The position numbers and the translations under genes are program-made. From NCBI RefSeq assembly GCF_002042965.1, contig NZ_MZNT01000012.1, positions 1 to 64,000 of the forward strand: a DNA stretch of 64,000 bases, written 5' to 3'. The notes under the pieces are model-generated. The model was given only the letters and a program-made list of their open reading frames with translations, was not told where the DNA came from and searched no databases. The stretch comes from Paenibacillus sp. 32352 (GTDB taxonomy: Bacteria; Bacillota; Bacilli; Paenibacillales; NBRC-103111). The stretch's first letter is position 1. Each line of letters starts with the position of its first letter. Shown piece after piece: positions 1-64,000 of this stretch.

Positions 1-121
1 TTGGCTAATGGTAGGCGCTTGCCAGCCCCCATTCCGGACTTTCACCGTAGAGATGACGCCCATGCTGGGCGTACATAGCAAAGCCCTTGAGTATCTTATG
101 ATAGACTCGAGGGCTTGTTCC
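1..121. other. Left edge, no assignable gene; hairpin at 81-116
   Basis: I cannot assign a gene to the first 121 bases. A 21-codon open stretch on the minus strand (63 down to 1) could be the start of a gene running off the window, but it has no ribosome site. A 12-bp inverted repeat (81-92 with 105-116, one mismatch) lies just beyond the end of the next minus-strand gene and could act as its terminator, though the T-run is weak. Confidence 0.35.
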
Positions 122-361
122 TTACTGTAAATTGTTCCCATCCGTCAAAGGGTCCTCGTCTAAATCGGTTGCAGCTTCAAACACGTTGTCTTGCGGAACA
201 TTCGTAAGATCAAGCTTTTGCTTCACCTGATCGCCGATGTTTTCATACCAGGCTTCAAAGGAGTCATCTAATTGCGCCTCCCGATGGCGATCCTCATTCA
301 CATCCGAGTCCGCTTCGATTTTATTGCCAAATACCCCATAATCATCCTTAGGTTGGCTCAT
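122..361 (-). CDS. Small acidic hypothetical protein
   Basis: A 79-residue, very acidic protein with no family I recognise. It is rich in Asp and Glu and has no signal peptide, membrane segment or Cys. I chose the ATG at 361 over the in-frame TTG at 373, because AAGGAG lies 12 bases before the ATG but directly abuts the TTG. The middle reads like a short amphipathic helix (FEAWYENIGDQVKQKL) between disordered acidic ends. It stands alone, divergent from the small basic protein that follows. The role is unknown; a small cytosolic or sporulation-stage protein is possible, but nothing shows this. Confidence 0.6.
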   Translation of the reverse strand: MSQPKDDYGVFGNKIEADSDVNEDRHREAQLDDSFEAWYENIGDQVKQKLDLTNVPQDNVFEAATDLDEDPLTDGNNLQ

Positions 362-521
362 TGAGTGCTTCAACTCCTTCGTTGTTGGGTCTAATTAAAA
401 TCTCCCAAAAGAATCCATTTTATACATGGACTTGTTCTGCAAGATTTCGGAGATGAATATGGAATCCAAGGAGTGGCATACTTTTATCGTATTGCCATCT
501 CAGCAAAAGGAGGTTGGAAGG

Positions 522-620
522 ATGTCTCGCAATAATGCGAACAATAACGGCAAAAAATCTCAGCCTGGAAATAACCAGGACTCTGAGGTAGCCGGATCCA
601 ATGGCAAGACGAAGAAATAA
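522..620 (+). CDS. Very small Asn/Lys-rich protein (32 aa)
   Basis: The peptide MSRNNANNNGKKSQPGNNQD and its 12-residue tail is hydrophilic, basic and rich in Asn, Gly and Lys. A strong AAAGGAGG eight bases before the ATG, and a good terminator directly after the stop, argue that this short frame is truly expressed. The composition recalls minor small acid-soluble spore proteins and similar low-complexity peptides of Bacillales, but I cannot name a family. A longer upstream start (426) exists in frame but lacks a ribosome site. Confidence 0.6.
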   Translation: MSRNNANNNGKKSQPGNNQDSEVAGSNGKTKK

Positions 621-630
621 AGGAGTAAGA

Positions 631-655
631 AACCGCCGAACCGGCGGTTTTTTTT
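631..655 (+). terminator. Rho-independent terminator after the 32-aa gene
   Basis: GC-rich inverted repeat AACCGCCG / CCGGCGGTT (631-649) followed by eight T. It lies 11 bases after the stop of the small gene and separates it from the convergent TetR gene. Confidence 0.85.
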
Positions 656-703
656 CGTGGGGGACATCCGGAAATGCTTTGATCAGTATGATCGGGCGGG
701 CGG

Positions 704-1249
704 CTAAAGGCTTCTCTCGAGCAGTGTCCCAACTTGTTTCGCCATTTCTTCAGGCGGGTACGGCATATCATTTCTGATCCACCATTCAATGACACCTACA
801 TAAGCGGTTCCCGCATATTGCAGCATAACATTTTCGCTTAGATCCTTATTTTTTCCGCTTTCTCTATCAATCTCGCCTTGAAACCCTTCGGTAATATAAT
901 CAAGAAGCCGTTTTCGAAATGAAGGGGCCCCTTTACTCGCTAACATAGTCGAAAAGAATACATAGTTTTTTTCAAAATATTCGAAAAAGGGCAAGAGTGC
1001 GCTGCTCCAATCCAATCTGCAAGCCCATTCACCCATCTCCCTTAATTCGTTAATGTGTGACTCTATAAGCTTGTCCAACAGATCAAATTTGTCCTGATAA
1101 TGAAGGTAGATAGTACCGCGGTTAATATTCGCCCGGTCGGCTATATCTTGAATGGTAATTTCATCGAAACTTTTTTCTGTCATTAACTCAATAACCGCTT
1201 TTTTCATAGCTTCTTGTGATTTAAGAATTCTCCGGTCCACTTTGGTCAT
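704..1249 (-). CDS. TetR/AcrR-family transcriptional regulator
   Basis: A 181-residue one-component regulator of the usual TetR length. Residues ~8-55 form the TetR_N helix-turn-helix: the stretch ITIQDIADRANINRGTIYLH followed by Y and a DKFDLLDKL tail is the canonical recognition helix region. The C-terminal ~120 residues are a helical ligand-binding domain of the type found in many Bacillales TetR proteins (DhaS/YsiA-like), ending in a WWIRNDMPYPPEEMA segment. It is transcribed away from the metallophosphoesterase gene at 1477, and the 227-bp gap holds TTGATTA-type repeats that could be its operator. The ligand cannot be told from the sequence; regulation of itself and of the divergent gene is inferred from layout. 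Confidence 0.9.
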   Translation of the reverse strand: MTKVDRRILKSQEAMKKAVIELMTEKSFDEITIQDIADRANINRGTIYLHYQDKFDLLDKLIESHINELREMGEWACRLDWSSALLPFFEYFEKNYVFFSTMLASKGAPSFRKRLLDYITEGFQGEIDRESGKNKDLSENVMLQYAGTAYVGVIEWWIRNDMPYPPEEMAKQVGTLLERSL

Positions 1250-1298
1250 CGTAACTACTCACCAAGCTTTCATAGATATTGAGCATTTTCAAACACTG

Positions 1299-1400
1299 TG
1301 TTGAATAATCAACAGATTACGGATCTTTAACCATTGATAAGCATAGTCTTACTTATATAATAATAGACGTAAGTTGATTAATCAATTTAGTTTGATTAAC
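1299..1400. promoter_or_regulatory. Candidate TetR operators between divergent genes
   Basis: Three related elements lie in the divergent gap: TGTTGAATAATCAACA (1299-1314, near-palindrome), TTGATTAATCAA (1374-1385, perfect palindrome) and TTGATTAAC (1392-1400). The shared half-site is TTGAWTA. Such repeats between a TetR gene and its neighbour are the usual place for the regulator to bind; binding itself is inference. Confidence 0.45.
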
Positions 1401-1476
1401 AGTATGAAGTTAACGCTTATTTATGCCAAGGGGAACGGAATTCATAACCTTATTCTGAAAGGAAAATCATTACTCA

Positions 1477-2535
1477 ATGACAAGACGAAACTTTATTAAA
1501 TGGTTGATCGCAGCTGTTTGGGCGAGTATCCTAACCATTTCTGGACTTATTATTGCCCGTCGATTTCGAGGGGCCGCAGGCGATAATATAGCGATGCCTT
1601 CGACGGCTTCACCACCAGGCAGCGTAACAGATGAGAAGCAACCAACGGAAGACGATGGACCGTTACTTTCCTTTTTCATTATAAGCGACCTGCATATCAA
1701 CTCGGGAATTACCGCCCAATCCAATCACCTGCGAAAGGCTCTTGACGATATAAAGACGTTCGGAGATAAAGTACAAGCAATCGTTATTACCGGGGATATT
1801 ACCGATTCGGGAACAACGGCTGATTACAGGGAGTTCAAAAATATCATGTCACGATACGACCTTCCGCCGGTATATGCCAATATGGGGAACCACGATTATT
1901 ATAATGTTTGGATCGGAAAGGATGGTGCATGGAATCAGGATTCGTTCCCGAACGGTAAGACCGATAGCATGGCTCGGCAGGCGTTCACCTCCATGTTCAA
2001 TCTTGAGAAGCCTTACCATGACGTGTGGCTGAACGGGTTCCATTTTATTCTCCTGTCGCAGGAAGCGTATATTCAGGAAAGACCGGAAGTGGGCGAAGGC
2101 GCATGGTACTCGGACGAGCAAATGAGCTGGTTTCGGAGCAAAATGGCAGAAAACAATGACGGTAAGCCTGTCTTTGTTATGATTCACCAAGAGCTGCCGC
2201 CGATAGGCCAGGATGGAGGCAATCATATGCTGATCAAAGCCAAGGAGTTCCGAGAGATCTTGAAACCATACCGTAACGTATTCGTTTTTTCCGGGCATAC
2301 GCATCAGGACTTTACCGTAAACACGGAGCATTATATCCAAGAAACGTTCCACTGGTTCAGGAACTCGTCAATTGGTCTCGTGATGAATACCAAATACGAA
2401 AATGTAAGGAAGGATGCTGCACAAGGCTTGTACATAGAGGTATATCCCAACAAGGTCGTGCTGCGCGGCCGTGAATTCAGCGACAGGACATGGATCAAAG
2501 AAGCAGATTGGTCTGTTCCGATTTCAGAAAGCTAA
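1477..2535 (+). CDS. Tat-exported calcineurin-like metallophosphoesterase
   Basis: A 352-residue phosphoesterase. The N-terminus TRRNFIKWLIAAVW fits the twin-arginine consensus (S/T-R-R-x-F-[IL]-K) followed by one hydrophobic helix, so the enzyme is probably exported folded and either anchored or released. From ~residue 68 the dimetal motifs occur in order: SDLHI, GDITDSG, GNHDYY, a late HQE and SGHTHQD, which are the ligands of calcineurin-like enzymes. The family hydrolyses phosphomono- or phosphodiesters; B. subtilis YkuE is a Tat-dependent relative by architecture. The substrate is unknown. It is a single gene, divergent from the TetR regulator. The ribosome site (AAAGGA, about 14 bases before ATG) is weakly spaced. 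Confidence 0.85.
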   Translation: MTRRNFIKWLIAAVWASILTISGLIIARRFRGAAGDNIAMPSTASPPGSVTDEKQPTEDDGPLLSFFIISDLHINSGITAQSNHLRKALDDIKTFGDKVQAIVITGDITDSGTTADYREFKNIMSRYDLPPVYANMGNHDYYNVWIGKDGAWNQDSFPNGKTDSMARQAFTSMFNLEKPYHDVWLNGFHFILLSQEAYIQERPEVGEGAWYSDEQMSWFRSKMAENNDGKPVFVMIHQELPPIGQDGGNHMLIKAKEFREILKPYRNVFVFSGHTHQDFTVNTEHYIQETFHWFRNSSIGLVMNTKYENVRKDAAQGLYIEVYPNKVVLRGREFSDRTWIKEADWSVPISES

Positions 2536-2689
2536 TGCTGCATTTTGTATGGCAAAAGACAAATGGTCTGTCCCAGTCGAGGTGCAACCTGTTACTTTTT
2601 ATACCCGTATAAACTGAACCTGTCTGTCTTAGACCCTCCTTGGTAAGATAATCCCATGAATATTACTATTTTTCCTGGAGGTTATCACA

Positions 2690-3631
2690 ATGAAATCGGT
2701 TGTTATTGAAAGAGCAGGCGGGGCAGAGGTGCTTAAGGTCAAGGAAATGCCGGAGCTTGCACCTAGATATGGGGAGATGATCATAGATGTAGCTTATGCG
2801 GGCGTCGGGCTCGTGGATATTTTGATCCGTAAGGGCGAGTTCACCGAGCTATTTCCTTTTCCGCTGACTCCAGGAATTGAGGTGTCCGGATATGTCCGCT
2901 CCATAGGAGACGGGGTGGAGGGATTCCGGAACGGCCAGCCGGTTGTAACACCTCAGCTTACAATACCGCTAGATGCGCTGGAAGGAGAGCTGAGCATGGC
3001 CGAGGCGGCAGCCTCCATCGTAAACTTGACCACAGCCTACATGGCGGTTAAGCAAGTGAACCGGATGCGGGAGGGGGACACGGTTCTGGTTCATGCCGCA
3101 GCAGGCGGACTCGGCAGCTTTATCGGGCAAGTCGCCAAGCGGTTTGGTGCATCGAGGGTACTTGGAACGGTTGGTTCGCCGGATAAAATCAAATTGGCCG
3201 CATCGCTTGGATACGATGAACTGCTGCTGCGGTCGGATTTTGTGGAGGAAACGAAACGGATTGCAGGAGCACAGGGTGTCGATGCCGTGTTTGACCCGGT
3301 CGGCGGAGAGACGCGGGCTCGCAGCCTGGAGCTCTTGAGACCGCTCGGACAAATCGTCGCTTTGGGCAATGCCAGCGGCGGCGAAGTGCTGCACAATACG
3401 AACGATATTTGGTTGGGCAACATGAACATCGCCGGATTTAACCTGGGGGCGTATGCCGTCTATGATCCGAAAGCCGTGGGCCAAGCGGCAAGCGAGGCGA
3501 TGCAGCTGCTTGCCAGCGGGAAGATCCGCTCGGAGGTGTACGGCATCTACCCGATGGAGAACGCATCCGAGGCGCACCGTCTGCTCGAGAGTCGGCAAAC
3601 ATCGGGAAAACTGGTCCTGCAGATGGGCTAA
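2690..3631 (+). CDS. Zinc-independent quinone oxidoreductase-like MDR enzyme
   Basis: A 313-residue medium-chain dehydrogenase/reductase. An N-terminal GroES-like fold (residues ~1-115, with LTPGIEVSGYV) precedes a Rossmann domain whose NADPH motif reads VLVHAAAGGLGSFIGQVAKR. The structural and catalytic zinc Cys/His set of alcohol dehydrogenases is absent, which places it with quinone oxidoreductase/zeta-crystallin relatives that reduce quinones or enones with NADPH. The start is fixed by TGGAGG eight bases upstream of the ATG. A palindrome TATACCCGTATA at 2600-2611 lies in the promoter region. An MmyB-type regulator follows 176 bases later and may control it, a pairing inferred only from adjacency. 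Confidence 0.85.
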   Translation: MKSVVIERAGGAEVLKVKEMPELAPRYGEMIIDVAYAGVGLVDILIRKGEFTELFPFPLTPGIEVSGYVRSIGDGVEGFRNGQPVVTPQLTIPLDALEGELSMAEAAASIVNLTTAYMAVKQVNRMREGDTVLVHAAAGGLGSFIGQVAKRFGASRVLGTVGSPDKIKLAASLGYDELLLRSDFVEETKRIAGAQGVDAVFDPVGGETRARSLELLRPLGQIVALGNASGGEVLHNTNDIWLGNMNIAGFNLGAYAVYDPKAVGQAASEAMQLLASGKIRSEVYGIYPMENASEAHRLLESRQTSGKLVLQMG

Positions 3632-3807
3632 GAGTTATCGCTTTATTGTTCCCTGTGGTCTTGTGAACACTCGCAAAAAGGGGATTACCCTGCTGCCTCT
3701 AGCCCGCCCCAAGCGCGGACTGGAGGCTTTCTTTTGTGGCGGGAGGGATGGTATCATTTGAATGTTACAGTTGAGGAAACGTTGAACATCTCGGAGGTGC
3801 TGCTGCA

Positions 3808-4647
3808 ATGACGCAAACCCGGAATTTGCTCGGGGAATTTTTAAAATCGCGCAGGGCTAGGCTTCAGCCAAGTGACGTCGGTATCGGCGGGGGATATGGA
3901 AGAAGGAGAACCCCAGGACTTCGCCGTGAAGAGGTGGCGGAGATTGCCAATGTCAGCACCACCTGGTACACGTGGCTGGAGCAAGGGAGAGATGTGGCCG
4001 CTTCCAGGGAAGTCATGGAAAATATCGCCAGGGCGCTGCTCCTGTCGCCCGACGAAAAGCTGCATGTCATGCGGCTGGCGGGATTCGGCGATCTTCCGGA
4101 ATGGTCCGCACCATTGCCCTTCACGCCGGTGGAGCCGGGAATACAAAAGATCATTGATCAATTCATGTATCCCGCCATTATTGTCAACCGCCGGACCGAA
4201 ATCATGGCATGGAATCGCCAAGCGCCGCGATGGTTGTATGACTTTCTGGCAGAACCCGGAATGGGCCGCAACATGGTCTGGTCCATCTTCATGAATCCAT
4301 ATTTGCGGGATCGCGTCCTGAACTGGGAACAATTTGCCGCATACAGTGCCGCCATTCTCCGTGCATACCATGGACAATCCAACGGGGACCCGTGGTATGA
4401 GATGTTTGCGCAAAAGCTTTCCGAGGAAAGTGAGGAATTCGCGGTGTTATGGGAGCGGCATGATGTCCGGGAGAAGCAGGCGCAGCCATTTCAGCTTGAC
4501 CACCCGGATCTTGGCCCGCTATCCTTTGAAATCAATACCTTTGCCCATATTAACGGCAATGAGGACATTCACTGCTGCGTCTTTACGCCGATGGAGGGCA
4601 CAGGAACCGAAGAAAAGCTGAAGCTTGACGTGCAAAAAATGCCGTAA
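3808..4647 (+). CDS. MmyB-type helix-turn-helix regulator
   Basis: A 279-residue DNA-binding protein. The first ~85 residues are an XRE-type helix-turn-helix with the characteristic GRRRTPGLRREEVAEIANVS segment, then TTWYTWLEQGRDVAAS and a helix ending in VMRLAG. Residues ~105-270 match the MmyB ligand-binding domain, a PAS-like fold reported to bind fatty-acid-like ligands, with the typical MAWNRQA and NMVW elements. Such genes often sit beside short-chain or medium-chain oxidoreductases, as here (2690-3631). GGAGG lies ten bases before the ATG. The target genes are unknown. Confidence 0.9.
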   Translation: MTQTRNLLGEFLKSRRARLQPSDVGIGGGYGRRRTPGLRREEVAEIANVSTTWYTWLEQGRDVAASREVMENIARALLLSPDEKLHVMRLAGFGDLPEWSAPLPFTPVEPGIQKIIDQFMYPAIIVNRRTEIMAWNRQAPRWLYDFLAEPGMGRNMVWSIFMNPYLRDRVLNWEQFAAYSAAILRAYHGQSNGDPWYEMFAQKLSEESEEFAVLWERHDVREKQAQPFQLDHPDLGPLSFEINTFAHINGNEDIHCCVFTPMEGTGTEEKLKLDVQKMP

Positions 4648-4723
4648 CCGATCATCCGGATGCCGCCTAAGCCCCGATCAATTGCAAAGGGTGGTTAGGC
4701 CGTTGTAACCGGTCAGCACAGCG

Positions 4724-4774
4724 TTGACAAGTTTCCATGCTTCGTTCACAATAGGAAGTGTAAAGATGTCTAGA
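4724..4774 (+). promoter_or_regulatory. Promoter and operator of the GntR gene
   Basis: TTGACA (4724-4729), 17-bp spacer, CACAAT (4747-4752), then TAAAGATGTCTAGA at 4761-4774, just after the predicted transcription start. The 14-mer matches 12 of 14 positions of an element before the ABC operon (5663-5676). The position suggests autorepression. Confidence 0.65.
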
Positions 4775-4791
4775 GGAGTAGATGTTATCAT

Positions 4792-5505
4792 ATGCTAGCG
4801 AAGCAGCAATTGATCAAGCAGTCCCTGGAGTCCATGATGGAGAACGGGCAGCTGCGCGTCGGCCAGCGTCTTCCGTCCGAGCTGCAAATGGCCAAAGATT
4901 TCGGAGTCAGCCGCGAAACGTTCCGGGCTGCGGTCCGCATGCTGGAGAAAGAAGGGAGGCTGCTTGTCAAACACGGCGTAGGGACCTTCGTTATTCAGCC
5001 GCTGCCGCTTATCCCGAGTTCGCTGGAGAAGCTGACGAGCATTGGCCATATCATCCGGACGGCGCAGCTGGACGAAGGGGAAAGCCGCGTGTCTCTCAAG
5101 ACGGAGGCTTGCTCTCCGGAGGCTGCGCGGGCGCTAGACATCCGTCCGGACGATGAAGTTGTTATCCTGGAACGCGTGCGCACCGCGGAGGGGGAGCCGG
5201 TCGCCTTTTCCATCAATATAATTCCGCGCAGTATTGCCGGTGATGCCTTTGACCAAGGCGAATTCCACGGTTCACTGCTGGATTATTTCGAAAGCCGCCT
5301 CGGCCGCAAAATTACGACGGCGGATTCGGAAATTTGTGTGCCGCTTCATATCGACCGCAATTGCCAGCGGCTGCTGCTCCATCCGCAAACGACAGTCCTG
5401 CTGCTAAAGCAGGTACATTATGACGACGCCAACAAACCTGTCCTATACTCGCTCGATTACTTACGTAACGATGTGTTTACGTTCCGGATTCGGCGCACAA
5501 CTTAA
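4792..5505 (+). CDS. GntR-family regulator with UTRA domain (HutC/PhnF type)
   Basis: A 237-residue regulator. Residues ~1-70 are a GntR winged helix (QRLPSELQMAKDFGVSRETF, then AAVRMLEKEGRLLVKHGVGTFV). Residues ~95-235 form the UTRA effector domain of the HutC subfamily, with the VVILERVRTAEGEPVAFS strand pair and the closing YSLDYLRNDVFTFRIRR. UTRA proteins sense small metabolites such as histidine intermediates, amino sugars or phosphate-linked compounds. It is transcribed just ahead of the ABC-PHP operon, and matching operators at 4761 and 5663 make it the likely local repressor. The ATG at 4792 has AGGAG 13 bases upstream, a loose spacing; the ATG at 4782 is out of frame. Confidence 0.92.
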   Translation: MLAKQQLIKQSLESMMENGQLRVGQRLPSELQMAKDFGVSRETFRAAVRMLEKEGRLLVKHGVGTFVIQPLPLIPSSLEKLTSIGHIIRTAQLDEGESRVSLKTEACSPEAARALDIRPDDEVVILERVRTAEGEPVAFSINIIPRSIAGDAFDQGEFHGSLLDYFESRLGRKITTADSEICVPLHIDRNCQRLLLHPQTTVLLLKQVHYDDANKPVLYSLDYLRNDVFTFRIRRTT

Positions 5506-5522
5506 TTCCACAGCTTCCGATT

Positions 5523-5557
5523 AAGCCCCGGTCTGTCCTGCAGACCGGGGCTTTTCA
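5523..5557 (+). terminator. Rho-independent terminator after the GntR gene
   Basis: Perfect 13-bp stem AAGCCCCGGTCTG / CAGACCGGGGCTT (5523-5535 with 5541-5553), loop TCCTG, short T-run. It separates the regulator from the ABC operon, which therefore needs its own promoter. Confidence 0.88.
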
Positions 5558-5651
5558 TTGATTACGAATCCATGCTTCCAACACCCTGCGTATCGTCCAA
5601 GCCTTTACAAATTATTTATCCCCGCTTGATGATCTGCTAATAATCATCGGC

Positions 5652-5676
5652 TACTATATTCTTATAGATGTCTATA
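5652..5676 (+). promoter_or_regulatory. Operator and -10 region of the ABC-PHP operon
   Basis: TATAGATGTCTATA (5663-5676) has perfect 6-bp arms around TG and is nearly identical to the site in the GntR promoter. It directly follows an AT-rich TACTATATT that could supply the -10. HutC-type GntR proteins bind palindromes of this size with a GT-TA-AC-like core. Repression of the operon by the adjacent regulator is inferred. Confidence 0.65.
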
Positions 5677-5704
5677 CCTCTTAGAAAATGGAAAGGAGCA
5701 TTAT

Positions 5705-6529
5705 ATGAGCTGGAACCTGAGAATCTTCTCCGGCAAAGCGTGGTTCGAATGGGCTGCCCTGCTGATCTTCGCCATCTTCTTCATGGGACCGCTGCTTAAC
5801 CTGTTGGTGCTGGCCTTCTCAGGAAAGTGGCAGTATCCTGCAATTTTGCCTCAGGAATGGTCGCTCTCATGGTGGACCTATGTATTGACCCAGAACGAGG
5901 TGATCGAATCCATCTCACTCTCCTTCGGGATCGCCGCGGTCGTAACCCTGTTGTCTGTCATCCTCTGTTTGCCGGCGGCTTATGCGTTTGCCCGGATCCG
6001 GTTTCGCTTAAGCAAGCTGTTTTTATTTTCGTTTTTGTTAACCCACGCTTTTCCCAAGATGGGGCTGTACGTATCGATTGCAGTTCTCTTCTATAAGCTG
6101 AACCTGATGAATACGTTTCTCGGTGTCGTGCTCATTCATATGGTCAACACGCTGATGTACATGACCTGGATTCCAGCGGCGGCCTTCAAGAGCGTCCATC
6201 TTTCCCAGGAAGAGTCGGCGCGGGATGCGGGGGCCGGTCCGTTCCGGGTGTTCTGGTACATCACGCTGCCGATGGCGCTTCCCGGTATCGTCGTTGCCTC
6301 GATCTTCACGTTTCTTTCTTCTCTGGACGAGGCCCAGGGAACCTTTATGGTCGGCATCCCGGATTTCCGTACGATGCCGCTGATCATGTATACGATCGTT
6401 CAGAACTATCCGACGACCGCAGGAGGCGTGTTCTCAATACTATTGACACTGCCCACGCTTCTTCTGCTGCTAGCCGCACGCCGTTTCATCAGCGCCGATG
6501 TATTATCGAGCGGATTTACCATCAAATAG
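5705..6529 (+). CDS. ABC importer permease (second permease type, PhnV/FbpB-like)
   Basis: A 274-residue integral membrane protein with about six transmembrane helices. The EAA loop that contacts the ATPase is clear (EESARDAGAGPFRVFWYITL, then PMALPG). It belongs to the type I importer permease group used for iron, spermidine, thiamine or 2-aminoethylphosphonate. AAAGGAG sits well before the ATG. It is the first gene of the operon and is followed by the ATPase after 15 bases, an unusual order with permease first and the partner permease four genes later. The substrate is not known; the PHP hydrolase downstream hints at an ester or phospho-compound. Confidence 0.88.
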   Translation: MSWNLRIFSGKAWFEWAALLIFAIFFMGPLLNLLVLAFSGKWQYPAILPQEWSLSWWTYVLTQNEVIESISLSFGIAAVVTLLSVILCLPAAYAFARIRFRLSKLFLFSFLLTHAFPKMGLYVSIAVLFYKLNLMNTFLGVVLIHMVNTLMYMTWIPAAAFKSVHLSQEESARDAGAGPFRVFWYITLPMALPGIVVASIFTFLSSLDEAQGTFMVGIPDFRTMPLIMYTIVQNYPTTAGGVFSILLTLPTLLLLLAARRFISADVLSSGFTIK

Positions 6530-6544
6530 GGGGCATAGGATGCA

Positions 6545-7591
6545 ATGACTTTCCAACAACCTCAGTTATCGATTCAAAACTTTATGAAGGTGTTCAAAAC
6601 GGGGGATGGAGTCAAGGGCGTAAGCCTGGATGTAAACAAAGGGGAGCTGGTAACGCTTCTCGGACCGTCCGGCTGCGGAAAGACGACAGTGCTCCGCGCC
6701 GTAGGGGGCTTCCTGGAACCGGACAGCGGAGACATTCTAATCGAAGGACGAAGCGTCCTCCAAGTGCCGCCGGAGAAGCGCCCGACGGCGATGGTGTTTC
6801 AAAGCTACAACCTGTGGCCGCATATGACGGTCTTCGATAACCTCGCTTTCGGATTGAAAATCCGCAAGAAGAAAAAAGAGGAGATACGCGCCGCCGTCGA
6901 TAAGGCGCTGCAGCTTGTCCGTCTGCCCGGCATAGAGAGCAAGATGCCTGGTCAGCTGTCCGGCGGCCAGCAGCAGCGGGTTGCCGTCGCCAGAGCCTTG
7001 CTTCTTGAGCCGGCGGTGCTGCTGCTCGACGAGCCGTTCTCGGCGCTCGATGCGAAGCTCCGGTTCGAGATGCGCGAAGAGCTGCGGGATATACAGGCAA
7101 GCACGGGACTGACGATGGTTTTCGTCACGCACGATCAGGAGGAGGCGCTGTCGATCTCTGACCGGATCGTCGTCATGAATTCCGGACGCATCGAGCAAAT
7201 CGATACGCCTCAGCGCATCTACGATCATCCGGAGACGTTGTTCGTTGCCCAATTTATCGGACGAATGAATTTCCTGTCCGGACGCGGGCACGGAGTTTCG
7301 GTCGATATTCAGGGACGGAGCTTCCCGGTCGGGCGCGAGCTGGACGGGGCGGTTACCGCAGCGGTCCGCCCAGAGGATGTGTTCATCTCCGAATGGGAGG
7401 GACAAGACCGCGCGGACGTGTTCCCCGCGACGATTCGTCAAGTGATGATCTTGGGACATTACGCCGAAGTGACGGCCGATACCACCGCCGGACCGGTCAA
7501 GCTGTTCGTACCCCGTGAGCGGGCTGTGTCGCTTCATTCCGGACAATCCATATCCATCGGTTTCACGCGGGTAACCGCATATGCAGGATAA
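6545..7591 (+). CDS. ABC importer ATP-binding protein with TOBE domain
   Basis: A 348-residue ATPase of the Fbp/Pot/Ugp class. Walker A is GPSGCGKTT, the Q-loop follows in VFQSYNLWP, the signature is LSGGQQQRVAVARAL, Walker B is LLLDEPFSALDA and the switch histidine lies in VTHDQEEAL. Residues ~240-348 form a TOBE-like regulatory domain with AAVRPEDVFISEWEG. It would power import through the permeases at 5705 and 8820. The start at 6545 is preceded by an AGGA; spacing is tight. Confidence 0.93.
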   Translation: MTFQQPQLSIQNFMKVFKTGDGVKGVSLDVNKGELVTLLGPSGCGKTTVLRAVGGFLEPDSGDILIEGRSVLQVPPEKRPTAMVFQSYNLWPHMTVFDNLAFGLKIRKKKKEEIRAAVDKALQLVRLPGIESKMPGQLSGGQQQRVAVARALLLEPAVLLLDEPFSALDAKLRFEMREELRDIQASTGLTMVFVTHDQEEALSISDRIVVMNSGRIEQIDTPQRIYDHPETLFVAQFIGRMNFLSGRGHGVSVDIQGRSFPVGRELDGAVTAAVRPEDVFISEWEGQDRADVFPATIRQVMILGHYAEVTADTTAGPVKLFVPRERAVSLHSGQSISIGFTRVTAYAG

Positions 7592-7621
7592 ATACGAAGC
7601 GAATTTGAGGAGGCGGCATTG

Positions 7622-8812
7622 ATGAAAAAATGGGTGAAACAGATCAGAGTTCTTAAGGGCAAGACCTTGGTGCTTGCCGCTGCGGCGATGGTTGTCGCTC
7701 TGAGCGGCTGCGGCAAGGTAGAACAAGCCGCTACGAATGGCGGTGCGGCGGGAGCTGCACAATCCGGCGGAGCGAAGCCTGTCGAAATCAACTTTTACTT
7801 CTCCGGCTCCGCCAATGTCAAGGAAATGTGGGAGACGCTGGCGCCGCAATTCGAGAAGGCGAACCCGGAAATCAAGGTCAAGCTCGTTCATTTGCCGGAC
7901 GGTCAGGCTGAGGGAGCGGCGATCGACAAGGTGCTTGGAGCCAAGAAAGCAGGTCAGAAAAGCATCGACATCGACGTGTTCGAGACCGGGCTGAGCAATC
8001 TGACCAAGGGTGAAAAAGACGGCGTATGGCAGAAGCTCGATCAGTCCGTGATTCCGAATTTGAGCAAGGTTGACTCCGCCTATATGAACGACGTTCATCA
8101 GCTGGCCGTGCCTTACCGCGCTTCCTCTGTCGTACTGGCCTACAACAGCAAGAATGTACCCGAGCCGCCGAAGACGGCGGACGAGCTGTACGACTGGATC
8201 CGCAAGAACCCGGGCAAATTCGCGTACAACGATCCGGCTACCGGCGGTTCAGGGTCGTCGTTCGTGCAGACGGCAATTTATAACTTCCTTCCTCCCGAAG
8301 CGATTCACAACGAGGATCCCGCAATCATGAAGCAGTGGGATAAAGGCTTTGCGCTGCTCAAGGAGCTCGGGCCTTCCATGTATCAAAAAGGCGTTTATCC
8401 GAAGAAAAACCAGGGCACGATGGACATTCTGGCTAGCGGTGAAGTCGACATGATCCCCGCGTGGTCAGATATGGCGCTCGAGCAGCTGAGCAAGAAAATG
8501 CTGCCGGATACGATCAAGCTGACCCAAATCCAACCGGCCTTCACCGGCGGCCCTTCCTATATTGCAATTCCGGCAATGTCGGAGAAGAAGGAAGCGGCGC
8601 AGAAATTCATTAATTATGCCCTGACCCCCGAAGCACAGACCGTCGTTATCAACAAAATGTACGGTTATCCGGGGATTAAGTGGTCCGAGATGCCGCAAGA
8701 ATTACAGAAGAAGTTCGAAAGTGTAGCTAAGGGCTACCGCACCTTCACGATCGGCTCGCTCGGCGACGAAATCAACAAGCGCTGGCAGCGTGAAGTAGCC
8801 GGAGGCAACTAA
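7622..8812 (+). CDS. Lipoprotein solute-binding protein (YnjB-like)
   Basis: A 396-residue lipoprotein. A basic start and hydrophobic stretch end in a clear lipobox ALSGC, so the mature protein is lipid-anchored outside the membrane. The body is a type II periplasmic-binding fold; the VPEPPKTADELYDWIRKNPG and GSSFVQTAIYNF segments resemble YnjB-like binding proteins of uncharacterised Fbp-type importers. I placed the start at ATG 7622 rather than the TTG three bases upstream because GAGGAGG is then eight bases away. It stands between the ATPase and second permease genes of the same operon. The ligand is unknown. Confidence 0.9.
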   Translation: MKKWVKQIRVLKGKTLVLAAAAMVVALSGCGKVEQAATNGGAAGAAQSGGAKPVEINFYFSGSANVKEMWETLAPQFEKANPEIKVKLVHLPDGQAEGAAIDKVLGAKKAGQKSIDIDVFETGLSNLTKGEKDGVWQKLDQSVIPNLSKVDSAYMNDVHQLAVPYRASSVVLAYNSKNVPEPPKTADELYDWIRKNPGKFAYNDPATGGSGSSFVQTAIYNFLPPEAIHNEDPAIMKQWDKGFALLKELGPSMYQKGVYPKKNQGTMDILASGEVDMIPAWSDMALEQLSKKMLPDTIKLTQIQPAFTGGPSYIAIPAMSEKKEAAQKFINYALTPEAQTVVINKMYGYPGIKWSEMPQELQKKFESVAKGYRTFTIGSLGDEINKRWQREVAGGN

Positions 8813-8819
8813 GAATGCT

Positions 8820-9656
8820 ATGAATAACAAACAGCATAATTATCTAGGGATAGCGATGGTTATCCCTTCTTTTCTCATTCTGCTGCTCGTCGTCGTTATT
8901 CCGATCGTGCTTGCGGTACTCGAAAGCTTCAAGGACGATGACACCGGAGCTTTTACGCTGAGCAATTATACCTTCTTGTTCGCCGATTCCTTCATGAGAC
9001 GCAATATCGGGTTCACGCTCAGCATCACCCTGGTATCGATGGTAGTCGTCATCTTCATCAGTTATTTGCTTGCGATGTATTTGCGGTTTAACCAAGGGAA
9101 GATTGCCGATTGGATTCGGCGGCTCTATTTTATTCCCATGTTCATTCCGTCGGTTATTGGTACCTACGGCATCATCTCGATGTACAGCAATCACGGCTGG
9201 CTGGCGAGATTTGTACTGCTTGCGGGAGGAGACTACTTTCCGAAAGTTATCTACAGCTACAGCGGAATCGTTCTTGCGAATCTATGGTTTAACATTCCGT
9301 TCGCAACGATGATGCTCAGCTCCGCACTATCGGGCATACCGAATTCCATCGTGGAAAGCGCCAAGGATGCGGGCGCCGGGCGGCTGCAAATTTTGCTGCG
9401 CTTTATTATCCCGCTGTCCTACAAGACCATGCTTGTAGCGATGACGTTCGTATTTATGGGCATCATCGGCAGCTTCACCGCGCCGTTCCTGATCGGTCCG
9501 AATGCGCCTCAGGTGCTTGGCGTCGCGATGGAGCAGATGTTTGGTGTCTACAAGGAGATCGGCCGGACGAGCGCGACTGCAGTATTTATGTTCATCCTGT
9601 GCTCGTTCATGGGTTATTTCTACATTCGCAGTATGATTCAGGAGGAGCGACGATAG
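8820..9656 (+). CDS. ABC importer permease (first permease type)
   Basis: A 278-residue membrane protein with about six helices and the EAA loop VESAKDAGAGRLQILLRFII followed by PLSY. It is the heterodimer partner of the permease at 5705. It starts eight bases after the binding-protein stop, and its own stop (9654-9656) directly abuts the ATG of the next gene, a sign of translational coupling. Some YnjC-type systems carry both permease halves in one fused chain; here they are separate and split across the operon. Confidence 0.88.
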   Translation: MNNKQHNYLGIAMVIPSFLILLLVVVIPIVLAVLESFKDDDTGAFTLSNYTFLFADSFMRRNIGFTLSITLVSMVVVIFISYLLAMYLRFNQGKIADWIRRLYFIPMFIPSVIGTYGIISMYSNHGWLARFVLLAGGDYFPKVIYSYSGIVLANLWFNIPFATMMLSSALSGIPNSIVESAKDAGAGRLQILLRFIIPLSYKTMLVAMTFVFMGIIGSFTAPFLIGPNAPQVLGVAMEQMFGVYKEIGRTSATAVFMFILCSFMGYFYIRSMIQEERR

Positions 9657-10985
9657 ATGAAACAACGGATGATGATTTACGAGCCGGCGGTTCCGGTACT
9701 GGTGGATGCCGGACAGGAACTTAAACTGAAGTTCCAGATGGACAAAGCGGGGCTTGCAGAATTTGCGTTAACCGCAGCCTGCGACGGGGATTGGCTGATT
9801 GAAGGCAAGGAATCCGTCCTGCTGCAAGTGCTGCTGAACGGGGAATACAATCAGGTTGTGGTCTTGTTCTACGGCGACCGCTGGCTGAAATACCCTCGGC
9901 TGCTCGGTTATCTGGAGCCAGGCGATTACGAGCTCGAGCTGCGGTTTCACGAACAATCTTCTCCGGGCACACGACAAGCGGCCGTAAAGGCGGCGGCCAT
10001 CTACCGGGTGGACCGCGATTCCTCGCTCGGCATGATTTACCGGTACGCCCCCATGCTGTACGGCAGAGATTTGGGTCATCCGGTGGAGAGCCGCTACACG
10101 GACACACCGCTATTGATGCTGTACACGCTAACGCAAGGGGAGGACAGGACGGTTATTGAATATCACGTGCTGTACAGCCACGAGGACGAGGGAACACCGG
10201 CTCCTATGCTCATGTCCAAATGGGGACGTCTGACCGATATCGAGTGGACACTTAGAATAGTGCTGGGTCGCGATGGAAAGATCATCGAGACGGTCTATCA
10301 AGGGCTTCATCATAGAACAACCCCGTTCAGGGGCGAATTTGTGCTGGGAGGTCACCCGGCGCTGCAATCGGCGAGTGCTCACGGCATGGTCACCGATGTT
10401 CCGACCTCGCGTTACCGGATGCTGCTTGCCCCGGTGTACTGCTGGAACCCGGCGATCGAGCCGCGCGAGAGGGTGATGGACGCATACCCGTACACATATC
10501 AGATGATGGCTTGGGAGTTGGAACGGCACCGCCGCTTGTCGCAAGTAATCGCCATGGGCACGGGCTCCGAGCCTTGGCAAGTGACGGATGTGAGAGAGTA
10601 TTTATTCGTTCAGACATCCAAATGGGCGGAAGACCCGGCGCTGCAAAACCGCACATGCGTCGATATACGCGTTAGGCTGAAGGGAAGTACTGCGGTGTAC
10701 TCCAGCTCGTTCGGGGACCTTCGCGCAGGGGAGTTCCGGGCCGCATATACAGGGCCTTACGAATGGTTCGCCACAACAGTGAAGCTCCCTGCAGGGACGG
10801 TGCTAGGCGATATTGAAGCGATTGAGGCAGAGCTGCTTGGAGGTGGCGACCATGCTGTGACGGTTCGCGGCCTGAAAGCGTTCATGCTGGAGGCCGATTA
10901 TTTGCCGGGTGACGCCGTAGAGACGCTGGTGGAGCTGCGCTTGACGGTTGACGAGCCCGTCGGCTCGCTGTGGTGCGCGCCATGA
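9657..10985 (+). CDS. Uncharacterised 442-aa beta-rich protein of the ABC-PHP operon
   Basis: I cannot name this family. The 442-residue protein has no signal peptide or membrane segment, so it is probably cytosolic. Residues ~15-110 read like a beta-sandwich (short strands ending in LLGYLEPGDYELELRFHEQS). A central block has YTDTPLLMLYTLTQ, then YSHEDEGTPAPMLMSKWGRL and TDIEW, which looks like a conserved signature, followed by GLHHRTT and GGHPALQSASAHGM. The C-terminal third is again strand-rich. The start abuts the permease stop and the stop overlaps the next ATG (ATGA), so it is translated with the importer and the PHP enzyme. A role in binding or processing the imported compound is inferred from this coupling alone. 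Confidence 0.8.
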   Translation: MKQRMMIYEPAVPVLVDAGQELKLKFQMDKAGLAEFALTAACDGDWLIEGKESVLLQVLLNGEYNQVVVLFYGDRWLKYPRLLGYLEPGDYELELRFHEQSSPGTRQAAVKAAAIYRVDRDSSLGMIYRYAPMLYGRDLGHPVESRYTDTPLLMLYTLTQGEDRTVIEYHVLYSHEDEGTPAPMLMSKWGRLTDIEWTLRIVLGRDGKIIETVYQGLHHRTTPFRGEFVLGGHPALQSASAHGMVTDVPTSRYRMLLAPVYCWNPAIEPRERVMDAYPYTYQMMAWELERHRRLSQVIAMGTGSEPWQVTDVREYLFVQTSKWAEDPALQNRTCVDIRVRLKGSTAVYSSSFGDLRAGEFRAAYTGPYEWFATTVKLPAGTVLGDIEAIEAELLGGGDHAVTVRGLKAFMLEADYLPGDAVETLVELRLTVDEPVGSLWCAP

Positions 10986-11467
10986 GAATATTGATGGAAG
11001 CGCAAGGCACCTTGACGCCCGTGATGTCCAAGACTCAGGTCGTGTACGCGTTTCCGCTGCCGGAAGGCCTGGCCGGGCTGACAATCCATTTCCGCTACTC
11101 ACCTAAATTGCTGGAGAATACCGAACGAGCCGAAGAGCTAATCCGGCAATCGGCCCCGAGGTACATGGAGGAGCCCCAGCTCAGCCGTTATTTGGAACGC
11201 TGGGAGGATGCGCTCCCGCTGTCCAACTTGCTTACGCTGTCGCTCGACGATCCGAGCGGCTTCCGCGGAGCGGCGCATCGACATTCGCCGGAGCAATCAC
11301 ACCGGATCGGCCGGACCCTAGCGTCGCCGGGATTTCTCCCGGGACCGACGGCCGCAGGGATATGGCGGATCACCATCAGTGCTCATGCCGTTGTCACGGA
11401 GGAATGCGGCTATTCCTTGAAGGTGACGGGCTGGAACGAAGAGGAGGCTTATGATGGGCTTGCATAA
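10982..11467 (+). CDS. Beta-domain protein coupled to the PHP enzyme
   Basis: A 161-residue protein of unknown family. The ATG overlaps the previous stop as ATGA, which I prefer over the upstream GTG codons at 10970 and 10973. It contains VYAFPLPEGLAGLTIHFRYS near the start and an LPGPTAAGIWRITISAHAV strand pair near the end. This pattern resembles the beta-sandwich that precedes the PHP domain in many longer CehA/McbA-type metallohydrolases. Here it is a separate gene overlapping the PHP gene by 14 to 17 bases, so the two products may form one enzyme in two chains. That is inference. Confidence 0.75.
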   Translation: MRILMEAQGTLTPVMSKTQVVYAFPLPEGLAGLTIHFRYSPKLLENTERAEELIRQSAPRYMEEPQLSRYLERWEDALPLSNLLTLSLDDPSGFRGAAHRHSPEQSHRIGRTLASPGFLPGPTAAGIWRITISAHAVVTEECGYSLKVTGWNEEEAYDGLA

Positions 11468-12470
11468 TAAGGGAGAAGCTGCAGAGGAACGTTGGCTTGC
11501 CTGCGAGCTTCATACGCATACGTATCACAGCGACGGCCGCCATTCGCTGCGTGAGCTAGCGCTCGCCGCAGCGACGCTGGAGCTGGACTGGATAACTCTG
11601 ACCGATCATAATACGACCTCGGGGCTGCTTCACAAGGAAGAGGCAGAACACGAATCCGGCATCTCGATAGAGAACGGGTTGGAATGGACGACCTTTTACG
11701 GTCATATGCTCGTCCTGGGTTTGCCTTCCGGGAGCTATGCGGATTGGCGTATGTTGGGCGTCAACGATTTGGCTCAGGGCTTGCGCGAGGTGAAAGCGCT
11801 CGGCGCTTTGGCCGGTCTCGCGCACCCGTATCGGGTCGGCAGTCCCATGTGCACCGGGTGTTATTGGGAATACGAAATCGAAGATTGGAGTGACATTGAT
11901 TTTATCGAGGTATGGTCAGGTACGTTTCCCACCGTGAAGACAAGCAATCAGCGGGCGTTTGCCCTATGGACGGAAGCGCTGAACCGGGGCTATCGCATAG
12001 CGGCGACCTGCGGCCGTGACTGGCATGATTCGGCGCCGGACGCGGCGGAGCGGGAGCCGGTCGCCGTCACCTACATCGCTGGCGATACTCCGGTGTCGGG
12101 CATTGCCCGCGGGGCAGTCGCCGTGTCAATGGGGCCGCTGATGACGATAACGGCCTCCGGAGAGGGCGGAGAGACGGGCATCGGCGGCGTCATGAAGCTT
12201 ATGGAGCGGTCCAAGACGATCGACGTATCGGTTCAATTGGATTTTGGGCGCCGGGCCGCCTGCTGGTCACTGCCTGAGCAGACGCTTGAGGTTAAGCTAG
12301 TCGGCAACGAAGGGGTTATTCAATCGATAGCGCTGCCGTCAGGCGTTCGCGAGACAATTGTCTCTCTTGATGCTTCCGCTTTATCATGGCTTCGGGCGGA
12401 GCTGTACGGCACGATGAACGGGTGCCGGACGATGATTGCTTTTACCAATGCCATCTATATCGAGATCTGA
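11454..12470 (+). CDS. PHP-domain metallohydrolase, CehA/McbA type
   Basis: A 338-residue metal-dependent hydrolase. The PHP metal ligands are in place: HTHT (His20, His22), TDHNTTSG, an acidic GLEW, AHPYRVG and the late GRDWHDS. The family includes phosphoesterases and the carbaryl hydrolases CehA/McbA, so the reaction is hydrolysis of an ester or phosphoester, probably in the cytosol since no signal peptide is visible. GAGGAGG lies three bases before ATG 11451 and six before ATG 11454; I chose the latter. It is the last gene of the operon headed by the importer, which suggests that it acts on the imported substrate. Confidence 0.87.
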   Translation: MGLHNKGEAAEERWLACELHTHTYHSDGRHSLRELALAAATLELDWITLTDHNTTSGLLHKEEAEHESGISIENGLEWTTFYGHMLVLGLPSGSYADWRMLGVNDLAQGLREVKALGALAGLAHPYRVGSPMCTGCYWEYEIEDWSDIDFIEVWSGTFPTVKTSNQRAFALWTEALNRGYRIAATCGRDWHDSAPDAAEREPVAVTYIAGDTPVSGIARGAVAVSMGPLMTITASGEGGETGIGGVMKLMERSKTIDVSVQLDFGRRAACWSLPEQTLEVKLVGNEGVIQSIALPSGVRETIVSLDASALSWLRAELYGTMNGCRTMIAFTNAIYIEI

Positions 12471-12482
12471 AATAACGAACTA

Positions 12483-12510
12483 GGCCGCCGATATTCTCGG
12501 CGGCTTTGCG
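12483..12510 (+). terminator. Probable terminator of the ABC-PHP operon
   Basis: Stem GCCGCCGA / TCGGCGGC just after the operon's last stop, followed by a poor T-run (TTTGCGTT). The stem is strong but the tail is weak. Confidence 0.5.
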
Positions 12511-12586
12511 TTGGCGTGCTGCTATGTCAATCGTTGGTCATCATTGCCCGTTGACATGCTAAGCTTTCTTTTCGCAGCAATTATAT

Positions 12587-13567
12587 TTACAAGAGATCCC
12601 GCAGCTTAGCAATATCTTCATCCGTTCTGTTACCGTGGATCTCGATTTTAGCAAGTTCATTCTCAATTTGATTATATTCATCATCCGTTAGCTCGACATC
12701 AGCCGCCCCCAGATTTTCCTGAATTCGCTCAAAATTTCGTGAACCGGGGATGGGGACAATAAAATCTTTTTTATGCAGCATCCATGCCAGAGAAATTTGT
12801 GCCGGGGTGGCATTCTTTAATGCTGCAAATCGGGTTAATAAATCCAGCAGCGGCTGATTTGCTAACCTATTCTCCTTGCTGAAGCGGGTGATCACCCTTC
12901 TTGCGTCAACTCCAACAAACTCCGTATCTGCTTGGATTTTCCCGGACAAAAATCCGCTGGCAAGCGGGGAGAAAGGTACGAAGCCAATTCCCAGCTCTTC
13001 ACATGTGGGGATCACATCCCGTTCAAACATCCGCTCCATGATTGAATACTCGCTCTGAATCGCAGTCAATGGAGTTACCGCATGTGCGCGTCGGATTTCA
13101 TCTTCTGTGGCCTGCGACTGCCCCCAGCCCAGTATTTTTCCTTCTTTAATCAGCTCGCCCATACAGTATGCAATTTCTTCCACAGGTATGTTCTTATTCA
13201 CTCTGTGTTGATAGTAGAGATCGATACGATCGGTTCCAAGCCTCTTCAGAGAAGCATCCACGCGCCCTCTAATTTGCTGCAGCATCTTTTCGGTCGAGCT
13301 CGCTTCGTCGCTTTTTTCATACATAATCTTCGTCGCAATCACAACTTGATCCCGGATCGGCCTCAGCGCTTCACCCACCAGCTCCTCATTGGACCCTATA
13401 CCGTAGATCTCGGCCGTGTCGAAAAAAGTACAGCCTAATTCATAAGCCTCGTTAATCAGGCGAATCGCATCACGGCGCTCCGGTACAGCACCATATCCCA
13501 TAGATAATCCCATGCAGCCATAGCCGATCGCGGACACTTCCAAATCTCTCAATTTTCTTTTATACAT
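12587..13567 (-). CDS. Aldo/keto reductase
   Basis: A 326-residue NADPH-dependent oxidoreductase of the AKR superfamily. The barrel begins RKLRDLEVSAIGYGCMGLSM; the catalytic tetrad is represented by DTAEIYG (Asp, Tyr), ATKIMY (Lys) and YYQHRVN (His). The C-terminal cofactor site reads VPIPGSRNFERI. This layout is typical of bacterial AKR13-like enzymes that reduce small aldehydes. I set the start at ATG 13567, since AAGGAG lies eight bases before it; the ATG at 13585 lacks a ribosome site. A LysR gene is transcribed divergently 124 bases away and is the likely regulator. Confidence 0.9.
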   Translation of the reverse strand: MYKRKLRDLEVSAIGYGCMGLSMGYGAVPERRDAIRLINEAYELGCTFFDTAEIYGIGSNEELVGEALRPIRDQVVIATKIMYEKSDEASSTEKMLQQIRGRVDASLKRLGTDRIDLYYQHRVNKNIPVEEIAYCMGELIKEGKILGWGQSQATEDEIRRAHAVTPLTAIQSEYSIMERMFERDVIPTCEELGIGFVPFSPLASGFLSGKIQADTEFVGVDARRVITRFSKENRLANQPLLDLLTRFAALKNATPAQISLAWMLHKKDFIVPIPGSRNFERIQENLGAADVELTDDEYNQIENELAKIEIHGNRTDEDIAKLRDLL

Positions 13568-13691
13568 TGCTGTTGCTCCTTCCATTTTCTCTGAGTTCCT
13601 CTCTAATGTTACAGTTGGAGTGCTTGATACGGAAGTTCAAATAGGTTAGCATGGTATTAACTATTAGTTTATACGGAGAGAAGGCTTAATA

Positions 13692-14582
13692 ATGAATGAA
13701 CAGTTGAATACGTTTATTCAGGTGGCGGAGTCCGGAAGCTTTTCCAAGGCGGCTGAGAAGCTATTTGTTTCTCCAACCGCAGTGATGAAGCAAATGAATT
13801 TGCTGGAGAAGCAAGTAGGAGTTCCTCTTTTGACTCGCACGAATCATGGTGTTGGACTCACTGAGGCCGGAAAATCGTTTAGCAAGGATGCGGCATTTAT
13901 GCTGCAGTATTTTCAAGAAGCCCTGCTGCGTACACGTCATGCCGCACAGACAAGTCAGGTTATTCGCGTTGGGACCTCTATGCTTAATCCATGCAAGGTT
14001 TTGCTGGATCTATGGAATGAAATCAGCGATCAATATCCGCAGTTCAAGATCAACATCGTCCATTTTGAGGATGATGCTTATACACTCCCAACTACGTATC
14101 GTACCCTTGGCCAAAACTTTGATTTCATCGTAGGGCCAACCCTTACAGAAAACTGGAAGGATTATTTCCGCGTGCTAGAACTAGGCAGTTACCGCTTTTG
14201 CTTTGCAGTCTCTCGCAACCATCGGCTGGCTTCCCAAAAAACATTGTCTGTCAAAGATTTATATGGGGAGAAGCTGGTTGTGGTGAACGGCGGAAAATGC
14301 GCCGCAATTGAAACAATTCGCGATTTTTTGATCAGGAACCATCCTAAAATCAAAATTAAATATATTCCGCGCCTATATGATCTTGATGTATTCAACCGCT
14401 GCGTAGAAAGTAATACAATCATGCTTACATTGGATGCATGGAAAGATATTCATCCGTCCTTGGTGACCCTTCCTAGCGATTTGGATTTCACTATACCCTA
14501 TGGTTTGCTATATCCTCTGCAGCCATCCGAGGATGTCCATCAGTTTCTAGAAATCATTAAGGAAATGCAATCTAAGAACTAA
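13692..14582 (+). CDS. LysR-family transcriptional regulator
   Basis: A 296-residue regulator of standard LysR length. Residues 1-60 form the winged helix (FIQVAESGSFSKAAEKLFVS, with LLEKQVGVPLLTRTNHGVGL). Residues ~90-290 are the periplasmic-binding-like effector domain, with IRVGTSMLNPCKVLLDL and a later DLDVFNRCVESNTIMLT hinge region. It faces the aldo/keto reductase gene across a short gap, the classical LysR-target arrangement, so control of that gene is likely. The inducer is unknown. Confidence 0.92.
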   Translation: MNEQLNTFIQVAESGSFSKAAEKLFVSPTAVMKQMNLLEKQVGVPLLTRTNHGVGLTEAGKSFSKDAAFMLQYFQEALLRTRHAAQTSQVIRVGTSMLNPCKVLLDLWNEISDQYPQFKINIVHFEDDAYTLPTTYRTLGQNFDFIVGPTLTENWKDYFRVLELGSYRFCFAVSRNHRLASQKTLSVKDLYGEKLVVVNGGKCAAIETIRDFLIRNHPKIKIKYIPRLYDLDVFNRCVESNTIMLTLDAWKDIHPSLVTLPSDLDFTIPYGLLYPLQPSEDVHQFLEIIKEMQSKN

Positions 14583-14589
14583 GAAAAAA

Positions 14590-14708
14590 AGAGAATCCAA
14601 TGGTGTGAGAGCAGCCCTCTTCTTGGGAACAAGATGAGGGTTATTTGGGTTCCGGGTTTTACCCGGCAAATTACTGGCACTAACATAACTTTTTCTAGGG
14701 GATTCTCT
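14590..14708. other. Structured 119-bp intergenic element
   Basis: The element is bounded by a 9-bp inverted repeat AGAGAATCC / GGATTCTCT (14590-14598 with 14700-14708). Inside are two hairpins: CCCTCTTCTTG-GGAA-CAAGATGAGGG in parts (14615-14640, one mismatch, GNRA-type loop) and CCGGGT-TTT-ACCCGG (14652-14666). The layout fits either a folded RNA or a short miniature transposable element; I see no target-site duplication and no match to a riboswitch I know. Confidence 0.45.
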
Positions 14709-14795
14709 GTGTCAGCAGCTTTTTGTTAAGCAAAAAAAAGGTAACTACCCTACAACTATGATGTGTGCCCCCCATAAGGATTTTGAAATAATAGG

Positions 14796-14822
14796 TATAA
14801 TGAAGAACTGTAAGCGCTTACT
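14796..14822 (+). promoter_or_regulatory. TATAAT box followed by a perfect cre site
   Basis: TATAAT at 14796-14801 is followed by TGTAAGCGCTTACT (14809-14822), which contains the 12-bp palindrome GTAAGCGCTTAC and fits the CcpA cre consensus. A cre at the start site is the classical position for carbon catabolite repression. The next full gene is the pectate lyase 165 bases downstream. No good -35 is visible. Confidence 0.7.
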
Positions 14823-14964
14823 GGTAGTGGAAATTGATGAGGTCTATACCGGCAGGGCAGCGGCTTGCGGCATCAAGTTTGCAGAGCAAGGGGGGGAAGT
14901 CGAATCATTGGATGCGCCAAGCTCAATCATGGTTGTCTATTTCATTACTGAGACTCACAGCTAG
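14800..14964 (+). pseudogene. Possible relic of a keto-acid dehydrogenase E1-beta C-terminus
   Basis: The 54-codon frame contains KRLLVVEIDEVYTG and AEQGGEVESLDAPSSIM, which recalls the C-terminal domain of pyruvate/acetoin dehydrogenase E1-beta (a LVVV-E, then TGG, then YLDAP pattern). There is no ribosome site and no upstream remainder of such a gene. It overlaps the pectate lyase promoter region. It may equally be chance. Confidence 0.25.
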
Positions 14965-14986
14965 ATTATAATAGGAGGTTACATTT

Positions 14987-16519
14987 ATGCTCAAATTGAA
15001 TAAGTCAAAAATGAAAAAGCTATGCGGAATTTCAGTTTGCCTATCGGTGACATTATCATTATTTTGCACGACTGGCAACCATGTCAATGGTGCGGCGGCA
15101 GCTGCTCCCGCAAATGTCATTGCCTTCCCCGGAGCTGAAGGCGGAGGGAAGTTTGCAACCGGCGGAAGAGGAGGCGATGTAGTGTATGTTACTAATCTGA
15201 ATGATAGTGGCCCTGGTTCATTCAGAGATGCGGTTGGCACGCCTAATAGAATCGTTCTATTTAAAGTTGGAGGAACCATTGAATTACAAAGCGATGTCGT
15301 TGTCAAATCCAACGTGACCGTAGCAGGCCAGACCGCCCCGGGCGGCGCAGGAATTACATTGAAAAACTATAAAATCGGTCTTGGCGGCGATAATATTATC
15401 CTTCGGTTTATCAGTTCAAGGCCCGGTGAACGAGGTGTTGCGAAGGATTATGATGCATTCGGAGGTTCAAACGGAAGCAACTCCATCGTCGACCATGTTT
15501 CCATTGGCTGGGCGAATGATGAGCAATGGGGGCTTTATTCAAAAAATGACAACTACACGGTACAGTACTCCATTATTGGTCCATCGAATTCATTCTCCTA
15601 CCATTCCAAGGGAATTCACGGGTTTGGGGTTATGCTTGGCAGAGCTAACGCTTCATGGCATCATAATCTGATTGTGCATAACGTATCTCGCAATTTCCGA
15701 GGGAAAGTGGTAGGAACCAATCCAATCGATTTTACCAATAACGTCATTTATAATTGGGGATATGAAACGGCTTATGGAACTTTAGGTCATGAAAATTATG
15801 TAAACAACACATTGAAAACGGGTGTTTCAACCAAAGGGGGCTTCAATTATATAAGTGTCGGCGATAGCGGAACAAGTCCCGAAAACTTTTCTATTTATTT
15901 AAAGGGGAATCGTTTCCTTAATAAGGACAATACAGAATACAGCACGTTTACCTCGGATAACTGGACTGGAATTAAATACGGCTCTGGAAAAACAGAAGAA
16001 AATACCCGTTCGGATGTACCTTTCGAAATGCTCGTAAACGGGGTCAATGTATCTACAGCCGTCTACGCGGAAAGTGCGGAGGATTCCTACAATCATGTGT
16101 TGCATTACGCCGGTGCAGCGGTAAGTGCGAATCAAAGGACGGAAATTGACAAGCAGGTTGTTCAGGAAACTAGGACGGGTAAAGGATCGCTTACAGGTGC
16201 TAGACCTTATTCGGAGGCTACGGATGAACAAAAAGCTCAGCTCGATAAATATCATATTGAGACTGGAGTTAAGTACACCTATCCTGATGCAGTGTTGACC
16301 GGCGCGCCGACAGATACAGATGGAGACGGTATGCCTGACGACTGGGAGAAGGCGAGAGGTCTTAATCCGAACAGCGCTTATGCGCCTGATGGTACTCTGG
16401 AATCGAGGGGAGATTACTTGGGACAAGGATATACAAATATAGAATATTATATCAATGATCTGACGGTACATGCATTTCCAGCCAACACAGTTCAGTTATC
16501 TCCCAAGAAAAAGAAGTAA
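14987..16519 (+). CDS. Secreted pectate lyase, polysaccharide lyase family 1-like
   Basis: A 510-residue secreted enzyme. A signal peptide with a basic start and a hydrophobic core ending near VNGAAAAAPA is followed by FPGAEGGGKFATGGRGGDVV and the GSFRDAV motif typical of right-handed parallel beta-helix pectate lyases. VDHVSIGWANDEQ and the later SRNFRGKV are in the positions of the calcium-binding and catalytic Arg strands. Near the C-terminus DTDGDGMPDDWEKARGLNPN is a calcium-binding thrombospondin-type-3/EF-like repeat. It would cleave polygalacturonate outside the cell. AGGAGG precedes the ATG, and a cre lies in the promoter, which fits repression by glucose. Confidence 0.88.
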   Translation: MLKLNKSKMKKLCGISVCLSVTLSLFCTTGNHVNGAAAAAPANVIAFPGAEGGGKFATGGRGGDVVYVTNLNDSGPGSFRDAVGTPNRIVLFKVGGTIELQSDVVVKSNVTVAGQTAPGGAGITLKNYKIGLGGDNIILRFISSRPGERGVAKDYDAFGGSNGSNSIVDHVSIGWANDEQWGLYSKNDNYTVQYSIIGPSNSFSYHSKGIHGFGVMLGRANASWHHNLIVHNVSRNFRGKVVGTNPIDFTNNVIYNWGYETAYGTLGHENYVNNTLKTGVSTKGGFNYISVGDSGTSPENFSIYLKGNRFLNKDNTEYSTFTSDNWTGIKYGSGKTEENTRSDVPFEMLVNGVNVSTAVYAESAEDSYNHVLHYAGAAVSANQRTEIDKQVVQETRTGKGSLTGARPYSEATDEQKAQLDKYHIETGVKYTYPDAVLTGAPTDTDGDGMPDDWEKARGLNPNSAYAPDGTLESRGDYLGQGYTNIEYYINDLTVHAFPANTVQLSPKKKK

Positions 16520-16564
16520 GGAAGTAGCATTTCTTACTAGATCTGGATAAATGCAAATGAGAGT

Positions 16565-16609
16565 ATGGACGAAGCCTATGCTAAAGCGTAGGAGCGTCCA
16601 TTTTTTTTG
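16565..16609 (+). terminator. Terminator of the pectate lyase gene
   Basis: Two-part stem ATGGACG...CGTCCAT (16565-16571 with 16594-16600) enclosing CCTATGC / GCGTAGG, followed by eight T. Confidence 0.88.
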
Positions 16610-16705
16610 TAGATGGCAGTTTAACGTAATGGGGTCCTAAATTGATTTCAACTAGGAAGTGATGAATTCATTATTGGGTTACAAATAAATATTAAAAATA
16701 ACCTA

Positions 16706-16734
16706 TTGCATTTCACATACGTATGCGATATATT
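16706..16734 (+). promoter_or_regulatory. Promoter of GntR-ilvD with palindrome in the spacer
   Basis: TTGCAT (16706-16711), 17-bp spacer, TATATT (16729-16734). The perfect palindrome CATACGTATG (16716-16725) lies exactly between the two boxes, the place where a repressor would block polymerase. Autoregulation by the downstream FadR-type GntR protein is inferred. Confidence 0.6.
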
Positions 16735-16767
16735 GCATATAAGATTAAAAAAGTAAGGATGATAAAA

Positions 16768-17433
16768 TTGCCAGTACCCAAAAATTTCGTTTCGCCTGCG
16801 CGGATGTCCGCAAAAGAAAGAGCCTTTTCCCAAATTCAACGATGGATTATCGATGGTACGCTCCAACCAGGGGAAAAACTTATTGACGCTGAATTAGCGG
16901 AGTCGCTTGGAGTAAGCCGTACACCGATTCGGGAAGCATTTCAGCTGCTCGAAGTGCAAGGGCTCGTTTCGACGCATCCTGGAAAAGAAACAAAAGTGAC
17001 GGAAATTGAGAAGGATGACATCTTCAAGATGTATTCAACGATGGCAGTTCTTCAGGCTTTAGCAGCTGAAATTACCTCTAAGATTATTGCACCAGAGCAA
17101 ATCGAGCAGCTTCGATCGATTAATCATGATTTTGCTCGTGCCATTAATAGCGGTCAAGCTTACCAGGCCATGGAGGCGGATGAACAGTTTCATAACCTTA
17201 TCATGGAGCTCTCGGACAATCCTTATATCGCTTCATTCAGCGCGTCGCTTCAGATTCATATCCGGCGCTTTAAATACGTCTTCTTAAAGCAGCCGGTTAC
17301 GGCGACACAAGCTTCAGTCGATGAGCATGCTTCGATTATTTCAGCTTTTGAGCAGAAAGATAGCGATCGCGCTCAGGCAATAATGAAGCAAAACTTCATC
17401 CGTCCGATGCAGGAGCTGCACGAATTACTTTAA
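16768..17433 (+). CDS. GntR-family regulator, FadR subfamily
   Basis: A 221-residue regulator. Residues ~10-75 form the GntR winged helix ([20 protein letters not shown], then [16 protein letters not shown]). The rest is an all-helical FCD domain (ILRAL-like [10 protein letters not shown], and [17 protein letters not shown] with the metal/ligand His and Asp). FCD regulators sense organic acids. I chose the TTG at 16768, since AAGGA lies eight bases upstream; the ATG at 16759 overlaps that ribosome site. The ilvD-like gene starts 19 bases after its stop, so the two probably form one operon. Confidence 0.9.
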
Positions 17434-17452
17434 TAGACAGGGGAGAGGAATA

Positions 17453-19138
17453 ATGGCGAGCGGAAAGGATCTTCGTATTCGCAGTAAGGTAATCAGCGAG
17501 GGTGTGAACCGGGCACCGAACAGAGCGATGCTGCGTGCCGTTGGTTTTAAAGATGAGGACTTCAAAAAGCCGATGATTGGCGTAGCCAGCACCTGGAGTG
17601 AGGTAACACCGTGCAATATGCATATTAATGAATTGGCTGTTCAAGCTAAGCTTGGGGTGCGTAACCATGGTGGTGCTCCGCTGATTTTTAATACGATCAC
17701 AGTCTCAGATGGTATTTCAATGGGCCATGGAGGCATGCTGTTCTCGCTGCCAAGCAGGGAAGCAATCGCGGATTCTATTGAGATTGTAACCGGAGCTGAG
17801 CGGTTTGACGGTCTTGTGGCGATCGGTGGATGCGACAAGAACACGCCCGCCTGTTTGATGGCAATTGGACGGTTAAATATTCCTTCCGTTTACGTATATG
17901 GAGGAACGATCCAACCGGGCAATCTTGACGGTAAAAAAGTTGATATCGTCACGGCTTTCGAAGCGGTCGGACAATATCATGATGGAAGAATGACGGATGA
18001 ACAGCTCCATAAGGTAGAATGTAGCGCTTGTCCGGGTCCAGGCTCTTGCGGCGGCATGTACACCGCCAATACCATGGCCGCTGCTGCAGAAGCAATGGGC
18101 ATGAGCCTTCCGGGCTCCTCTTCTACGCCAGCTATTTCGCCTGATAAAGCGGCAGAATGTGTTGAGGCTGGTAAACAAGTCATATCGCTGCTTGAGCAGG
18201 AGATCTACCCCAAAGACATTATGACGAAAAAAGCATTTGAAAATGCGATTACGGTCGTTATGGCTTTGGGAGGTTCAACAAATGCTATCCTGCATTTGCT
18301 CGCCATTGCGCATTCGGTAGGTGTCGATTTATCATTGGATGATTTTGAGCGAATCCGCCTCCGTGTTCCCCATTTGGCAGATCTGAAGCCAAGCGGCCGA
18401 TTTGTTATGCAGGATTTGAACGAAATTGGCGGCATTCCGGGTGTAATGAAGTTCTTACTCGCTGAGGGTCTTCTTCACGGTGATTGCCTCACGGTCACAG
18501 GCAAGACCTTGGCAGAGAATCTATCCAAGGCAGCTCCACTTCGAACTGATCAGGAGATTATTCGCCCGTTGGATAAACCGCTGAAGCCTAGCGGACCATT
18601 GGTTGTTCTTAGAGGCAACCTCGCTCCTGAAGGCGCCGTTGCCAAAATGTCCGGTATGAAGAAGCAGCAGTTTGTCGGACCTGCAAAGGTGTATGACAGT
18701 GAAGAGGATGCAACGGAAGCCATTTTGAGAAATGAAATCCATAAAGGGGATGTCCTAGTTATTCGCTATTGCGGTCCCAAGGGCGGGCCAGGTATGCCGG
18801 AGATGCTATCTGTTACTGCACTGATTGTAGGCAAGGGTCTTGGCGGGGAGGTTGCCCTTATCACGGATGGCAGATTCTCGGGTGGTTCCCATGGCTTTGT
18901 AGTCGGTCATGTATCACCTGAAGCGCAGGTAGGCGGACCAATTGCATTGCTGAGGAATGGGGACATCATCACCATCGACAGTGAAACTCAGCAGATTAGG
19001 TTTCAAGTGACGGAAGAGGAGCTTGCTGCCCGGGCGCAATCATGGGTACAGCCTCCGCTCAAAACAAATTCGGGCGTACTGGCCAAGTACGCAAGACTAG
19101 TTTCCTCAGCATCTACAGGTGCAGTTACAGATATGTAA
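17453..19138 (+). CDS. ilvD: Dihydroxy-acid dehydratase
   Basis: A 561-residue Fe-S dehydratase of the IlvD/Edd family at normal length. The N-terminal [20 protein letters not shown], the iron-sulfur ligand region VGCDK-like ([15 protein letters not shown]), and [20 protein letters not shown] are diagnostic. IlvD converts 2,3-dihydroxy-isovalerate or -methylvalerate to the 2-keto acids of valine and isoleucine. No other ilv gene is nearby. Instead it is paired with a FadR-type GntR regulator, an arrangement often seen for sugar-acid dehydratases of the same family. The motifs favour IlvD, but a catabolic sugar-acid substrate is possible. Confidence 0.88.
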
Positions 19139-19147
19139 TAAAATGAA

Positions 19148-19180
19148 GAATCGCCAAGCTTTTGGCGGTTCTTTTCTTTT
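19148..19180 (+). terminator. Terminator of the GntR-ilvD operon
   Basis: Stem GAATCGCCAA / TTGGCGGTTC (19148-19171, minor mismatch) followed by TTTTCTTTT. Confidence 0.85.
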
Positions 19181-19293
19181 ATGCCGGCAAGGCCGTGGTC
19201 CTGATTTCATTGGATTATGGCCGATTTATGATATATTCAATGATAAGAACGGCTAAAGCACTAGCGACTATCTATAAAAAGGAAGTGCGAACA

Positions 19294-20000
19294 ATGAATC
19301 TAGAAATGGTCATGCAAGAGCTTGAGGCTCTCGGTAAGGAGCGTACCAAGAAAATATACCAGTCCAACGGCGCGCACGAGCCCCTTTTTGGTGTAGCCAC
19401 AGGTGAAATGAAGCCCCTTTCAGGAAAATAAAACGAAATCAGCCATTGGCAGAGCAGCTCTACGCTACAGGGAATTACGATGCTATGTATTTTGCCGGGA
19501 TGATTGCAGATCCTGTAGCCATGTCAGAGGCCGATTTTGAACGGTGGATTGATAAAGCTTATTTTTATATGCTATCGGATTATGTGGTTGCTGTCACTTT
19601 GGCAGAAACGGAAATAGCTCAACAAGTTTCGGATAAATGGATTGCAAGCGATATAGAGCTCAAAATGTCAGCGGGTTGGAGCTGCTACTGCTGGCTGCTC
19701 GGGAATCGTCCGGATAGCGAATTTTCCGAAAAGAAAATTGCTGATTTGCTGGAACTTGTTAAACATACGATTCATGATGCCCCGGATCGTACGAAGTACG
19801 CGATGAACAATTTCATTTACACGGTGGCAGTATCCTACCTTCCGCACCATGAAAAGGCGGTCGCGATCGCAAAGGAAGTAGGACCGGTAGAAGTTCATAC
19901 AGGTTCTGCAAAAAGCAAGTTTTTGAACGCTTCCGTTACGATTCAAAAAGCCGTAGATAAAGGGCAGCTTGGGTTCAAACGAAAATATGTAAGGTGTTAG
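19294..20000 (+). pseudogene. Frameshifted DNA alkylation repair protein
   Basis: The first frame (19294-19431) encodes 45 residues ending EMKPLSGK and stops. The second frame continues directly as KIKRNQPLAEQLYATGNYDA and runs to 20000 with ERWIDKAYFYMLSDYVV. Together they match the length and order of AlkD-like HEAT-repeat DNA alkylation repair proteins, which remove alkylated bases. Adding one A in the AAAA run at 19425-19428 restores a single frame of about 235 codons. Either the gene is inactivated or the sequence has an error there. The terminator of the ilvD operon precedes it, and a GGAAG-type ribosome site is loosely spaced before the ATG. Confidence 0.8.
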
Positions 20001-20057
20001 AGATGTATGAGTCAATAATGATTGGCTGGAAATAGAATGGAATCAACATAAATAAAA

Positions 20058-20316
20058 GGTGAGCTATTCAAACTCCTAAATCCAATTGGGGGATTAGAGG
20101 ACATCTAGTTCGTCATCGGCGATATCACGAATGTAGATGCATTTGCAGCGGTATTGGCGAATTGCGACGTCTTATTTCATACAGCAGCCTATTTCCGGGA
20201 ATCGTTCGGATTGGGTCAAAATCAATGGCCGATGTTGGAAAAAAATCAATATTACCAATACGATTCGATTGTTCGAATTAGCTACCTCAAAAGGTGTAAA
20301 TAAGATCGTACATACG
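20058..20316 (+). pseudogene. Relic of an NAD-dependent epimerase/dehydratase (extended SDR)
   Basis: Frame-by-frame translation gives GELFKLLNPIGGLEDI, an in-frame TAG at 20106, then FVIGDITNVDAFAAVLANCD followed by VLFHTAAYFRESFG. After one extra A in the A7 run at 20239-20245, the frame continues as INITNTIRLFELATSKGVNK then IVH. This is the segment after the Rossmann glycine motif of extended short-chain dehydrogenases (HTAAYF, then TIRLFE-A-GV-K-VH). The N-terminal NAD site and the catalytic YxxxK half are gone. The stop, the frameshift and the truncation show it is dead. Confidence 0.75.
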
Positions 20317-20440
20317 CGGGTAACAGCTTTCCGGCAGGTAATTCAGTCATCAATCGGAACTATACAGCTTCAGTTTCGCATGATCATTAAAGATCCCTTA
20401 TAATGATAAGTGAATAAAGTGTAAGTAGAGGTGAAAAAAA

Positions 20441-20674
20441 TTGAGCTTGACTCCACTGCAACAATCCATTTTACTAACATTAACCACGGAATGGCAGACA
20501 CCGGTACAGATTGCAGGTCAACTTACGGAAGCTGCGGATCTATCCGATGTAAATCAGTCACTAAAAGACCTTATACGTGAAGGGTTGGTACAGGTTAATC
20601 CCGTGGTTCTGGGTCTGTATCGATTATCCACTCTCGGCACGCAAAAGACGAAGGATATGGGTGAGAATCAATAA
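20441..20674 (+). CDS. Small winged-helix protein
   Basis: A 77-residue protein reading like a single winged helix-turn-helix: SILLTLTTEWQTPVQIAGQL is helix 1-2, SDVNQSLKDLIREGLVQV is the recognition helix and wing entry, and GLYRLSTLG the wing. Proteins of this size in Bacillales are usually stand-alone DNA-binding proteins of unknown target. The start is TTG with GAGGTGA six to eight bases upstream. It lies between two degraded genes, but its own frame is clean. Confidence 0.65.
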   Translation: MSLTPLQQSILLTLTTEWQTPVQIAGQLTEAADLSDVNQSLKDLIREGLVQVNPVVLGLYRLSTLGTQKTKDMGENQ

Positions 20675-20733
20675 AACAGCCCGGCACAAGAGACTTTCGC
20701 ATACGCTTATTCAATGAAGCTAAGTTCCAAAAA

Positions 20734-20769
20734 CAACGCGGTTGCCGATATGCATCGGTAGCCGCGTTG
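20734..20769. repeat. Long 16-bp-arm hairpin
   Basis: CAACGCGGTTGCCGAT (20734-20749) and ATCGGTAGCCGCGTTG (20754-20769) form a 16-bp stem with two wobble-type mismatches around ATGC. There is no T-run, so it is either a weak bidirectional terminator for the small winged-helix gene or a structural repeat. Confidence 0.55.
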
Positions 20770-20850
20770 TGATATCCCGTATAGGGACTGATAGAGATGC
20801 TCTAAGGATAGGGGATTATCAAGCGAGTAACCTTTACAAGCAGGTAAACG

Positions 20851-21051
20851 ATGGATTACAATTCACCAAATGAAGCGGTGTTAAAGGTGAAACGGTGGCC
20901 TAAAGATACCATAGCGGCGGGTCGTCGTCATACCGTTCGCCTTAAGTCGGACGGCACAGTGGAGGCTGTGGGGGATAACGAGTACGGACAATGCGATGTA
21001 AGTATCTGGCGAGGCATCCAGCTGCCCGGCGTCAAAAACAATGCCCATTAG
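20851..21051 (+). pseudogene. RCC1-repeat fragment
   Basis: The 66-codon frame contains DTIAAGRRHTVRLKSDGTVE followed by AVGDNEYGQCDVSIWRGI. This is one complete RCC1-type repeat of the bacterial kind (AAG-HT-LKSDGTV-A-G-N-GQC-V-W). Real proteins of this family carry several such ~50-residue repeats, so this is the tail or a single remnant of a larger gene. There is no convincing ribosome site. Confidence 0.6.
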
Positions 21052-21145
21052 ACCTATCTACATATGGGGAAGTCAATTAAGATAATGCCATTTCCGACAA
21101 GCGTCTTCTTATCCTATATCGAACATAGAAGGAGGTTCAAACGGG

Positions 21146-21508
21146 ATGAAAATAAGCGAACTGTCGCGATTGACCCGCGTAAGTATACGGTCGATCAGGC
21201 ATTATGACAACAAAGGCCTTCTGAACGCCGTTAGAATGGAGAATGATTATAGGGATTTCGGCGAATCTGCCGTAGAAAGAGTCAGAGCGATTCAACTATA
21301 CTTGAAGCTCGGACTAACGACCGATGAAATCGGAACTTTGTTCAAAGGCGAGACGGCGGATCCCGATGAATATGAATTTTGCGAGGAAATGCTGGCGACG
21401 TACGAACAGAAGCTCGGGAATGTGAATCATCAGATCGAAGCGCTTCATGCTCTGAAAAGATTATTGGAGAGACAAATCGATATAACGAAGAGGAAACAAA
21501 CACCGTGA
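21146..21508 (+). CDS. MerR-family transcriptional regulator
   Basis: A 120-residue regulator. Residues 1-70 are a MerR winged helix (MKISELSRLTRVSIRSIRHY, then NDYRDFGESAVERVRAIQLY). The C-terminal part is a coiled coil (EEMLATYEQKLGNVNHQIEA) without the Cys pairs of metal sensors, so it probably senses an organic compound or stress. AGGAGG lies ten bases before the ATG. The next gene, a 6PGDH-like reductase, follows within 100 bases on the same strand and is its probable target. Confidence 0.88.
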   Translation: MKISELSRLTRVSIRSIRHYDNKGLLNAVRMENDYRDFGESAVERVRAIQLYLKLGLTTDEIGTLFKGETADPDEYEFCEEMLATYEQKLGNVNHQIEALHALKRLLERQIDITKRKQTP

Positions 21509-21600
21509 AATGCTCCTGGGCTGTTTTTTTGTGTGTTGACTTTGACACTAGTGTAATCCTTTATGATGTCCTTGAGGTTATCATGAAAGGGGTTTTCACA

Positions 21601-22505
21601 TTGAACAGGAATGCAATTACCGTTGGGAAAAGCAAATCGGTGACTATCATCGGCCTGGGTCCGATGGGCCAGGCGATGGCGGGTGTTTATCTGGAGCGCG
21701 GTTATAAGGTAACCGTATGGAACCGAACCGCCAGCAAAGCGGACGAGCTTGTATTGAGGGGAGCCGTCAAAGCATCCTCCATCAAAGAAGCGCTGGACGC
21801 TAACGAGCTGGCGGTCCTCAGCCTTACGGACTACGATGTAATGTATGCAATCCTCGAACCGGCTTCGGAACAATTGTCCGGCAAGGTTCTCGTCAATCTG
21901 AGTTCGGATACTCCGCAAAAGTTCGTACGGCAGCAAAATGGTTAACCGACCGTGGGGCCAGCCTGATTACCGGGGGAGTACAGGTTCCGCCTTCCGGTAT
22001 CGGTAAGCCGGACTCTTACACGTACTACAGCGGTCCAAAAGAGGTGTTCGAGGCTCACCAGAAGGATCTTGAAGTCCTTACCGGCACTGACTATCGAGGC
22101 GAGGATCCCGGACTAGCCATGCTGTATTATCAGCTCCAGATGGATATATTCTGGACGTCCATGCTGGGCTACCTGCACGCATTTGCAGTGGCGAGTGCGA
22201 ACGGCATAACGGCGGAGCAGTTCCTGCCCTATGCTTCAGCAACGCTGTCATCATTGCCAACATTTGTTAAGTTCTACACACCGCGACTTGACGCCGGTAA
22301 GCATCCTGGCGAAGTGGACCGACTGGCTATGGGGGTTGCGAACGTCGAGCACGTCGTTCATACAACAGAGGATGCCGGCATCGATATTGCTTTGCCATCT
22401 GCGGTTCTGGATATTTTCAAACGAGGGGTAGAGATGGGTCATGCTGGGGACAGTTTTATCAGTCTCATAGAAATCTTCATGAAATCATCCGATGTCCGTT
22501 CATAA
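21601..22505 (+). pseudogene. Frameshifted 6-phosphogluconate dehydrogenase-like NAD(P) reductase
   Basis: The first frame (TTG 21601 to 21945) carries the Rossmann motif VTIIGLGPMGQAMAGVYLER and VTVWNRTASKADEL, then stops. The second frame continues as VRTAAKWLTDRGASLITGGV and reaches 22505 with a helical C-terminal domain (GLAMLYYQLQMDIFWTSMLG). The whole resembles the imine-reductase/beta-hydroxyacid dehydrogenase branch of the 6PGDH family. One extra A in the AAAA run at 21917-21920 restores a continuous frame of about 300 codons. AAAGGGG lies eight bases before the TTG. As shown the gene is inactive, or the base was lost in sequencing. Confidence 0.8.
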
Positions 22506-22509
22506 ATTG

Positions 22510-22540
22510 AAGGCCATTCCTAACGGGATGGCCTTAAAAT
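22510..22540 (+). terminator. Terminator after the 6PGDH-like gene
   Basis: AAGGCCATTCC / GGGATGGCCTT stem with loop TAAC (22510-22535), followed by a weak tail AAAATCTTT. Confidence 0.6.
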
Positions 22541-22790
22541 CTTTGATCACTACAATGAAGCTGACCAAGGCGGAAGCAAGCCTGGCTGCGATAATCACCC
22601 CATGACGGTATGGCGGGAACGATTCTCCTGTGACAAGGAGACGGGAGGATGCTGTAGAGTATCCTGCTGTCGTTCTGGCATTCGCGATTTATCGGTAAAG
22701 TACTGAAACTTTCCATAAAGGGAAGTTGACAAGGAAAGGCGCGTCAAGGATGGATTGGAAGTCGGTACGGGCACAGTTACAACAAGAAGC
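22541..22790. other. 250-bp intergenic stretch, no gene seen
   Basis: I find no supportable gene. A small hairpin TCTCCT-GTGACA-AGGAGA occurs near 22630, and one plus-strand frame stays open for about 50 codons with a Cys-rich, unrecognised translation and no ribosome site. The persulfide-operon promoter begins at its right end. Confidence 0.4.
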
Positions 22791-22841
22791 TTGACGAACA
22801 GAACAAAAAGGATTATATTATCCACATACCCTGACGGGTAT
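22791..22841 (+). promoter_or_regulatory. Promoter and operator O1 of the persulfide operon
   Basis: TTGACG (22791-22796), 17-bp spacer, TATATT (22814-22819), then ATACCCTGACGGGTAT (22826-22841), a perfect 6+4+6 inverted repeat at the predicted start of transcription. The arms match the CsoR/CstR-type operator pattern, and a cstR gene is encoded in the operon. Confidence 0.75.
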
Positions 22842-22937
22842 ATGTATATAAGAAGAGCGTCGATACTTTAAACAAATATATTATAGTCACCGTAAACAGA
22901 TTGTCAGTACAAGTAATTTATTTTTTTGTCTTTTTAT

Positions 22938-22953
22938 ATACCCTATAGGGTAT
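22938..22953 (+). promoter_or_regulatory. Operator O2, perfect CstR-type palindrome
   Basis: ATACCCTATAGGGTAT is a perfect 16-bp palindrome, 112 bases after O1 and 80 before the first start codon. It has the same arms as O1. A second promoter may lie here (TTGTCT upstream, TATTAA downstream with a long spacer). Confidence 0.75.
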
Positions 22954-23017
22954 TAATGAAGTGAAGAAAGGCAAGTGAAATATGGATATCGATTCTATTT
23001 TCAGGAGGAAATCAACA

Positions 23018-24166
23018 ATGACGAATCAAATTCAACTTCAAGGAATGACTGTGGCACAGCTGACGGCAAAAGTCCTGAATCATGAGCCGCTTTTTATCTT
23101 GGATGTACGAAACGAAAGTGACTTTAACGATTGGAGAATCGAAGGGAAACAGGTAAGGATCATCAACAAACCGTATTTTGATTTGATTGACGGAGTAGAA
23201 GAGGTCCTGGATCTGATCCCAGACAATCAAGAAGTGTTGGTTGTATGCGCCAAAGAAGGCTCTTCGAAATTCGTTGCAGAGCAGTTGGTCGAAGCAGGGA
23301 AGCATCATGTTTCCTATTTAATTGGCGGTATGAAATCTTGGAGCGAGCATTTGGAGCCCGTTAAGATAGGCGATCTGAAGGGCGGCGGAGAAATTGTTCA
23401 GTTTGTCCGCATCGGCAAAGGCTGCTTGTCCTATATGGTGATTTCGAACGGTGAAGCCGCTGTTATTGACGCAGTTAGGATGACCGATGTTTTTATAGAT
23501 TATGCCCAAACAAATAATGCGAAGATCAAACATACATTGGACACTCATCTTCATGCCGATCACATTTCCGGAGGAAGACAATTAGCTGAACAAACCGGTG
23601 GAACCTACTGGCTGCCGCCAAAAGATGCTGACGAAGTGAGTTTCGATTATGAAAAGCTGGAGGAAGGCAAATCCATCGTTGTAGGCAATACGCAAATCAA
23701 GATTCAACCGGTTTATTCTCCAGGTCATACCATTGGGAGCACATCTTTAATTGTGGACGATCAGTATTTGCTGTCGGGCGATATTTTATTCGTGAAATCT
23801 ATCGGCCGTCCCGATCTGGCTGGCAAGGCGGAGGACTGGGTATCGGATCTAAGAGCAACTCTGTATGAGCGTTATAAACGGCTCTCGGAAGATCTGATCG
23901 TGCTTCCAGCGCATTTCGGCAAGTTTACAGAACTAGGTGAGGGTGGCAAGGTATCAGCACGTCTTGGTGATCTATATAAGGAAAATCCGGGATTAAACAT
24001 TCAAGACGCTTCCGTATTCCGCAGTACGGTTACCGAAAATTTGCCGCCACAGCCAAATGCTTATCAAGAAATTCGCCAAACCAACATGGGGAAAATCACT
24101 CCAACCGAAGAGGAGCAAAGGGAAATGGAGATTGGTCCCAATCGCTGCGCAGTTCATGACGAATAA
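23018..24166 (+). CDS. yrkH: Rhodanese-persulfide dioxygenase fusion (MBL fold)
   Basis: A 382-residue two-domain enzyme. Residues ~10-105 are a rhodanese with active-site loop VCAKEGSSK (Cys present). Residues ~120-360 are a metallo-beta-lactamase fold of the ETHE1/persulfide dioxygenase class: [26 protein letters not shown] and LPAHFGKF supply the iron ligands. The pair would move sulfane sulfur onto glutathione- or bacillithiol-like persulfide and oxidise it to sulfite. The rhodanese is at the N-terminus, whereas CstB and most PDO-rhodanese fusions carry it after the MBL domain. I chose ATG 23018 because AGGAGG precedes it; the ATG at 22982 has none. First gene of the operon. Confidence 0.88.
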
Positions 24167-24203
24167 TCCGGGATGATCCGATTCGATCAAGGAGGTGAAG
24201 CAT

Positions 24204-24512
24204 ATGTACAAGGAGCAAATGCCGGAAGAGGTTCTTGAGAGGCAGAAGCAGAATGAGAAGCTCGTCATCCTAGATGTTCGTGAGCCTGAGGAATGGCAAT
24301 TCGGACACATTCCGGGTGCCAAGCACATCCCGCTCGGACAAATCGCAAGAGCGTTGAATGAATTAGATCCGAAGCAGGAAACCATCATCGTCTGCCGCAG
24401 CGGTAACCGAAGCGGTCAGGCCTGCGATTTCCTTTCTTCGATGGGCTTTAACGTCGTCAACATGCTAGGTGGCATGTCGAAGTGGACCGGAGATACCGTA
24501 TACGGGGCTTAA
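24204..24512 (+). CDS. Single-domain rhodanese sulfurtransferase
   Basis: A 102-residue cytosolic rhodanese. LVILDVREPEEWQFGHIPGA is the CH2A region, and the active loop is VCRSGNRSGQA with the persulfide-forming Cys. It would accept sulfane sulfur and pass it to TusA or DsrE-type carriers encoded alongside. AAGGAGG lies eight bases before ATG 24204; the GTG at 24195 sits inside that ribosome site and was not chosen. It lies 37 bases after the dioxygenase stop. Confidence 0.9.
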   Translation: MYKEQMPEEVLERQKQNEKLVILDVREPEEWQFGHIPGAKHIPLGQIARALNELDPKQETIIVCRSGNRSGQACDFLSSMGFNVVNMLGGMSKWTGDTVYGA

Positions 24513-24539
24513 GCATTTAATCAATAGGGAGGGTTTATC

Positions 24540-25112
24540 ATGTCAACATTGCAAGTAGATCGCACTATAGAATGTGAAGGACTAGCTTGTCCTCTACCCG
24601 TTGTTAGAACCAAGAAAGCCATCGATGATATGAAAGCAGGCGAAGTATTGGAAGTCCGCGCAACAGATAAAGGTTCCGTCGCAGATCTTAAGGGCTGGTC
24701 CAGCCGTACCGGGCATCAATATATTGGCTTGAAGGAAGAGAATGGGGTGTTCCGCCACTTTATTCGCAAAGCGGAAGCAGCCGAAACGAAAGCCGAGAAT
24801 AAGCACCCGCATACGGCAACGAATGAAGAGATTTACGCCAAAACGGCAGCCGGAGAAAAGTTGAATATCATCGATGTTCGGGAACCTGCAGAGTATGCGT
24901 TTGGTCGCATCCTGGGGGCGATTTCGATTCCATTGGGCCAGCTTGAAGAGCAGATGTCGTTGCTCGATCCAAATAAGGAATACTACGTAGTGTGCCGAAC
25001 CGGAAACCGAAGCGATATGGCCTGCCAGATCCTAACGGAAAAAGGTTTTTCTCATATCAAAAACGTTATTCCCGGCATGTCGGAGTGGACACATGAACTG
25101 GAGCAAGATTAA
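24540..25112 (+). CDS. yrkF: TusA-rhodanese fusion sulfurtransferase
   Basis: A 190-residue fusion, matching the length and order of B. subtilis YrkF. Residues ~8-75 are TusA/SirA with the CPxP motif (GLACPLPVVRTKKAIDDM, Cys17). Residues ~95-185 are a rhodanese with VCRTGNRSDMA (Cys152). Both Cys can carry persulfide, so one chain can take sulfur on one domain and relay it on the other. Staphylococcal CstA combines the same domains. It lies between a free rhodanese and a DsrE-like gene in the operon. Confidence 0.92.
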   Translation: MSTLQVDRTIECEGLACPLPVVRTKKAIDDMKAGEVLEVRATDKGSVADLKGWSSRTGHQYIGLKEENGVFRHFIRKAEAAETKAENKHPHTATNEEIYAKTAAGEKLNIIDVREPAEYAFGRILGAISIPLGQLEEQMSLLDPNKEYYVVCRTGNRSDMACQILTEKGFSHIKNVIPGMSEWTHELEQD

Positions 25113-25148
25113 TATAACGAGATTAAATAAAAGGAGACTGTGTATATC

Positions 25149-25547
25149 ATGACAAATAAAAAAGTAGCTCTTATTGCATCTTCCGGCGGTCTGGAGACAG
25201 CCTATAAGGTTCTGAACATAGCCACAGCAGCGGCGGCACTTGATGCCGAGGTAGCCATCTTTTTCACCTTTGAAGGGCTTTCTATCATTCACAAGCAGTC
25301 GGAGCAGCTGCTTCAACTGAAGCCCGGCAACGAAGGATTAGCGGAAGGCTTCAAGAATGCCAATGTCCCATCCATCGGTGAGCTCATGGAAATTGCAAAG
25401 GAATCCGGAGTACGTCTCATCGGGTGCCAAATGACGATCGATGTTATGGGACTGAAGCCGGAGCATTTTATTGATGGAATCGAGCTCGGCGGTGCAGCGA
25501 CATTCCTGGATTTTGCCTTTGATGCGCAAGTGAGCTTGAATTTCTAA
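25149..25547 (+). CDS. DsrE/DsrF-like sulfur carrier protein (first copy)
   Basis: A 132-residue DsrE2-type protein. It starts KKVALIASSGGLETAYKVLN (nucleotide-like alpha/beta fold) and contains the conserved GCQMTIDVMG with a candidate sulfur-carrying Cys, then FIDGIELGGAATFLDF. Proteins of this family pass sulfane sulfur between TusA and oxidising enzymes. ATG 25149 has AAGGAG 12 bases upstream; the alternative GTG at 25140 is only three bases from that site. It differs from the second copy at 25878 in lacking the ~25-residue basic insert. Confidence 0.87.
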   Translation: MTNKKVALIASSGGLETAYKVLNIATAAAALDAEVAIFFTFEGLSIIHKQSEQLLQLKPGNEGLAEGFKNANVPSIGELMEIAKESGVRLIGCQMTIDVMGLKPEHFIDGIELGGAATFLDFAFDAQVSLNF

Positions 25548-25590
25548 AAATTGAAGAGACATTAGCTGAAAACTAAGGAGAGATATCCAC

Positions 25591-25818
25591 ATGGCAAACT
25601 TGACTGTAGACGCAAAAGGACTGGCATGCCCGATGCCGATTGTAAAGGCGAAGAAGGGAATCGATACATTGGAACCCGGACAGACTATGGAGCTGCAAAC
25701 GACGGATAAAGGCTCCATGAAGGATTTCCAGGCATGGGTCAACCAAACCAATCATGAGCTGGTAGAAGCAAGAGAAGACAACGGCGTCTTTACCTTTATC
25801 GTGAAGAAGGGCTCCTGA
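25591..25818 (+). CDS. yrkI: TusA-family sulfur carrier
   Basis: A 75-residue single-domain TusA, the same size as B. subtilis YrkI. GLACPMPIVKAKKGIDTL carries the CPxP Cys that holds persulfide, followed by the standard TTDKGSMKDFQAW and the last strand FTFIVKKGS. It would shuttle sulfur between the rhodaneses and the DsrE-like proteins. It is about 47% identical by eye to the TusA domain of the fusion at 24540, which suggests a local duplication. Confidence 0.92.
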   Translation: MANLTVDAKGLACPMPIVKAKKGIDTLEPGQTMELQTTDKGSMKDFQAWVNQTNHELVEAREDNGVFTFIVKKGS

Positions 25819-25840
25819 TTAAATTTTTTTGGATTTCAAC

Positions 25841-25856
25841 ATACCCATACATGTAT
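25841..25856 (+). promoter_or_regulatory. Degenerate CstR-type operator O3
   Basis: ATACCCATACATGTAT has a perfect left arm (ATACCC) and a right arm with two changes. It lies 21 bases before the start of the second DsrE-like gene, with the same 6+4+6 spacing as O1 and O2. Confidence 0.45.
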
Positions 25857-25877
25857 AAGTAGTGAGGTGAATGATAA

Positions 25878-26354
25878 GTGAATCAAGAGAAATCGACAAT
25901 AGTTTTATTCAGTGGGGAATTGGATAAAGCGATAGCTGCGTTCATTATTGCTAATGGGGCAGCGGCTTACGATCATGAGGTAACCATTTTCTTCACCTTC
26001 TGGGGATTGAATGCGCTGCGTAAGGATGAATCGGTATTCGTGAAGAAAGGCTGGCTGGAGAGAATGTTTGCGAAAATGATGCCGCGCGGAGCGGATAAGC
26101 TTGGTCTCTCCAGGATGAACTTCGGAGGTTTTGGCCCCAAAATGATTAAGCACGTTTTGAAAAAGCACAACGCTTTGACACTGCCGCAATTAATCGAACT
26201 GGCCCAGGAGCAAAGGGTTAAATTAGTTGCCTGTACCATGACGATGGACCTGCTTGGGCTGCAAAAAGAAGAGCTTCTGGACGGTATTGAGTACGCAGGC
26301 GTTGCCGCCTACTTGGGTGACGCTGCAGACGCCAAAGTCAATTTGTTTATTTAA
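25878..26354 (+). CDS. yrkE: DsrE/DsrF/DrsH-like protein (second copy)
   Basis: A 158-residue DsrE2-family protein of YrkE length. STIVLFSGELDKAIAAFIIA opens the fold; a basic insert (VFVKKGWLERMFAKMMPRGA) typical of membrane-associating DsrE2 proteins follows; ACTMTMDLLGL carries the conserved Cys, and DGIEYAGVAAYLGDA closes it. It probably moves sulfane sulfur in the persulfide pathway. GTG start with GAGGTGA upstream; a possible CstR site O3 lies just before. Confidence 0.88.
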   Translation: MNQEKSTIVLFSGELDKAIAAFIIANGAAAYDHEVTIFFTFWGLNALRKDESVFVKKGWLERMFAKMMPRGADKLGLSRMNFGGFGPKMIKHVLKKHNALTLPQLIELAQEQRVKLVACTMTMDLLGLQKEELLDGIEYAGVAAYLGDAADAKVNLFI

Positions 26355-26398
26355 CGAAGCCTGCGTGGCATTGTTTTATGATGCTGTTTTGCAATTAT

Positions 26399-26414
26399 AT
26401 ACCTATTCCGGTAT
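26399..26414 (+). promoter_or_regulatory. CstR-type operator O4 before cstR
   Basis: ATACCTATTCCGGTAT keeps 10 of 12 arm positions of the O1/O2 consensus with identical 6+4+6 spacing, 21 bases before the cstR start. It would allow autoregulation. Confidence 0.5.
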
Positions 26415-26434
26415 TAAAGAAGGGCGGTTATTCC

Positions 26435-26695
26435 ATGCATTATGATGAGGATGTTCAAAAGAGATTAAAGCGGGTTGAAGGACAAATTCGCGGCGTACTG
26501 AAGATGATGGAAGAAGAGCAGCCATGCAAAGATGTTGTGGCCCAACTGTCAGCGGTTAGGAATGCTGCGGATAAAGCCATCGCCTACATCGTTGCCGTCA
26601 ATCTGGAGCAATGTATTATGGAAGAAAAGGAAGCCGGAAGAGATACGGGTAAAGTCGTACATCAGGCTATCGAATTGCTGGTGAAAAGCAGATAA
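26435..26695 (+). CDS. cstR: Persulfide-sensing CsoR-family repressor
   Basis: An 86-residue DUF156 (CsoR/RcnR/CstR) regulator. RLKRVEGQIRGVLKMMEEEQ is the DNA-contacting first helix. Cys31 (EQPCKD) and Cys60 (NLEQCIM) are the two thiols that cross-link on reaction with persulfide in CstR. The copper-ligand His found four residues before the second Cys in CsoR is Asn here, so a copper sensor is unlikely. It sits inside the sulfurtransferase operon that it would repress, with O4 before it. The ATG at 26435 follows AAGGGCGG; earlier in-frame starts overlap the operator. Confidence 0.9.
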   Translation: MHYDEDVQKRLKRVEGQIRGVLKMMEEEQPCKDVVAQLSAVRNAADKAIAYIVAVNLEQCIMEEKEAGRDTGKVVHQAIELLVKSR

Positions 26696-26718
26696 GCCCA
26701 AGAAAGGAGGCTACTCCA

Positions 26719-27105
26719 GTGGATGTCAATCTGATGATTCGAATTGCAGTCATCGCGCTCCTGGTTTGGTTTATTTATTCCTGGTTCGCCGGAGTCAAAG
26801 GACTTAGGAATTTAAGTACGGAGCAATTCCGGGAGGCCCTGCAAAAAAACCGCAATAATGTCCTGATCGATGTGCGGGAACCGAATGAAGTAAAGCTGGG
26901 GTATTTTCCCGGAGCGGTCAATATTCCATTATCGCAATTCAAGCTGCGGGGCGGTGAAATCCCGGCAGGGAAAAGCATTTATTTATATTGCCAAAGCGGA
27001 ATGAGGAGCAAGCAGGCGGCACGAATCCTCCAGAAAAAAGGCTTCCGTGAGCTCGCCCACCTGCAAGGCGGCATCATGGCTTGGAACGGGAAACTATCGA
27101 AGTGA
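26719..27105 (+). CDS. Membrane-anchored rhodanese
   Basis: A 128-residue protein. One N-terminal transmembrane helix (MIRIAVIALLVWFIYSWF) is followed by a complete rhodanese domain with LIDVREPNEVKLGYFPGA and the active loop YCQSGMRSKQA. The positive residues after the helix favour a cytosolic domain tethered to the membrane, which could receive sulfur from a membrane quinone-linked enzyme. GTG start with AAGGAGG eight bases upstream. It is the last gene of the operon and is followed by a strong terminator. No sqr or tauE gene accompanies it in this window. Confidence 0.9.
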   Translation: MDVNLMIRIAVIALLVWFIYSWFAGVKGLRNLSTEQFREALQKNRNNVLIDVREPNEVKLGYFPGAVNIPLSQFKLRGGEIPAGKSIYLYCQSGMRSKQAARILQKKGFRELAHLQGGIMAWNGKLSK

Positions 27106-27110
27106 AGCAA

Positions 27111-27149
27111 AAAATCATTAGCTCCAGCGTGAGAGCTAATGATTTTTTT
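27111..27149 (+). terminator. Terminator of the persulfide operon
   Basis: 14-bp stem AAAATCATTAGCTC / GAGCTAATGATTTT (27111-27124 with 27133-27146) with a T-run. Confidence 0.92.
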
Positions 27150-27325
27150 ACATGAGTATAGAATAATTGCAAATACTTATTTAGTCGCTGTAGTGTAATG
27201 TTCTACATAGCCTTCTAGTGCGGGGTTGAATTATACCTCCAAATTCCGATTTATATACTATGAATTATTATAAAACGAGAAAAGCTTGATTGTAAATAAA
27301 ATAAAGTTGAAAGGGAATACAAGAC

Positions 27326-27714
27326 ATGTTTCATTATACGATCGATACCGATCAAACAACCGCGCAAACAATAGAGAAATTGGAACAGCATCTGAAGGAA
27401 GAGAAGTTCGGTGTACTATGGCATCTGGATATGAGGAGAAGTTAAGGGAGAAAGGAGTAGAGCTTGAGCAACGCTATCACATCCTAGAGGTATGTAATCC
27501 AATCGAAGCCAAACGTGTACTTAGCGAGAATGCCATTGTAGGGTATTTTCTGCCATGCAAAATAGCCGTTTACGAGGAACAGGGAAAAACAAAAATCGGT
27601 CTGCCCAAACCAACGGCTTTAATTGGAATGGTAGATAACAGCGTACTCCAAACCATCGCGGAGGATGTAGAAAAAAGATTGATTTCTTGTATAGATCAAG
27701 CAGCATTATCTTAA
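27326..27714 (+). pseudogene. Frameshifted DUF302-domain protein
   Basis: From ATG 27326 the frame reads FHYTIDTDQTTAQTIEKLEQ and EEKFGVLWHLDMR, then stops at 27445. A second frame continues as EKLREKGVELEQRYHILEVC then NPIEAKRVL and ends at 27714. This is the order of a DUF302 protein, a family often found with sulfur-oxidising and thiol-stress genes. One more G in the GG at 27435-27436 restores a frame of about 129 codons. AAAGGGA lies ten bases before the ATG. It follows the persulfide operon but beyond its terminator. Confidence 0.8.
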
Positions 27715-27721
27715 TGGAAAG

Positions 27722-27748
27722 AGACCGGACCTGTGCCGGTCTTTTTTG
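27722..27748 (+). terminator. Terminator after the DUF302 gene
   Basis: AGACCGG / CCGGTCT (27722-27728 with 27736-27742) followed by T6. Confidence 0.85.
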
Positions 27749-27812
27749 CTATGTGTTAGGTGCGAGAGCAATCAAAAGTTGTTCTCAATTTCTTCACACG
27801 ATGTTAACCCTA

Positions 27813-27830
27813 ATAGCCCTATCGGGTGAT
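27813..27830 (+). promoter_or_regulatory. Possible CstR-like site before the PepSY gene
   Basis: The core CCCTATCGGG (CCC-N4-GGG) matches the centre of O1/O2, but the outer bases are TAG/TGA instead of ATA/TAT. It lies about 110 bases before the PepSY protein gene. It could be a weak site of the same regulator or of another CsoR-family protein. Confidence 0.3.
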
Positions 27831-27937
27831 AGGAATTATGACCATAACGCGTAAAATTAAAATTGGAATTTGTATGGAAAGGAGCTGCTGCACGAGAGAT
27901 AGCGAATAAAAATAATAGATAAGGATTGGGAAAAAAG

Positions 27938-29323
27938 ATGGAGAAAAATAATTATAATCGTTTTTGGCGATGGCATTTTTATGCAGCGTTATTTATTACA
28001 CCGCTTCTCATTACACTAACGTTAAGCGGTATCGGGTATTTGTTTTATCCAAATGTTGAAAATCTCTTGTACAAGAATGAATTTTTTAACAAAAGCAGCC
28101 AAACGGAACAAATAACGTTAGATCAAGGTATTGAGAAAGCCAAGCAAACCTATCAAGATTTTTCTGTTTCAAAAGTTATTGTTTTAGATGATCCATACAA
28201 TACGCGTTTAACAATGATCAATGGAGCTGGAGAACAAAAATATGTATTTTTAGACTCCAATTATCAAATAGTGGGCAGTCAGAATCCCAAATATACGTTT
28301 TCTAATGTAATGAGGGACATTCATAGTTCTCTCTTTGTTGGGGGAACTGTTGTCAACTATCTCGTTGAATTGGCTGCATGCTGGACAATCTTCCTGTTGC
28401 TCTCCGGAATGTACATGACATTCAAAGGAAAGGTGTTGAAGAAGGAGCCGAATCTAACCAAACGGCAAACAAATCTGAAATGGCATGCGAGAATCGGTAT
28501 AATCATTTCCATACCATTGATAATCCTTATTTTTACCGGGTTGCCATGGTCAGCCTTTATGGGCGATATCCTATACTCCACAGCGCAAAAGCATCCGTCT
28601 ATCGGATTTCCAGTATTAAAACAAAATCCGCCGACATCGGATATGAAAGAAATTCCTTGGGCCACTCGTAAAAATGAACTACCGGCATCAATCGGTGGAT
28701 CTCATGAAGAACATAACGGCGTGGCACATCAGAATATTATGTCTGTACGAAACGGAATGATAAACCTCCAGCAATTAATGAACGAAATTAATCAGGCCAA
28801 TATTTCCAAGCCGTACTCCATCATTTATCCTAAAGACGAACATGGTGTATTCATTGTCTCTAAAGGAAGTAATTCAGGAGTGACAGGATTAGACGTTAGC
28901 CCTAATGATGAAGTAACCGCATATTTTGATGCATATAGCGGCAAAATGATTTCAAAGGTTGGTTATGAAGATTATGGGATACTAGGAAAATTGTTCACCT
29001 GGGGAATTCCTTTACATGAAGGGCATTTATTCGGATGGCTCAACAAAATTATCAATCTCCTAGTATGTGTTACGTTCCTGCTTGTTATTTTCTGGGGGTT
29101 CAAAACATGGTTGGCTCGTAAAAAGAAAAGTACTTTGTCTGCTCCGCCGAACCCAACAAGCAAGCTATCGATTGGATTTATTATTCTCATGCTGGTATTA
29201 GGTTGTATAATGCCGTTATTTGGCATTTCTTTAGTTTTGGTCTTCATGGTGGAAATCATTCTATCCTACAAAAATAGAACTAATAATGCAGGGCCTTTTA
29301 AAAATATTAATCCGCCATCTTAA
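27938..29323 (+). CDS. PepSY-associated transmembrane protein
   Basis: A 461-residue membrane protein with about four to five helices: residues ~10-35 (HFYAALFITPLLITLTLSGI), a pair near 140-165 and 190-215, and a C-terminal pair. PepSY-type extracellular segments lie between them, and conserved His residues (RWHFY, DIHSSLF, LKWHARIG, LHEGHLFGW) suggest heme binding as in iron-uptake reductases of this family. Its physiological partner is not visible here. ATG 27938 is used; a TTG 12 bases upstream directly abuts the AAGGA. A possible CsoR-type site lies upstream. Confidence 0.82.
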   Translation: MEKNNYNRFWRWHFYAALFITPLLITLTLSGIGYLFYPNVENLLYKNEFFNKSSQTEQITLDQGIEKAKQTYQDFSVSKVIVLDDPYNTRLTMINGAGEQKYVFLDSNYQIVGSQNPKYTFSNVMRDIHSSLFVGGTVVNYLVELAACWTIFLLLSGMYMTFKGKVLKKEPNLTKRQTNLKWHARIGIIISIPLIILIFTGLPWSAFMGDILYSTAQKHPSIGFPVLKQNPPTSDMKEIPWATRKNELPASIGGSHEEHNGVAHQNIMSVRNGMINLQQLMNEINQANISKPYSIIYPKDEHGVFIVSKGSNSGVTGLDVSPNDEVTAYFDAYSGKMISKVGYEDYGILGKLFTWGIPLHEGHLFGWLNKIINLLVCVTFLLVIFWGFKTWLARKKKSTLSAPPNPTSKLSIGFIILMLVLGCIMPLFGISLVLVFMVEIILSYKNRTNNAGPFKNINPPS

Positions 29324-29433
29324 CTAAATAATTGGTGATAAACAAAAACTGGAAGAAACTTAATGCCGATAGATGAGGAATCATGGGAATAATGTAAACA
29401 GATATTATGGTATAAGAAGGGAGAGGAAGCCTC

Positions 29434-29751
29434 ATGTTTGATTTATCGGAGCTCGAGAATGTTCACGCGGATATCCAGGCGGTGCACGAGATCGTTTCAT
29501 CGTTTAAAGCACGCATTGACGGGAAGGAAATTGGAATTCGAATTCTAAGGAATCGGACGGATGATTACTTTTATGAGCTCAGTCACTACTATAGGGGAGC
29601 GGACCAGGCGGATCCAGAGTTTTCCGAGGAAAACCGTTTTACATCGGTGGAAGCTGCTGCAAAAGGGGCCCTTCGATCGGCTACGATGTTCTACCGAAGT
29701 ACAGACGAGGGAGGAGCCTGGCATACTAACGAGTCGTACATTCTGCACTAG
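29434..29751 (+). CDS. Conserved-looking hypothetical protein (105 aa)
   Basis: I do not recognise this 105-residue protein. It is acidic and soluble, with no signal or membrane segment. It reads as helix (ENVHADIQAVHEIVSSF), two strands (IGIRILRNRTDDYFYELSHY) and a C-terminal helix (TSVEAAAKGALRSATMFY), a small alpha/beta domain. GGGAGAGG precedes the ATG with good spacing, and codon use is ordinary, so it is probably real. It is a single gene. Confidence 0.65.
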   Translation: MFDLSELENVHADIQAVHEIVSSFKARIDGKEIGIRILRNRTDDYFYELSHYYRGADQADPEFSEENRFTSVEAAAKGALRSATMFYRSTDEGGAWHTNESYILH

Positions 29752-29883
29752 TTAAAATTTTGTTATTTTTTTGAAAAGCAGGACAAGCACATAGTAATCA
29801 AAAATCGTTCTTGTATAAATCCTTTACAGGCAGGAAAAAGTATTTGGGGATGAAACCTTTAAATAAGAGAGGTCTATACATTC

Positions 29884-30078
29884 ATGCTCAAAGATAATAA
29901 TAAAGAAATAAAAGAAAAAATGAACTTCCAAAAGGCAAGCTGGGAATTGCCGGAGACAGAGGCGACGGAAGCAACTATGGATCAGGACGAAGTTCCGTCC
30001 AATTACGAGAGCTTATCGACCACTAGCTATACCGATTCGACTACATTTGAAGTTAAAAAAACACCAGGCAGGCTTTAA
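29884..30078 (+). CDS. Small hydrophilic hypothetical protein (64 aa)
   Basis: A 64-residue acidic, Thr/Ser/Glu-rich protein (ELPETEATEATMDQDEVPSN) with no predicted structure that I can see and no family I know. AGAGAGG-type sequence upstream gives a weak ribosome site. A bidirectional terminator follows at 30184. It may be a sporulation-stage or stress peptide, but nothing shows this. Confidence 0.45.
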   Translation: MLKDNNKEIKEKMNFQKASWELPETEATEATMDQDEVPSNYESLSTTSYTDSTTFEVKKTPGRL

Positions 30079-30183
30079 CATTTAGACTAGGAACGTTCAA
30101 CTCCCATTTTAGATTATGAACCGTGACGAAAAAAAACTGAGATCGCTGTATCTCATGATATCTCTTGTCAAAATAAGCAAAGC

Positions 30184-30218
30184 AAAGACCCGATCTTTTC
30201 AAACGATCGGGTCTTTTT
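30184..30218. terminator. Bidirectional terminator between convergent genes
   Basis: 12-bp stem AAAGACCCGATC / GATCGGGTCTTT (30184-30195 with 30205-30216) with T-rich and A-rich flanks. It serves the small plus-strand gene and the minus-strand CBS gene. Confidence 0.88.
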
Positions 30219-30222
30219 GCAA

Positions 30223-30627
30223 TTAATCCGTAATATTCCGGGTGTAGAATTCGATGATGTCTTTACGCCGAATGATCCCAAGAAAGATGCCATCGTCATC
30301 TACGACTGGAACAAAGTTCTGATCAGCGGCAAGCGCAAGCATGTCGTCCAAATCGGCGCCAATCTTGACGCATTCGATCTTTAACCGCTTATTGATGGAA
30401 ACGACGGGAATTTCATGCATCGTATCGAAAGTAAGGCCAGGTGTGGCCTTCATCTTCCATAACAAGTCTCCTTCGGAAAGCGTTCCGTAATATACTCCAT
30501 TGTCCTGCAGGACCGGAATGGCCGAATAATGGCAAGCCTCCAATTTGTCTAAGGCTTCTTTCATATTGGAAGATGTCGTGATGTAAGAGACCTCATTCTT
30601 TGGATGTAGAAAAGATTTAATGTCCAC
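30223..30627 (-). CDS. CBS-domain pair protein
   Basis: A 134-residue protein made of two CBS motifs: residues ~8-60 (NMKEALDKLEACHYSAIPVL then GTLSEGDLLW) and ~75-130 (DDMLALAADQNFVPVVDDDG then IFLGIIRRKDIIEF). Such stand-alone pairs bind adenine nucleotides and report energy state. I chose the GTG at 30627, since AAAGGAG lies nine bases before it; the longer frame to 30690 runs through that ribosome site. Target unknown. Confidence 0.85.
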   Translation of the reverse strand: MDIKSFLHPKNEVSYITTSSNMKEALDKLEACHYSAIPVLQDNGVYYGTLSEGDLLWKMKATPGLTFDTMHEIPVVSINKRLKIECVKIGADLDDMLALAADQNFVPVVDDDGIFLGIIRRKDIIEFYTRNITD

Positions 30628-30819
30628 AGTATCACGCTCCTTTGATATATTAAAACATATTTTGCCACGCAGTGCATATGGCAATTTCAATCAGCATCAG
30701 TAAAAATATGGTATATTTTATACATAGGCTTTAACGGAAGCATGGGGGACAGGGTATTTTTTTATAAACTGTGTGTAGCGAAAGGATCATGTTGAGTGAG
30801 AAGCAGGAGGAGAAAAAGC

Positions 30820-32058
30820 ATGGTGAAACCAAGTAAAAATAGGATGTGGTCCGGCACGCGGCCTTGCCGTACGCGTTGCAGCGACTCAACACGCGCCGGG
30901 AGACTGAGGCTAAGCATCCTTGTTGGAGGGATATGTCTGGTACTGGCTGGTACATCGTTGATCACGGAACCGGTCCTCGCAGCCGCAGGTAAAGCATCCG
31001 CCGATTTCCACGATTTGGACAAGGCAGATGCCAAGACGAGAATGACCGTCGATAGTTGGCTAGACAAAGGATTAATCGATGGGGCGGCGAAAGATCGCTT
31101 CGGATTGACGGACCCAATCAGCCGTGCGGAATTTGCGAAATTCGTCGCACTGTCCCTAAGTCTGAAAGTGGATAAGTCGCTTTCCGTATCCCGATACACG
31201 GATGTGAGGGCGGATGATCCGCTTTACGGCGATATGCTTCCTTACATCGAAGCATTACGGGAAGCGGGTGTGATCGAAGGCGTAGGCGAGGACCAGTTTG
31301 ATCCGGCCGCTCCGGTAACCAGGGAACAACTCGCCGTCTTTCTTATTCGCAGCTCATTAAAGCAGCGAGAAGCGGAAACGATGGCTGCAATAAACGACGA
31401 AACCGTATCCGACTATGCGAAACGTTACGTCACCTTGGCCGTCCAACTGTATCCGTTTTTACATGCAGACGGATTTTTCGAAGGACACAAGCCGATTACT
31501 CGGCAAATGCTGTTCCCTGCCTATGAGGTGCTGACGGCCATGCATTGCTGCACTTCCTCTAACACATTACCTAGAATAAGCAAGTCTGTACAATCGCTTG
31601 AGCAGCTTGAGAATAAAGTTTCATTATTCACTATAGCCTTTGATGAATTTATGTCCATGGACGACGCCTTAAACGACGATATGAAATACATTTCCTTACA
31701 TATACAAAACATGAAAGGAGCATGGACAGAGGAGGAGCAGAAGCAGCTAAAGCAATATTTTGAAACAAAATACAAAGTGGATGTCATATTTTATTCCTAC
31801 GAAGAGCTGCTTGATGGACAACGGACGGATGAAACAAAGAAAAGACTGCAAGGGATTCTTCTGAATGTAGAAAAGGTCCAATCGGACGAAACGGGCACGG
31901 TTGTGGCAATTGACGGCTACAAGTTTCGCTCTCCTTTAGGTGCCGCAGGGCAGCAGCTTATTTTAAAGAAGCAGGATAGCGGGTGGGAGGTTCAGGAAAG
32001 GAAAGGGTTCTGGATCAGCCAGATGCAGAAAAAACTTTATAAATATACATATTTATAA
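30820..32058 (+). CDS. Secreted SLH-domain protein
   Basis: A 412-residue cell-surface protein. The N-terminal hydrophobic segment (LRLSILVGGICLVLAGTSLI, ending EPVLAAAG) is a signal peptide. Three S-layer homology repeats follow from ~residue 60 to 235 (DPISRAEFAKFVALSLSLK, then APVTREQLAVFLIRSSL, then KPITRQMLFPAYEVL), which bind pyruvylated wall polymer. The C-terminal ~150 residues are helical then strand-forming and unrecognised (TEEEQKQLKQYFETKYKVDV). AGGAGGAG precedes ATG 30820. It is followed within 70 bases by the Rieske gene. Confidence 0.85.
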   Translation: MVKPSKNRMWSGTRPCRTRCSDSTRAGRLRLSILVGGICLVLAGTSLITEPVLAAAGKASADFHDLDKADAKTRMTVDSWLDKGLIDGAAKDRFGLTDPISRAEFAKFVALSLSLKVDKSLSVSRYTDVRADDPLYGDMLPYIEALREAGVIEGVGEDQFDPAAPVTREQLAVFLIRSSLKQREAETMAAINDETVSDYAKRYVTLAVQLYPFLHADGFFEGHKPITRQMLFPAYEVLTAMHCCTSSNTLPRISKSVQSLEQLENKVSLFTIAFDEFMSMDDALNDDMKYISLHIQNMKGAWTEEEQKQLKQYFETKYKVDVIFYSYEELLDGQRTDETKKRLQGILLNVEKVQSDETGTVVAIDGYKFRSPLGAAGQQLILKKQDSGWEVQERKGFWISQMQKKLYKYTYL

Positions 32059-32124
32059 AGTTTTTAAAGTATGATATGGTATAAGCAAGGAAAGAACATT
32101 ATACCGGGAATTGGAGGCGTTTTC

Positions 32125-33864
32125 ATGAATGGTTGGATCCAGGCAGGTACCGTCGAAGAGCTTCGAGAGCAAGGTCCGAAGCTGATCAAAGGGGGCATTG
32201 TAGTTTTCTTTCACAAGGATGAAGTGTATGCGCTTGACAACAGGTGCCCTCACCTCGGATTTCCCCTTCACATGGGAAGCTTGTGCAACGGAATTTTGAC
32301 CTGTCATTGGCATCACGCGCGGTTTGACGTATGCAGCGGCGGAACGCTCGACCCTTGGGCAGACGATGTTCCGGTGCACGAAATAGCCGTTCATGAAGGA
32401 GTGATTTGGGTCGACCCGAATTCCCGGAACGGTAATCAAGTACAGCTATATAAGGACCGGCTTCTGAGCGGTCTTGAGCAAAACATCGGCCTTGTCATTG
32501 CCAAGGCCATAGTCGGTTTAATGGAATCGGGTGTTCCCGAGTCGGAAATCGCTGCAATCGGGATCGAATTCGGGGTCAAACAGCGCAGGCAAGGGTGGGG
32601 CTCCGGATTAACGATTCTTACCGCGATGGCCAACGTCCTGCCGAAGCTTGATAAACAAGGACGGATCCTGGCGTTGTTTCAAGGCTTGCTGCACACAGCG
32701 CGCGACTCAGCCGGAAGCGGAACGCGCTTCTTGCTCGATCCGCTCCCGAATACAAGCGTCTCCGAAGCACGGTTGACGGAATGGTACCGTGACTGCATCG
32801 AGGTCCGGGATACCCGCGGCGCGGAGCGGGTGCTGCTGACCGCCGTACAGGCGGGGACGGATGAGATGCAATTATTCGCTATGATGAGCATGGCAGCAAC
32901 GGACCATTTCTATATTAATGGAGGCCATACGCTGGATTTCCATAATAAAGCATTCGAGAGCTTGAAGTATGTCAGGGACGAGGAGCGCAGCTATATCCTC
33001 GCCTCACTGCTTCCGATGTTTGGAGACGCCTCACGCAGCGAAGAGCTTCACAGCTGGCAGTCGCCTGTCAATTTGGTTCAGCCGTTGATGGAAGCGTTCG
33101 AGGAGGTTTCCAAACAAGGCAATGTAACTGTAAGCGGGAACCCCGGTATCGATGATGAAGAGCTGCTCCAAGCGCTGCTCGGAGACGATCCGTTACGGAC
33201 AGTTCGTGTACTGAAGGAAGCCTTGCTCGGCGGCGCTTCCCCGGTACGCATCTCGCAAATTGCCGCGTTAGCTGCGGCGGAACGGGTCGTCCGCTTCCAT
33301 ACGCAGAATGATTTTGGAGATTGGATTTCGGTACTGCATACGTTTACGCATGCTCATGCCGTTCATGAAGGTTTGATCCGCTCCACTAATCCATGGCTGA
33401 TTCGCGGAATTTTCCATACAGCAGCTGCGATATACCTGGACCGGTTCTTGAATATCCCGGCGGCCCCAAGGCCGGTTGTGATTGAAGAGGCTGGGGAAGT
33501 GCCTCAGCCCACGGAGCTGCTGGACATTCTCGATAAGCAGCAGCAGGTAGCTCCGGCGGCGGCATGGGTGATCCGCTATCTGCGCAGCGGCGGAAAGCCT
33601 GAACCTTTATTCAACGTATTGGGTCATGCTTTGCTTAGAGAGGATGCGGAATTCCACTCCTTCCAGATGTACGAGGCGGCCGTCGCGGAATATGACCGCT
33701 GGGCTACCGAATCGGGACCGTTCGCAGAGAAAGCTCGCGAAACGATGATCCTTGCTGCTACCCGTTATTTGGCGGCTCACGCCCCAACTTCCCGCGAGAG
33801 GCCTCATACGGCAAAAATTGCATGGCGGCTCCATCGTGGCGAGAAATTATTTGAAGAAGAATAA
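32125..33864 (+). CDS. Rieske iron-sulfur protein with long helical domain
   Basis: A 579-residue protein. Residues ~1-100 are a Rieske ferredoxin domain with both ligand pairs: Cys41-x-His43 (CPHLGFPLHMGS) and Cys60-x-x-His63 (CHWHHARFD). The remaining ~470 residues are helical and carry clustered histidines (MAATDHFYINGGHTLDFHNK, then TFTHAHAVHEGL and GIFHTAAAIYLDRF), which could bind a metal; the region faintly recalls questin-oxidase-like helical proteins. No flavin or canonical oxygenase 2-His-1-carboxylate domain is recognisable. It lacks a signal peptide. TTGGAGG precedes ATG 32125. The function is not known. Confidence 0.82.
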   Translation: MNGWIQAGTVEELREQGPKLIKGGIVVFFHKDEVYALDNRCPHLGFPLHMGSLCNGILTCHWHHARFDVCSGGTLDPWADDVPVHEIAVHEGVIWVDPNSRNGNQVQLYKDRLLSGLEQNIGLVIAKAIVGLMESGVPESEIAAIGIEFGVKQRRQGWGSGLTILTAMANVLPKLDKQGRILALFQGLLHTARDSAGSGTRFLLDPLPNTSVSEARLTEWYRDCIEVRDTRGAERVLLTAVQAGTDEMQLFAMMSMAATDHFYINGGHTLDFHNKAFESLKYVRDEERSYILASLLPMFGDASRSEELHSWQSPVNLVQPLMEAFEEVSKQGNVTVSGNPGIDDEELLQALLGDDPLRTVRVLKEALLGGASPVRISQIAALAAAERVVRFHTQNDFGDWISVLHTFTHAHAVHEGLIRSTNPWLIRGIFHTAAAIYLDRFLNIPAAPRPVVIEEAGEVPQPTELLDILDKQQQVAPAAAWVIRYLRSGGKPEPLFNVLGHALLREDAEFHSFQMYEAAVAEYDRWATESGPFAEKARETMILAATRYLAAHAPTSRERPHTAKIAWRLHRGEKLFEEE

Positions 33865-33938
33865 GATGATAGGGTGTTGACAGACTTCCGAGCTTATCAA
33901 AATAATTACTTGTCGGATGACAAGATGTGAACCAATCC

Positions 33939-33970
33939 AGACCCGCGTATAATCGTGGGTCTTTATTTTT
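33939..33970 (+). terminator. Terminator after the Rieske gene
   Basis: AGACCCGCG / CGTGGGTCT stem (33939-33947 with 33954-33962, one wobble) followed by TTATTTTT. Confidence 0.8.
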
Positions 33971-34026
33971 ATCTGAACATTTCCTTGTCTCAAGTCAATG
34001 ACCAGAAGCTATTCGATACAAGCTTA

Positions 34027-34114
34027 AATGTCGTGAAATGCATTATGCAATGTCGTGAAAACAGTAGCTTGGAAATCATTTTATTTGTTATGATTCAAAA
34101 ATCGGTTCTATAAT
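34027..34114 (+). promoter_or_regulatory. Promoter of the two-component genes with repeated GTCGTG boxes
   Basis: AATGTCGTGAAA occurs twice as a direct repeat (34027-34038 and 34049-34060), 22 bp or two helical turns apart. The second is part of TGCATTATGCAATGTCGTG (34039-34057), a TGCA-N9-GTCGTG box shared with the promoters at 37551 and 41633. TATAAT follows at 34109-34114. AraC-type response regulators bind such direct repeats. Confidence 0.6.
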
Positions 34115-34182
34115 CGAAAATAGGATATAACAAGACTGTCGGGCAACGACAGTTTTTAAATTTGTAGTAGGGGTGTGTGCTT

Positions 34183-35916
34183 TTGAGGATCCCGCATATT
34201 TCATGGAATTCGATTCGTTTCAAACTGGTTATGGGATTACTGCTTGTAACCGTCCCTCTCATTACACTGCTGCTGTACAATAACTTCTACAGTATTCGTG
34301 TCGTGCACGACCAGGTCGCATTATCCAATAAAAATTTAATTTCTTTGTACATGGGACAGATCGATACGCAATTAAAGGATGCAGAGCGTAATCTGATCGG
34401 CTTGCTGACATCTGATTATGATATTCAATCCATGAATGCTCCGAATTCGGAAGACGAGTACCAGCTGGCCAAACATAGCGTCTCCGATAAGCTAGCAAGC
34501 GATATTGTATTATATAAATCCATCGATGCTTTTTTTGTCTATTCTCATTCCAGGAATGATTTGTTGGACGTCTTCAAGTCGACCATTTCATTTACCGACA
34601 GGGATCGGGTTGAGCAGCAATTGCGTGAATCTCTGAGCAGCGAGCCAAACCTTTCGAATAATGAAGGCAGCCGATGGTTAGTAAAGCGAATCGGAGAAGA
34701 GTACTATGCACTGCGAATTTTGAAATCGGGTGATTTATATCTCGGCGCTTGGGTCAATGTGAAGACACTGCTAGTTCCGCTCCATTTGATTGATTTAGGG
34801 AAAGAAGGAAGCGCTTTGCTCGTGAATAGTGATGGGAACGTGATGGTAAGTACAAATCCGCTGCCGGACGAGCAGATAGATTTTACAGTGGACTTCAGCG
34901 AGTATTATATGACTGGCAGCAAGAATAGTTTACTTGTTGTCGGGGAACCTTCACAGGTAGGGAATTTTAGCCTGGCTGCTGTCATTCCGGACAAGCAGAT
35001 ATTGCAAAACTTGCCTAATTTATCGCGGCTGACCTTGTTTATTTCTATAGTATCCATAGGATTACTGCCCATCAGTCTACTTCTCCTTCGTCATATTTTG
35101 CTAGTGCCGCTGCAGCGCTTGATTGCCGTCATGAAGAGAATTAACGACGGGAACGTCAACGTACGGGTAGAATCCTACCCTGCATCGGATGAAATTTTAT
35201 TGGTTAACGAAACATTCAACCGCATGATGGGACAAATTGAAGAATTAAAGATCAACGTGTATGAAGAACAACTGAACAAGCAAAAGGCGGAGCTTCAACA
35301 TCTGCAGCTTCAGATTAACCCGCATTTTTTTATGAATTCGCTTAACATCCTGTTCAATTTGGCTCAAGTGAAAAATTATGAATTGATTCAGGAGCTAACG
35401 CTATGTTTGGTTCGGTACTTCCGTTTTATGTTCCAAAGCAACCTGACATTCGTATCCTTAGGTGAGGAACTGCAGCATGTCCGTAACTACGCTCGAATTC
35501 AGGAGCTTCGCTTTCCCGGGGGCCTTACCTGTACGATAGATGTCCCGGATTTTCTTGAGCGTGTTCCGGTACCACCGCTTATCATTCAATCATTTCTGGA
35601 AAATTCAATCAAGCATGGGATCACTCTCGATCAACCGATCCATATCAGTGTATCTATCGATTTAATGGAAACTGGGTTGGAGCCTTACATTGAAATTATC
35701 GTCCGCGATACAGGAAAAGGTTTTTCTGAAGACATATTGTCGGAGATTCGTTCAGGGAATAGGGTGATAGACGAGGAGGGGGAGCACATCGGGATATGGA
35801 ATGTTCAAAGGAGGCTGCAGCTGTTGTATGGCGAAGAAGCTTCTCTCTCTTGTTATAACGGTTTTCCGAGAGGTGCGGTAGTCGAGATCAGGCTGCCCTA
35901 TGCTTCAGAACGGTGA
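34183..35916 (+). CDS. YesM-like sensor histidine kinase
   Basis: A 577-residue membrane kinase. One helix near residues 12-35 and another near 285-310 flank a ~250-residue extracellular sensor domain (dCache-like). A HAMP linker follows, then the His_kinase domain with LQLQINPHFFMNSLNILFNL (phospho-acceptor His381) and an HATPase domain with SFLENSIKHG (N box) and DTGKGF (G1 box). It would sense a sugar or oligosaccharide and phosphorylate the regulator encoded next. The TTG at 34183 is nine bases after AGGGG; the GTG at 34177 is too close to it. The stop overlaps a GTG before the next gene. Confidence 0.9.
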   Translation: MRIPHISWNSIRFKLVMGLLLVTVPLITLLLYNNFYSIRVVHDQVALSNKNLISLYMGQIDTQLKDAERNLIGLLTSDYDIQSMNAPNSEDEYQLAKHSVSDKLASDIVLYKSIDAFFVYSHSRNDLLDVFKSTISFTDRDRVEQQLRESLSSEPNLSNNEGSRWLVKRIGEEYYALRILKSGDLYLGAWVNVKTLLVPLHLIDLGKEGSALLVNSDGNVMVSTNPLPDEQIDFTVDFSEYYMTGSKNSLLVVGEPSQVGNFSLAAVIPDKQILQNLPNLSRLTLFISIVSIGLLPISLLLLRHILLVPLQRLIAVMKRINDGNVNVRVESYPASDEILLVNETFNRMMGQIEELKINVYEEQLNKQKAELQHLQLQINPHFFMNSLNILFNLAQVKNYELIQELTLCLVRYFRFMFQSNLTFVSLGEELQHVRNYARIQELRFPGGLTCTIDVPDFLERVPVPPLIIQSFLENSIKHGITLDQPIHISVSIDLMETGLEPYIEIIVRDTGKGFSEDILSEIRSGNRVIDEEGEHIGIWNVQRRLQLLYGEEASLSCYNGFPRGAVVEIRLPYASER

Positions 35917-35930
35917 GAAAGGGGATATTG

Positions 35931-37538
35931 ATGATGCCTCAACTTTTAATTGTTGACGATGAAATTCATGCGGTTGAAGGAATATTGTCCGGGGTTCAAT
36001 GGCAGAGGCTTGGGATTACGGCGGTATTAACCGCTTATACCGTGAAACAGGCAAAGGAAGTATTCGAGAGGGAGCAGGTCGACATTATGCTCTGCGATAT
36101 CGAAATGCCGCAGGCTACCGGCTTGGAATTGGCGGAGTGGGTTCGAGAGAGGTATCCGCGAACGGCCACCATTTTTCTCACATGTCATGCCGATTTCAAA
36201 TATGCCAAGCAAGCGCTACAGATGGGGAGTCTTGACTATATTCTCAAGCCGATACCGTTTCTTGAACTGGAAAAAACGATTCAAAAAGCGATCGAAAAAA
36301 ATCTCAAAGATTCGGAGATCGAGCAGTTTAGCCAATATGGCCAATTTTGGTTTCAGCATCAACCTGTGCTGATCGAACGATTTTGGCTGGATCTTATCCA
36401 TCAAGTGATTCCGGCCCGTGCGGATGCAGTGAAGCGTGCCGCGGCGGAACGTAACATCCCTTACGACGAATCTATGACTTTTATCCCGATACTGATCGGC
36501 GTTCAAAGATGGCATAAGCCGCTGACGCTCCGGGAGGAGAAAATTATGGAGTATGCTCTTAAAAATGCCGCGGAAGAAATGATTATTGGTGATCATCAAA
36601 AAGGACAAGTGGTTTCATTAGACAGAGGCCTGCTTGCTATATTACCGGCAACCAGCCGTGACGATTTTGAAATGTCGATGGAGCGGGCGTGCAATCGTTA
36701 TATTGAGGCCTGCAAGCAATATTTCTCTTGCGATCTTTCATGCTATATCGGGGATGCCATTCACGGGCAAGATATGTTCGGGATGGTTAAGGCACTCCGT
36801 GACTTGGAGAGAAATAATGTAGCCTATAATAATAAAGTGTTCTTCATTTCCGACGTTTCGTTACGATCATCACTCCACGTGCTCCCGGACATGGGGGTTT
36901 GGGCCGTTATGCTCAAGGAAGGCGAGTATGGCAGGGTGCTTCAGGAGGCTACCGCTTATTTGGATGGGATGCTGCAGCGGGATACTGTGGATGCTACGCT
37001 GCTCCATCAATGGTATCAGGATTTTCAGCAAACGATGTATGTCGCTCTTCAAAATAAGGGGATTCAAGCGCATCAATTGTTTAGCGACAGCATTTCTTTA
37101 GATGCGTCGGCAAACGCGACCCGCTCCGTTACCGATTTGGTTTCCTGGATGAATCATGTCGTTAATCGAGCGCTGGAGTACGTTAACACTGTGGAGCAAT
37201 CTCAGAGTGTGGTCAACCGGGTTATCGGATATATCAAGCTTCACTTGGCAGAGGATTTGTCCCGTGAAGAGATCGCAAATCACGTGTATCTAAACCCCGA
37301 TTATTTAAACCGGCTATTCAAAAAGGAGACGGGAATGGCCATTTCCGATTACTTGTTTCAGGAAAGGCTTAAGCTTGCGCAGGAGCTGTTGTCGAAAACC
37401 GAGATGCCGATCAGTGCAGTTGCTTCGCATATCGGGTATGCGAACTTTTCGCATTTTTCCCGGATGTTTAAGAAGTATACCGACATGAATCCGAATGAAT
37501 ATCGCCAAAAACACCAGCAAAAGGGACAGAAGGATTAG
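35931..37538 (+). CDS. YesN-like response regulator, AraC type
   Basis: A 535-residue regulator. Residues 1-120 are a receiver domain (LLIVDDEIHAVEGI, phospho-acceptor Asp56 in LCDIEMP, and FLTCHADFKYAK). A ~300-residue linker follows, and residues ~435-530 carry two AraC helix-turn-helix units (SREEIANHVYLNPDYLNRLF, then MPISAVASHIGYANFSHFSR). AAAGGGG lies six bases before ATG 35931. It is paired with the kinase at 34183 and stands before a sugar ABC lipoprotein gene, so it probably activates this carbohydrate locus through the GTCGTG boxes. Confidence 0.92.
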   Translation: MMPQLLIVDDEIHAVEGILSGVQWQRLGITAVLTAYTVKQAKEVFEREQVDIMLCDIEMPQATGLELAEWVRERYPRTATIFLTCHADFKYAKQALQMGSLDYILKPIPFLELEKTIQKAIEKNLKDSEIEQFSQYGQFWFQHQPVLIERFWLDLIHQVIPARADAVKRAAAERNIPYDESMTFIPILIGVQRWHKPLTLREEKIMEYALKNAAEEMIIGDHQKGQVVSLDRGLLAILPATSRDDFEMSMERACNRYIEACKQYFSCDLSCYIGDAIHGQDMFGMVKALRDLERNNVAYNNKVFFISDVSLRSSLHVLPDMGVWAVMLKEGEYGRVLQEATAYLDGMLQRDTVDATLLHQWYQDFQQTMYVALQNKGIQAHQLFSDSISLDASANATRSVTDLVSWMNHVVNRALEYVNTVEQSQSVVNRVIGYIKLHLAEDLSREEIANHVYLNPDYLNRLFKKETGMAISDYLFQERLKLAQELLSKTEMPISAVASHIGYANFSHFSRMFKKYTDMNPNEYRQKHQQKGQKD

Positions 37539-37550
37539 ATAGTCTGCAAA

Positions 37551-37605
37551 TGCACATTGAAAAGTCGTGACCGGAGCAGTGCCATAATTGCAGCGGAAGT
37601 ACAAT
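37551..37605 (+). promoter_or_regulatory. Promoter of the solute-binding gene with a GTCGTG box
   Basis: TGCACATTGAAAAGTCGTG (37551-37569) is a TGCA-N9-GTCGTG box; TACAAT (37600-37605) follows with GTCGTG starting 36 bases before it. The -35 is poor, as expected of an activated promoter. Predicted target of the YesN-like regulator. Confidence 0.6.
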
Positions 37606-37684
37606 AGGCGTATATTCACCTTTTGAATCCGCTTGCTCGCAATCGGTTTCAAGGTGAACGACACTACGCAAATGGGGGAGTACC

Positions 37685-39181
37685 ATGAGGAAGAGATTTA
37701 CAGCAGCAAGCGGGCTCGTAATAGGGTCCATGCTTTTCTTATCCGCTTGCGGCGGAAATAATGGAGGCGGCGCTTCTGGAGGGAATGCCTCGAACAAGAA
37801 ATTGCCGGAATTGAACATCGCTTATCCGATTTTTGGTTCGGTGCCGAAAGACTTGCCGGTGGTGCAGGACTCTATTAACAAAATTGCGCAGCAAAAGATC
37901 AACGCTACTGTGAAACTGACGCCGATCAGCTTCGGGAATTGGGAGCAGCAGGTCAACCTGATGCTAAGCAGCAATGAGAAGTTGGATCTGATGGTGGTTA
38001 CGAGCAGTCTTTACAGCAGTTTGGTTGCCAAAGGTCAAATCATCGCGTTGGATAAGTTGCTTGAAGCTCAAGGACAAGGAATTAAACAATCCATGGACCC
38101 GGCTTACTTGAATGCTGTAAAAATCGGCGGATCGACGTACGCAGTGCCCACAATTCGAGATTTTGCCGCTAGCCAGGGCTTGACCATGCGGAAGGATCTT
38201 GTCGAGAAATATCAAATTGACGTCAGCAAAATTCATACGCTGGATGATGTAGAAGCGGCATTGAAGTTAATCAAGGAGAAAGAGCCGGATTTGACCCCGC
38301 TGGTTCCTGGTAATATCGGCAGAACGATGCTCGATTCTTATCGATGGTTCGATATGCTCGGTGATTCGATGGGAGTGCTTCCAAATTACGATAATAACCT
38401 AAAAGTCGTGAATTTATACGAAACACAGGAATATGCCCAGTTCGTGCAAAAGATGAGAAGCTGGTACACATCCGGGTTGATTTTGAAGGACGCTGCCACT
38501 AATAAGACTTCTCAGTTCGATCTATTAAAATCTAACCGCGGCTTCGCATACTTTTCCAATATGAAGCCGGGATTTGAGGAGCAGGAATCGAAGAGCAGCG
38601 GCGTACCAGTGGTGACAGCCAACCTGGTTAAACCGGTCTCAACAACGACAAACGTCACGAGTATTATGTGGGGCGTACCCGTTAATTCCAAGATGCCGGA
38701 AAAAGCGATGGAATTCCTTAATTTAATGTACACCGACAAAGATATCGTCAACCTGTTCGATTGGGGTGTAGCAGATAAGCATTACGTCGTTAAATCCGGC
38801 AATGTGATTGATTTTCCACAAGGTGTAGATGCTAAAACCTCTGGCTACAGCTTGAATATGGGCTACTTATTCGGCAATCAATTCTTGTCTTACGTGTTTA
38901 ATGGAGAAGACCCTAATATTTGGAAAAAGATGGATGATTTCAATAAGTCGGCTATAAAATCCAAAGCGTTGGGCTTCACGTTCGACGCTACATCGGTTAA
39001 GACGGAGTATGCCGCCGTGTCCAACGTGATCACTCAATATAAACTTCCGCTTGAAACGGGAAGCGTCGATCCGGATAAGATATTGCCGGAATTCATATCC
39101 AAGCTGAAATCCGCCGGTATCGATAAAATTATCGCTGAAAAGCAAAAACAGCTTGACGAATGGGCGAAAGGTAATAAATAA
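37685..39181 (+). CDS. Carbohydrate ABC transporter lipoprotein
   Basis: A 498-residue solute-binding lipoprotein. The signal ends in the lipobox FLSACGG followed by a Gly/Asn/Ser-rich linker. The type II binding fold begins LPELNIAYPIFGSVPKDLPV and includes GNWEQQVNLMLSSNEKLDLM; its C-terminus resembles the DUF3502-type lipoproteins of Bacillales oligosaccharide importers (LplA/YtcQ relatives). It would hand its sugar to the permeases at 41733 and 42679. A terminator separates it from the GH2 gene, so it is likely made in excess over the rest, as is common for such proteins. Confidence 0.9.
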   Translation: MRKRFTAASGLVIGSMLFLSACGGNNGGGASGGNASNKKLPELNIAYPIFGSVPKDLPVVQDSINKIAQQKINATVKLTPISFGNWEQQVNLMLSSNEKLDLMVVTSSLYSSLVAKGQIIALDKLLEAQGQGIKQSMDPAYLNAVKIGGSTYAVPTIRDFAASQGLTMRKDLVEKYQIDVSKIHTLDDVEAALKLIKEKEPDLTPLVPGNIGRTMLDSYRWFDMLGDSMGVLPNYDNNLKVVNLYETQEYAQFVQKMRSWYTSGLILKDAATNKTSQFDLLKSNRGFAYFSNMKPGFEEQESKSSGVPVVTANLVKPVSTTTNVTSIMWGVPVNSKMPEKAMEFLNLMYTDKDIVNLFDWGVADKHYVVKSGNVIDFPQGVDAKTSGYSLNMGYLFGNQFLSYVFNGEDPNIWKKMDDFNKSAIKSKALGFTFDATSVKTEYAAVSNVITQYKLPLETGSVDPDKILPEFISKLKSAGIDKIIAEKQKQLDEWAKGNK

Positions 39182-39193
39182 GACGAAATTCGT

Positions 39194-39228
39194 TGCCCGT
39201 CAACTTTCTGGTTGAACGGGCATTTTTT
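39194..39228 (+). terminator. Terminator after the binding-protein gene
   Basis: TGCCCGTCAAC / GTTGAACGGGCA stem (39194-39222, one bulge) followed by T6. Confidence 0.9.
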
Positions 39229-39266
39229 GCCGAGTATCGTCTAGATCCCAAGAAAAGAGGTCGTTC

Positions 39267-41555
39267 ATGTTGAAAATAATTCCATTAAATCAGCTTTGGA
39301 TGTTCACCAAAGAAAACAGTCCCTCTTATGCCAGCACCTTAATAAAAGAAGGGCAGTCAGTTACATTACCGCACACTTGGAATGATATGGACGGACAAGG
39401 GGGGACAGAGCCGTATTACAGGGGGGCCTGCTGGTATCAAAGAACACTCCATATCGCTCCAGAAGATATTGGCAAACGTTTCTATTTGGAAATCGGGGCA
39501 GCCGGCAATATGGGCCAGGTTTATATCAATGGTCATCTTGTAGGGGAAAGCCGATGCGGTTACGCAATGTTTCGTGCAGCATTGAATCCTTATTTGACGG
39601 AAGGAGATAATCTAATCTCTATAAGAGTGGACAATAGCTATGATAATGAGGTGTACCCGCTGATGGCGGACTTTACTTTCTTTGGCGGCCTCTACAGGGA
39701 AGTGAACCTGTTTGTCATGGACGACATCCACTTTGATGTGATGGATCACGGCCGAGACGGTGTATATCTAACGCAGACAAGCAGCGGCGACAATTCATTT
39801 CGGCTGGATGTACGCGGACGGGTCATTAATGAATCATGCGCACCAGCCAATGGAAGCGTCTTGATTCAACTCGCGGACCTGGAAGGAACCGTTGTGTGGG
39901 AAGCAAGCTCCGAGTTGTCCTTTGCAACCGAAACGGAGTTCTCCTTGCATGGAACCATCAGCAATCCTACGCTTTGGGACGGTGTGGATAATCCCTATCT
40001 GTATAAGGCTGTGATCACCGTCAGCGTCCAAGGAGAAGTAGCGGATGCTCGTCAAATTGAAATCGGCTTTCGAACTGTCGAGCTTACGGCCGACCGAGGC
40101 GTCATTTTGAACGGAAAACCGGTCAAGCTCAATGGAGTGTGCCGCCATCAGGATTTCGGAGGCGTGGGCAATGCCATTACGAAGGCTCACATGGAATTGG
40201 ACATGGAGCTCATTCGAGAGGTCGGCGCCAACAGCATTCGGCTTGCCCATTACCAGCATGACGATTATTTTTACGGTCTCTGTGACCGTTATGGTTTGCT
40301 GGTTTGGGCCGAAATTCCGTATATCAGCATTCCTTCCACCAAGGATCCGGAAAGCCGTAACGCCTTCGAACAGTTGGAGCGTTTGATTAAACAAGCCTAT
40401 AATCACACTTCTATTTATTGTTGGGGAGTTCAAAACGAAATAACGATCGCCGTTGAGACGGAGAATACGTATCGAACGATTCAAAAGCTGGTGGAGGAAG
40501 CCAAACGGCTGGATCCAAGCCGTTTCGTCGCACAAGCGAATATTAATGGAGTTGCGGACGATAGTATCATCAATAATTTCACCGACCTTGTCGGTTACAA
40601 TTTATATTATGGCTGGTACTATGGCGAAATCAAGGATCTTGGGGAGAGGCTTGACGAGTTTCACAGAGTTCGCCCTGACGTTCCTGTGTTAGTCTCGGAA
40701 TATGGGGTCGACACGAATCCCCGATACCATTCTTATACTCCACAGGTTCAGGATTATACAGAAGAATACCAGCTATTGTTCCATCATAACGCGCTGGAAA
40801 CCTTTCAGGCGAGGCCATTCGTTCTTGGCGGATACGTCTGGAACATGTTTGATTTCGGTAGTGCGAATCGTAAGGAAGGCGGAGAAGTCGGCAAAAATTT
40901 GAAGGGACTTGTCACCATTGACCGGACCTTGAAGAAGGATGCTTTCTATCTTTGCAAGGCCTATTGGTCGAAGGATCCTTTTGTTCACGTGGCCGGACGC
41001 CGATTCTACCATCGGCATAAAGAGGGGAACGATATCATCATTTTATCGAATCTGAGTCATATCCGCTTGTATCACAACGATATATTGCTGACGGAGACTC
41101 AGGACGGTAAGCCGGTATACGTCGTTAAGGACGTATTGTTGAAGCCAGGGGATAACCGCATTAGAGTGGAAGGTGTGGATGAACAAGGTACGGTCTATAC
41201 AGATGAGATCGTTTTGCGCTATGTATCGGAGATCGACACCAGCTATATTCATGTGAAGGAAGAGAAGAGCAAGCACGTCGTCAATTGGTTCGAACAATTC
41301 GACTTGTCCGAGGCCGGGCAGATTGAAGTGAAGGAAGGCTATTATTCCATCTATGATACGATCGAGGATCTGTATAGCAACGACGCTGCCAAAGCGGTGT
41401 TTCTCAAATATTTCGCACATGTGACGAGCAATCCGTTCTTTGAGGTGACTCAAGGGGTTATGTCCATCGACAAGATGTCCCAGCTCGTGTTTTACGGAAT
41501 TCCTCCGGAATTGCTGCCGGTCATTAACCGGGAGCTCAACATCATATCGAAGTAA
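39267..41555 (+). CDS. Glycoside hydrolase family 2 (beta-galactosidase-like)
   Basis: A 762-residue cytosolic GH2 enzyme. The jelly-roll N-terminal domain has PHTWNDMDG and YYRGACWYQR; an immunoglobulin-like domain follows, then the TIM barrel with GVCRHQDFGG, NSIRLAHYQHDDYFYGLCDR, the acid/base Glu391 (CWGVQNEI) and the nucleophile Glu478 (VLVSEYG). There is no signal peptide, so it acts on imported oligosaccharide. The most likely activity is beta-galactosidase, though other GH2 specificities cannot be excluded. It lies between the lipoprotein and permease genes, with a GH3 enzyme at the end of the locus. Confidence 0.9.
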   Translation: MLKIIPLNQLWMFTKENSPSYASTLIKEGQSVTLPHTWNDMDGQGGTEPYYRGACWYQRTLHIAPEDIGKRFYLEIGAAGNMGQVYINGHLVGESRCGYAMFRAALNPYLTEGDNLISIRVDNSYDNEVYPLMADFTFFGGLYREVNLFVMDDIHFDVMDHGRDGVYLTQTSSGDNSFRLDVRGRVINESCAPANGSVLIQLADLEGTVVWEASSELSFATETEFSLHGTISNPTLWDGVDNPYLYKAVITVSVQGEVADARQIEIGFRTVELTADRGVILNGKPVKLNGVCRHQDFGGVGNAITKAHMELDMELIREVGANSIRLAHYQHDDYFYGLCDRYGLLVWAEIPYISIPSTKDPESRNAFEQLERLIKQAYNHTSIYCWGVQNEITIAVETENTYRTIQKLVEEAKRLDPSRFVAQANINGVADDSIINNFTDLVGYNLYYGWYYGEIKDLGERLDEFHRVRPDVPVLVSEYGVDTNPRYHSYTPQVQDYTEEYQLLFHHNALETFQARPFVLGGYVWNMFDFGSANRKEGGEVGKNLKGLVTIDRTLKKDAFYLCKAYWSKDPFVHVAGRRFYHRHKEGNDIIILSNLSHIRLYHNDILLTETQDGKPVYVVKDVLLKPGDNRIRVEGVDEQGTVYTDEIVLRYVSEIDTSYIHVKEEKSKHVVNWFEQFDLSEAGQIEVKEGYYSIYDTIEDLYSNDAAKAVFLKYFAHVTSNPFFEVTQGVMSIDKMSQLVFYGIPPELLPVINRELNIISK

Positions 41556-41570
41556 ATCGCTGATGAACTC

Positions 41571-41606
41571 GCTCTGTTAGGCTGAAAGGCCTGGCAGAGC
41601 TTTTTT
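41571..41606 (+). terminator. Terminator after GH2
   Basis: 12-bp stem GCTCTGTTAGGC / GCCTGGCAGAGC (41571-41582 with 41589-41600, two wobbles) followed by T6. Confidence 0.9.
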
Positions 41607-41632
41607 CATCCATTGACGGATGGTCGGCAAAG

Positions 41633-41690
41633 TGCAAATTGGAAGTCGTGTGAGCGGTAGTGAGAAAGACTGCCGATTGATTACTATAAG
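41633..41690 (+). promoter_or_regulatory. Promoter of the permease operon with a GTCGTG box
   Basis: TGCAAATTGGAAGTCGTG (41633-41650) is a TGCA-N8-GTCGTG box, and TACTAT / TATAAG (41682-41690) follows with GTCGTG starting 37 bases before the -10. This is the same geometry as at 37551. Confidence 0.6.
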
Positions 41691-41732
41691 AGTACAACAA
41701 GAATTTCGTTACTACGGAAAGGGGAACCAGAA

Positions 41733-42665
41733 ATGACAAATCGTTCACAGAGTGTGGCTATGAAGAAGCTATGGAAATACAGCCCGCTCTACTTCATGAT
41801 GCTGCCGGGGATTGCGTATTTGCTAATCAATAACTATCTGCCAATGTTTGGCCTCATCATTGCATTCAAGGATATTAACTTTGCCAAAGGCATCTGGGCA
41901 AGTGACTGGGTAGGCTTTCAAAACTTTAAGTTCCTGTTTCAAACGTCGGATGCCTATATTATTACCAGGAACACGATACTGTACAATGCGGCTTTTATCG
42001 TTATTGGTCTCGTCGTTGCTGTCGCTTTTGCAATTCTTCTCAATGAAATCAAAAGCAAGTTTGCCTCCCGGTTTTATCAAAGCGTAATTATTCTTCCTTT
42101 TTTGATTTCGATGGTTATCGTCAGCTATTTGGTCTTCTCGATGCTCAGCATGGAGAGCGGGTTCATGAATAAAACCGTTTTACCGGCTTTGGGCATAGAT
42201 CCGATTTCGTGGTATAACGAACCAAAATACTGGCCTGCGATACTAACGCTTGTGCATACTTGGAAGGGAGTCGGATACTCGTGCATCATTTACTTGGCGG
42301 CCATCATTGGAATTGATCCGGAGTATTATGAAGCAGCCAAATTGGACGGAGCATCCAAGTGGCAGCAAATCCGCACAATCACGATTCCGCTGATCACACC
42401 CGTTATTATCATGCTGACCCTCCTTCAGATCGGGCGGATTTTCTATTCCGACTTCGGCTTGTTCTACCAGGTTCCAATGAATGCAGGAGCGTTGTTCAGT
42501 ACAACGAACGTCATTGATACGTATGTATTCCGCGGGTTGCTTCAATTGGGCAATATCGGGATGTCGTCCGCCGCAGGCTTTTATCAATCGCTTGTCGGAT
42601 TCATCCTCGTCCTTGTATCTAACTACGTAGTACGAAAAATTAATAAGGAAAACGCATTGTTTTAG
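41733..42665 (+). CDS. Carbohydrate ABC permease, LplB type
   Basis: A 310-residue membrane protein with six helices, beginning YSPLYFMMLPGIAYLLINNY. The EAA loop reads YYEAAKLDGASKWQQIRTIT followed by IPL. It matches the LplB/YteP group of Bacillales oligosaccharide importers. Its partner starts 13 bases downstream. No ATPase gene is in this operon; the MsmX-like protein at 61821 is a candidate supplier. AAAGGGG precedes the ATG. Confidence 0.92.
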   Translation: MTNRSQSVAMKKLWKYSPLYFMMLPGIAYLLINNYLPMFGLIIAFKDINFAKGIWASDWVGFQNFKFLFQTSDAYIITRNTILYNAAFIVIGLVVAVAFAILLNEIKSKFASRFYQSVIILPFLISMVIVSYLVFSMLSMESGFMNKTVLPALGIDPISWYNEPKYWPAILTLVHTWKGVGYSCIIYLAAIIGIDPEYYEAAKLDGASKWQQIRTITIPLITPVIIMLTLLQIGRIFYSDFGLFYQVPMNAGALFSTTNVIDTYVFRGLLQLGNIGMSSAAGFYQSLVGFILVLVSNYVVRKINKENALF

Positions 42666-42678
42666 AGGAGGAATCATC

Positions 42679-43569
42679 GTGAACACAGAAAATCGTGCTT
42701 GGCAGTGGATTGCCCATACCATCCTGTTTTTATTTTCGCTATCGTGCTTGCTTCCGTTTCTATTGCTGATTATGTCCTCCATTAGCGATGAGAAATCCAT
42801 CCTGCAGAATGGCTACTCTTTCTTTCCTAAGCAGTTCAGCCTATCCGCGTATGAATATTTATGGGAGCAATCCTCCCTAATTTTTAACGCATACGGGATT
42901 ACTATTCTAATTACAGTGGTAGGAACAACGGCCAGCTTGATCATCACGTCCATGCTTGCTTACCCGCTCTCCCGGCGCGATTTGCCCGGAGGCATGTTCT
43001 TCGCCTTCCTGCTGTTCTTTACCTTATTGTTTAACGGCGGTCTTGTTCCTACGTACCTCGTCTATACACAGCTGTTGGATATAAAAAATACGATTTGGGC
43101 GCTTATTGTTCCCGGATTACTATTGAATGGCTTCAACACGCTGTTAATGCGGACGTTTTTCATGACAACCGTACCGGTGCCCGTTCTGGAATCGGCCAGT
43201 ATTGACGGTGCAAGCGAATTTAAAATGTACTATAAAATCGTTTTGCCCTTGTCATTGCCCATCCTTGCCACAGTAGGCTTATTTCAGGGCCTTGCCTATT
43301 GGAATGACTGGAATAACGGGCTCATATATGTGACCGATCCCCAATTGTTCAGCCTGCAAAATGTTTTGAATCGCATCATGAGCGATATCCAATTTCTTGC
43401 AAGCAACGGCGATCTGAGCGCGAGTGCCGGCGAGAAGGTTGCTCAGCTGCCTAGCGAAACGTTCCGCATGGCCATTGCGGTTATTGCCGTCATTCCGATT
43501 CTGATAGCTTATCCGTTCTTCCAGAAATATTTCGTGAGAGGAATGACGATCGGAGCTGTGAAAGGATAA
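42679..43569 (+). CDS. Carbohydrate ABC permease, LplC/YtcP type
   Basis: A 296-residue membrane protein with six helices. Features of the YtcP group are [27 protein letters not shown], and the EAA loop [20 protein letters not shown] then LPLS. The C-terminus [19 protein letters not shown] is the standard ending of this family. It pairs with the permease at 41733. GAGGAGG precedes the GTG start, and the GH3 gene follows after 38 bases. Confidence 0.92.
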
Positions 43570-43607
43570 ATAACAGGTTCCGTACCCATAGAGAGGAGAA
43601 TATATCA

Positions 43608-45884
43608 ATGAATCGCGACTTGAAAAAACTGATTTCCACTATGACTCTGGAGGAAAAGGCTGGACTTTGCTCCGGGTTTGATTTCTGGAATACCAAAGCC
43701 ATCAAGAGACTTGACATACCATCCATCATGATGACAGACGGGCCTCATGGCCTTCGGAAACAACGAGCCTCTGCAGACCATCTGGGCTTATTCGATAGCG
43801 TGCCTGCGACTTGTTTCCCTTCAGCGGCAGGTCTGGCTACATCGTGGGATCGGGAACTGCTTCACAAGGTTGGCGTTGCTCTAGGGGAAGAATGTCAGGC
43901 AGAGCAGGTAGGCATTCTTCTCGGACCAGGGGCAAATATAAAGAGATCGCCGCTTTGCGGACGAAATTTCGAGTACTTCTCGGAGGACCCTTATTTGTCA
44001 ACGGAATTAGCGGCCGAGCACATTCTAGGCGTTCAGAGTCAAGGCGTAGGTGCTTCACTCAAGCATTTTGCGGCTAACAATCAAGAGCATCGCCGAATGA
44101 CAACGAATGCGGTTGTGGACGAGAGAACGCTGAGAGAGATTTATTTGGCCAGTTTTGAGGGAGCGGTCAAGAAAGGGCAGCCATGGACAGTTATGTGTGC
44201 CTATAACCAGCTTAACGGGGAATATTGTGCGGAGAATCATCGCCTGCTTACAGAAATACTGAAGGACGAATGGGGACACGAAGGCTTTGTTGTATCCGAT
44301 TGGGGCGCAGTTAACGAAAGAGCCGATGGAATAGCGGCAGGACTCGAACTAGAAATGCCTGCCTCAGGAGGTGTCGGCGACCAAAAAATTATTGATGCGG
44401 TTAGGGAAGGCCGGCTTTCTGAGCAGAAGCTGGATGCCGCTGTGGAAAGAATACTGCGGGTCATATACAAAGCGGTCGATCATAGAAAACCTGCCGCCAC
44501 CTACGATATGGAAGCTCATCACCAGCTGGCCCGAGAGGTAGCCCGAGAAAGTATGGTTCTATTAAAGAACGAAGATAGAATCCTTCCGTTAAAGAAGGGG
44601 GGACGTATTGCGGTCGTTGGCGCCTTTGCCAAACAACCACGCTATCAAGGTGGAGGGAGCTCCCACATCAAGCCTACCAAAATGGACGATCTTATGGTGG
44701 AACTGGCCAAGGCAGGGGGTTCAGCAGAGATATCCTATGCGGAAGGGTATACGCTAAACACGGATGATATGGATAATGTACTCTTAAATGAGGCAATTCA
44801 AGCTGCCAAGGATGCGGATGTAACTATCATTTTTGCCGGTTTGCCCGATCGCTACGAGTCGGAAGGATTTGACCGTACCCACCTGGGTCTGCCGAATAAT
44901 CAAATGAAGCTCATCGAAGGGATTACCGCCATACAGAAACAGGTCCTCGTCGTGTTAAGCAATGGCGCTCCGATTGAAATGCCATGGATCGATGATGTCA
45001 AAGCCGTCTTGGAGGCATATTTGGGCGGTCAAGCTATGGGCGGTGCAATAGCGGATCTATTATTCGGCGACGCGAACCCTTGCGGCAAATTGGCAGAGAC
45101 GTTCCCGGCCCAACTCAGTGACAACCCATCTTACCTCTTCTTCCCTGGGGACGGGGATACGGTGGAGTACAAAGAGGGCATCTACGTCGGGTATCGTTAT
45201 TATGACAAGAAAAAAATGCGTCCTTTATTTCCTTTTGGTCATGGCTTAAGCTATACAAATTTTGAGTATTCCGACATGACAATAAGTAAATCGCAAATCG
45301 AGGATACAGAGACGCTGGTAGTAACAGTTAATGTCAAAAATATCGGAAAGCTGGCGGGAAAAGAGATCGTACAGCTGTATGTTCGTGACGTGAAAAGCAG
45401 CGTGTCGCGCCCCGATAAGGAGCTGAAAGGTTTTGCCAAGGTAAGCCTGGAGCCCGGCGAGCAAAGCACGGTTTCATTTACGTTGGATAAACGTTCGTTC
45501 GCCTATTATCATGTAGGTTTGCAGGACTGGCATGTGGAGACGGGAGACTTTGAGCTCTTGGTGGGCAAGTCTTCAGCAGAGATGGTTCTGACAGGGACAG
45601 TTCATGTAAATTCCACCACAGCAATCAAACCGCGATATACAAGAAACTCGACGGTCGGGGATATCATGGAAAACCCCCTAGCGGCACCGATCATTAAGGA
45701 GCTCGTGAATCAGACTCCATTTGGCGGATCCGCCAATACGGGAGAGAGCGATGATTCGTCATCGGATATGATGGCGGCGTTTCTGAACTATTTGCCGCTG
45801 CGCGGACTAGTGTCATTCAGCGCCGGCAAGCTGACGGAGGAGAGTCTTGATCAAGCTCTGGTCAAGCTTAACGACGAGCTGTAG
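43608..45884 (+). CDS. Glycoside hydrolase family 3 beta-glycosidase
   Basis: A 758-residue cytosolic GH3 enzyme. The N-terminal barrel carries [31 protein letters not shown] and the nucleophile Asp231 in FVVSDWGAV. The alpha/beta sandwich carries [20 protein letters not shown], and a fibronectin-III-like domain begins near [20 protein letters not shown]. The last ~90 residues form a further helical tail. Members release glucose, xylose or related units from the non-reducing end. With GH2 it would complete breakdown of the sugar imported by this locus. There is no signal peptide. Confidence 0.92.
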
Positions 45885-45962
45885 GTTCTAGAAGTAGATG
45901 AACTAAAATAGAGCGTTTGTCCTGCGAACATATCACGTATTTTGTTCGGTGGTACGAACATT

Positions 45963-46010
45963 AGGAGACCATTAAGGTATACGGACGTGTGCCTAGATGG
46001 TCTCCTTTTT
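45963..46010 (+). terminator. Terminator of the carbohydrate operon
   Basis: AGGAGACCAT / ATGGTCTCCT stem (45963-45972 with 45997-46006) around a 24-base loop region, followed by TTTT. Confidence 0.75.
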
Positions 46011-46118
46011 ACGCAAATCTGACCATTAGTTTTCACAGTAACTTGAAGATTTATCCAATCTATTGTATAAAGATATGATAAGTATTCAGTCCGCAGAAAG
46101 ACACAGGGTCTATAAAGT

Positions 46119-46265
46119 GAAGGTATACGAGAGTTGCTAGATCCGCTCTTTGATCCATTGAAAAAGCAAGTTTTTTTCTCCAATTGGAACGAATCCGGAG
46201 TATTGGTCTTCACTGTATCAGATGACATAATTACAAGGGAATGGGATTGGATTACACGGAGTTAA
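46119..46265 (+). other. Unrecognised short open frame before the immunity-like genes
   Basis: A 48-codon plus-strand frame ends at 46265 with LLDPLFDPLKKQVFFSNWNE followed by SGVLVFTVSDDIITREWDW. It has no clear start or ribosome site and looks like the tail of a lost gene. I do not recognise the family. The rest of 45885-46283 holds the terminator and nothing else I can assign. Confidence 0.3.
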
Positions 46266-46283
46266 TGATAGAGGTGAAAATCT

Positions 46284-47081
46284 ATGTGTACAGGGATGGC
46301 TATGTACGACACAAGTAAAATCACTCCACTTGATGCTTGCATTGCAGGCGAGTCTTTCTTTGAAGCAATCGGTGCAAGGATTACAACTGCCGGATATTAT
46401 ACTTACAAGAATGGCGAAGATGGACTCGATGTTGATTTGATAGAAGCCTCACTCTCCGAACTCAAGAGTAAAATAATCTCAAAAGAAGTTACAGCATTTA
46501 GATTATATTGTGAGCAAAGCAGCTACTCTCCATGGTTTGCATCCTTTGGGTACATGACCGATGAGTTTGGCAGCTTTCATCACATCGATGGTCAGTGTGC
46601 TGTGCCTTTGGAAGAGATTTATGAAATTATGATCGGATTTGTGATGGATGTATCGAAAAAATTTAGCTACCCGTATGGAATCGTGTATGCTGCTAAAAGA
46701 GTGGCAGATGGATTTTATTATGCTCAGGGCGAGAATCTGATCAAATTATTTCCATACGAGGATTCGAGGATTTTTAAAGAAGAAACTCCCGGAAGATTTA
46801 AAGGGAAAGTTCGTTATAGAGGAGATATGCTAAGAATGGTATATCCTTGCAATATGATAAACGAAAGCCATCTGCATATAAAAATTCAAGGAACGACACT
46901 CGGAGAGTGGATTGTCAAAGAACGCGGCCGCGGTACTCTAAAAAAAATCAGCAATGAAATGTGGCTTTGGGAGGTTGGAAGAGATAATATGGAAGGAGTA
47001 ACCAAATGCTGCGGAGACGCCGGAATCCTGCTAGCCTGGAAGCCGCCTCATCCAACAAAGCCATCCAGAACTTTGCCATAG
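46284..47081 (+). CDS. Uncharacterised 265-aa protein, possible immunity protein
   Basis: I cannot name the family. The 265-residue protein is soluble, with no signal peptide. The first ~150 residues look alpha/beta (GARITTAGYYTYKNGEDGLD, then VTAFRLYCEQSSYSPWFASF), and the second part has RYRGDMLRMVYPCNMINESH and a Cys pair near the end (TKCCGDAG). GAGGTGA precedes the ATG. Its neighbours, a 138-aa unknown and a TPR protein of the type found with Rhs/WXG toxins, suggest a toxin-immunity context, but no toxin gene is present. Confidence 0.65.
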   Translation: MCTGMAMYDTSKITPLDACIAGESFFEAIGARITTAGYYTYKNGEDGLDVDLIEASLSELKSKIISKEVTAFRLYCEQSSYSPWFASFGYMTDEFGSFHHIDGQCAVPLEEIYEIMIGFVMDVSKKFSYPYGIVYAAKRVADGFYYAQGENLIKLFPYEDSRIFKEETPGRFKGKVRYRGDMLRMVYPCNMINESHLHIKIQGTTLGEWIVKERGRGTLKKISNEMWLWEVGRDNMEGVTKCCGDAGILLAWKPPHPTKPSRTLP

Positions 47082-47138
47082 AGTCTTTGCCAAATGAATC
47101 GGCGGGTTGAGAATATCCAGTACAATGGGAGAGATATT

Positions 47139-47555
47139 ATGTCCGTAATACATGCCTACCTTGCGAAGTCATCCAATCCATACTCCCAGGAGCGTCTTGC
47201 TTCTGAGTTAAGCGCCTACTTTGATTTTGATACAAAGAATGGACTGGAAATGGGAGCGTCGGCAAATCCGTTTACGAAAGAGAAGTACTTGATTCTCCGT
47301 TGGCCGGGTTGGAATTTTACAGCGCATTTTGAAACTGGCCATAATGTAGTTGAAGATGTAAATTACATTACAAGCACCGTCGAGGATTGTCCGCCTGAAA
47401 TCAAAGAATGTACCGAACGTATTCGCTTCGTATTCTCGCCTGATGAAGGAAGGGATTTCACGAATCATATCATTTGGGCGATAGACTATTTGTCGGAGAT
47501 ACCAGGCGCAATCCTTTTTGATGTAAGTCAAAAAACAATAATTCGCTGCTGGTAA
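47139..47555 (+). CDS. Uncharacterised 138-aa protein, immunity-like
   Basis: An unrecognised soluble alpha/beta protein. It contains PFTKEKYLILRWPGWNFTAH, a run of strands, and ends GAILFDVSQKTIIRCW, a pattern common among small bacterial immunity proteins. I moved the start from 47094 to ATG 47139, since GGGAGAG lies six bases before the latter. It lies 57 bases after the previous gene and 45 before the TPR gene. Confidence 0.6.
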   Translation: MSVIHAYLAKSSNPYSQERLASELSAYFDFDTKNGLEMGASANPFTKEKYLILRWPGWNFTAHFETGHNVVEDVNYITSTVEDCPPEIKECTERIRFVFSPDEGRDFTNHIIWAIDYLSEIPGAILFDVSQKTIIRCW

Positions 47556-47600
47556 AAAAAATAAAACATGCGGCGGATTCAAATCGAATAGATAGGAGAG

Positions 47601-48029
47601 ATGACGGTGCAGCTTTCAGATTCCACCCATGCCGAAATTACCGCACTGTGTAAACAAGGCGATGATCTGGTTAGTGCAGGCAATCTCGAGGCGGGAAAGA
47701 ATAAGTACGTCGCGGCCCTCCGATTATTGCCGGAAAGTCATCGAGAATGGGAGGCCGCAACGTGGATCTATGTGGCTATTGGGGATGTCCATTTTCAAAT
47801 GAAGAACTACGATAAGGCATTCAAGTGTTTTTTTAATGCTGTACAGTGCCCGAAGGGGTTAGGGAATCCCTACATTCATCTTCGACTAGGGCAATTGTAT
47901 TATGAACAGGAAAACCTTGAAAAGGCGGCAGACGAGCTGACCCGGGCTTATATGGGTGCCGGGATTGGTATCTTTATGGAAGATGATCCAAAGTACCTTG
48001 AATTTTTGGAGACAAGAATAGAGGTTTGA
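47601..48029 (+). CDS. TPR protein of the toxin-immunity type
   Basis: A 142-residue protein with about three tetratricopeptide-like helical pairs: KQGDDLVSAGNLEAGKNKYV, then EWEAATWIYVAIGDVHFQMK, then PYIHLRLGQLYYEQENLEKA and a closing EDDPKYLEFLE. This specific arrangement is widely seen as an orphan or paired immunity protein next to Rhs and other polymorphic toxins. AGGAG is two bases from ATG 47601 and eight from an in-frame GTG at 47607, so the true start may be the GTG. No toxin is encoded nearby. Confidence 0.75.
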   Translation: MTVQLSDSTHAEITALCKQGDDLVSAGNLEAGKNKYVAALRLLPESHREWEAATWIYVAIGDVHFQMKNYDKAFKCFFNAVQCPKGLGNPYIHLRLGQLYYEQENLEKAADELTRAYMGAGIGIFMEDDPKYLEFLETRIEV

Positions 48030-48124
48030 AGTACCAGGATAGCCATACAGGTTTATTATTTGAAGGCCATTCTGTGGCAGATTCCGCGATATATGGAACC
48101 ATAATACAATGAGGTGCTTAACCA

Positions 48125-48847
48125 ATGAAAACTATAGGTCTTATTGGTGGAATGAGCTGGGAGTCATCTCTACTCTATTACCAAATCATTAATCAATGTG
48201 TAAAAGAAAGACTTGGCGGGCATCATTCCGCTAAAAGTCTCATGTACTCGGTAAATTTTCAAGAAATCAAGACTTTACAGCATCAAGGGAACTGGGATGA
48301 GGCTGCAAAAATTATGATTGATTCAGCACAAAAACTTGAAACGGCCGGAGCAGATTTAATCGTCATCTGTACAAATACAATGCATAAGATGGCACAAGAG
48401 GTAGAAAGTTCGGTGTCCATTCCGTTAATTCATATTGCAGACTCAACAGCGATCGAAATCGTTAAAGATGGAATTAAGAAGGTCGCGTTATTAGGGACTG
48501 CATTTACGATGGAACAAGATTTTTACAAGGGCAGACTCACTGAAAAGTTTGGACTTGAGGTTATTGTGCCGAATGAAGAAGATCGATTGGTTATACATGA
48601 CATCATTTATCATGAGCTTTGTCTTGGTCTAATTAATGAAGAGTCCAAGCAAGCCTACTTAAAGATCATAAATAAGCTTAAACAGCAAGGAGCAGAAGCC
48701 GTTATTCTGGGATGTACAGAAATAACGCTGCTCATCTCACAAGATGATTGCAGTATACCTGTCTATGATACAACAAGACTTCATGCTGAAAGTGCCGTTG
48801 ACTTCGCTTTAAAAGGGACGACTAATAAGGATAGGATCTGGACTTGA
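48125..48847 (+). CDS. Aspartate/glutamate racemase-family protein
   Basis: A 240-residue cofactor-independent racemase of the RacX/YgeA type. It starts KTIGLIGGMSWESSLLYYQI and carries both catalytic cysteines, in ICTNTMHKMA and LGCTEITLLI, so it should be active. It probably interconverts L- and D-amino acids of broad specificity, used in peptidoglycan or spore signalling in relatives. It stands alone after the immunity-like genes; GAGGTG precedes the ATG. Confidence 0.9.
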   Translation: MKTIGLIGGMSWESSLLYYQIINQCVKERLGGHHSAKSLMYSVNFQEIKTLQHQGNWDEAAKIMIDSAQKLETAGADLIVICTNTMHKMAQEVESSVSIPLIHIADSTAIEIVKDGIKKVALLGTAFTMEQDFYKGRLTEKFGLEVIVPNEEDRLVIHDIIYHELCLGLINEESKQAYLKIINKLKQQGAEAVILGCTEITLLISQDDCSIPVYDTTRLHAESAVDFALKGTTNKDRIWT

Positions 48848-48956
48848 ATACCTAAATACATTCAGCCGATTAACAGCTGGAACCCTGCTGGATTAGTAAT
48901 CGCTGGTGCTCCCTATGGATTGAACTAGCTCCGAAGATTGCGAAAAAAGAAACGAA

Positions 48957-48999
48957 AACAACCTAAAACCAATTAAATGGGGTTAGGTTGTTTAACGAT
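48957..48999. terminator. Terminator between convergent genes
   Basis: AACAACCTAAAACC / GGGGTTAGGTTGTT stem (48957-48970 with 48979-48992, two mismatches), with A-rich and T-rich flanks. It serves the racemase and the convergent ArsR-type gene. Confidence 0.75.
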
Positions 49000-49020
49000 C
49001 GTTTTTTTATAATTAGAGCT

Positions 49021-49926
49021 TTAAACTGAAATAGTTACTCGAATATCCTGCGGATAGTTGCCGAAGTTCTTGCCAAAAAGGCTGACACCTCCGCAATTCG
49101 CAGCGGATTCGGGACAAGAGATTCGGAAGAGCAGCTCCTGACCTGCTGTTACGTTCAATTGATGAATTCGAACATCAGAAAACCTTACCCCATCGATAAA
49201 TGTACCCTCATCGGTAATGGAGAGGACCTTAAGAAGTCCGTACTGCGTATCCACCCACCACTCGGGTGTGTATTGTCCGCGCTTGCTGCCAAAATCCCCC
49301 GGGCAGGTCCAAGTAGCCACTTCCATGTTATTGACGGAAAAGGTAATATCCGAGGGCCAATTGTCGTTATAATAAGGGGCTTCGGAGCAAATCTCCAATG
49401 AAATGCTAAGGCTTGACGCGGTTTCTTTTCCCACCAAATAGTTCGGAATCCGATATTCGACAAAACCGCTTGCAAACCACAGGTGCTCTGCCATCGTGCG
49501 CTCAGGGTCGTCGAAATAACGGGGATCGTCCATCATGCCGATGCGCTTGTCGGAGGATGCCAAACCACAGGTTGGGTGAACCTCATACCGGATGTATTGA
49601 CCGACCGGCAGGTCGACCGTAAATCCAGTTTGGTTCTGTGGCTTTTCTATTTCGGCAGTTCGGAGTACTAGCGTCATTTTATCCACATTCAATGAACAGC
49701 GCTTCTGCGTCCCTCGTTTTCCTACCGTATTCTCCGTAGAAACAATCCTGGCTTCCTCTAGCTTTTGAATATGCTTTGTAATTATGGCTGAGGACAAGCC
49801 TAAAGCCTCTGCGAGTTCACCAATGTTATAAGGTTTCTCATTCAACAATTCAATAATCCGAACTCGCGTCTCAGAAGAAAAACACTCCAATACGTTCATA
49901 TTACTAGTGGTTACGTCTATTTTCAT
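49021..49926 (-). CDS. ArsR-type regulator with C-terminal beta-sandwich
   Basis: A 301-residue regulator. Residues ~10-85 are an ArsR winged helix (SETRVRIIELLNEKPYNIGE, then LAEALGLSSAIITKHIQKLE). Residues ~100-300 form a strand-rich domain (PVGQYIRYEVHPTCGLASSD, GFVEYRIPNYLV, then QELLFRISCPES). This composite is frequent in Paenibacillus next to glycoside hydrolase genes, where it probably senses a sugar ligand. It lacks the metal-binding ELCVCDL motif of ArsR metal sensors. AGGAG lies eight bases before the ATG. It is divergent from the lipoprotein gene at 50249. Confidence 0.87.
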   Translation of the reverse strand: MKIDVTTSNMNVLECFSSETRVRIIELLNEKPYNIGELAEALGLSSAIITKHIQKLEEARIVSTENTVGKRGTQKRCSLNVDKMTLVLRTAEIEKPQNQTGFTVDLPVGQYIRYEVHPTCGLASSDKRIGMMDDPRYFDDPERTMAEHLWFASGFVEYRIPNYLVGKETASSLSISLEICSEAPYYNDNWPSDITFSVNNMEVATWTCPGDFGSKRGQYTPEWWVDTQYGLLKVLSITDEGTFIDGVRFSDVRIHQLNVTAGQELLFRISCPESAANCGGVSLFGKNFGNYPQDIRVTISV

Positions 49927-49984
49927 ACAGCACGCTCCTAATGCTCCAATTATATAACCAAATTGTTAATTAATCAACTTTAGA

Positions 49985-50028
49985 TTGACAACAAGTCAGG
50001 GAAGGGGATATTATATTAACAATAATAG
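49985..50028 (+). promoter_or_regulatory. Promoter A of the ArsR-linked regulon
   Basis: TTGACA (49985-49990), 18-bp spacer, TATTAT (50009-50014) running into TATTATATTAACAATAATAG. The inverted repeat TATTAT / ATAATA overlaps the -10. The same box reappears at 51896 before GH2, so both are likely targets of the ArsR-type protein. Confidence 0.65.
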
Positions 50029-50135
50029 AATAAAGATAATTAATTTATTAATTAAACGAAAAAAGGGGGGCGATGGTCCAATTTATTAAACGAAAGGGGG
50101 TTCTTTCGCAAAACGAGCAAAATTAGTAGAAAATA

Positions 50136-50149
50136 TGTAAGCGTTTACC
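50136..50149 (+). promoter_or_regulatory. cre site before the lipoprotein gene
   Basis: TGTAAGCGTTTACC fits the CcpA cre consensus at all but the last position. It lies about 120 bases downstream of promoter A, inside the leader, where it would act as a roadblock under glucose. Confidence 0.65.
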
Positions 50150-50248
50150 AGGGCTGGCTCGATGAAAAGAGGATTTTTCAAAGGCAGCGTGTGAAGTAAA
50201 CTATAGAGTTTGTGCTGGATAGTTACAATGAACATGGAGGGATCTAAT

Positions 50249-51559
50249 TTGAAACGAAAGTTAGTTCTTACTGCCACAGTTTTAACATTGCTCCTGAATG
50301 CCGGCTGCCAAAGTCAAAAGAGCCCTGGCGATAAGGGCTTGGATGTACCGGAGTCGGAGATCAGTACGGAACCCGTGACTTTAAAGTTAATGGTTGCCCA
50401 CGGCTTTTTCGCGCAAGAAGATTTTGAGGCTTATTTTGCCCAACCGGTAAAAAAGAAATATCCGCATATTACATTGGAAATGGTTAGTGGCAAGCTGCAG
50501 GAGATGATAACATCGGGTGACGTGCCTGATATTTTAATAGCCGGGTTGCCTGGGATTCCTGCTTTACAGGAATTGCAAATCATAGAGGATCTCAATCCGT
50601 ATATCAAAAAATTTGGATTGGACTTGTCCAAATACGAACCGGTCCCGATTGAATCCATCAAGAAGTTTGGAACAAAAGGCGAAATGGTTGCGCTTCCATT
50701 CCGAATGAACATCCCTGCCCTCTTCTATAACAAAGACATATTCGATCGATTCGGAATCGCTTATCCCAAGGAAGGCATGACATGGGAGGAGACCATCGAT
50801 TTGGCGCGCAAGCTGACACGCGATGATGGAGGTGTCCAGTATTTGGGTCTGTACGCAGGCGGGGTGGACCGCTTTGCAATGGGGCTTACTTTGCCGTATG
50901 TGAATAAGCAGACGAACGAAGCCGTATTGACAACGGATAGCTGGGCCAGGGTTCTGAATATGCATAAATCGTTGTATGACATTCCGGGATATGTAAAGGA
51001 CGGTAAACTTTCTAGCAACTCACACACCGTATTTGTGAAAGACCAAAAAGTTGCTATGGCCGGCTATTGGGGCACAGATGTCATCGGAGAAATCGATAAA
51101 CTGGTAAAGAGCGGTCAGGAGCTTCATTGGGACATGGTAACACTCCCTACGTTTGAGAAGGACAAGGGCTATGCATGGCAGGCGGAAACGCATAATATGA
51201 TTGTGACCACGACAAGCAAACATAAGGAACAAGCCTTCCAAGTGTTGTCCTATGTCGCTGGTGAAGAGGTGCAGAAGCTAATCAATAAGAGCGGAAGAAT
51301 ACCGGTTCTGAAGAAAACGGAAGAATTGAAGAAAGACTTTGGCGTGGATTTGGAGTTCCTGAAGGGGAAAAATACGAATGCGTTCTTTACCCTCCAGCAA
51401 GGAATACATGAACATACAAAATATGATACAAAAGGCAGAAGCTTAATTGTTGAAGCCGGCAACGATATGATATTGAAAGGTATCGATGTCAATACTGCCT
51501 TGCGGAATGCACAGGAAAAACTGAACCAGTATATCAGGGAACAATCCGCTGCCCGATAA
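50249..51559 (+). CDS. Orphan carbohydrate-binding ABC lipoprotein
   Basis: A 436-residue solute-binding lipoprotein. The signal KRKLVLTATVLTLLLNAGC ends in NAGC, an unusual Asn at -3 of the lipobox. The body is a family 1 sugar-binding fold (LKLMVAHGFFAQEDFEAYFA, then VPDILIAGLPG). I chose the TTG at 50249 with GGAGGG seven bases upstream; ATG codons at 50228 and 50234 lie before that site. No permease or ATPase genes accompany it, so it must use permeases encoded elsewhere, or the family was reduced. It is controlled by promoter A and a cre. Confidence 0.85.
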   Translation: MKRKLVLTATVLTLLLNAGCQSQKSPGDKGLDVPESEISTEPVTLKLMVAHGFFAQEDFEAYFAQPVKKKYPHITLEMVSGKLQEMITSGDVPDILIAGLPGIPALQELQIIEDLNPYIKKFGLDLSKYEPVPIESIKKFGTKGEMVALPFRMNIPALFYNKDIFDRFGIAYPKEGMTWEETIDLARKLTRDDGGVQYLGLYAGGVDRFAMGLTLPYVNKQTNEAVLTTDSWARVLNMHKSLYDIPGYVKDGKLSSNSHTVFVKDQKVAMAGYWGTDVIGEIDKLVKSGQELHWDMVTLPTFEKDKGYAWQAETHNMIVTTTSKHKEQAFQVLSYVAGEEVQKLINKSGRIPVLKKTEELKKDFGVDLEFLKGKNTNAFFTLQQGIHEHTKYDTKGRSLIVEAGNDMILKGIDVNTALRNAQEKLNQYIREQSAAR

Positions 51560-51718
51560 TCATTCGTTCTGAATGATAATGGAACATGGAACATACGAAG
51601 CTCCATAATATTCACATGTAGGACCTGAGGAGGACTCCGGCATATGAAGTAGTACAATGGCGGGGAATGAGGAGGATGCGAAAACATTATCGGCATTCCA
51701 AAAACATGAGATTCAAAG

Positions 51719-51762
51719 AAGGTTCCCCTCAAATATTTACATCATGGGGGGAACTTTGTTTT
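51719..51762 (+). terminator. Terminator after the orphan lipoprotein gene
   Basis: GTTCCCC / GGGGAAC (51722-51728 with 51748-51754), extended by AAG/CTT-like ends, with a TTTGTTTT tail. The rest of 51560-51872 holds no gene I can support. Confidence 0.6.
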
Positions 51763-51872
51763 GTCGACCTTACAAGAATTATTCCTATTCCCTATGGAAT
51801 AGCGGATCACAGTGAATAGTACGAACTACCACCACACTAAATAACTATAAAGTTAACATATGAACTATAAGG

Positions 51873-51914
51873 TTGACAAAAAGAAAGGCAACACCTATTA
51901 TATTAACATAATAG
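51873..51914 (+). promoter_or_regulatory. Promoter B of the ArsR-linked regulon
   Basis: TTGACA (51873-51878), 17-bp spacer, TATTAT (51896-51901) running into TATTATATTAACATAATAG. Apart from one A it is the same extended element as promoter A. It drives GH2 and GH43. Confidence 0.65.
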
Positions 51915-51960
51915 TAATTATATTAATTATTATATTAATCATTTAAAAAGGAGTGCAGAC

Positions 51961-53727
51961 ATGAATCAAGAGATCCAAAGACTGGAGTACCCTCGTCCGC
52001 AGCTTGTAAGGGAGAAATGGCTTAACCTGAATGGAACCTGGGATTTTGAATTCGATGATCAACGTATAGGAGATGAACAGCAATGGGGTTCGGTCACGAG
52101 AGAATTTACGAAAGAAATTCAGGTTCCTTTTGCTTACCAGAGCCATTTAAGCGGAATTGGAGAGACGGGTTTTCACGATCTGGTGTGGTATAAGCGCAGT
52201 TTCACCATTCCCGAGGATTGGACCGGCAGCAGGATCATTCTTCACTTCGGTGCAGTAGATTATGCGGCAACGGTGTGGGTGAATGGCAAAGTAGTTGCCT
52301 TTCATGAAGGGGGACATACGCCATTCCATGCAGACATAACAGCCGCACTGAAACAAGATGAGAATATCATTGTCGTTCGTGTTGAGGATTTCAGCCGTGA
52401 TGTCACCCTTCCGCGCGGAAAGCAATATTGGAAGGATCATTCAGCTTCTATCTTCTATACACGGACGACCGGCATATGGCAGACCGTTTGGCTAGAGCCA
52501 GTCAACCCGCTGCACATTAAGAAGATTAAATTCAAGCCGGATATTGATAAGAACGAAATTCAAATCCGGACTTTCTTGAATCAGGCTCCAGTGGTCGATA
52601 AGGTAGAAGCTCGCATCGATATTCGATATAAAGATGAATATTTCACCAGCACAACGTTAAGTATTCATCATTCGGAAGAAACAAGGACCGTAGGGCTGCA
52701 CGATTTTAACGATCATGGATTGGGGCGTTGGTGGTCGCCGCATAATCCCAACCTGTACGACGTAACTATAACCTTGTTGGTGAACGGAGAGGTAGTCGAC
52801 TCCATTCAAAGCTATTTCGGCATGCGTAAAATCTCCGTTGAGGCAGGCAAGGTCATGCTGAATAATCGGGTCTATTTCATGCGTCTTGTCCTTGATCAGG
52901 GTTATTTTCCGGAGGGAAACCTAACAGCTCCGAACGACGAAGCATTGAAACGGGATATTGAATTGGCAAAGGAAATGGGATTTAACGGAGCGCGTAAGCA
53001 TCAGAAGATTGAAGACCCCCGCTATCTGTATTGGGCGGATAAATTAGGTTTTCTCGTATGGGGCGAGATGGCTAACGCTTATCAATACTCGGAGGAGTAT
53101 GTTCGAAAGGTCACCTTCGAATGGCAGGAGGCCATTGAACGAGATTACAATCATCCTTCCCTTGTCGTCTGGGTACCCCTTAATGAAAGCTGGGGTGTCC
53201 CGAACATCCTGATCGATAAGCGGCAGCAGCAGCATGCACTGGCAATGTACCACTTAACCAAGTCTCTAGATGATACTAGACTGGTCGTTTCTAATGACGG
53301 CTGGGAACACATGAGAACGGATCTCTTGACCATCCACGACTACGAGTGGAGACGAGAAGAGCTGGAGGAGAAATATGCTACACTGGAAAAAACATTGGGA
53401 ATGAAGCGCACACGTCGTGAGCTGCTGGTTGGCGGCACAGTCTATGAGAACCAGCCGATTCTAGTGACGGAATTTGGTGGTATTGCCTTTAAGAAAAACG
53501 ATCAGGAGGGTTGGGGGTATTCCGGAGCCGAGAATGAAGAGGATTTCTTAAAGAGGCTTACTGATGTAGTCGAGCCGTTATTACAATCCCCGCAGGTCCA
53601 AGGTTTTTGCTACACCCAGCTAACCGATGTAGAACAAGAGATTAACGGGCTGCTGAGCTATGACCGTACTCCCAAATCTTCACTACAAAATATTCGGAAA
53701 ATAATAGGCGGGCGGGTTAAGTATTAA
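51961..53727 (+). CDS. Glycoside hydrolase family 2
   Basis: A 588-residue cytosolic GH2 enzyme, shorter than the one at 39267. The jelly roll has LNLNGTWDFEFDD and DLVWYKRSFTIP; the barrel has GFNGARKHQKIEDPRYLYWA, acid/base Glu409 (WVPLNESWG) and nucleophile Glu504 (ILVTEFGG). This compact form is common among Bacillales beta-galactosidase or beta-glucuronidase-like enzymes; one atypical feature is MRLVLDQGYFPEGNL at the start of the barrel. It is first in an operon with GH43 (33 bases apart). AAAGGAG precedes the ATG. Confidence 0.9.
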   Translation: MNQEIQRLEYPRPQLVREKWLNLNGTWDFEFDDQRIGDEQQWGSVTREFTKEIQVPFAYQSHLSGIGETGFHDLVWYKRSFTIPEDWTGSRIILHFGAVDYAATVWVNGKVVAFHEGGHTPFHADITAALKQDENIIVVRVEDFSRDVTLPRGKQYWKDHSASIFYTRTTGIWQTVWLEPVNPLHIKKIKFKPDIDKNEIQIRTFLNQAPVVDKVEARIDIRYKDEYFTSTTLSIHHSEETRTVGLHDFNDHGLGRWWSPHNPNLYDVTITLLVNGEVVDSIQSYFGMRKISVEAGKVMLNNRVYFMRLVLDQGYFPEGNLTAPNDEALKRDIELAKEMGFNGARKHQKIEDPRYLYWADKLGFLVWGEMANAYQYSEEYVRKVTFEWQEAIERDYNHPSLVVWVPLNESWGVPNILIDKRQQQHALAMYHLTKSLDDTRLVVSNDGWEHMRTDLLTIHDYEWRREELEEKYATLEKTLGMKRTRRELLVGGTVYENQPILVTEFGGIAFKKNDQEGWGYSGAENEEDFLKRLTDVVEPLLQSPQVQGFCYTQLTDVEQEINGLLSYDRTPKSSLQNIRKIIGGRVKY

Positions 53728-53759
53728 TCGCCGAAGTCAAGGCGGGAAGGAGATTCAGC

Positions 53760-54713
53760 ATGTCTAGAACCTTCAATCCGTTGCTGCTGCAGGGGGCGGA
53801 TCCTTGGCTTTATCAGCACGAGGGACGTTATTATTTTATGGTGACCCGGGGGAATAGGCTAGATCTGTGGGAATCGACTACGATATCCGGCATATCGGAA
53901 GCAGCCCCGGTCACGATCTGGACGCCGCCTGAGCAGGGAGCTAATTGCCAACACATATGGGCTCCGGAAATCCATTTTATTCGTGGAAAATGGTACATCT
54001 ATTACACGGCTAATGACGGCAAAGTAGGGAAGGCGGGCGATGCGTGCCGCCGGATCTTCGTTCTCGAGAACTCTTCTCCCGACCCTATGAAGGGTACGTG
54101 GACCGATAAAGGCCAGCTTGACACGGCTTATCCCGGGCTGGACGGAACCGTTCTGGAGCATAGGGGGGAATTGTATTTTATCTACTCCGGCTATGGCTGT
54201 TATCCGGATTACGGGTCGGCGATTTATATCGTGAAGATGAGCAATCCTTGGACGCTGGTAGAAGATAACGTGCTGCTTTCTGCCCCGACAGAGCCATGGG
54301 AGAAACAGGGCGGCATGGCCATCAATGAAGGGCCGGTCATACTGCGTAAGGGCGATAAGCTTTACCTTCTATTTTCGGCAAGCGCCTGCTGGTCGGACGA
54401 TTATTGTCTCGGGATGCTTACGGCATCAGCATCAGCTGATTTGATGAGGCCGGAAAGCTGGATCAAATCGCCGAGCCCTGTATTTGCCAAAAGTGTGGAA
54501 AACGGTGTGTTCGGCCCAGGTCACAACAGCTTCACGAAATCGCCGGACGGCACGGAGGATTGGATAATATACCATGCGATCGATATTTCGGGCGGCGGAG
54601 CACAGCGCAGAAGTACGCGAGCACAAAGGTTTACCTGGGATGGGAACGGAATCCCTGACTTTGGGGTGCCGGTTTCGACAGATACGGAGCTTATCGTGCC
54701 GTCCGGTGAATAG
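53760..54713 (+). CDS. Glycoside hydrolase family 43
   Basis: A 317-residue five-bladed beta-propeller enzyme. The three catalytic acids are visible: Asp14 (GADPWLY, base), Asp128 (GLDGTV, pKa modulator) and Glu190 (NEGPV, acid). WAPEIHFIRGKWYIYYTA and FGPGHNSFTKSPDG are family signatures. GH43 members remove arabinose or xylose from plant polysaccharides. No signal peptide is present, so it acts on imported oligosaccharides. It is co-transcribed with GH2 under the ArsR-linked promoter B. GGAAGGAG precedes the ATG. Confidence 0.92.
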   Translation: MSRTFNPLLLQGADPWLYQHEGRYYFMVTRGNRLDLWESTTISGISEAAPVTIWTPPEQGANCQHIWAPEIHFIRGKWYIYYTANDGKVGKAGDACRRIFVLENSSPDPMKGTWTDKGQLDTAYPGLDGTVLEHRGELYFIYSGYGCYPDYGSAIYIVKMSNPWTLVEDNVLLSAPTEPWEKQGGMAINEGPVILRKGDKLYLLFSASACWSDDYCLGMLTASASADLMRPESWIKSPSPVFAKSVENGVFGPGHNSFTKSPDGTEDWIIYHAIDISGGGAQRRSTRAQRFTWDGNGIPDFGVPVSTDTELIVPSGE

Positions 54714-54819
54714 GTTTGATTGACCGACCGAAAAACATGGCTTGCCAGCGACTTATGGTAATAGTCAAGCCCCATGACATCTCTTTTGAAGCGGGAGACA
54801 TGAGCCAATCGTTGTCGAT

Positions 54820-54874
54820 TTGACTGAAAAGGAAAATTAATGTATTCTTATTTTGACATTACAGTAGGTCAAAA
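54820..54874 (+). promoter_or_regulatory. Promoter and operator of the TetR-map operon
   Basis: TTGACT (54820-54825), 17-bp spacer, TATTCT (54843-54848), then TTTTGAC-N10-GTCAAAA (54851-54874) with perfect 7-bp arms over the start of transcription. Predicted autoregulatory site of the TetR protein. Confidence 0.65.
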
Positions 54875-54893
54875 AAAGGAGGACTTTCCGATC

Positions 54894-55496
54894 ATGTCTC
54901 CCCGAACGAAGGAACAGAACGAAGAGATTCGTGCGCTTCGGATCCAGCAAATGCTGCAGGCCGCCGCGCAGGTATATATTGATAAAGGAATCACTATGGA
55001 GATGCGCGATGTCGCGGCCCAGGCCTCGCTCGGTTACGGAACAGTTTATCATTATTACAAAAATAAATACGAATTGTTTGATGAATTGCTGTGGTGCGCT
55101 TTCGAAAAAGCGAAATCGGTCACGGAAACTGCCTTGAGCGGCGAAGGACCATGGCCTGAACGGCTGCGGAAATATATCGTGCTCATGCTTCGCCAGTGGT
55201 CGGAGAATCTATCGGTGTTCATTCTGTACAAAATGTCGGTGGAAAATTTTCACCAGCTGCCCGGCGGCCGCTATAGGGATCTGTCCGAGCGGTTCCACGA
55301 AGAGCTGTACTTGCCGCTGACGGAGGTATTCCGGGAATACGCCGGCGGGCGAAGCCCGGAAAAAGCGGCCAACATGCTGATTGGCTCGCTTGTCGGCTAT
55401 GCCGGATTGCATATTCATCATCAGCATGAAGAGATGGATATCGACGAGGCAGCGGAAACTTTACTGACTGGAATTTTGCCAGGAGGGAACCGATAA
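54894..55496 (+). CDS. TetR/AcrR-family transcriptional regulator
   Basis: A 200-residue regulator. The helix-turn-helix is at residues ~12-60 (GITMEMRDVAAQASLGYGTV, then YHYYKNKYELFDELL). The C-terminal helices include WPERLRKYIVLMLRQWSENL. AGGAGG lies ten bases before ATG 54894; an earlier in-frame ATG at 54840 would put the operator inside the gene. The methionine aminopeptidase start is one base after its stop, so the two are co-translated. What it senses is unknown; the operator before it supports autorepression. Confidence 0.9.
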   Translation: MSPRTKEQNEEIRALRIQQMLQAAAQVYIDKGITMEMRDVAAQASLGYGTVYHYYKNKYELFDELLWCAFEKAKSVTETALSGEGPWPERLRKYIVLMLRQWSENLSVFILYKMSVENFHQLPGGRYRDLSERFHEELYLPLTEVFREYAGGRSPEKAANMLIGSLVGYAGLHIHHQHEEMDIDEAAETLLTGILPGGNR

Positions 55497-55497
55497 T

Positions 55498-56247
55498 ATG
55501 ATCACTTTGAAATCGGCAGCGGAAATAGAAGAGATGAAAATAGCCGGGCGATTCGTGGCGGTATGCCACAAAAGAGTGGCCGAAATGATTCGCCCGGGCA
55601 TTACGACACAGGAGATTAACGACGAAGTTGAGAGGCTCATCGCAAAAGCCGGGGGGAGAGCGCCCACTTTGGGCTACAATGGCTACCAGTATGCAACATG
55701 CGCTTCCGTGAACGATGTGATCGCACACGGGTTCCCGAACAGCAAGCCGCTTCAGCAGGGAGACATTGTCACCATCGATATCGTTGCGGAGTTGAACGGC
55801 TGGGTTGGCGATTCCGCATGGAGCTACGCGGTTGGCCCCGTCTCGGAGGAAGCCGAGAAGTTGATGCGGGTCGCGAAAGAGTGCATGTACATCGGTATCG
55901 AACGAGCAACCGTTGATAGCCGGATCGGTGATGTTGTCCATGCGATTCAACAACATGCGGAGCAAAACGGTTTTGGTGTTGTGCGCGATTTGCTTGCCCA
56001 TGGAGTGGGTAGAAACATGCATGAGGAGCCTAATTTTCCGCACGTCGGCTTGCCGGGCAAAGGCTTCCGCCTTAAGGAAGGAATGGTTTTTACCATTGAG
56101 CCGATGTTGAACGCGGGAACGTATCGCATGACGATCGACGATGATGGTTGGACCGCGCGAACCGCTGACGGAAGGCTATCCGCTCAGTACGAGCATACAA
56201 TTGCCATTACGAAAGAGGGACCTGTCATTTTAACTGCGCAGGAATAA
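55498..56247 (+). CDS. map: Methionine aminopeptidase type I
   Basis: A 249-residue dimetal peptidase of normal type I length. The ligands are in place: DIVTIDIVAELNGWVGDSAW (two Asp), LLAHGVGRNMHEEP (His), FTIEPML (Glu) and YEHTIAIT (Glu). It removes initiator Met from new proteins. Most Firmicutes keep the housekeeping copy in the ribosomal protein operon, so this copy beside a TetR gene is probably the accessory, YflG-like enzyme. No Zn-finger or SH3 extension is present. Confidence 0.92.
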   Translation: MITLKSAAEIEEMKIAGRFVAVCHKRVAEMIRPGITTQEINDEVERLIAKAGGRAPTLGYNGYQYATCASVNDVIAHGFPNSKPLQQGDIVTIDIVAELNGWVGDSAWSYAVGPVSEEAEKLMRVAKECMYIGIERATVDSRIGDVVHAIQQHAEQNGFGVVRDLLAHGVGRNMHEEPNFPHVGLPGKGFRLKEGMVFTIEPMLNAGTYRMTIDDDGWTARTADGRLSAQYEHTIAITKEGPVILTAQE

Positions 56248-56264
56248 GTCTTTAAAAAAATGTT

Positions 56265-56374
56265 TTGACAAATTAAAAAATGCATGTTACTTTATTACCT
56301 AGTAATTCCATAGGAAATATAGTACTTGACTACCGGACAACCGGAAACTTGCTGCGGCTTGTTTCCGGTTTTTT
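56265..56374 (+). promoter_or_regulatory. Promoter and attenuator-like leader of the first monooxygenase gene
   Basis: TTGACA (56265-56270) starts an AT-rich promoter. TTCCATAGGAA (56306-56316) is a palindrome of the kind bound by Rrf2/CymR-type sulfur regulators, tentatively. A terminator ACCGGAAAC / GTTTCCGGT (56340-56348 with 56361-56369) and T6 follow before the gene. CCGG at 56333 can pair with CCGG at 56341, which would compete with the terminator. Confidence 0.55.
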
Positions 56375-56417
56375 CTATTATCCGGAGAAAAAATCGTTTG
56401 AATGGAGCGTGTGTAGC

Positions 56418-57791
56418 TTGAGTTCAGGGAAAAAAAACGTGCATCTCAACGTGTTTGTTCGTATTGCAGGCCACCATGCCGGCGGCTGGAAGCATCCGGA
56501 CGCAGAGCCTCAGAGGGATCTTGATATTGACAAGTATGTGGAATTGGCCCAACTCGCGGAACGCGGACTCCTCGACTCCTTGTTCACGGCAGACAATTAT
56601 TCGGGCACGGGTCGCAGGCTAGAGCCTTTCACGTTGCTCTCAGCTCTGGCGGCCGTCACGAAACACATCGGTCTGATCGGCACGGTAAGTACCACTTACA
56701 ATGATCCGTTTCATGTAGCTAGGAAGTTCGCTTCGCTTGATTTTTTAAGTAAAGGGAGGGCAGGCTGGAACATTGTAACAGGGCATTCGCCAGCGGACGG
56801 GGACAACATCACGAAGTGGGATGGGTATCCGGAGACGGAAAAGCGGTATGACATCGGAGATGAGTTCGTCGAAGTTACTAAGCAATTATGGGACAGCTGG
56901 GATGAGGAGGGAATTCAGATTCACGACGAGCATGAGCTTAGAGTGGACCGGGATCATATTCACGAAATCGATTTTCAGGGCAACTATTACCATATCAAGG
57001 GCCCTTTAAACATCCCACGCCCGCCGCAAGGCTATCCTGTATTGGTACAAGCCGGTTCCTCCGAGAAAGGCAAGGAACTAGCAGCGAAGCATGGTGAAGT
57101 CATCTTTACCGCACAACAGACGCTCGGGGCGGCACAGGAGTTTTATACCGATGTAAAATCGAGGCTGTCCAAATATGGAAGGAGTCCTGACGAGCTGGTG
57201 ATCATGCCGGGACTTGGTGCTATTGTCGGTGAAACGGAAGCGGAGGCTAGAGAGCTCGAAGAGGAGCTATTTTCCCTGCTCAATCAAGAGCAAGCTCTAA
57301 AGCAGGCTTCACGGTTCTTCGCCGTGGATTTGTCGGAGTATTCGCTGGATGATCCGGTGCCGATTGATAAGATCAAGCCCGAAGACCCGCGCAAGCAGGG
57401 CGGGATCACCAGCCGCCGGGAGGTAGTGCTTGACGCAGTGCGCCGGGAGAAGACGACCATCCGGCAATTTATCAACCGCAGCGCGGGCGGACACGGTCAT
57501 ATTACCTTTACAGGCTCCTATATTCAAGTAGCTGATTTCATCGAGAAATGGCTGCGGGAAGGGGGAGCGGACGGCTTTAACTTGCTGCCGCAGGTGGTTC
57601 CGAACAATTTGGAGACATTCATCAACAAGGTCATCCCAGAGCTGCAGAACCGGGGGATTTACCGGACGGCTTACGAAGGGACTACCCTTCGCGATCATCT
57701 TGGACTTGCGCGACCGGCTAACAGGAATAGAGAGCTGTGGACAGCCAGTCGGCAATCTTCGAAAAGCACCTATTCCGATGCAGCCCATTAA
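56418..57791 (+). CDS. FMN-dependent monooxygenase, NtaA/SnaA/DszA type
   Basis: A 457-residue bacterial luciferase-like flavin monooxygenase. It begins VHLNVFVRIAGHHAGGWKHP and contains LAERGLLDSLFTADNY, GTVSTTYNDPFHVARKFASL, AGWNIVTGHS and the long C-terminal PLNIPRPPQGYPVLVQAGSS that marks this family. Relatives use reduced FMN and oxygen to cleave C-S or C-N bonds in sulfones or chelators. An FMN reductase partner is not in the window. TTG 56418 has GGAG ten bases upstream; the longer in-frame extension to 56280 runs through the attenuator and is rejected. Confidence 0.9.
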   Translation: MSSGKKNVHLNVFVRIAGHHAGGWKHPDAEPQRDLDIDKYVELAQLAERGLLDSLFTADNYSGTGRRLEPFTLLSALAAVTKHIGLIGTVSTTYNDPFHVARKFASLDFLSKGRAGWNIVTGHSPADGDNITKWDGYPETEKRYDIGDEFVEVTKQLWDSWDEEGIQIHDEHELRVDRDHIHEIDFQGNYYHIKGPLNIPRPPQGYPVLVQAGSSEKGKELAAKHGEVIFTAQQTLGAAQEFYTDVKSRLSKYGRSPDELVIMPGLGAIVGETEAEARELEEELFSLLNQEQALKQASRFFAVDLSEYSLDDPVPIDKIKPEDPRKQGGITSRREVVLDAVRREKTTIRQFINRSAGGHGHITFTGSYIQVADFIEKWLREGGADGFNLLPQVVPNNLETFINKVIPELQNRGIYRTAYEGTTLRDHLGLARPANRNRELWTASRQSSKSTYSDAAH

Positions 57792-57821
57792 TCAAGAATC
57801 CTATGCGAGGTGATGTATACA

Positions 57822-59186
57822 ATGTCGAAGCCCAATAAAAAAGCGCATTTTAATGTATTCATACGCGGTACCGGACATCATGCTGCAGCTTCGAGACATC
57901 CGTCGGTCAATCCGGATGGCGGGCTTGATTTGGAGCATTTTGCTAACCAGGCGCGCATTGCTGAGAGAGGCTTGCTGGACGCTCTGTTCGTTGCTGACGG
58001 TTATTCTGGCGTTTCTCGGCGGCTCGAGCCTTTCACGTTGTTCTCGGCCCTCGCCCCGCTAACCAAGCATCTTGGTTTCATTGCAACGGTTGGAACGACG
58101 TATAACGATCCCTACCATGTTGCCCGGCAATTCGCTTCCTTGGACCATATCAGCAAGGGACGAGCGGCATGGAACATCGTTACGACAGCACAATCTGCAG
58201 CACATAATTTCGGACGAGGCGAGCATCCCCATGTGGATGAGCGGTACAGAGTGGGCGAGGAATTCGTCGATGTCGTCAAGCAGCTCTGGGACAGCTGGGA
58301 GGAGGATGCCCTCGTTTACGATAAAACCTCAGACCAGCGGCTGGACTCAAGCAAGGTGCACCACATTAACTTTACCGGCAATTACTATAAAGTCAAAGGC
58401 CCACTGAATATTCCGCGTCCGCCGCAAGGCTACCCGGTACTTGTTCAGGCCGGTTCCTCCGAAGGGGGCAAAGAGCTGGCGGCGAGAACGGCGGATGCCA
58501 TCTTCACTGCCCAGCAAACATTAGCTGCTGCGCAAGAGTTTTATCGGGATGTAAAGGGCAGATTGGCCAAATTCGGCAGGACGCCGGATCAACTGCTTAT
58601 TTTGCCTGGTCTATGCCCGATCATTGGGGATACGGAAGCGGAGGCTAGAGAGCTCGAGGAGGAGTTGTTTTCACTTCTCCATTTAGAACGATCGCTCAGC
58701 AATTTGTCCCGTTATTTCACCGTCAATCTGGCTGATTATCCGCTGGATGCGCCGGTGCCACTCGATAAGCTAAGGCCGGCAGAGGAGTTTCGTACAGGGA
58801 TTACGTCACGCCGGGACGTCATTATCGATGCTGCATTCAGAGAGAAGTTCACGATCAAACAATTTGTGAGCCGAAGCGCCGGAGGACACGGTCATATTAC
58901 GTTTACGGGGTCCGTTCTCCAGGTAGCCGATTTCATCGAGCAATGGATCCGGGAGGGAGGCTCGGACGGCTTCAACATTCTCCCGCCGATCTTCCCTAAG
59001 GGGCTGGAGGATTTTGTTGACAAGGTTATCCCTGAACTGCAAAATCGCGGGTTGTTCCGTACGGAATATGAGGGAACAACCCTGCGTGAAAATTATGGTT
59101 TAGCCCGTCCTGAGAATCAGCATAGAAAAGTATGGGCTGCTAACGGACAAAGCCTCGCGGCATCGGGAGAGGCGAGTTGGGCATAG
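57822..59186 (+). CDS. FMN-dependent monooxygenase, NtaA/SnaA/DszA type (second copy)
   Basis: A 454-residue paralogue of the gene before it, with the same block order (AHFNVFIRGTGHHAAASRHP, GTTYNDPYHVARQFASLDHI, AAWNIVTTAQS, LNIPRPPQGYPVLVQAGSSE) and very similar DNA in several stretches, so it arose by tandem duplication. The variable loops (FGRGEHPHVDERYRVG in place of WDGYPETEKRYDIG) suggest a different substrate. GAGGTGA lies nine bases before ATG 57822. It is co-transcribed with the upstream copy, as only 30 bases separate them. Confidence 0.9.
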   Translation: MSKPNKKAHFNVFIRGTGHHAAASRHPSVNPDGGLDLEHFANQARIAERGLLDALFVADGYSGVSRRLEPFTLFSALAPLTKHLGFIATVGTTYNDPYHVARQFASLDHISKGRAAWNIVTTAQSAAHNFGRGEHPHVDERYRVGEEFVDVVKQLWDSWEEDALVYDKTSDQRLDSSKVHHINFTGNYYKVKGPLNIPRPPQGYPVLVQAGSSEGGKELAARTADAIFTAQQTLAAAQEFYRDVKGRLAKFGRTPDQLLILPGLCPIIGDTEAEARELEEELFSLLHLERSLSNLSRYFTVNLADYPLDAPVPLDKLRPAEEFRTGITSRRDVIIDAAFREKFTIKQFVSRSAGGHGHITFTGSVLQVADFIEQWIREGGSDGFNILPPIFPKGLEDFVDKVIPELQNRGLFRTEYEGTTLRENYGLARPENQHRKVWAANGQSLAASGEASWA

Positions 59187-59236
59187 CGGAATGCTATAAT
59201 CGAATGGAAGAATATTGACGATATGGATTATTATTG

Positions 59237-59381
59237 TTGACAGTATGAAAGCAGCATACTATACTGCACATAAACATAGTTAGTACATCGGAATACTTTA
59301 ATTTATTTCGAAGGTCTACCGGAAAGCTGGAGACTCCTTTTTGATTCGGATGCGTGCCGAATAGAATAGGGGTCTTTTTTT
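59237..59381 (+). promoter_or_regulatory. Strong promoter and attenuator-like leader of ssuD
   Basis: TTGACA (59237-59242), exactly 17 bp, TATACT (59260-59265). The leader ends in a two-part terminator: AGACTCC / GGGGTCT (59331-59337 with 59369-59375) around ATTCGG / CCGAAT, then T7. GTCTACC (59314-59320) can pair instead with GGAGAC (59329-59334), which would break the terminator. CTACCGGA is shared with the leader at 56330. Confidence 0.6.
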
Positions 59382-59494
59382 CTGTAATAGAATGGGTAGA
59401 TGATAGGACTCCCAGCAAAGTAACGTAATCGGTCTCAAAGCAAAGGCGGCACTTGCGGGATCATCCTATGAATTAACAAGGGGGCGAGATTGCA

Positions 59495-60691
59495 TTGAGA
59501 TGGCAGCAACCGATCGAGCCGGAGTTCGGCTGGTATATGCCGACAAGAGGAGACGGACCTTATATTGGCGTCAAGCCGGAACGGGTCGTGGACACGGCGT
59601 ACATGATCCGGGTAGCCCAAGCAGTGGAGAATGCGGGGTATACGTTCGCGCTCATTCCGACAGGAGGCGCCTGCACGGATGCCTGGGTGATGGGAGCTAC
59701 ATTAGCGGCCCATACGAAAATATTCAAGCCGCTGATTGCGATGCGCCCCGGTTTGATTGCACCGGCGCTTGCGGCACGAATGGGGGCATCATTGGATGAA
59801 GTCACTGGTGGACGCGCTCTGTTCAACATTGTGACCGGCAGTTCGGCTGAAGATATGAAGGCCATGGGCGATATGCTGGCTTATGACAAGGAAGCACGGT
59901 ATGAGAGAACTACGGAGTATATCAAGATTGTCCGTCAGCTTTGGATCAATTCCCAGGGGGTCCGAGGCAATCAGCTGCTTGCTAATCACAGCGGGGAAAA
60001 GGAGATTGAATTGCTGGATTACTCCGGCAAATATTTCTCCCTTGAAGGCGGAGTAAGCTATCCGTCACCGGTGCAGCGGCCCCATCCGCCATTTTATTTT
60101 GGCGGCAGCTCGGCGGCGGCCAAACGCTTGGCGGCGGAAATCGCCGATGTGTACCTGATGTGGGCGGAACCAGTAGATTGGATCCGAGAACAAATCGAGG
60201 AGGTGGAGTATCACCGCTTGCGCTTGAAGGCGGAGCAGGGTATCGACCGGACGATCCGCTACGGAATTCGCGCCCAAGTCTTCGTTCGCGATACCGAGGA
60301 GGAGGCTTGGGAGGCTGCAAGGGAAATCATCAGCAAGGTCGATCCCGTCACCTTGCGTGAAACGGAAACGCGATTCCAGCATGCTGAATCAGAGGGCCAG
60401 CAGCGGCAAAACCGGGTCCGCCAGCTCGCTGCGAATAACGATTACGTGATCGGTCCCAATTTCTGGGCGGGGCTTTCGTCCATACGCGGTGGGGGAGCGA
60501 TGGCCTTTGTAGGAACCCCTGATCAAGTTGCTGACAGATTCATCGAATTTATCGATATCGGAGTTTCTTCCTTTATCTTATCCGGTTATCCCAATTTGGA
60601 AGAGTCATCCCGATCGGGTGCTGTTATTCAAGCCGTAAGGAGCAAGCTGAAGGAAAGAACAGGGTCCGGACACCGGAGCTCTGCATCATAA
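59495..60691 (+). CDS. ssuD: Alkanesulfonate monooxygenase-like (SsuD family)
   Basis: A 398-residue FMNH2-dependent monooxygenase. It begins EFGWYMPTRGDGPYIG and has the SsuD-like blocks AQAVENAGYTFALIPTGGAC, KPLIAMRPGLIAPALAARMG, RALFNIVTGSS and PPFYFGGSSAAAKRLAAE. SsuD releases sulfite from alkanesulfonates to feed cysteine synthesis. The match is good, but close relatives act on other sulfonates or on dimethyl sulfone. TTG 59495 follows GGGGGCGA. It stands with two DszA-type enzymes and a reductase; no ssuABC transporter is in this window. Confidence 0.82.
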   Translation: MRWQQPIEPEFGWYMPTRGDGPYIGVKPERVVDTAYMIRVAQAVENAGYTFALIPTGGACTDAWVMGATLAAHTKIFKPLIAMRPGLIAPALAARMGASLDEVTGGRALFNIVTGSSAEDMKAMGDMLAYDKEARYERTTEYIKIVRQLWINSQGVRGNQLLANHSGEKEIELLDYSGKYFSLEGGVSYPSPVQRPHPPFYFGGSSAAAKRLAAEIADVYLMWAEPVDWIREQIEEVEYHRLRLKAEQGIDRTIRYGIRAQVFVRDTEEEAWEAAREIISKVDPVTLRETETRFQHAESEGQQRQNRVRQLAANNDYVIGPNFWAGLSSIRGGGAMAFVGTPDQVADRFIEFIDIGVSSFILSGYPNLEESSRSGAVIQAVRSKLKERTGSGHRSSAS

Positions 60692-60719
60692 TTTTTCTAA
60701 CTATGAGGAGCGATTCGAG

Positions 60720-61724
60720 ATGACAATAGGATTAAGGAAATTTGGTAGAACTGGCCTGAAGGTATCGGAAGTGAGCCTGGGAACGATGGCCTTCGGACGG
60801 TGGATCGATGAGAAGCAATCGGCTGATGTGCTTGACACCGCACTTGATGCGGGAATTACGCTGCTAGATACCGCCGATGTCTATGGCAAGGGAACAGACC
60901 GCAATAATCCGCTGGAGTCCGGTCAATCGGAGACGATTCTCGGCAATTTGCTCGGCGCTCGCAGACACCAAATTATCCTCGCGACAAAAGTACATGGACG
61001 GGTAGGACTTGGTGCCAACGATGCGGGGCAGAGCCGTTATCACATTTTTCGCGCCGTCGAGAACAGCCTTCGGCGACTTCAAACGGATTATATCGATTTG
61101 TACCAAGTGCATCGCTTCGACGAAAGTACACCGTTGGAGGAAACGCTGAGAGCATTGGACGATTTGGTTCGTCAAGGGAAAATTCGTTACATAGGCTGCT
61201 CCAACTACGCCGCATGGCAAATTGCGAAGGCGCACGGCATCTCGGCGCAGCTGAATTTGCACCGGTTCGAAAGCGTACAGCCTGAGTACAGCATCATCAA
61301 CCGGGATATCGAGCGGGAGCTGCTGCCGTTCGCCGCTTCGGAGCAGGTGGGCGTCATTGTGTACAGTCCGCTTGGTCGCGGGCTATTGGCGGGGAAGTAC
61401 GCCTTCGAACAAGCTCCTCCTGAGGGAACACGCGGGGCCGCCGGCGAGCAGCGTCTGCAAGTGCTGCTCAAACAGGAGCATCATTTTCATATCGTAGAAC
61501 GGTTTAAAGCGATTGCAGCTCGGAAGGGCTGGTCTCTAGCGCAGCTTGCGCTTACTTGGGTAGTCAGCAGACCGCACATTACATCTGCCATTCTGGGGGC
61601 ATCGAATCCAAGACAAGTAATCGAATCCGTTCAATATGTCGGTGAGAAGCTGAGTCCGGAAGAGCTGTCCGAGATCGACGAAATTACGAATAACCCTTAT
61701 GCAGGGAGGGTTGGGCAGCTGTAA
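60720..61724 (+). CDS. Aldo/keto reductase
   Basis: A 334-residue AKR. It starts LRKFGRTGLKVSEVSLGTMA; the tetrad is represented by DTADVYG (Asp, Tyr), ATKVHG (Lys) and YQVHRFD (His), and the cofactor site ends AILGASNPRQVIES. It lies 28 bases after ssuD, so it is probably co-transcribed and may reduce the aldehyde released when SsuD cleaves an alkanesulfonate. This is a reasonable inference from known chemistry, not shown by the sequence. Confidence 0.9.
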   Translation: MTIGLRKFGRTGLKVSEVSLGTMAFGRWIDEKQSADVLDTALDAGITLLDTADVYGKGTDRNNPLESGQSETILGNLLGARRHQIILATKVHGRVGLGANDAGQSRYHIFRAVENSLRRLQTDYIDLYQVHRFDESTPLEETLRALDDLVRQGKIRYIGCSNYAAWQIAKAHGISAQLNLHRFESVQPEYSIINRDIERELLPFAASEQVGVIVYSPLGRGLLAGKYAFEQAPPEGTRGAAGEQRLQVLLKQEHHFHIVERFKAIAARKGWSLAQLALTWVVSRPHITSAILGASNPRQVIESVQYVGEKLSPEELSEIDEITNNPYAGRVGQL

Positions 61725-61820
61725 GGCAAAGTTAGCTGTGCATCTAATCCGATTAAACTTATGAGAATAATTGGTTGAACATCACTAATACACTCATAAG
61801 AACTGAGAGGCGTTGACTCG

Positions 61821-62927
61821 ATGGCTGGAATTTTAATCAACCACTTATATAAAAGATACGGCAAGGATAAGCATGACGTCGTGAAGGATTTTCATCTCGA
61901 GATTCAGGACCGGGAATTCCTGGTCTTCGTCGGACCTTCCGGCTGCGGCAAATCGACAACCCTGCGGATGATCGCCGGGCTGGAGGAGGTTACCGAAGGG
62001 GAAATCTATATCGGCGATAAGCTGGTGAACCATCTGCCCCCGAAGGACAGGGATATTGCCATGGTGTTTCAAAACTATGCGTTATATCCAAATCTCACGG
62101 TGTATGAAAATATCGCTTTCGGTCTCCGAATGCGGAAGGTACAGAAGCACGTCATCGATCAAAGTGTGAAAAAGGCCGCAAGGGTGCTGGAAATCGAACA
62201 ATACCTGGACCGTAGACCTAGGGAATTGTCAGGAGGCCAAAGGCAGCGTGTCGCGTTAGGGCGTGCGATCGTCCGCAATCCGAAAGTATTTCTCATGGAT
62301 GAGCCATTATCCAACCTAGACGCGAAACTGCGCGCGCAAATGCGTACGGAGATCATCAAGCTGCACAAGTCGCTGGACGTTACCTTCATCTATGTAACGC
62401 ATGATCAGGTGGAGGCCATGACGATGGGGGACCGGATTGTTGTCATGAAGGACGGCATTATCCAGCAGGTGGATACGCCGGAGGTCATTTACCGTTATCC
62501 GAGCAATACATTTGTCGCCAGCTTTATCGGATCGCCCCAGATGAATTTTCTCACAGGACGCATCGTTGAGAACGTTCCAGGAAGGCTGGAGTTCTCCACC
62601 TCAAGGTTCTCGCTGGAAATTCCGCCTGAGACGGCTAGTATACTGCTCAAGCATAAGCAATTGAACCGGACGGTTACGCTGGGGCTGCGGCCTGAGTATA
62701 TCAGTCTGGAGGGGCTCTATTCCGACACGCTCCTGGTCGGCCGCTGCAAGCTGAGCGAGTTAATGGGCGCCGATCGTTTCCTGCATTTAGATATCGGACA
62801 GGATAAGCTGCTGATTGTCCGCGTGAACTCCCAGTTTCAATACAAGGACAATGAAAGTGTGCGAATTTCACCTGATATGAACAAAGCGCTATTCTTCCAC
62901 ATCGATACTGGCGATAGACTAAAATAG
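61821..62927 (+). CDS. Sugar ABC ATPase, MsmX/UgpC type
   Basis: A 368-residue ATPase. Walker A GPSGCGKST, LSGGQRQRVALGRAIVRNPK, Walker B FLMDEPLSNLDA, the switch THDQVEAMTMGD, and a TOBE domain (LGLRPEYISLEG). This group includes MsmX, a single ATPase that serves many sugar importers lacking their own, such as those at 37685-43569 and the orphan lipoprotein at 50249. It is followed after 38 bases by the start of a secreted protein. Which importers it really powers cannot be told here. Confidence 0.92.
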   Translation: MAGILINHLYKRYGKDKHDVVKDFHLEIQDREFLVFVGPSGCGKSTTLRMIAGLEEVTEGEIYIGDKLVNHLPPKDRDIAMVFQNYALYPNLTVYENIAFGLRMRKVQKHVIDQSVKKAARVLEIEQYLDRRPRELSGGQRQRVALGRAIVRNPKVFLMDEPLSNLDAKLRAQMRTEIIKLHKSLDVTFIYVTHDQVEAMTMGDRIVVMKDGIIQQVDTPEVIYRYPSNTFVASFIGSPQMNFLTGRIVENVPGRLEFSTSRFSLEIPPETASILLKHKQLNRTVTLGLRPEYISLEGLYSDTLLVGRCKLSELMGADRFLHLDIGQDKLLIVRVNSQFQYKDNESVRISPDMNKALFFHIDTGDRLK

Positions 62928-62965
62928 GCGCTCGATCAGCGTATGGAAGAAAGGGGGGTACCATA

Positions 62966-64000
62966 TTGTTCATCAATCGATTTCACCGTTCCCGGACTCT
63001 TAGATGCCGGACGCTTCTGCTGCTATCCGCCTTGCTGGCGATCTTGGGCCTTCCACTCTCGATTAGAAGCGGCCTTCCGGTTTACGCTGCCGAGCCTAAG
63101 TCAACACAGCCCACGAAGTCGTCTATCCAGCAGGGGCAGGCCGCCGGAAATGACCCGTTAACGGAACCCTATTATGCGTCCGTGTTGAAGACGTGGCAGG
63201 AGCAAAATATTCCGAACGCGAAGTCTGACGTCGCCATCCGTGCCACCACGCCTTCTGCCCAGTCGGATCCCGGCTCGACCGCAAGAGGCAGCCTGGAGGG
63301 CAAGCCGGATGTGCTGCTGTGGAAAGGAAGCCAGGCAAGCTGGATCGAGTACCAATTCCAGGTTCCCGCCGCAGGCTTGTATGAAATACATGCCTCGTAT
63401 CATCCGCTACCTGGGAACGGCGTCGGGAATCCGATCGTATGGGATGTTGCGTTGGATGGCAGACGTCCGTTTCGAGAAGCCTCTTCGATCACGTTGTACC
63501 GCGAGTGGACTGATGCCCGTCCGATCCTCAAGAATGAAGATGGGGATGAGGTGCGCCCTCGTTCATACGAACTCGCCACGTGGCGCGTCAAGCCGTTCAT
63601 TGACTCCGAGGGGGCCTATGCCGAGCCGATAAAATGGTATTTTACCGCAGGCTCCCATACGCTGAGGATTAACGGGCTGGAACCGGTCGCGCTGGAAGAG
63701 CTTCGGCTTGTTCCCCCGCAGAAAATCTACACTTACCGTGAAGTGTCCGCATCCTATCCATTAACGCCACCCGTTCAGGCACGGGTATTAACACTGCAGG
63801 CGGAGGATTTAGCGTATAAAAATGATACATCGATCAAATTATTTTACGATACCGATCCCCGCACCGTTCCTGAGTCCAGGGGAAGGATCACGTATAACAC
63901 GGTCGGCGGCAGAAGATGGCTGTATCAGAATCAGGAAATAGTCTGGAGCTTCGACGTACCGGAATCCGGCAAATACAAGCTGGCGCTGCGTTCGCTGCAA
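62966..64000 (+). CDS. Large secreted protein, truncated by the window edge
   Basis: An open frame of 345 codons without a stop to the right edge. TTG 62966 follows AAAGGGGGG. A basic N-terminus and a hydrophobic core (LLLLSALLAILGLPLSI) form a signal peptide, with cleavage near VYAAEP. The mature part has strand-rich blocks of carbohydrate-binding/galactose-binding type, such as WIEYQFQVPAAGLYEIHASY and a second VWSFDVPESGKYKLALRSLQ at the edge. This matches the N-terminal half of very large Paenibacillus solute-binding proteins that carry such modules beside an MsmX-type ATPase; the binding domain would lie beyond the window. That identity is inferred. Confidence 0.7.
   Translation, partial: MFINRFHRSRTLRCRTLLLLSALLAILGLPLSIRSGLPVYAAEPKSTQPTKSSIQQGQAAGNDPLTEPYYASVLKTWQEQNIPNAKSDVAIRATTPSAQSDPGSTARGSLEGKPDVLLWKGSQASWIEYQFQVPAAGLYEIHASYHPLPGNGVGNPIVWDVALDGRRPFREASSITLYREWTDARPILKNEDGDEVRPRSYELATWRVKPFIDSEGAYAEPIKWYFTAGSHTLRINGLEPVALEELRLVPPQKIYTYREVSASYPLTPPVQARVLTLQAEDLAYKNDTSIKLFYDTDPRTVPESRGRITYNTVGGRRWLYQNQEIVWSFDVPESGKYKLALRSLQ

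Follow-up and report, generated by a model that had tools for sequence, protein, structure and literature searches.

Organization of the operon

The window, by which we mean the whole stretch of 64,000 nucleotides that was analyzed, carries on its + strand a sulfur operon of eight genes in a Paenibacillus-group genome, in which the repressor gene cstR is the seventh and has its own promoter. The genes and regulatory features are listed below, with their basis in parentheses.

22791..22819, +, promoter P1: TTGACG (22791-22796), 17-bp spacer, TATATT (22814-22819) (sequence; relatives)
22826..22841, +, operator op1: perfect arms, starting 7 bp past the -10, start-site type (class A) (sequence; relatives)
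22921..22927, +, T7 tract, exactly 10 bp short of op2 (sequence; relatives)
22938..22953, +, operator op2: perfect arms, T-tract type (class C), located in a leader presumed to be transcribed, putative roadblock
23018..24166, +, rhodanese-metallo-beta-lactamase fusion, persulfide-dioxygenase-like (Pfam PF00581 and PF00753)
24195..24512, +, single-domain rhodanese (PF00581)
24540..25112, +, TusA-rhodanese fusion (PF01206 and PF00581)
25149..25547, +, DsrE-like protein 1 (PF13686)
25591..25818, +, TusA-like sulfur carrier (PF01206)
25824..25830, +, T7 tract, 5 nt past the tusA stop codon and exactly 10 bp short of the dsrE2 operator
25841..25861, +, dsrE2 operator ATACCCATACATGTAT: class C, putative roadblock (sequence; relatives; profile model)
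25878..26354, +, DsrE2-like protein, GTG start (PF13686)
26371..26398, +, cstR promoter: TTGTTT (26371-26376), 16-bp spacer, AATTAT (26393-26398) (relatives; model R2)
26399..26414, +, cstR operator ATACCTATTCCGGTAT: immediately downstream of the -10, start-site type (sequence; relatives; profile model)
26435..26695, +, CstR-type repressor of 86 aa with Cys31, Asn56 and Cys60 (PF02583)
26719..27105, +, membrane-anchored rhodanese (PF00581)
27115..27149, +, intrinsic terminator: stem-loop 27115-27142, T run 27143-27149 (hairpin, -13.0 kcal/mol)

The open reading frame of the first gene opens at 22982, and the better ribosome-binding site is found at the ATG at 23018. The operon presumably ends at the intrinsic terminator, whose hairpin was equalled by none of 30 shuffled sequences.

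In copper-type members of the CsoR family, a His ligand for copper sits four residues ahead of the second Cys. The window repressor has no His at this place, and Asn56, as well as the pair Cys31 and Cys60, is present in all 62 CstR copies compared, in agreement with the preliminary description of this DNA, which had noted both Cys residues and the lack of the copper His. The protein has the CsoR/DUF156 fold (79.5 bits against PF02583, for which the cut-off is 22.8), and its closest PDB chains are 7mq1 and 7mq2 (E 4.9e-13), the latter of which appears under the name CstR in PMC9774590. Its gene lies amid rhodanese, TusA, DsrE and persulfide-dioxygenase-like genes; from the residues and this gene context, we infer that the repressor is released by persulfide instead of copper. 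The locus is probably a persulfide-detoxification operon under the control of CstR. Control by a single regulator had been proposed, and a CstR-type repressor is indeed encoded inside its target operon, but the same genome contains a second CstR (contig C14, 81% identical) with the same cstR-type promoter-operator in front.

Two classes of operator

All four sites are present where they had been placed: ATACCC-N4-GGGTAT is perfect at 22826 and 22938 and has two mismatches each at 25841 (ATACCCATACATGTAT) and 26399 (ATACCTATTCCGGTAT), and the dsrE2 site contains an exact TAC-N3-TAC-N2-GTA-N3-GTA at 25842-25861. Mismatch counting was dropped as evidence for the two degenerate sites. When up to three mismatches are allowed, 20 matches occur in the window where shuffled sequences predict 19.6, and with up to two, the genome holds 264 forward-strand matches against 222 for the reversed pattern; since these counts are at chance level in the window and near it in the genome, counting alone gives the degenerate sites no support. 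The genome scan for the perfect palindrome that had been suggested returned six sites in 7.93 Mb, two of them in this operon. The third lies on contig C22 ahead of a TM-rhodanese gene, where the arrangement P1-op1-T7-N10-op2 is repeated with a 5-bp spacer at its op1. On inspection by eye, the 60 bp on either side of the other three (C11, C17 and C46), one of which falls inside an ORF, contained neither a T tract nor an obvious promoter, and these sites were judged to be chance matches.

Both degenerate sites gain support from their conservation in relatives. The palindrome ATACCY-N4-RGGTAT, with at most one mismatch and at most 120 bp upstream, precedes 43 of 62 cstR genes and is missing from 19, whereas 40 permuted palindromes gave a mean of 0.3 and a maximum of 9; the 62 genes come from 61 loci and include that of the window and its second copy. 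A site with at most one mismatch also precedes 17 of 41 dsrE2 genes (permuted palindromes: mean 0.1, maximum 5), and TAC-N3-TAC-N2-GTA-N3-GTA occurs 43 times in 1.10 Mb of loci, where about 0.07 would be expected at random; it is present in 18 of the 26 dsrE2 rows, a few of which are overlapping duplicates. The relatives are not independent, and such counts therefore overstate the number of events. Two models were trained without the window's genome. In R1, built from T-tract operators, op2 is the best match in the whole genome (E 4e-6) and 25821-25861 ranks third (E 4.6e-4). In R2, built from the cstR promoter-operator, 26370-26415 ranks second genome-wide with an E of only 0.02, the third place scoring alike (0.022), and reaches an E of 1.6e-4 on the window alone.

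The notion of four operators of one geometry is not supported: two of the sites are of the promoter type and two of the T-tract type, and the arms differ by class. ATACCC/GGGTAT arms occur at none of 49 cstR sites versus 65 of 90 front sites, a contrast that is partly built in, as the front set was chosen at no more than one mismatch to these arms and the cstR set at no more than two to a looser consensus. Sigma-A-type -35 and -10 elements spaced by 16-17 bp stand before op1 and the cstR site. A P1-type promoter is located at an equal distance from op1 in many relatives, and since the class A set was chosen by promoter pattern, the conservation of its hexamers is by construction, although the common register is not. 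Regulation at the front of the operon, as originally proposed, is supported; op1 lies directly behind P1, an arrangement kept in relatives. At the cstR sites, ATAAT lies directly ahead of the operator in 46 of 49 rows and TTG occupies the -35 place in 37 of 49. The window's own cstR promoter departs from its relatives twice, in having ATTAT and a spacer one shorter.

A T tract at a fixed distance upstream of class C operators

Upstream of the 46 class C sites, no conserved -35 or -10 element was found (less than 0.3 bit at each position from -60 to -20), downstream of the operator there is only a weak ATG/GTA continuation, and a TTGAC-type promoter of its own accompanies op2 in only 1 of 39 pairs. 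A promoter around op2 and the dsrE2 site was rejected for want of conserved elements. The regulator had been thought to tune internal promoters, including its own; this is supported for the conserved cstR promoter with its operator, but not for op2 or the dsrE2 site (25841). The conserved feature of the latter two is a T7 tract at a gap of 10 bp, not a promoter. Within the window, the tract stands at two of the four operators.

Of the 183 operators with at most one mismatch in the 61 loci, 57 are preceded within 45 bp by six or more consecutive T (random positions: 2.4%), and the gap is 10 in 46 of these 57 and 9-11 in 55. A promoter-op1 site is followed within 450 bp by an op2 in 39 of 47 cases and not in the other eight, and in these 39 pairs, the window included, op2 lies 34-403 bp behind promoter-op1 with no fixed value, that is, downstream of the promoter in presumed transcribed DNA. 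Five or more consecutive T at gap 10 stand before op2 in 36 of the 39 pairs and before the dsrE2 operator in 19 of 22 distinct sites (24 rows), leaving three exceptions in each set. No op1 in the 39 pairs has such a run, but this contrast is not leaned on, because op1 was chosen by its adjoining -10, which occupies most of that place. A search of 103 family genomes that was not tied to CstR and covered gaps of 0-30 found gap 10 in 57 of 78 operators, in 39 genomes (five of the 57 being one unexplained string with no sulfur genes seen nearby), against seven matches of the reversed pattern. In 398 Bacilli genomes, among the matches listed, gap 10 occurs in 35 of 106 operators, followed by gap 12 with 10, and the reversed pattern has about 20 matches. 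A phylum-wide scan for the exact gap gave a match in 3 of 398 genomes; since most of this sample came from outside Bacilli, the figure is uninformative. The exact 10-bp spacing across many species suggests that the bound repressor arrests polymerase during transcription and causes its release. A fixed distance from the upstream stop codon would have hinted that the tract is shielded from the ribosome; at the dsrE2 sites this distance varies from 0 to 202 nt, and the idea was dropped.

Alternatively, all four sites may be ordinary promoter operators, op2 and the dsrE2 site covering weak secondary promoters at which CstR represses initiation. In Bacillus licheniformis, YrkD has similar Kd values in vitro (2.3 and 2.4 uM) for the region upstream of yrkE and for its own promoter region, and the yrkE upstream region is active as a promoter in Escherichia coli, yet its start site was not found in the native host, which the authors attribute to weak transcription (PMC9918477). 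The TAT of the right arm and the A-rich sequence behind it could likewise act as a weak -10. This explanation is unlikely in view of the missing promoter elements described above and of the base after the tract, which is G in 38 of the 46 class C sites, so that the TTG of a -35 element is not invariant there.

It is less likely still that the tract, by being flexible or intrinsically curved, aids the binding of a CstR tetramer or looping between op1 and op2, as the fixed spacing of about one helical turn and the usual closeness of two operators might indicate. Because the operator is palindromic, a binding aid would be expected on either side, whereas the tract is one-sided: the 57 upstream T runs (45 bp searched) compare with four mirrored A runs downstream (34 bp searched), where a single T run was found. 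The four A runs are at offsets 6, 7, 11 and 25. The unconstrained op1-op2 distance gives no looping signal, and the tract is kept at dsrE2 sites that have no near partner.

The tract could also belong, as its U tract, to a classical intrinsic terminator or attenuator to which the operator is incidental, but this is very improbable. RNA structure before the tracts of the sulfur sites shows no excess of hairpins (mean z -0.13, n=55, 4 below -2; control -0.01, n=62), and a terminator hairpin was rejected as absent at most of them, including both window tracts (z -0.03 and -0.30, no adjoining hairpin); the tract-to-operator gap is, moreover, fixed. An adjoining hairpin better than 95% of shuffles exists at 7 of the 55 sites. 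The T tract and operator together also precede copA, at copper-type operators: among 31 copper-type T-tract sites with a gap of 8-11, 29 lie before a gene with metal P-type-ATPase motifs. Here 15 of the 31 have a z below -2 in the 50 nt upstream, some with hairpins directly before the tract, which favors the terminator explanation and makes the copper case less clean. Since the N5 (copper-type) module has a match in 5 of 161 Bacilli genomes, the own genome included, the copA form appears to be mostly restricted to the family.

A proposed repressor-dependent terminator and its known counterparts

It seems rather likely, on the arrangement of the sites, that op1 blocks initiation and that op2 and the dsrE2 site act as roadblocks at which polymerase stops on a weak rU:dA hybrid. 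Reduced CstR at op1 would cover the start region of P1 and stop initiation, while CstR bound to op2 in the leader and to the dsrE2 site within the operon would obstruct polymerase molecules in the course of elongation. Because of the T7-8 run, which ends 10 bp before the operator, the halted polymerase would then contain a weak rU:dA hybrid. A U-G step after a T tract is a favorable pause. Owing to the weak hybrid and this pause, the halted complex would backtrack or fall off without waiting, resulting in a repressor-dependent terminator that is hairpin-free at most sulfur sites and akin to the Pol I terminator. The cstR gene would escape the roadblocks because its own promoter lies downstream, and the operator directly behind its -10, with arms off the consensus, would provide negative autoregulation. 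When persulfide or polysulfide joins Cys31 and Cys60', CstR would leave and all locks would open together. The 24 of 41 dsrE2 genes that have no site with at most one mismatch count against roadblocking, as do the eight promoter-op1 sites with no op2 and the three exceptions each among the 39 pairs and the 22 dsrE2 sites. As a compatible variant, the tract may be a TTNTTT-type NusG pause motif, with CstR turning the pause into termination; RNA 3' ends would then fall not in the tract but some 5-6 bp short of the operator. Pausing by NusG in B. subtilis depends on T at positions -12, -11, -8, -7 and -6 relative to the 3' end (PMC8060035), a pattern that T7-8 contains, but a 3' end so near the operator should make polymerase and repressor overlap, and this variant is possible though doubtful.

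It is tempting to speculate, more tentatively than for the operon itself, that T7-8, 9-10 bp and a CsoR-family operator are a standard part in Bacilli, a ligand-controlled, hairpin-optional, Pol I-like terminator that relies on the repressor to keep polymerase on a U-rich hybrid and that serves both the persulfide (CstR) and copper (CsoR, before copA) regulons. If so, their operons would be locked at initiation and then again during elongation, and the "second operators" in CstR and copper operons would need a different interpretation. The module would be a ready test system in bench relatives of B. subtilis and offers a way to find regulated terminators in genomes.

The locus resembles the Staphylococcus aureus CstR/cst operon in its CsoR-family repressor with Cys31 and Cys60, its sulfur-detoxification targets and its two front operators (OP1/OP2) (PMC9426444; PMC5480029). 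Unlike the cst operon, the window has four operators, including one before cstR and one before dsrE2, and whereas S. aureus CstR is thought to control one operon directly (PMC5480029), the window's genome has a second CstR and a further likely target elsewhere. In the B. licheniformis YrkD cluster, as described in PMC9918477, a CstR-like repressor released by elemental sulfur is likewise bound before its own gene and yrkE (DsrE-like). However, yrkD is first there, whereas cstR is seventh of eight here, behind its own promoter, and the second site was read as a promoter, whereas the corresponding site of the window, likened by description, resembles a roadblock. The operator of Thermus TTHA1953, TACNNTACNNNNGTANNGTA, at which a CstR-like protein is bound, is also a 20-bp palindrome of TAC/GTA triplets (PMC10318464), but the spacing at the dsrE2 site is TAC-N3-TAC-N2-GTA-N3-GTA.

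Repressor roadblocks are already known in bacteria: DNA-bound CcpA, CodY and LacI downstream of a promoter stop elongating polymerase, and Mfd ends the roadblock (PMC4132739; PMC10310618). These roadblocks are weaker without Mfd, and the upstream sequence is named as an untested factor in PMC4132739. A fixed T tract is not described in the consulted parts of these reports, and the literature extracts searched contained none that linked CstR or CsoR to roadblocking and none that linked a T tract to roadblocking by a bacterial repressor. In many of the genomes compared here, a T tract is retained at one exact distance, upstream in the direction of transcription, from operators downstream of a promoter. 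The arrangement may be a bacterial parallel to Pol I termination by Reb1, Nsi1 or TTF1, in which a T-rich stretch of the non-template strand shortly before the protein site also gives a weak hybrid; Reb1 halts Pol I in such a stretch 15 bp upstream of its site (PMC12366685). Pol I release in vitro required an RNA hairpin besides the roadblock and the T tract, and with unrelated roadblocks, such as the Lac repressor, it was slow (PMC12366685). Both findings count against roadblocking at the sulfur sites, most of which are hairpin-free, whereas about half of the copA sites have a hairpin. In contrast to the Pol I terminator, which is eukaryotic, has an RNA hairpin and is free of ligand control, the putative roadblock here would be a ligand-sensing repressor.

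The operon and its four operators

Judged from its sequence, the region 22791-27149 reads as one operon extending from a front promoter, P1, through an intrinsic terminator. Its eight genes, as assigned by Pfam domains, encode in order a rhodanese-metallo-beta-lactamase fusion, a rhodanese, TusA-rhodanese, DsrE1, TusA, DsrE2, CstR and a membrane (TM) rhodanese. The boundaries are as follows.

22791-22819, + strand: promoter P1 (TTGACG, 17 bp, TATATT)
27115-27149, + strand: intrinsic terminator after the last gene

Directly behind the terminator lies a DUF302 gene (27286-27714) with an apparent frameshift, which starts in one frame (MFHYT...LWHLDMRRS, stop) and continues in another; its homologue in a relative (locus L139) is located within a sulfur operon and has no frame break. 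On the 5′ side of the operon, a dehydrogenase-like gene (21379-22505) occupies two frames (ORFs 21379-21945 and 22044-22505), possibly owing to a frameshift or a sequencing error.

The preliminary description had placed four operators in the operon: two with perfect arms at 22826 (op1) and 22938 (op2), and degenerate copies at 25841 (dsrE2 site) and 26399 (cstR site). Mismatch counting bore out the perfect-arm sites, the sole ones to stand out; counting does not set the degenerate sites apart, but they are supported by relatives. Among loci chosen by hand from the CstR matches, ATACCY-N4-RGGTAT with at most one mismatch occurs upstream of 43 of 62 cstR genes and 17 of 41 dsrE2 genes (means for 40 permuted palindromes, 0.3 and 0.1, respectively), these being counts from relatives of common ancestry and not independent events. 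In whole-genome searches with models trained without the window's genome, the model of T-tract operators placed 22938 first and 25841 third, and a separate model of the cstR promoter-operator placed the cstR site second (with a weak E of 0.02). The 25841 site also fits exactly the 20-bp pattern TAC-N3-TAC-N2-GTA-N3-GTA, which is strongly over-represented in the examined loci.

The encoded CstR is an 86-residue member of the CsoR family, and its closest solved structures are 7mq1 and 7mq2, the latter of which is named as CstR in a passage of PMC9774590. Cys31, Asn56 and Cys60 do not vary across 62 CstR copies (61 loci). The genome encodes three PF02583 proteins: the window CstR, a second CstR on contig C14 (81% identical), whose gene is followed by a TM-rhodanese gene, and a more distant protein on contig C10 (35% identical). 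The second CstR (L044/L328, G000:C14:50031-50288) combines a cstR-type promoter-operator with the TM-rhodanese, and against the cstR promoter model it scores E 1e-11, far better than the 0.02 of the copy in the window.

Operator classes and the T tract

Operator-centred alignment separates the sites into classes, the site sets having been chosen by operator similarity, with a stricter cut for the front set than for the cstR set. In class A (front op1, n = 39), TTGACG, 17 bp, TATAGT and 6 bp precede the operator, and NN-GTA nearly always follows it. The hexamers are conserved by construction because the set was picked by promoter pattern, a selection that accounts for neither the shared register nor the GTA. 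At the cstR sites (n = 49 rows), TTG occupies the -35 place in 37 and ATAAT lies immediately 5′ of the operator in 46; the arms differ from ATACCC/GGGTAT in all 49, about half being ATACCT/AGGTAT palindromes. Class C (n = 46) comprises front op2 and most dsrE2 sites, picked by a run of T6 or more at a gap of 10 (bp between the end of the T run and the operator start). No promoter elements were found in these 46 aligned sites. The base after the tract is G in 38 of 46 and the second is C in 29 of 46, followed by mixed bases that are AT-rich from -6 on.

A second operator lies within 450 bp behind promoter-op1 at 39 of 47 sites, and in 36 of these 39 pairs op2 has a run of five or more T at gap 10. 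In the three exceptions, op2 is the cstR operator, has its own promoter or follows T4. No op1 (0/39) has a tract, a contrast partly built in, since the adjoining -10 leaves little space. Among distinct dsrE2 operators, 19 of 22 have a tract at gap 9-11. T runs lie upstream of the operator in 57 cases; downstream, there are one T run and four A runs. RNA structure was predicted upstream of a minority of the sulfur T tracts (z below -3 in L052, L080 and L084; just under -2 in L053). Relatives L064 and L073 carry a thioredoxin gene between op1 and the T-tract operator, and L074 and L098 retain eroded remnants; the window's short leader may therefore have been left behind when such a gene was lost.

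Recurrence in sulfur and copper systems

The gap-10 rule does not arise from the way the loci were sampled. When 103 family genomes were scanned for T6 and the operator with gaps of 0-30 allowed, 78 operators in 47 genomes were returned, 57 of them (39 genomes) at gap 10; the reversed pattern gave 7 matches. Of these 57, five represent a single near-identical string of T6, gap 10 and operator, present in five family genomes (L152, L153 and similar; TTTTTTGACGCTAATA-ATACCCCGGAAGGTAT); the two loci inspected show no adjoining sulfur or copper gene. Across 398 Bacilli genomes, gap 10 again leads with 35 of 106 operators among the matches listed, against about 20 listed for the reversed pattern. 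With the gap fixed at 10, at least 119 stretches were found, and the matches listed comprise 84 sites in 80 loci from genera including Paenibacillus, Cohnella, Bacillus, Niallia, Neobacillus, Gottfriedia, Pseudalkalibacillus and Brevibacillus, as well as a few unrelated records. Many of these listed sites precede TusA-rhodanese, DsrE2, CstR, TauE-like or CoA-disulfide-reductase-like genes, identified by eye from their translations; a TTGA[CT]-type promoter lies within 450 bp upstream in 52 of 84, and an operator within the same distance in 52 of 84. The window's genome has a second P1-op1-T7-N10-op2 layout before a TM-rhodanese gene on contig C22, with an op1 spacer of 5 bp.

The T-tract operator model (R1) also matched the copZ-copA gap on contig C9 of this genome (E 7.6e-4; T8, 9 bp, ATACCC-N5-GGGTAT). 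This copZ-copA operon (L327, G000:C9, 5141-5520, - strand) carries two presumed CsoR operators: one lies within the copZ promoter, the other between copZ and copA behind the T8 tract. The copper form, a T tract with an N5 operator, matched in 35 of 103 family genomes, and its reversed form had no match in the same 103. In 31 loci examined, 29 of 31 sites at gap 8-11 lie upstream of an ORF with metal P-type-ATPase motifs, a gene context suggesting that CsoR binds the copA T-tract operator. The last T lies ~18 bp from the palindrome centre in sulfur and copper systems alike. Most sulfur sites lack upstream RNA structure, but about half of the copA sites have it, with the hairpin placed against the tract or ~14 nt before it.

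A possible roadblock and comparison with known systems

The T tract is direction-dependent, keeps a constant spacing to a repressor site and lies in presumably transcribed DNA, which suggests that it acts on polymerase during elongation. With the RNA 3′ end at the last U of the tract, the hybrid would be wholly rU:dA and the next base G; given the dimensions of polymerase, a repressor 10 bp ahead of the halted 3′ end would stand where the polymerase front must meet it. Alternatively, the halt may be set by NusG-dependent pausing on T-rich non-template DNA, as treated in part of PMC8060035. For the B. licheniformis homologue, the sections concerned of PMC9918477 describe in vitro binding upstream of yrkE and a native start site that was not found there; this fits a roadblock, but it also fits a weak promoter, which is how the authors themselves read it. 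A roadblock at op2 and the dsrE2 site would resemble Reb1-halted Pol I, which, in the account excerpted from PMC12366685, halts within T-rich sequence 15 bp upstream of the Reb1 site and depends on a hairpin to be released quickly, and the LacI, CcpA and CodY roadblocks, which are weaker without Mfd according to a passage of PMC4132739.
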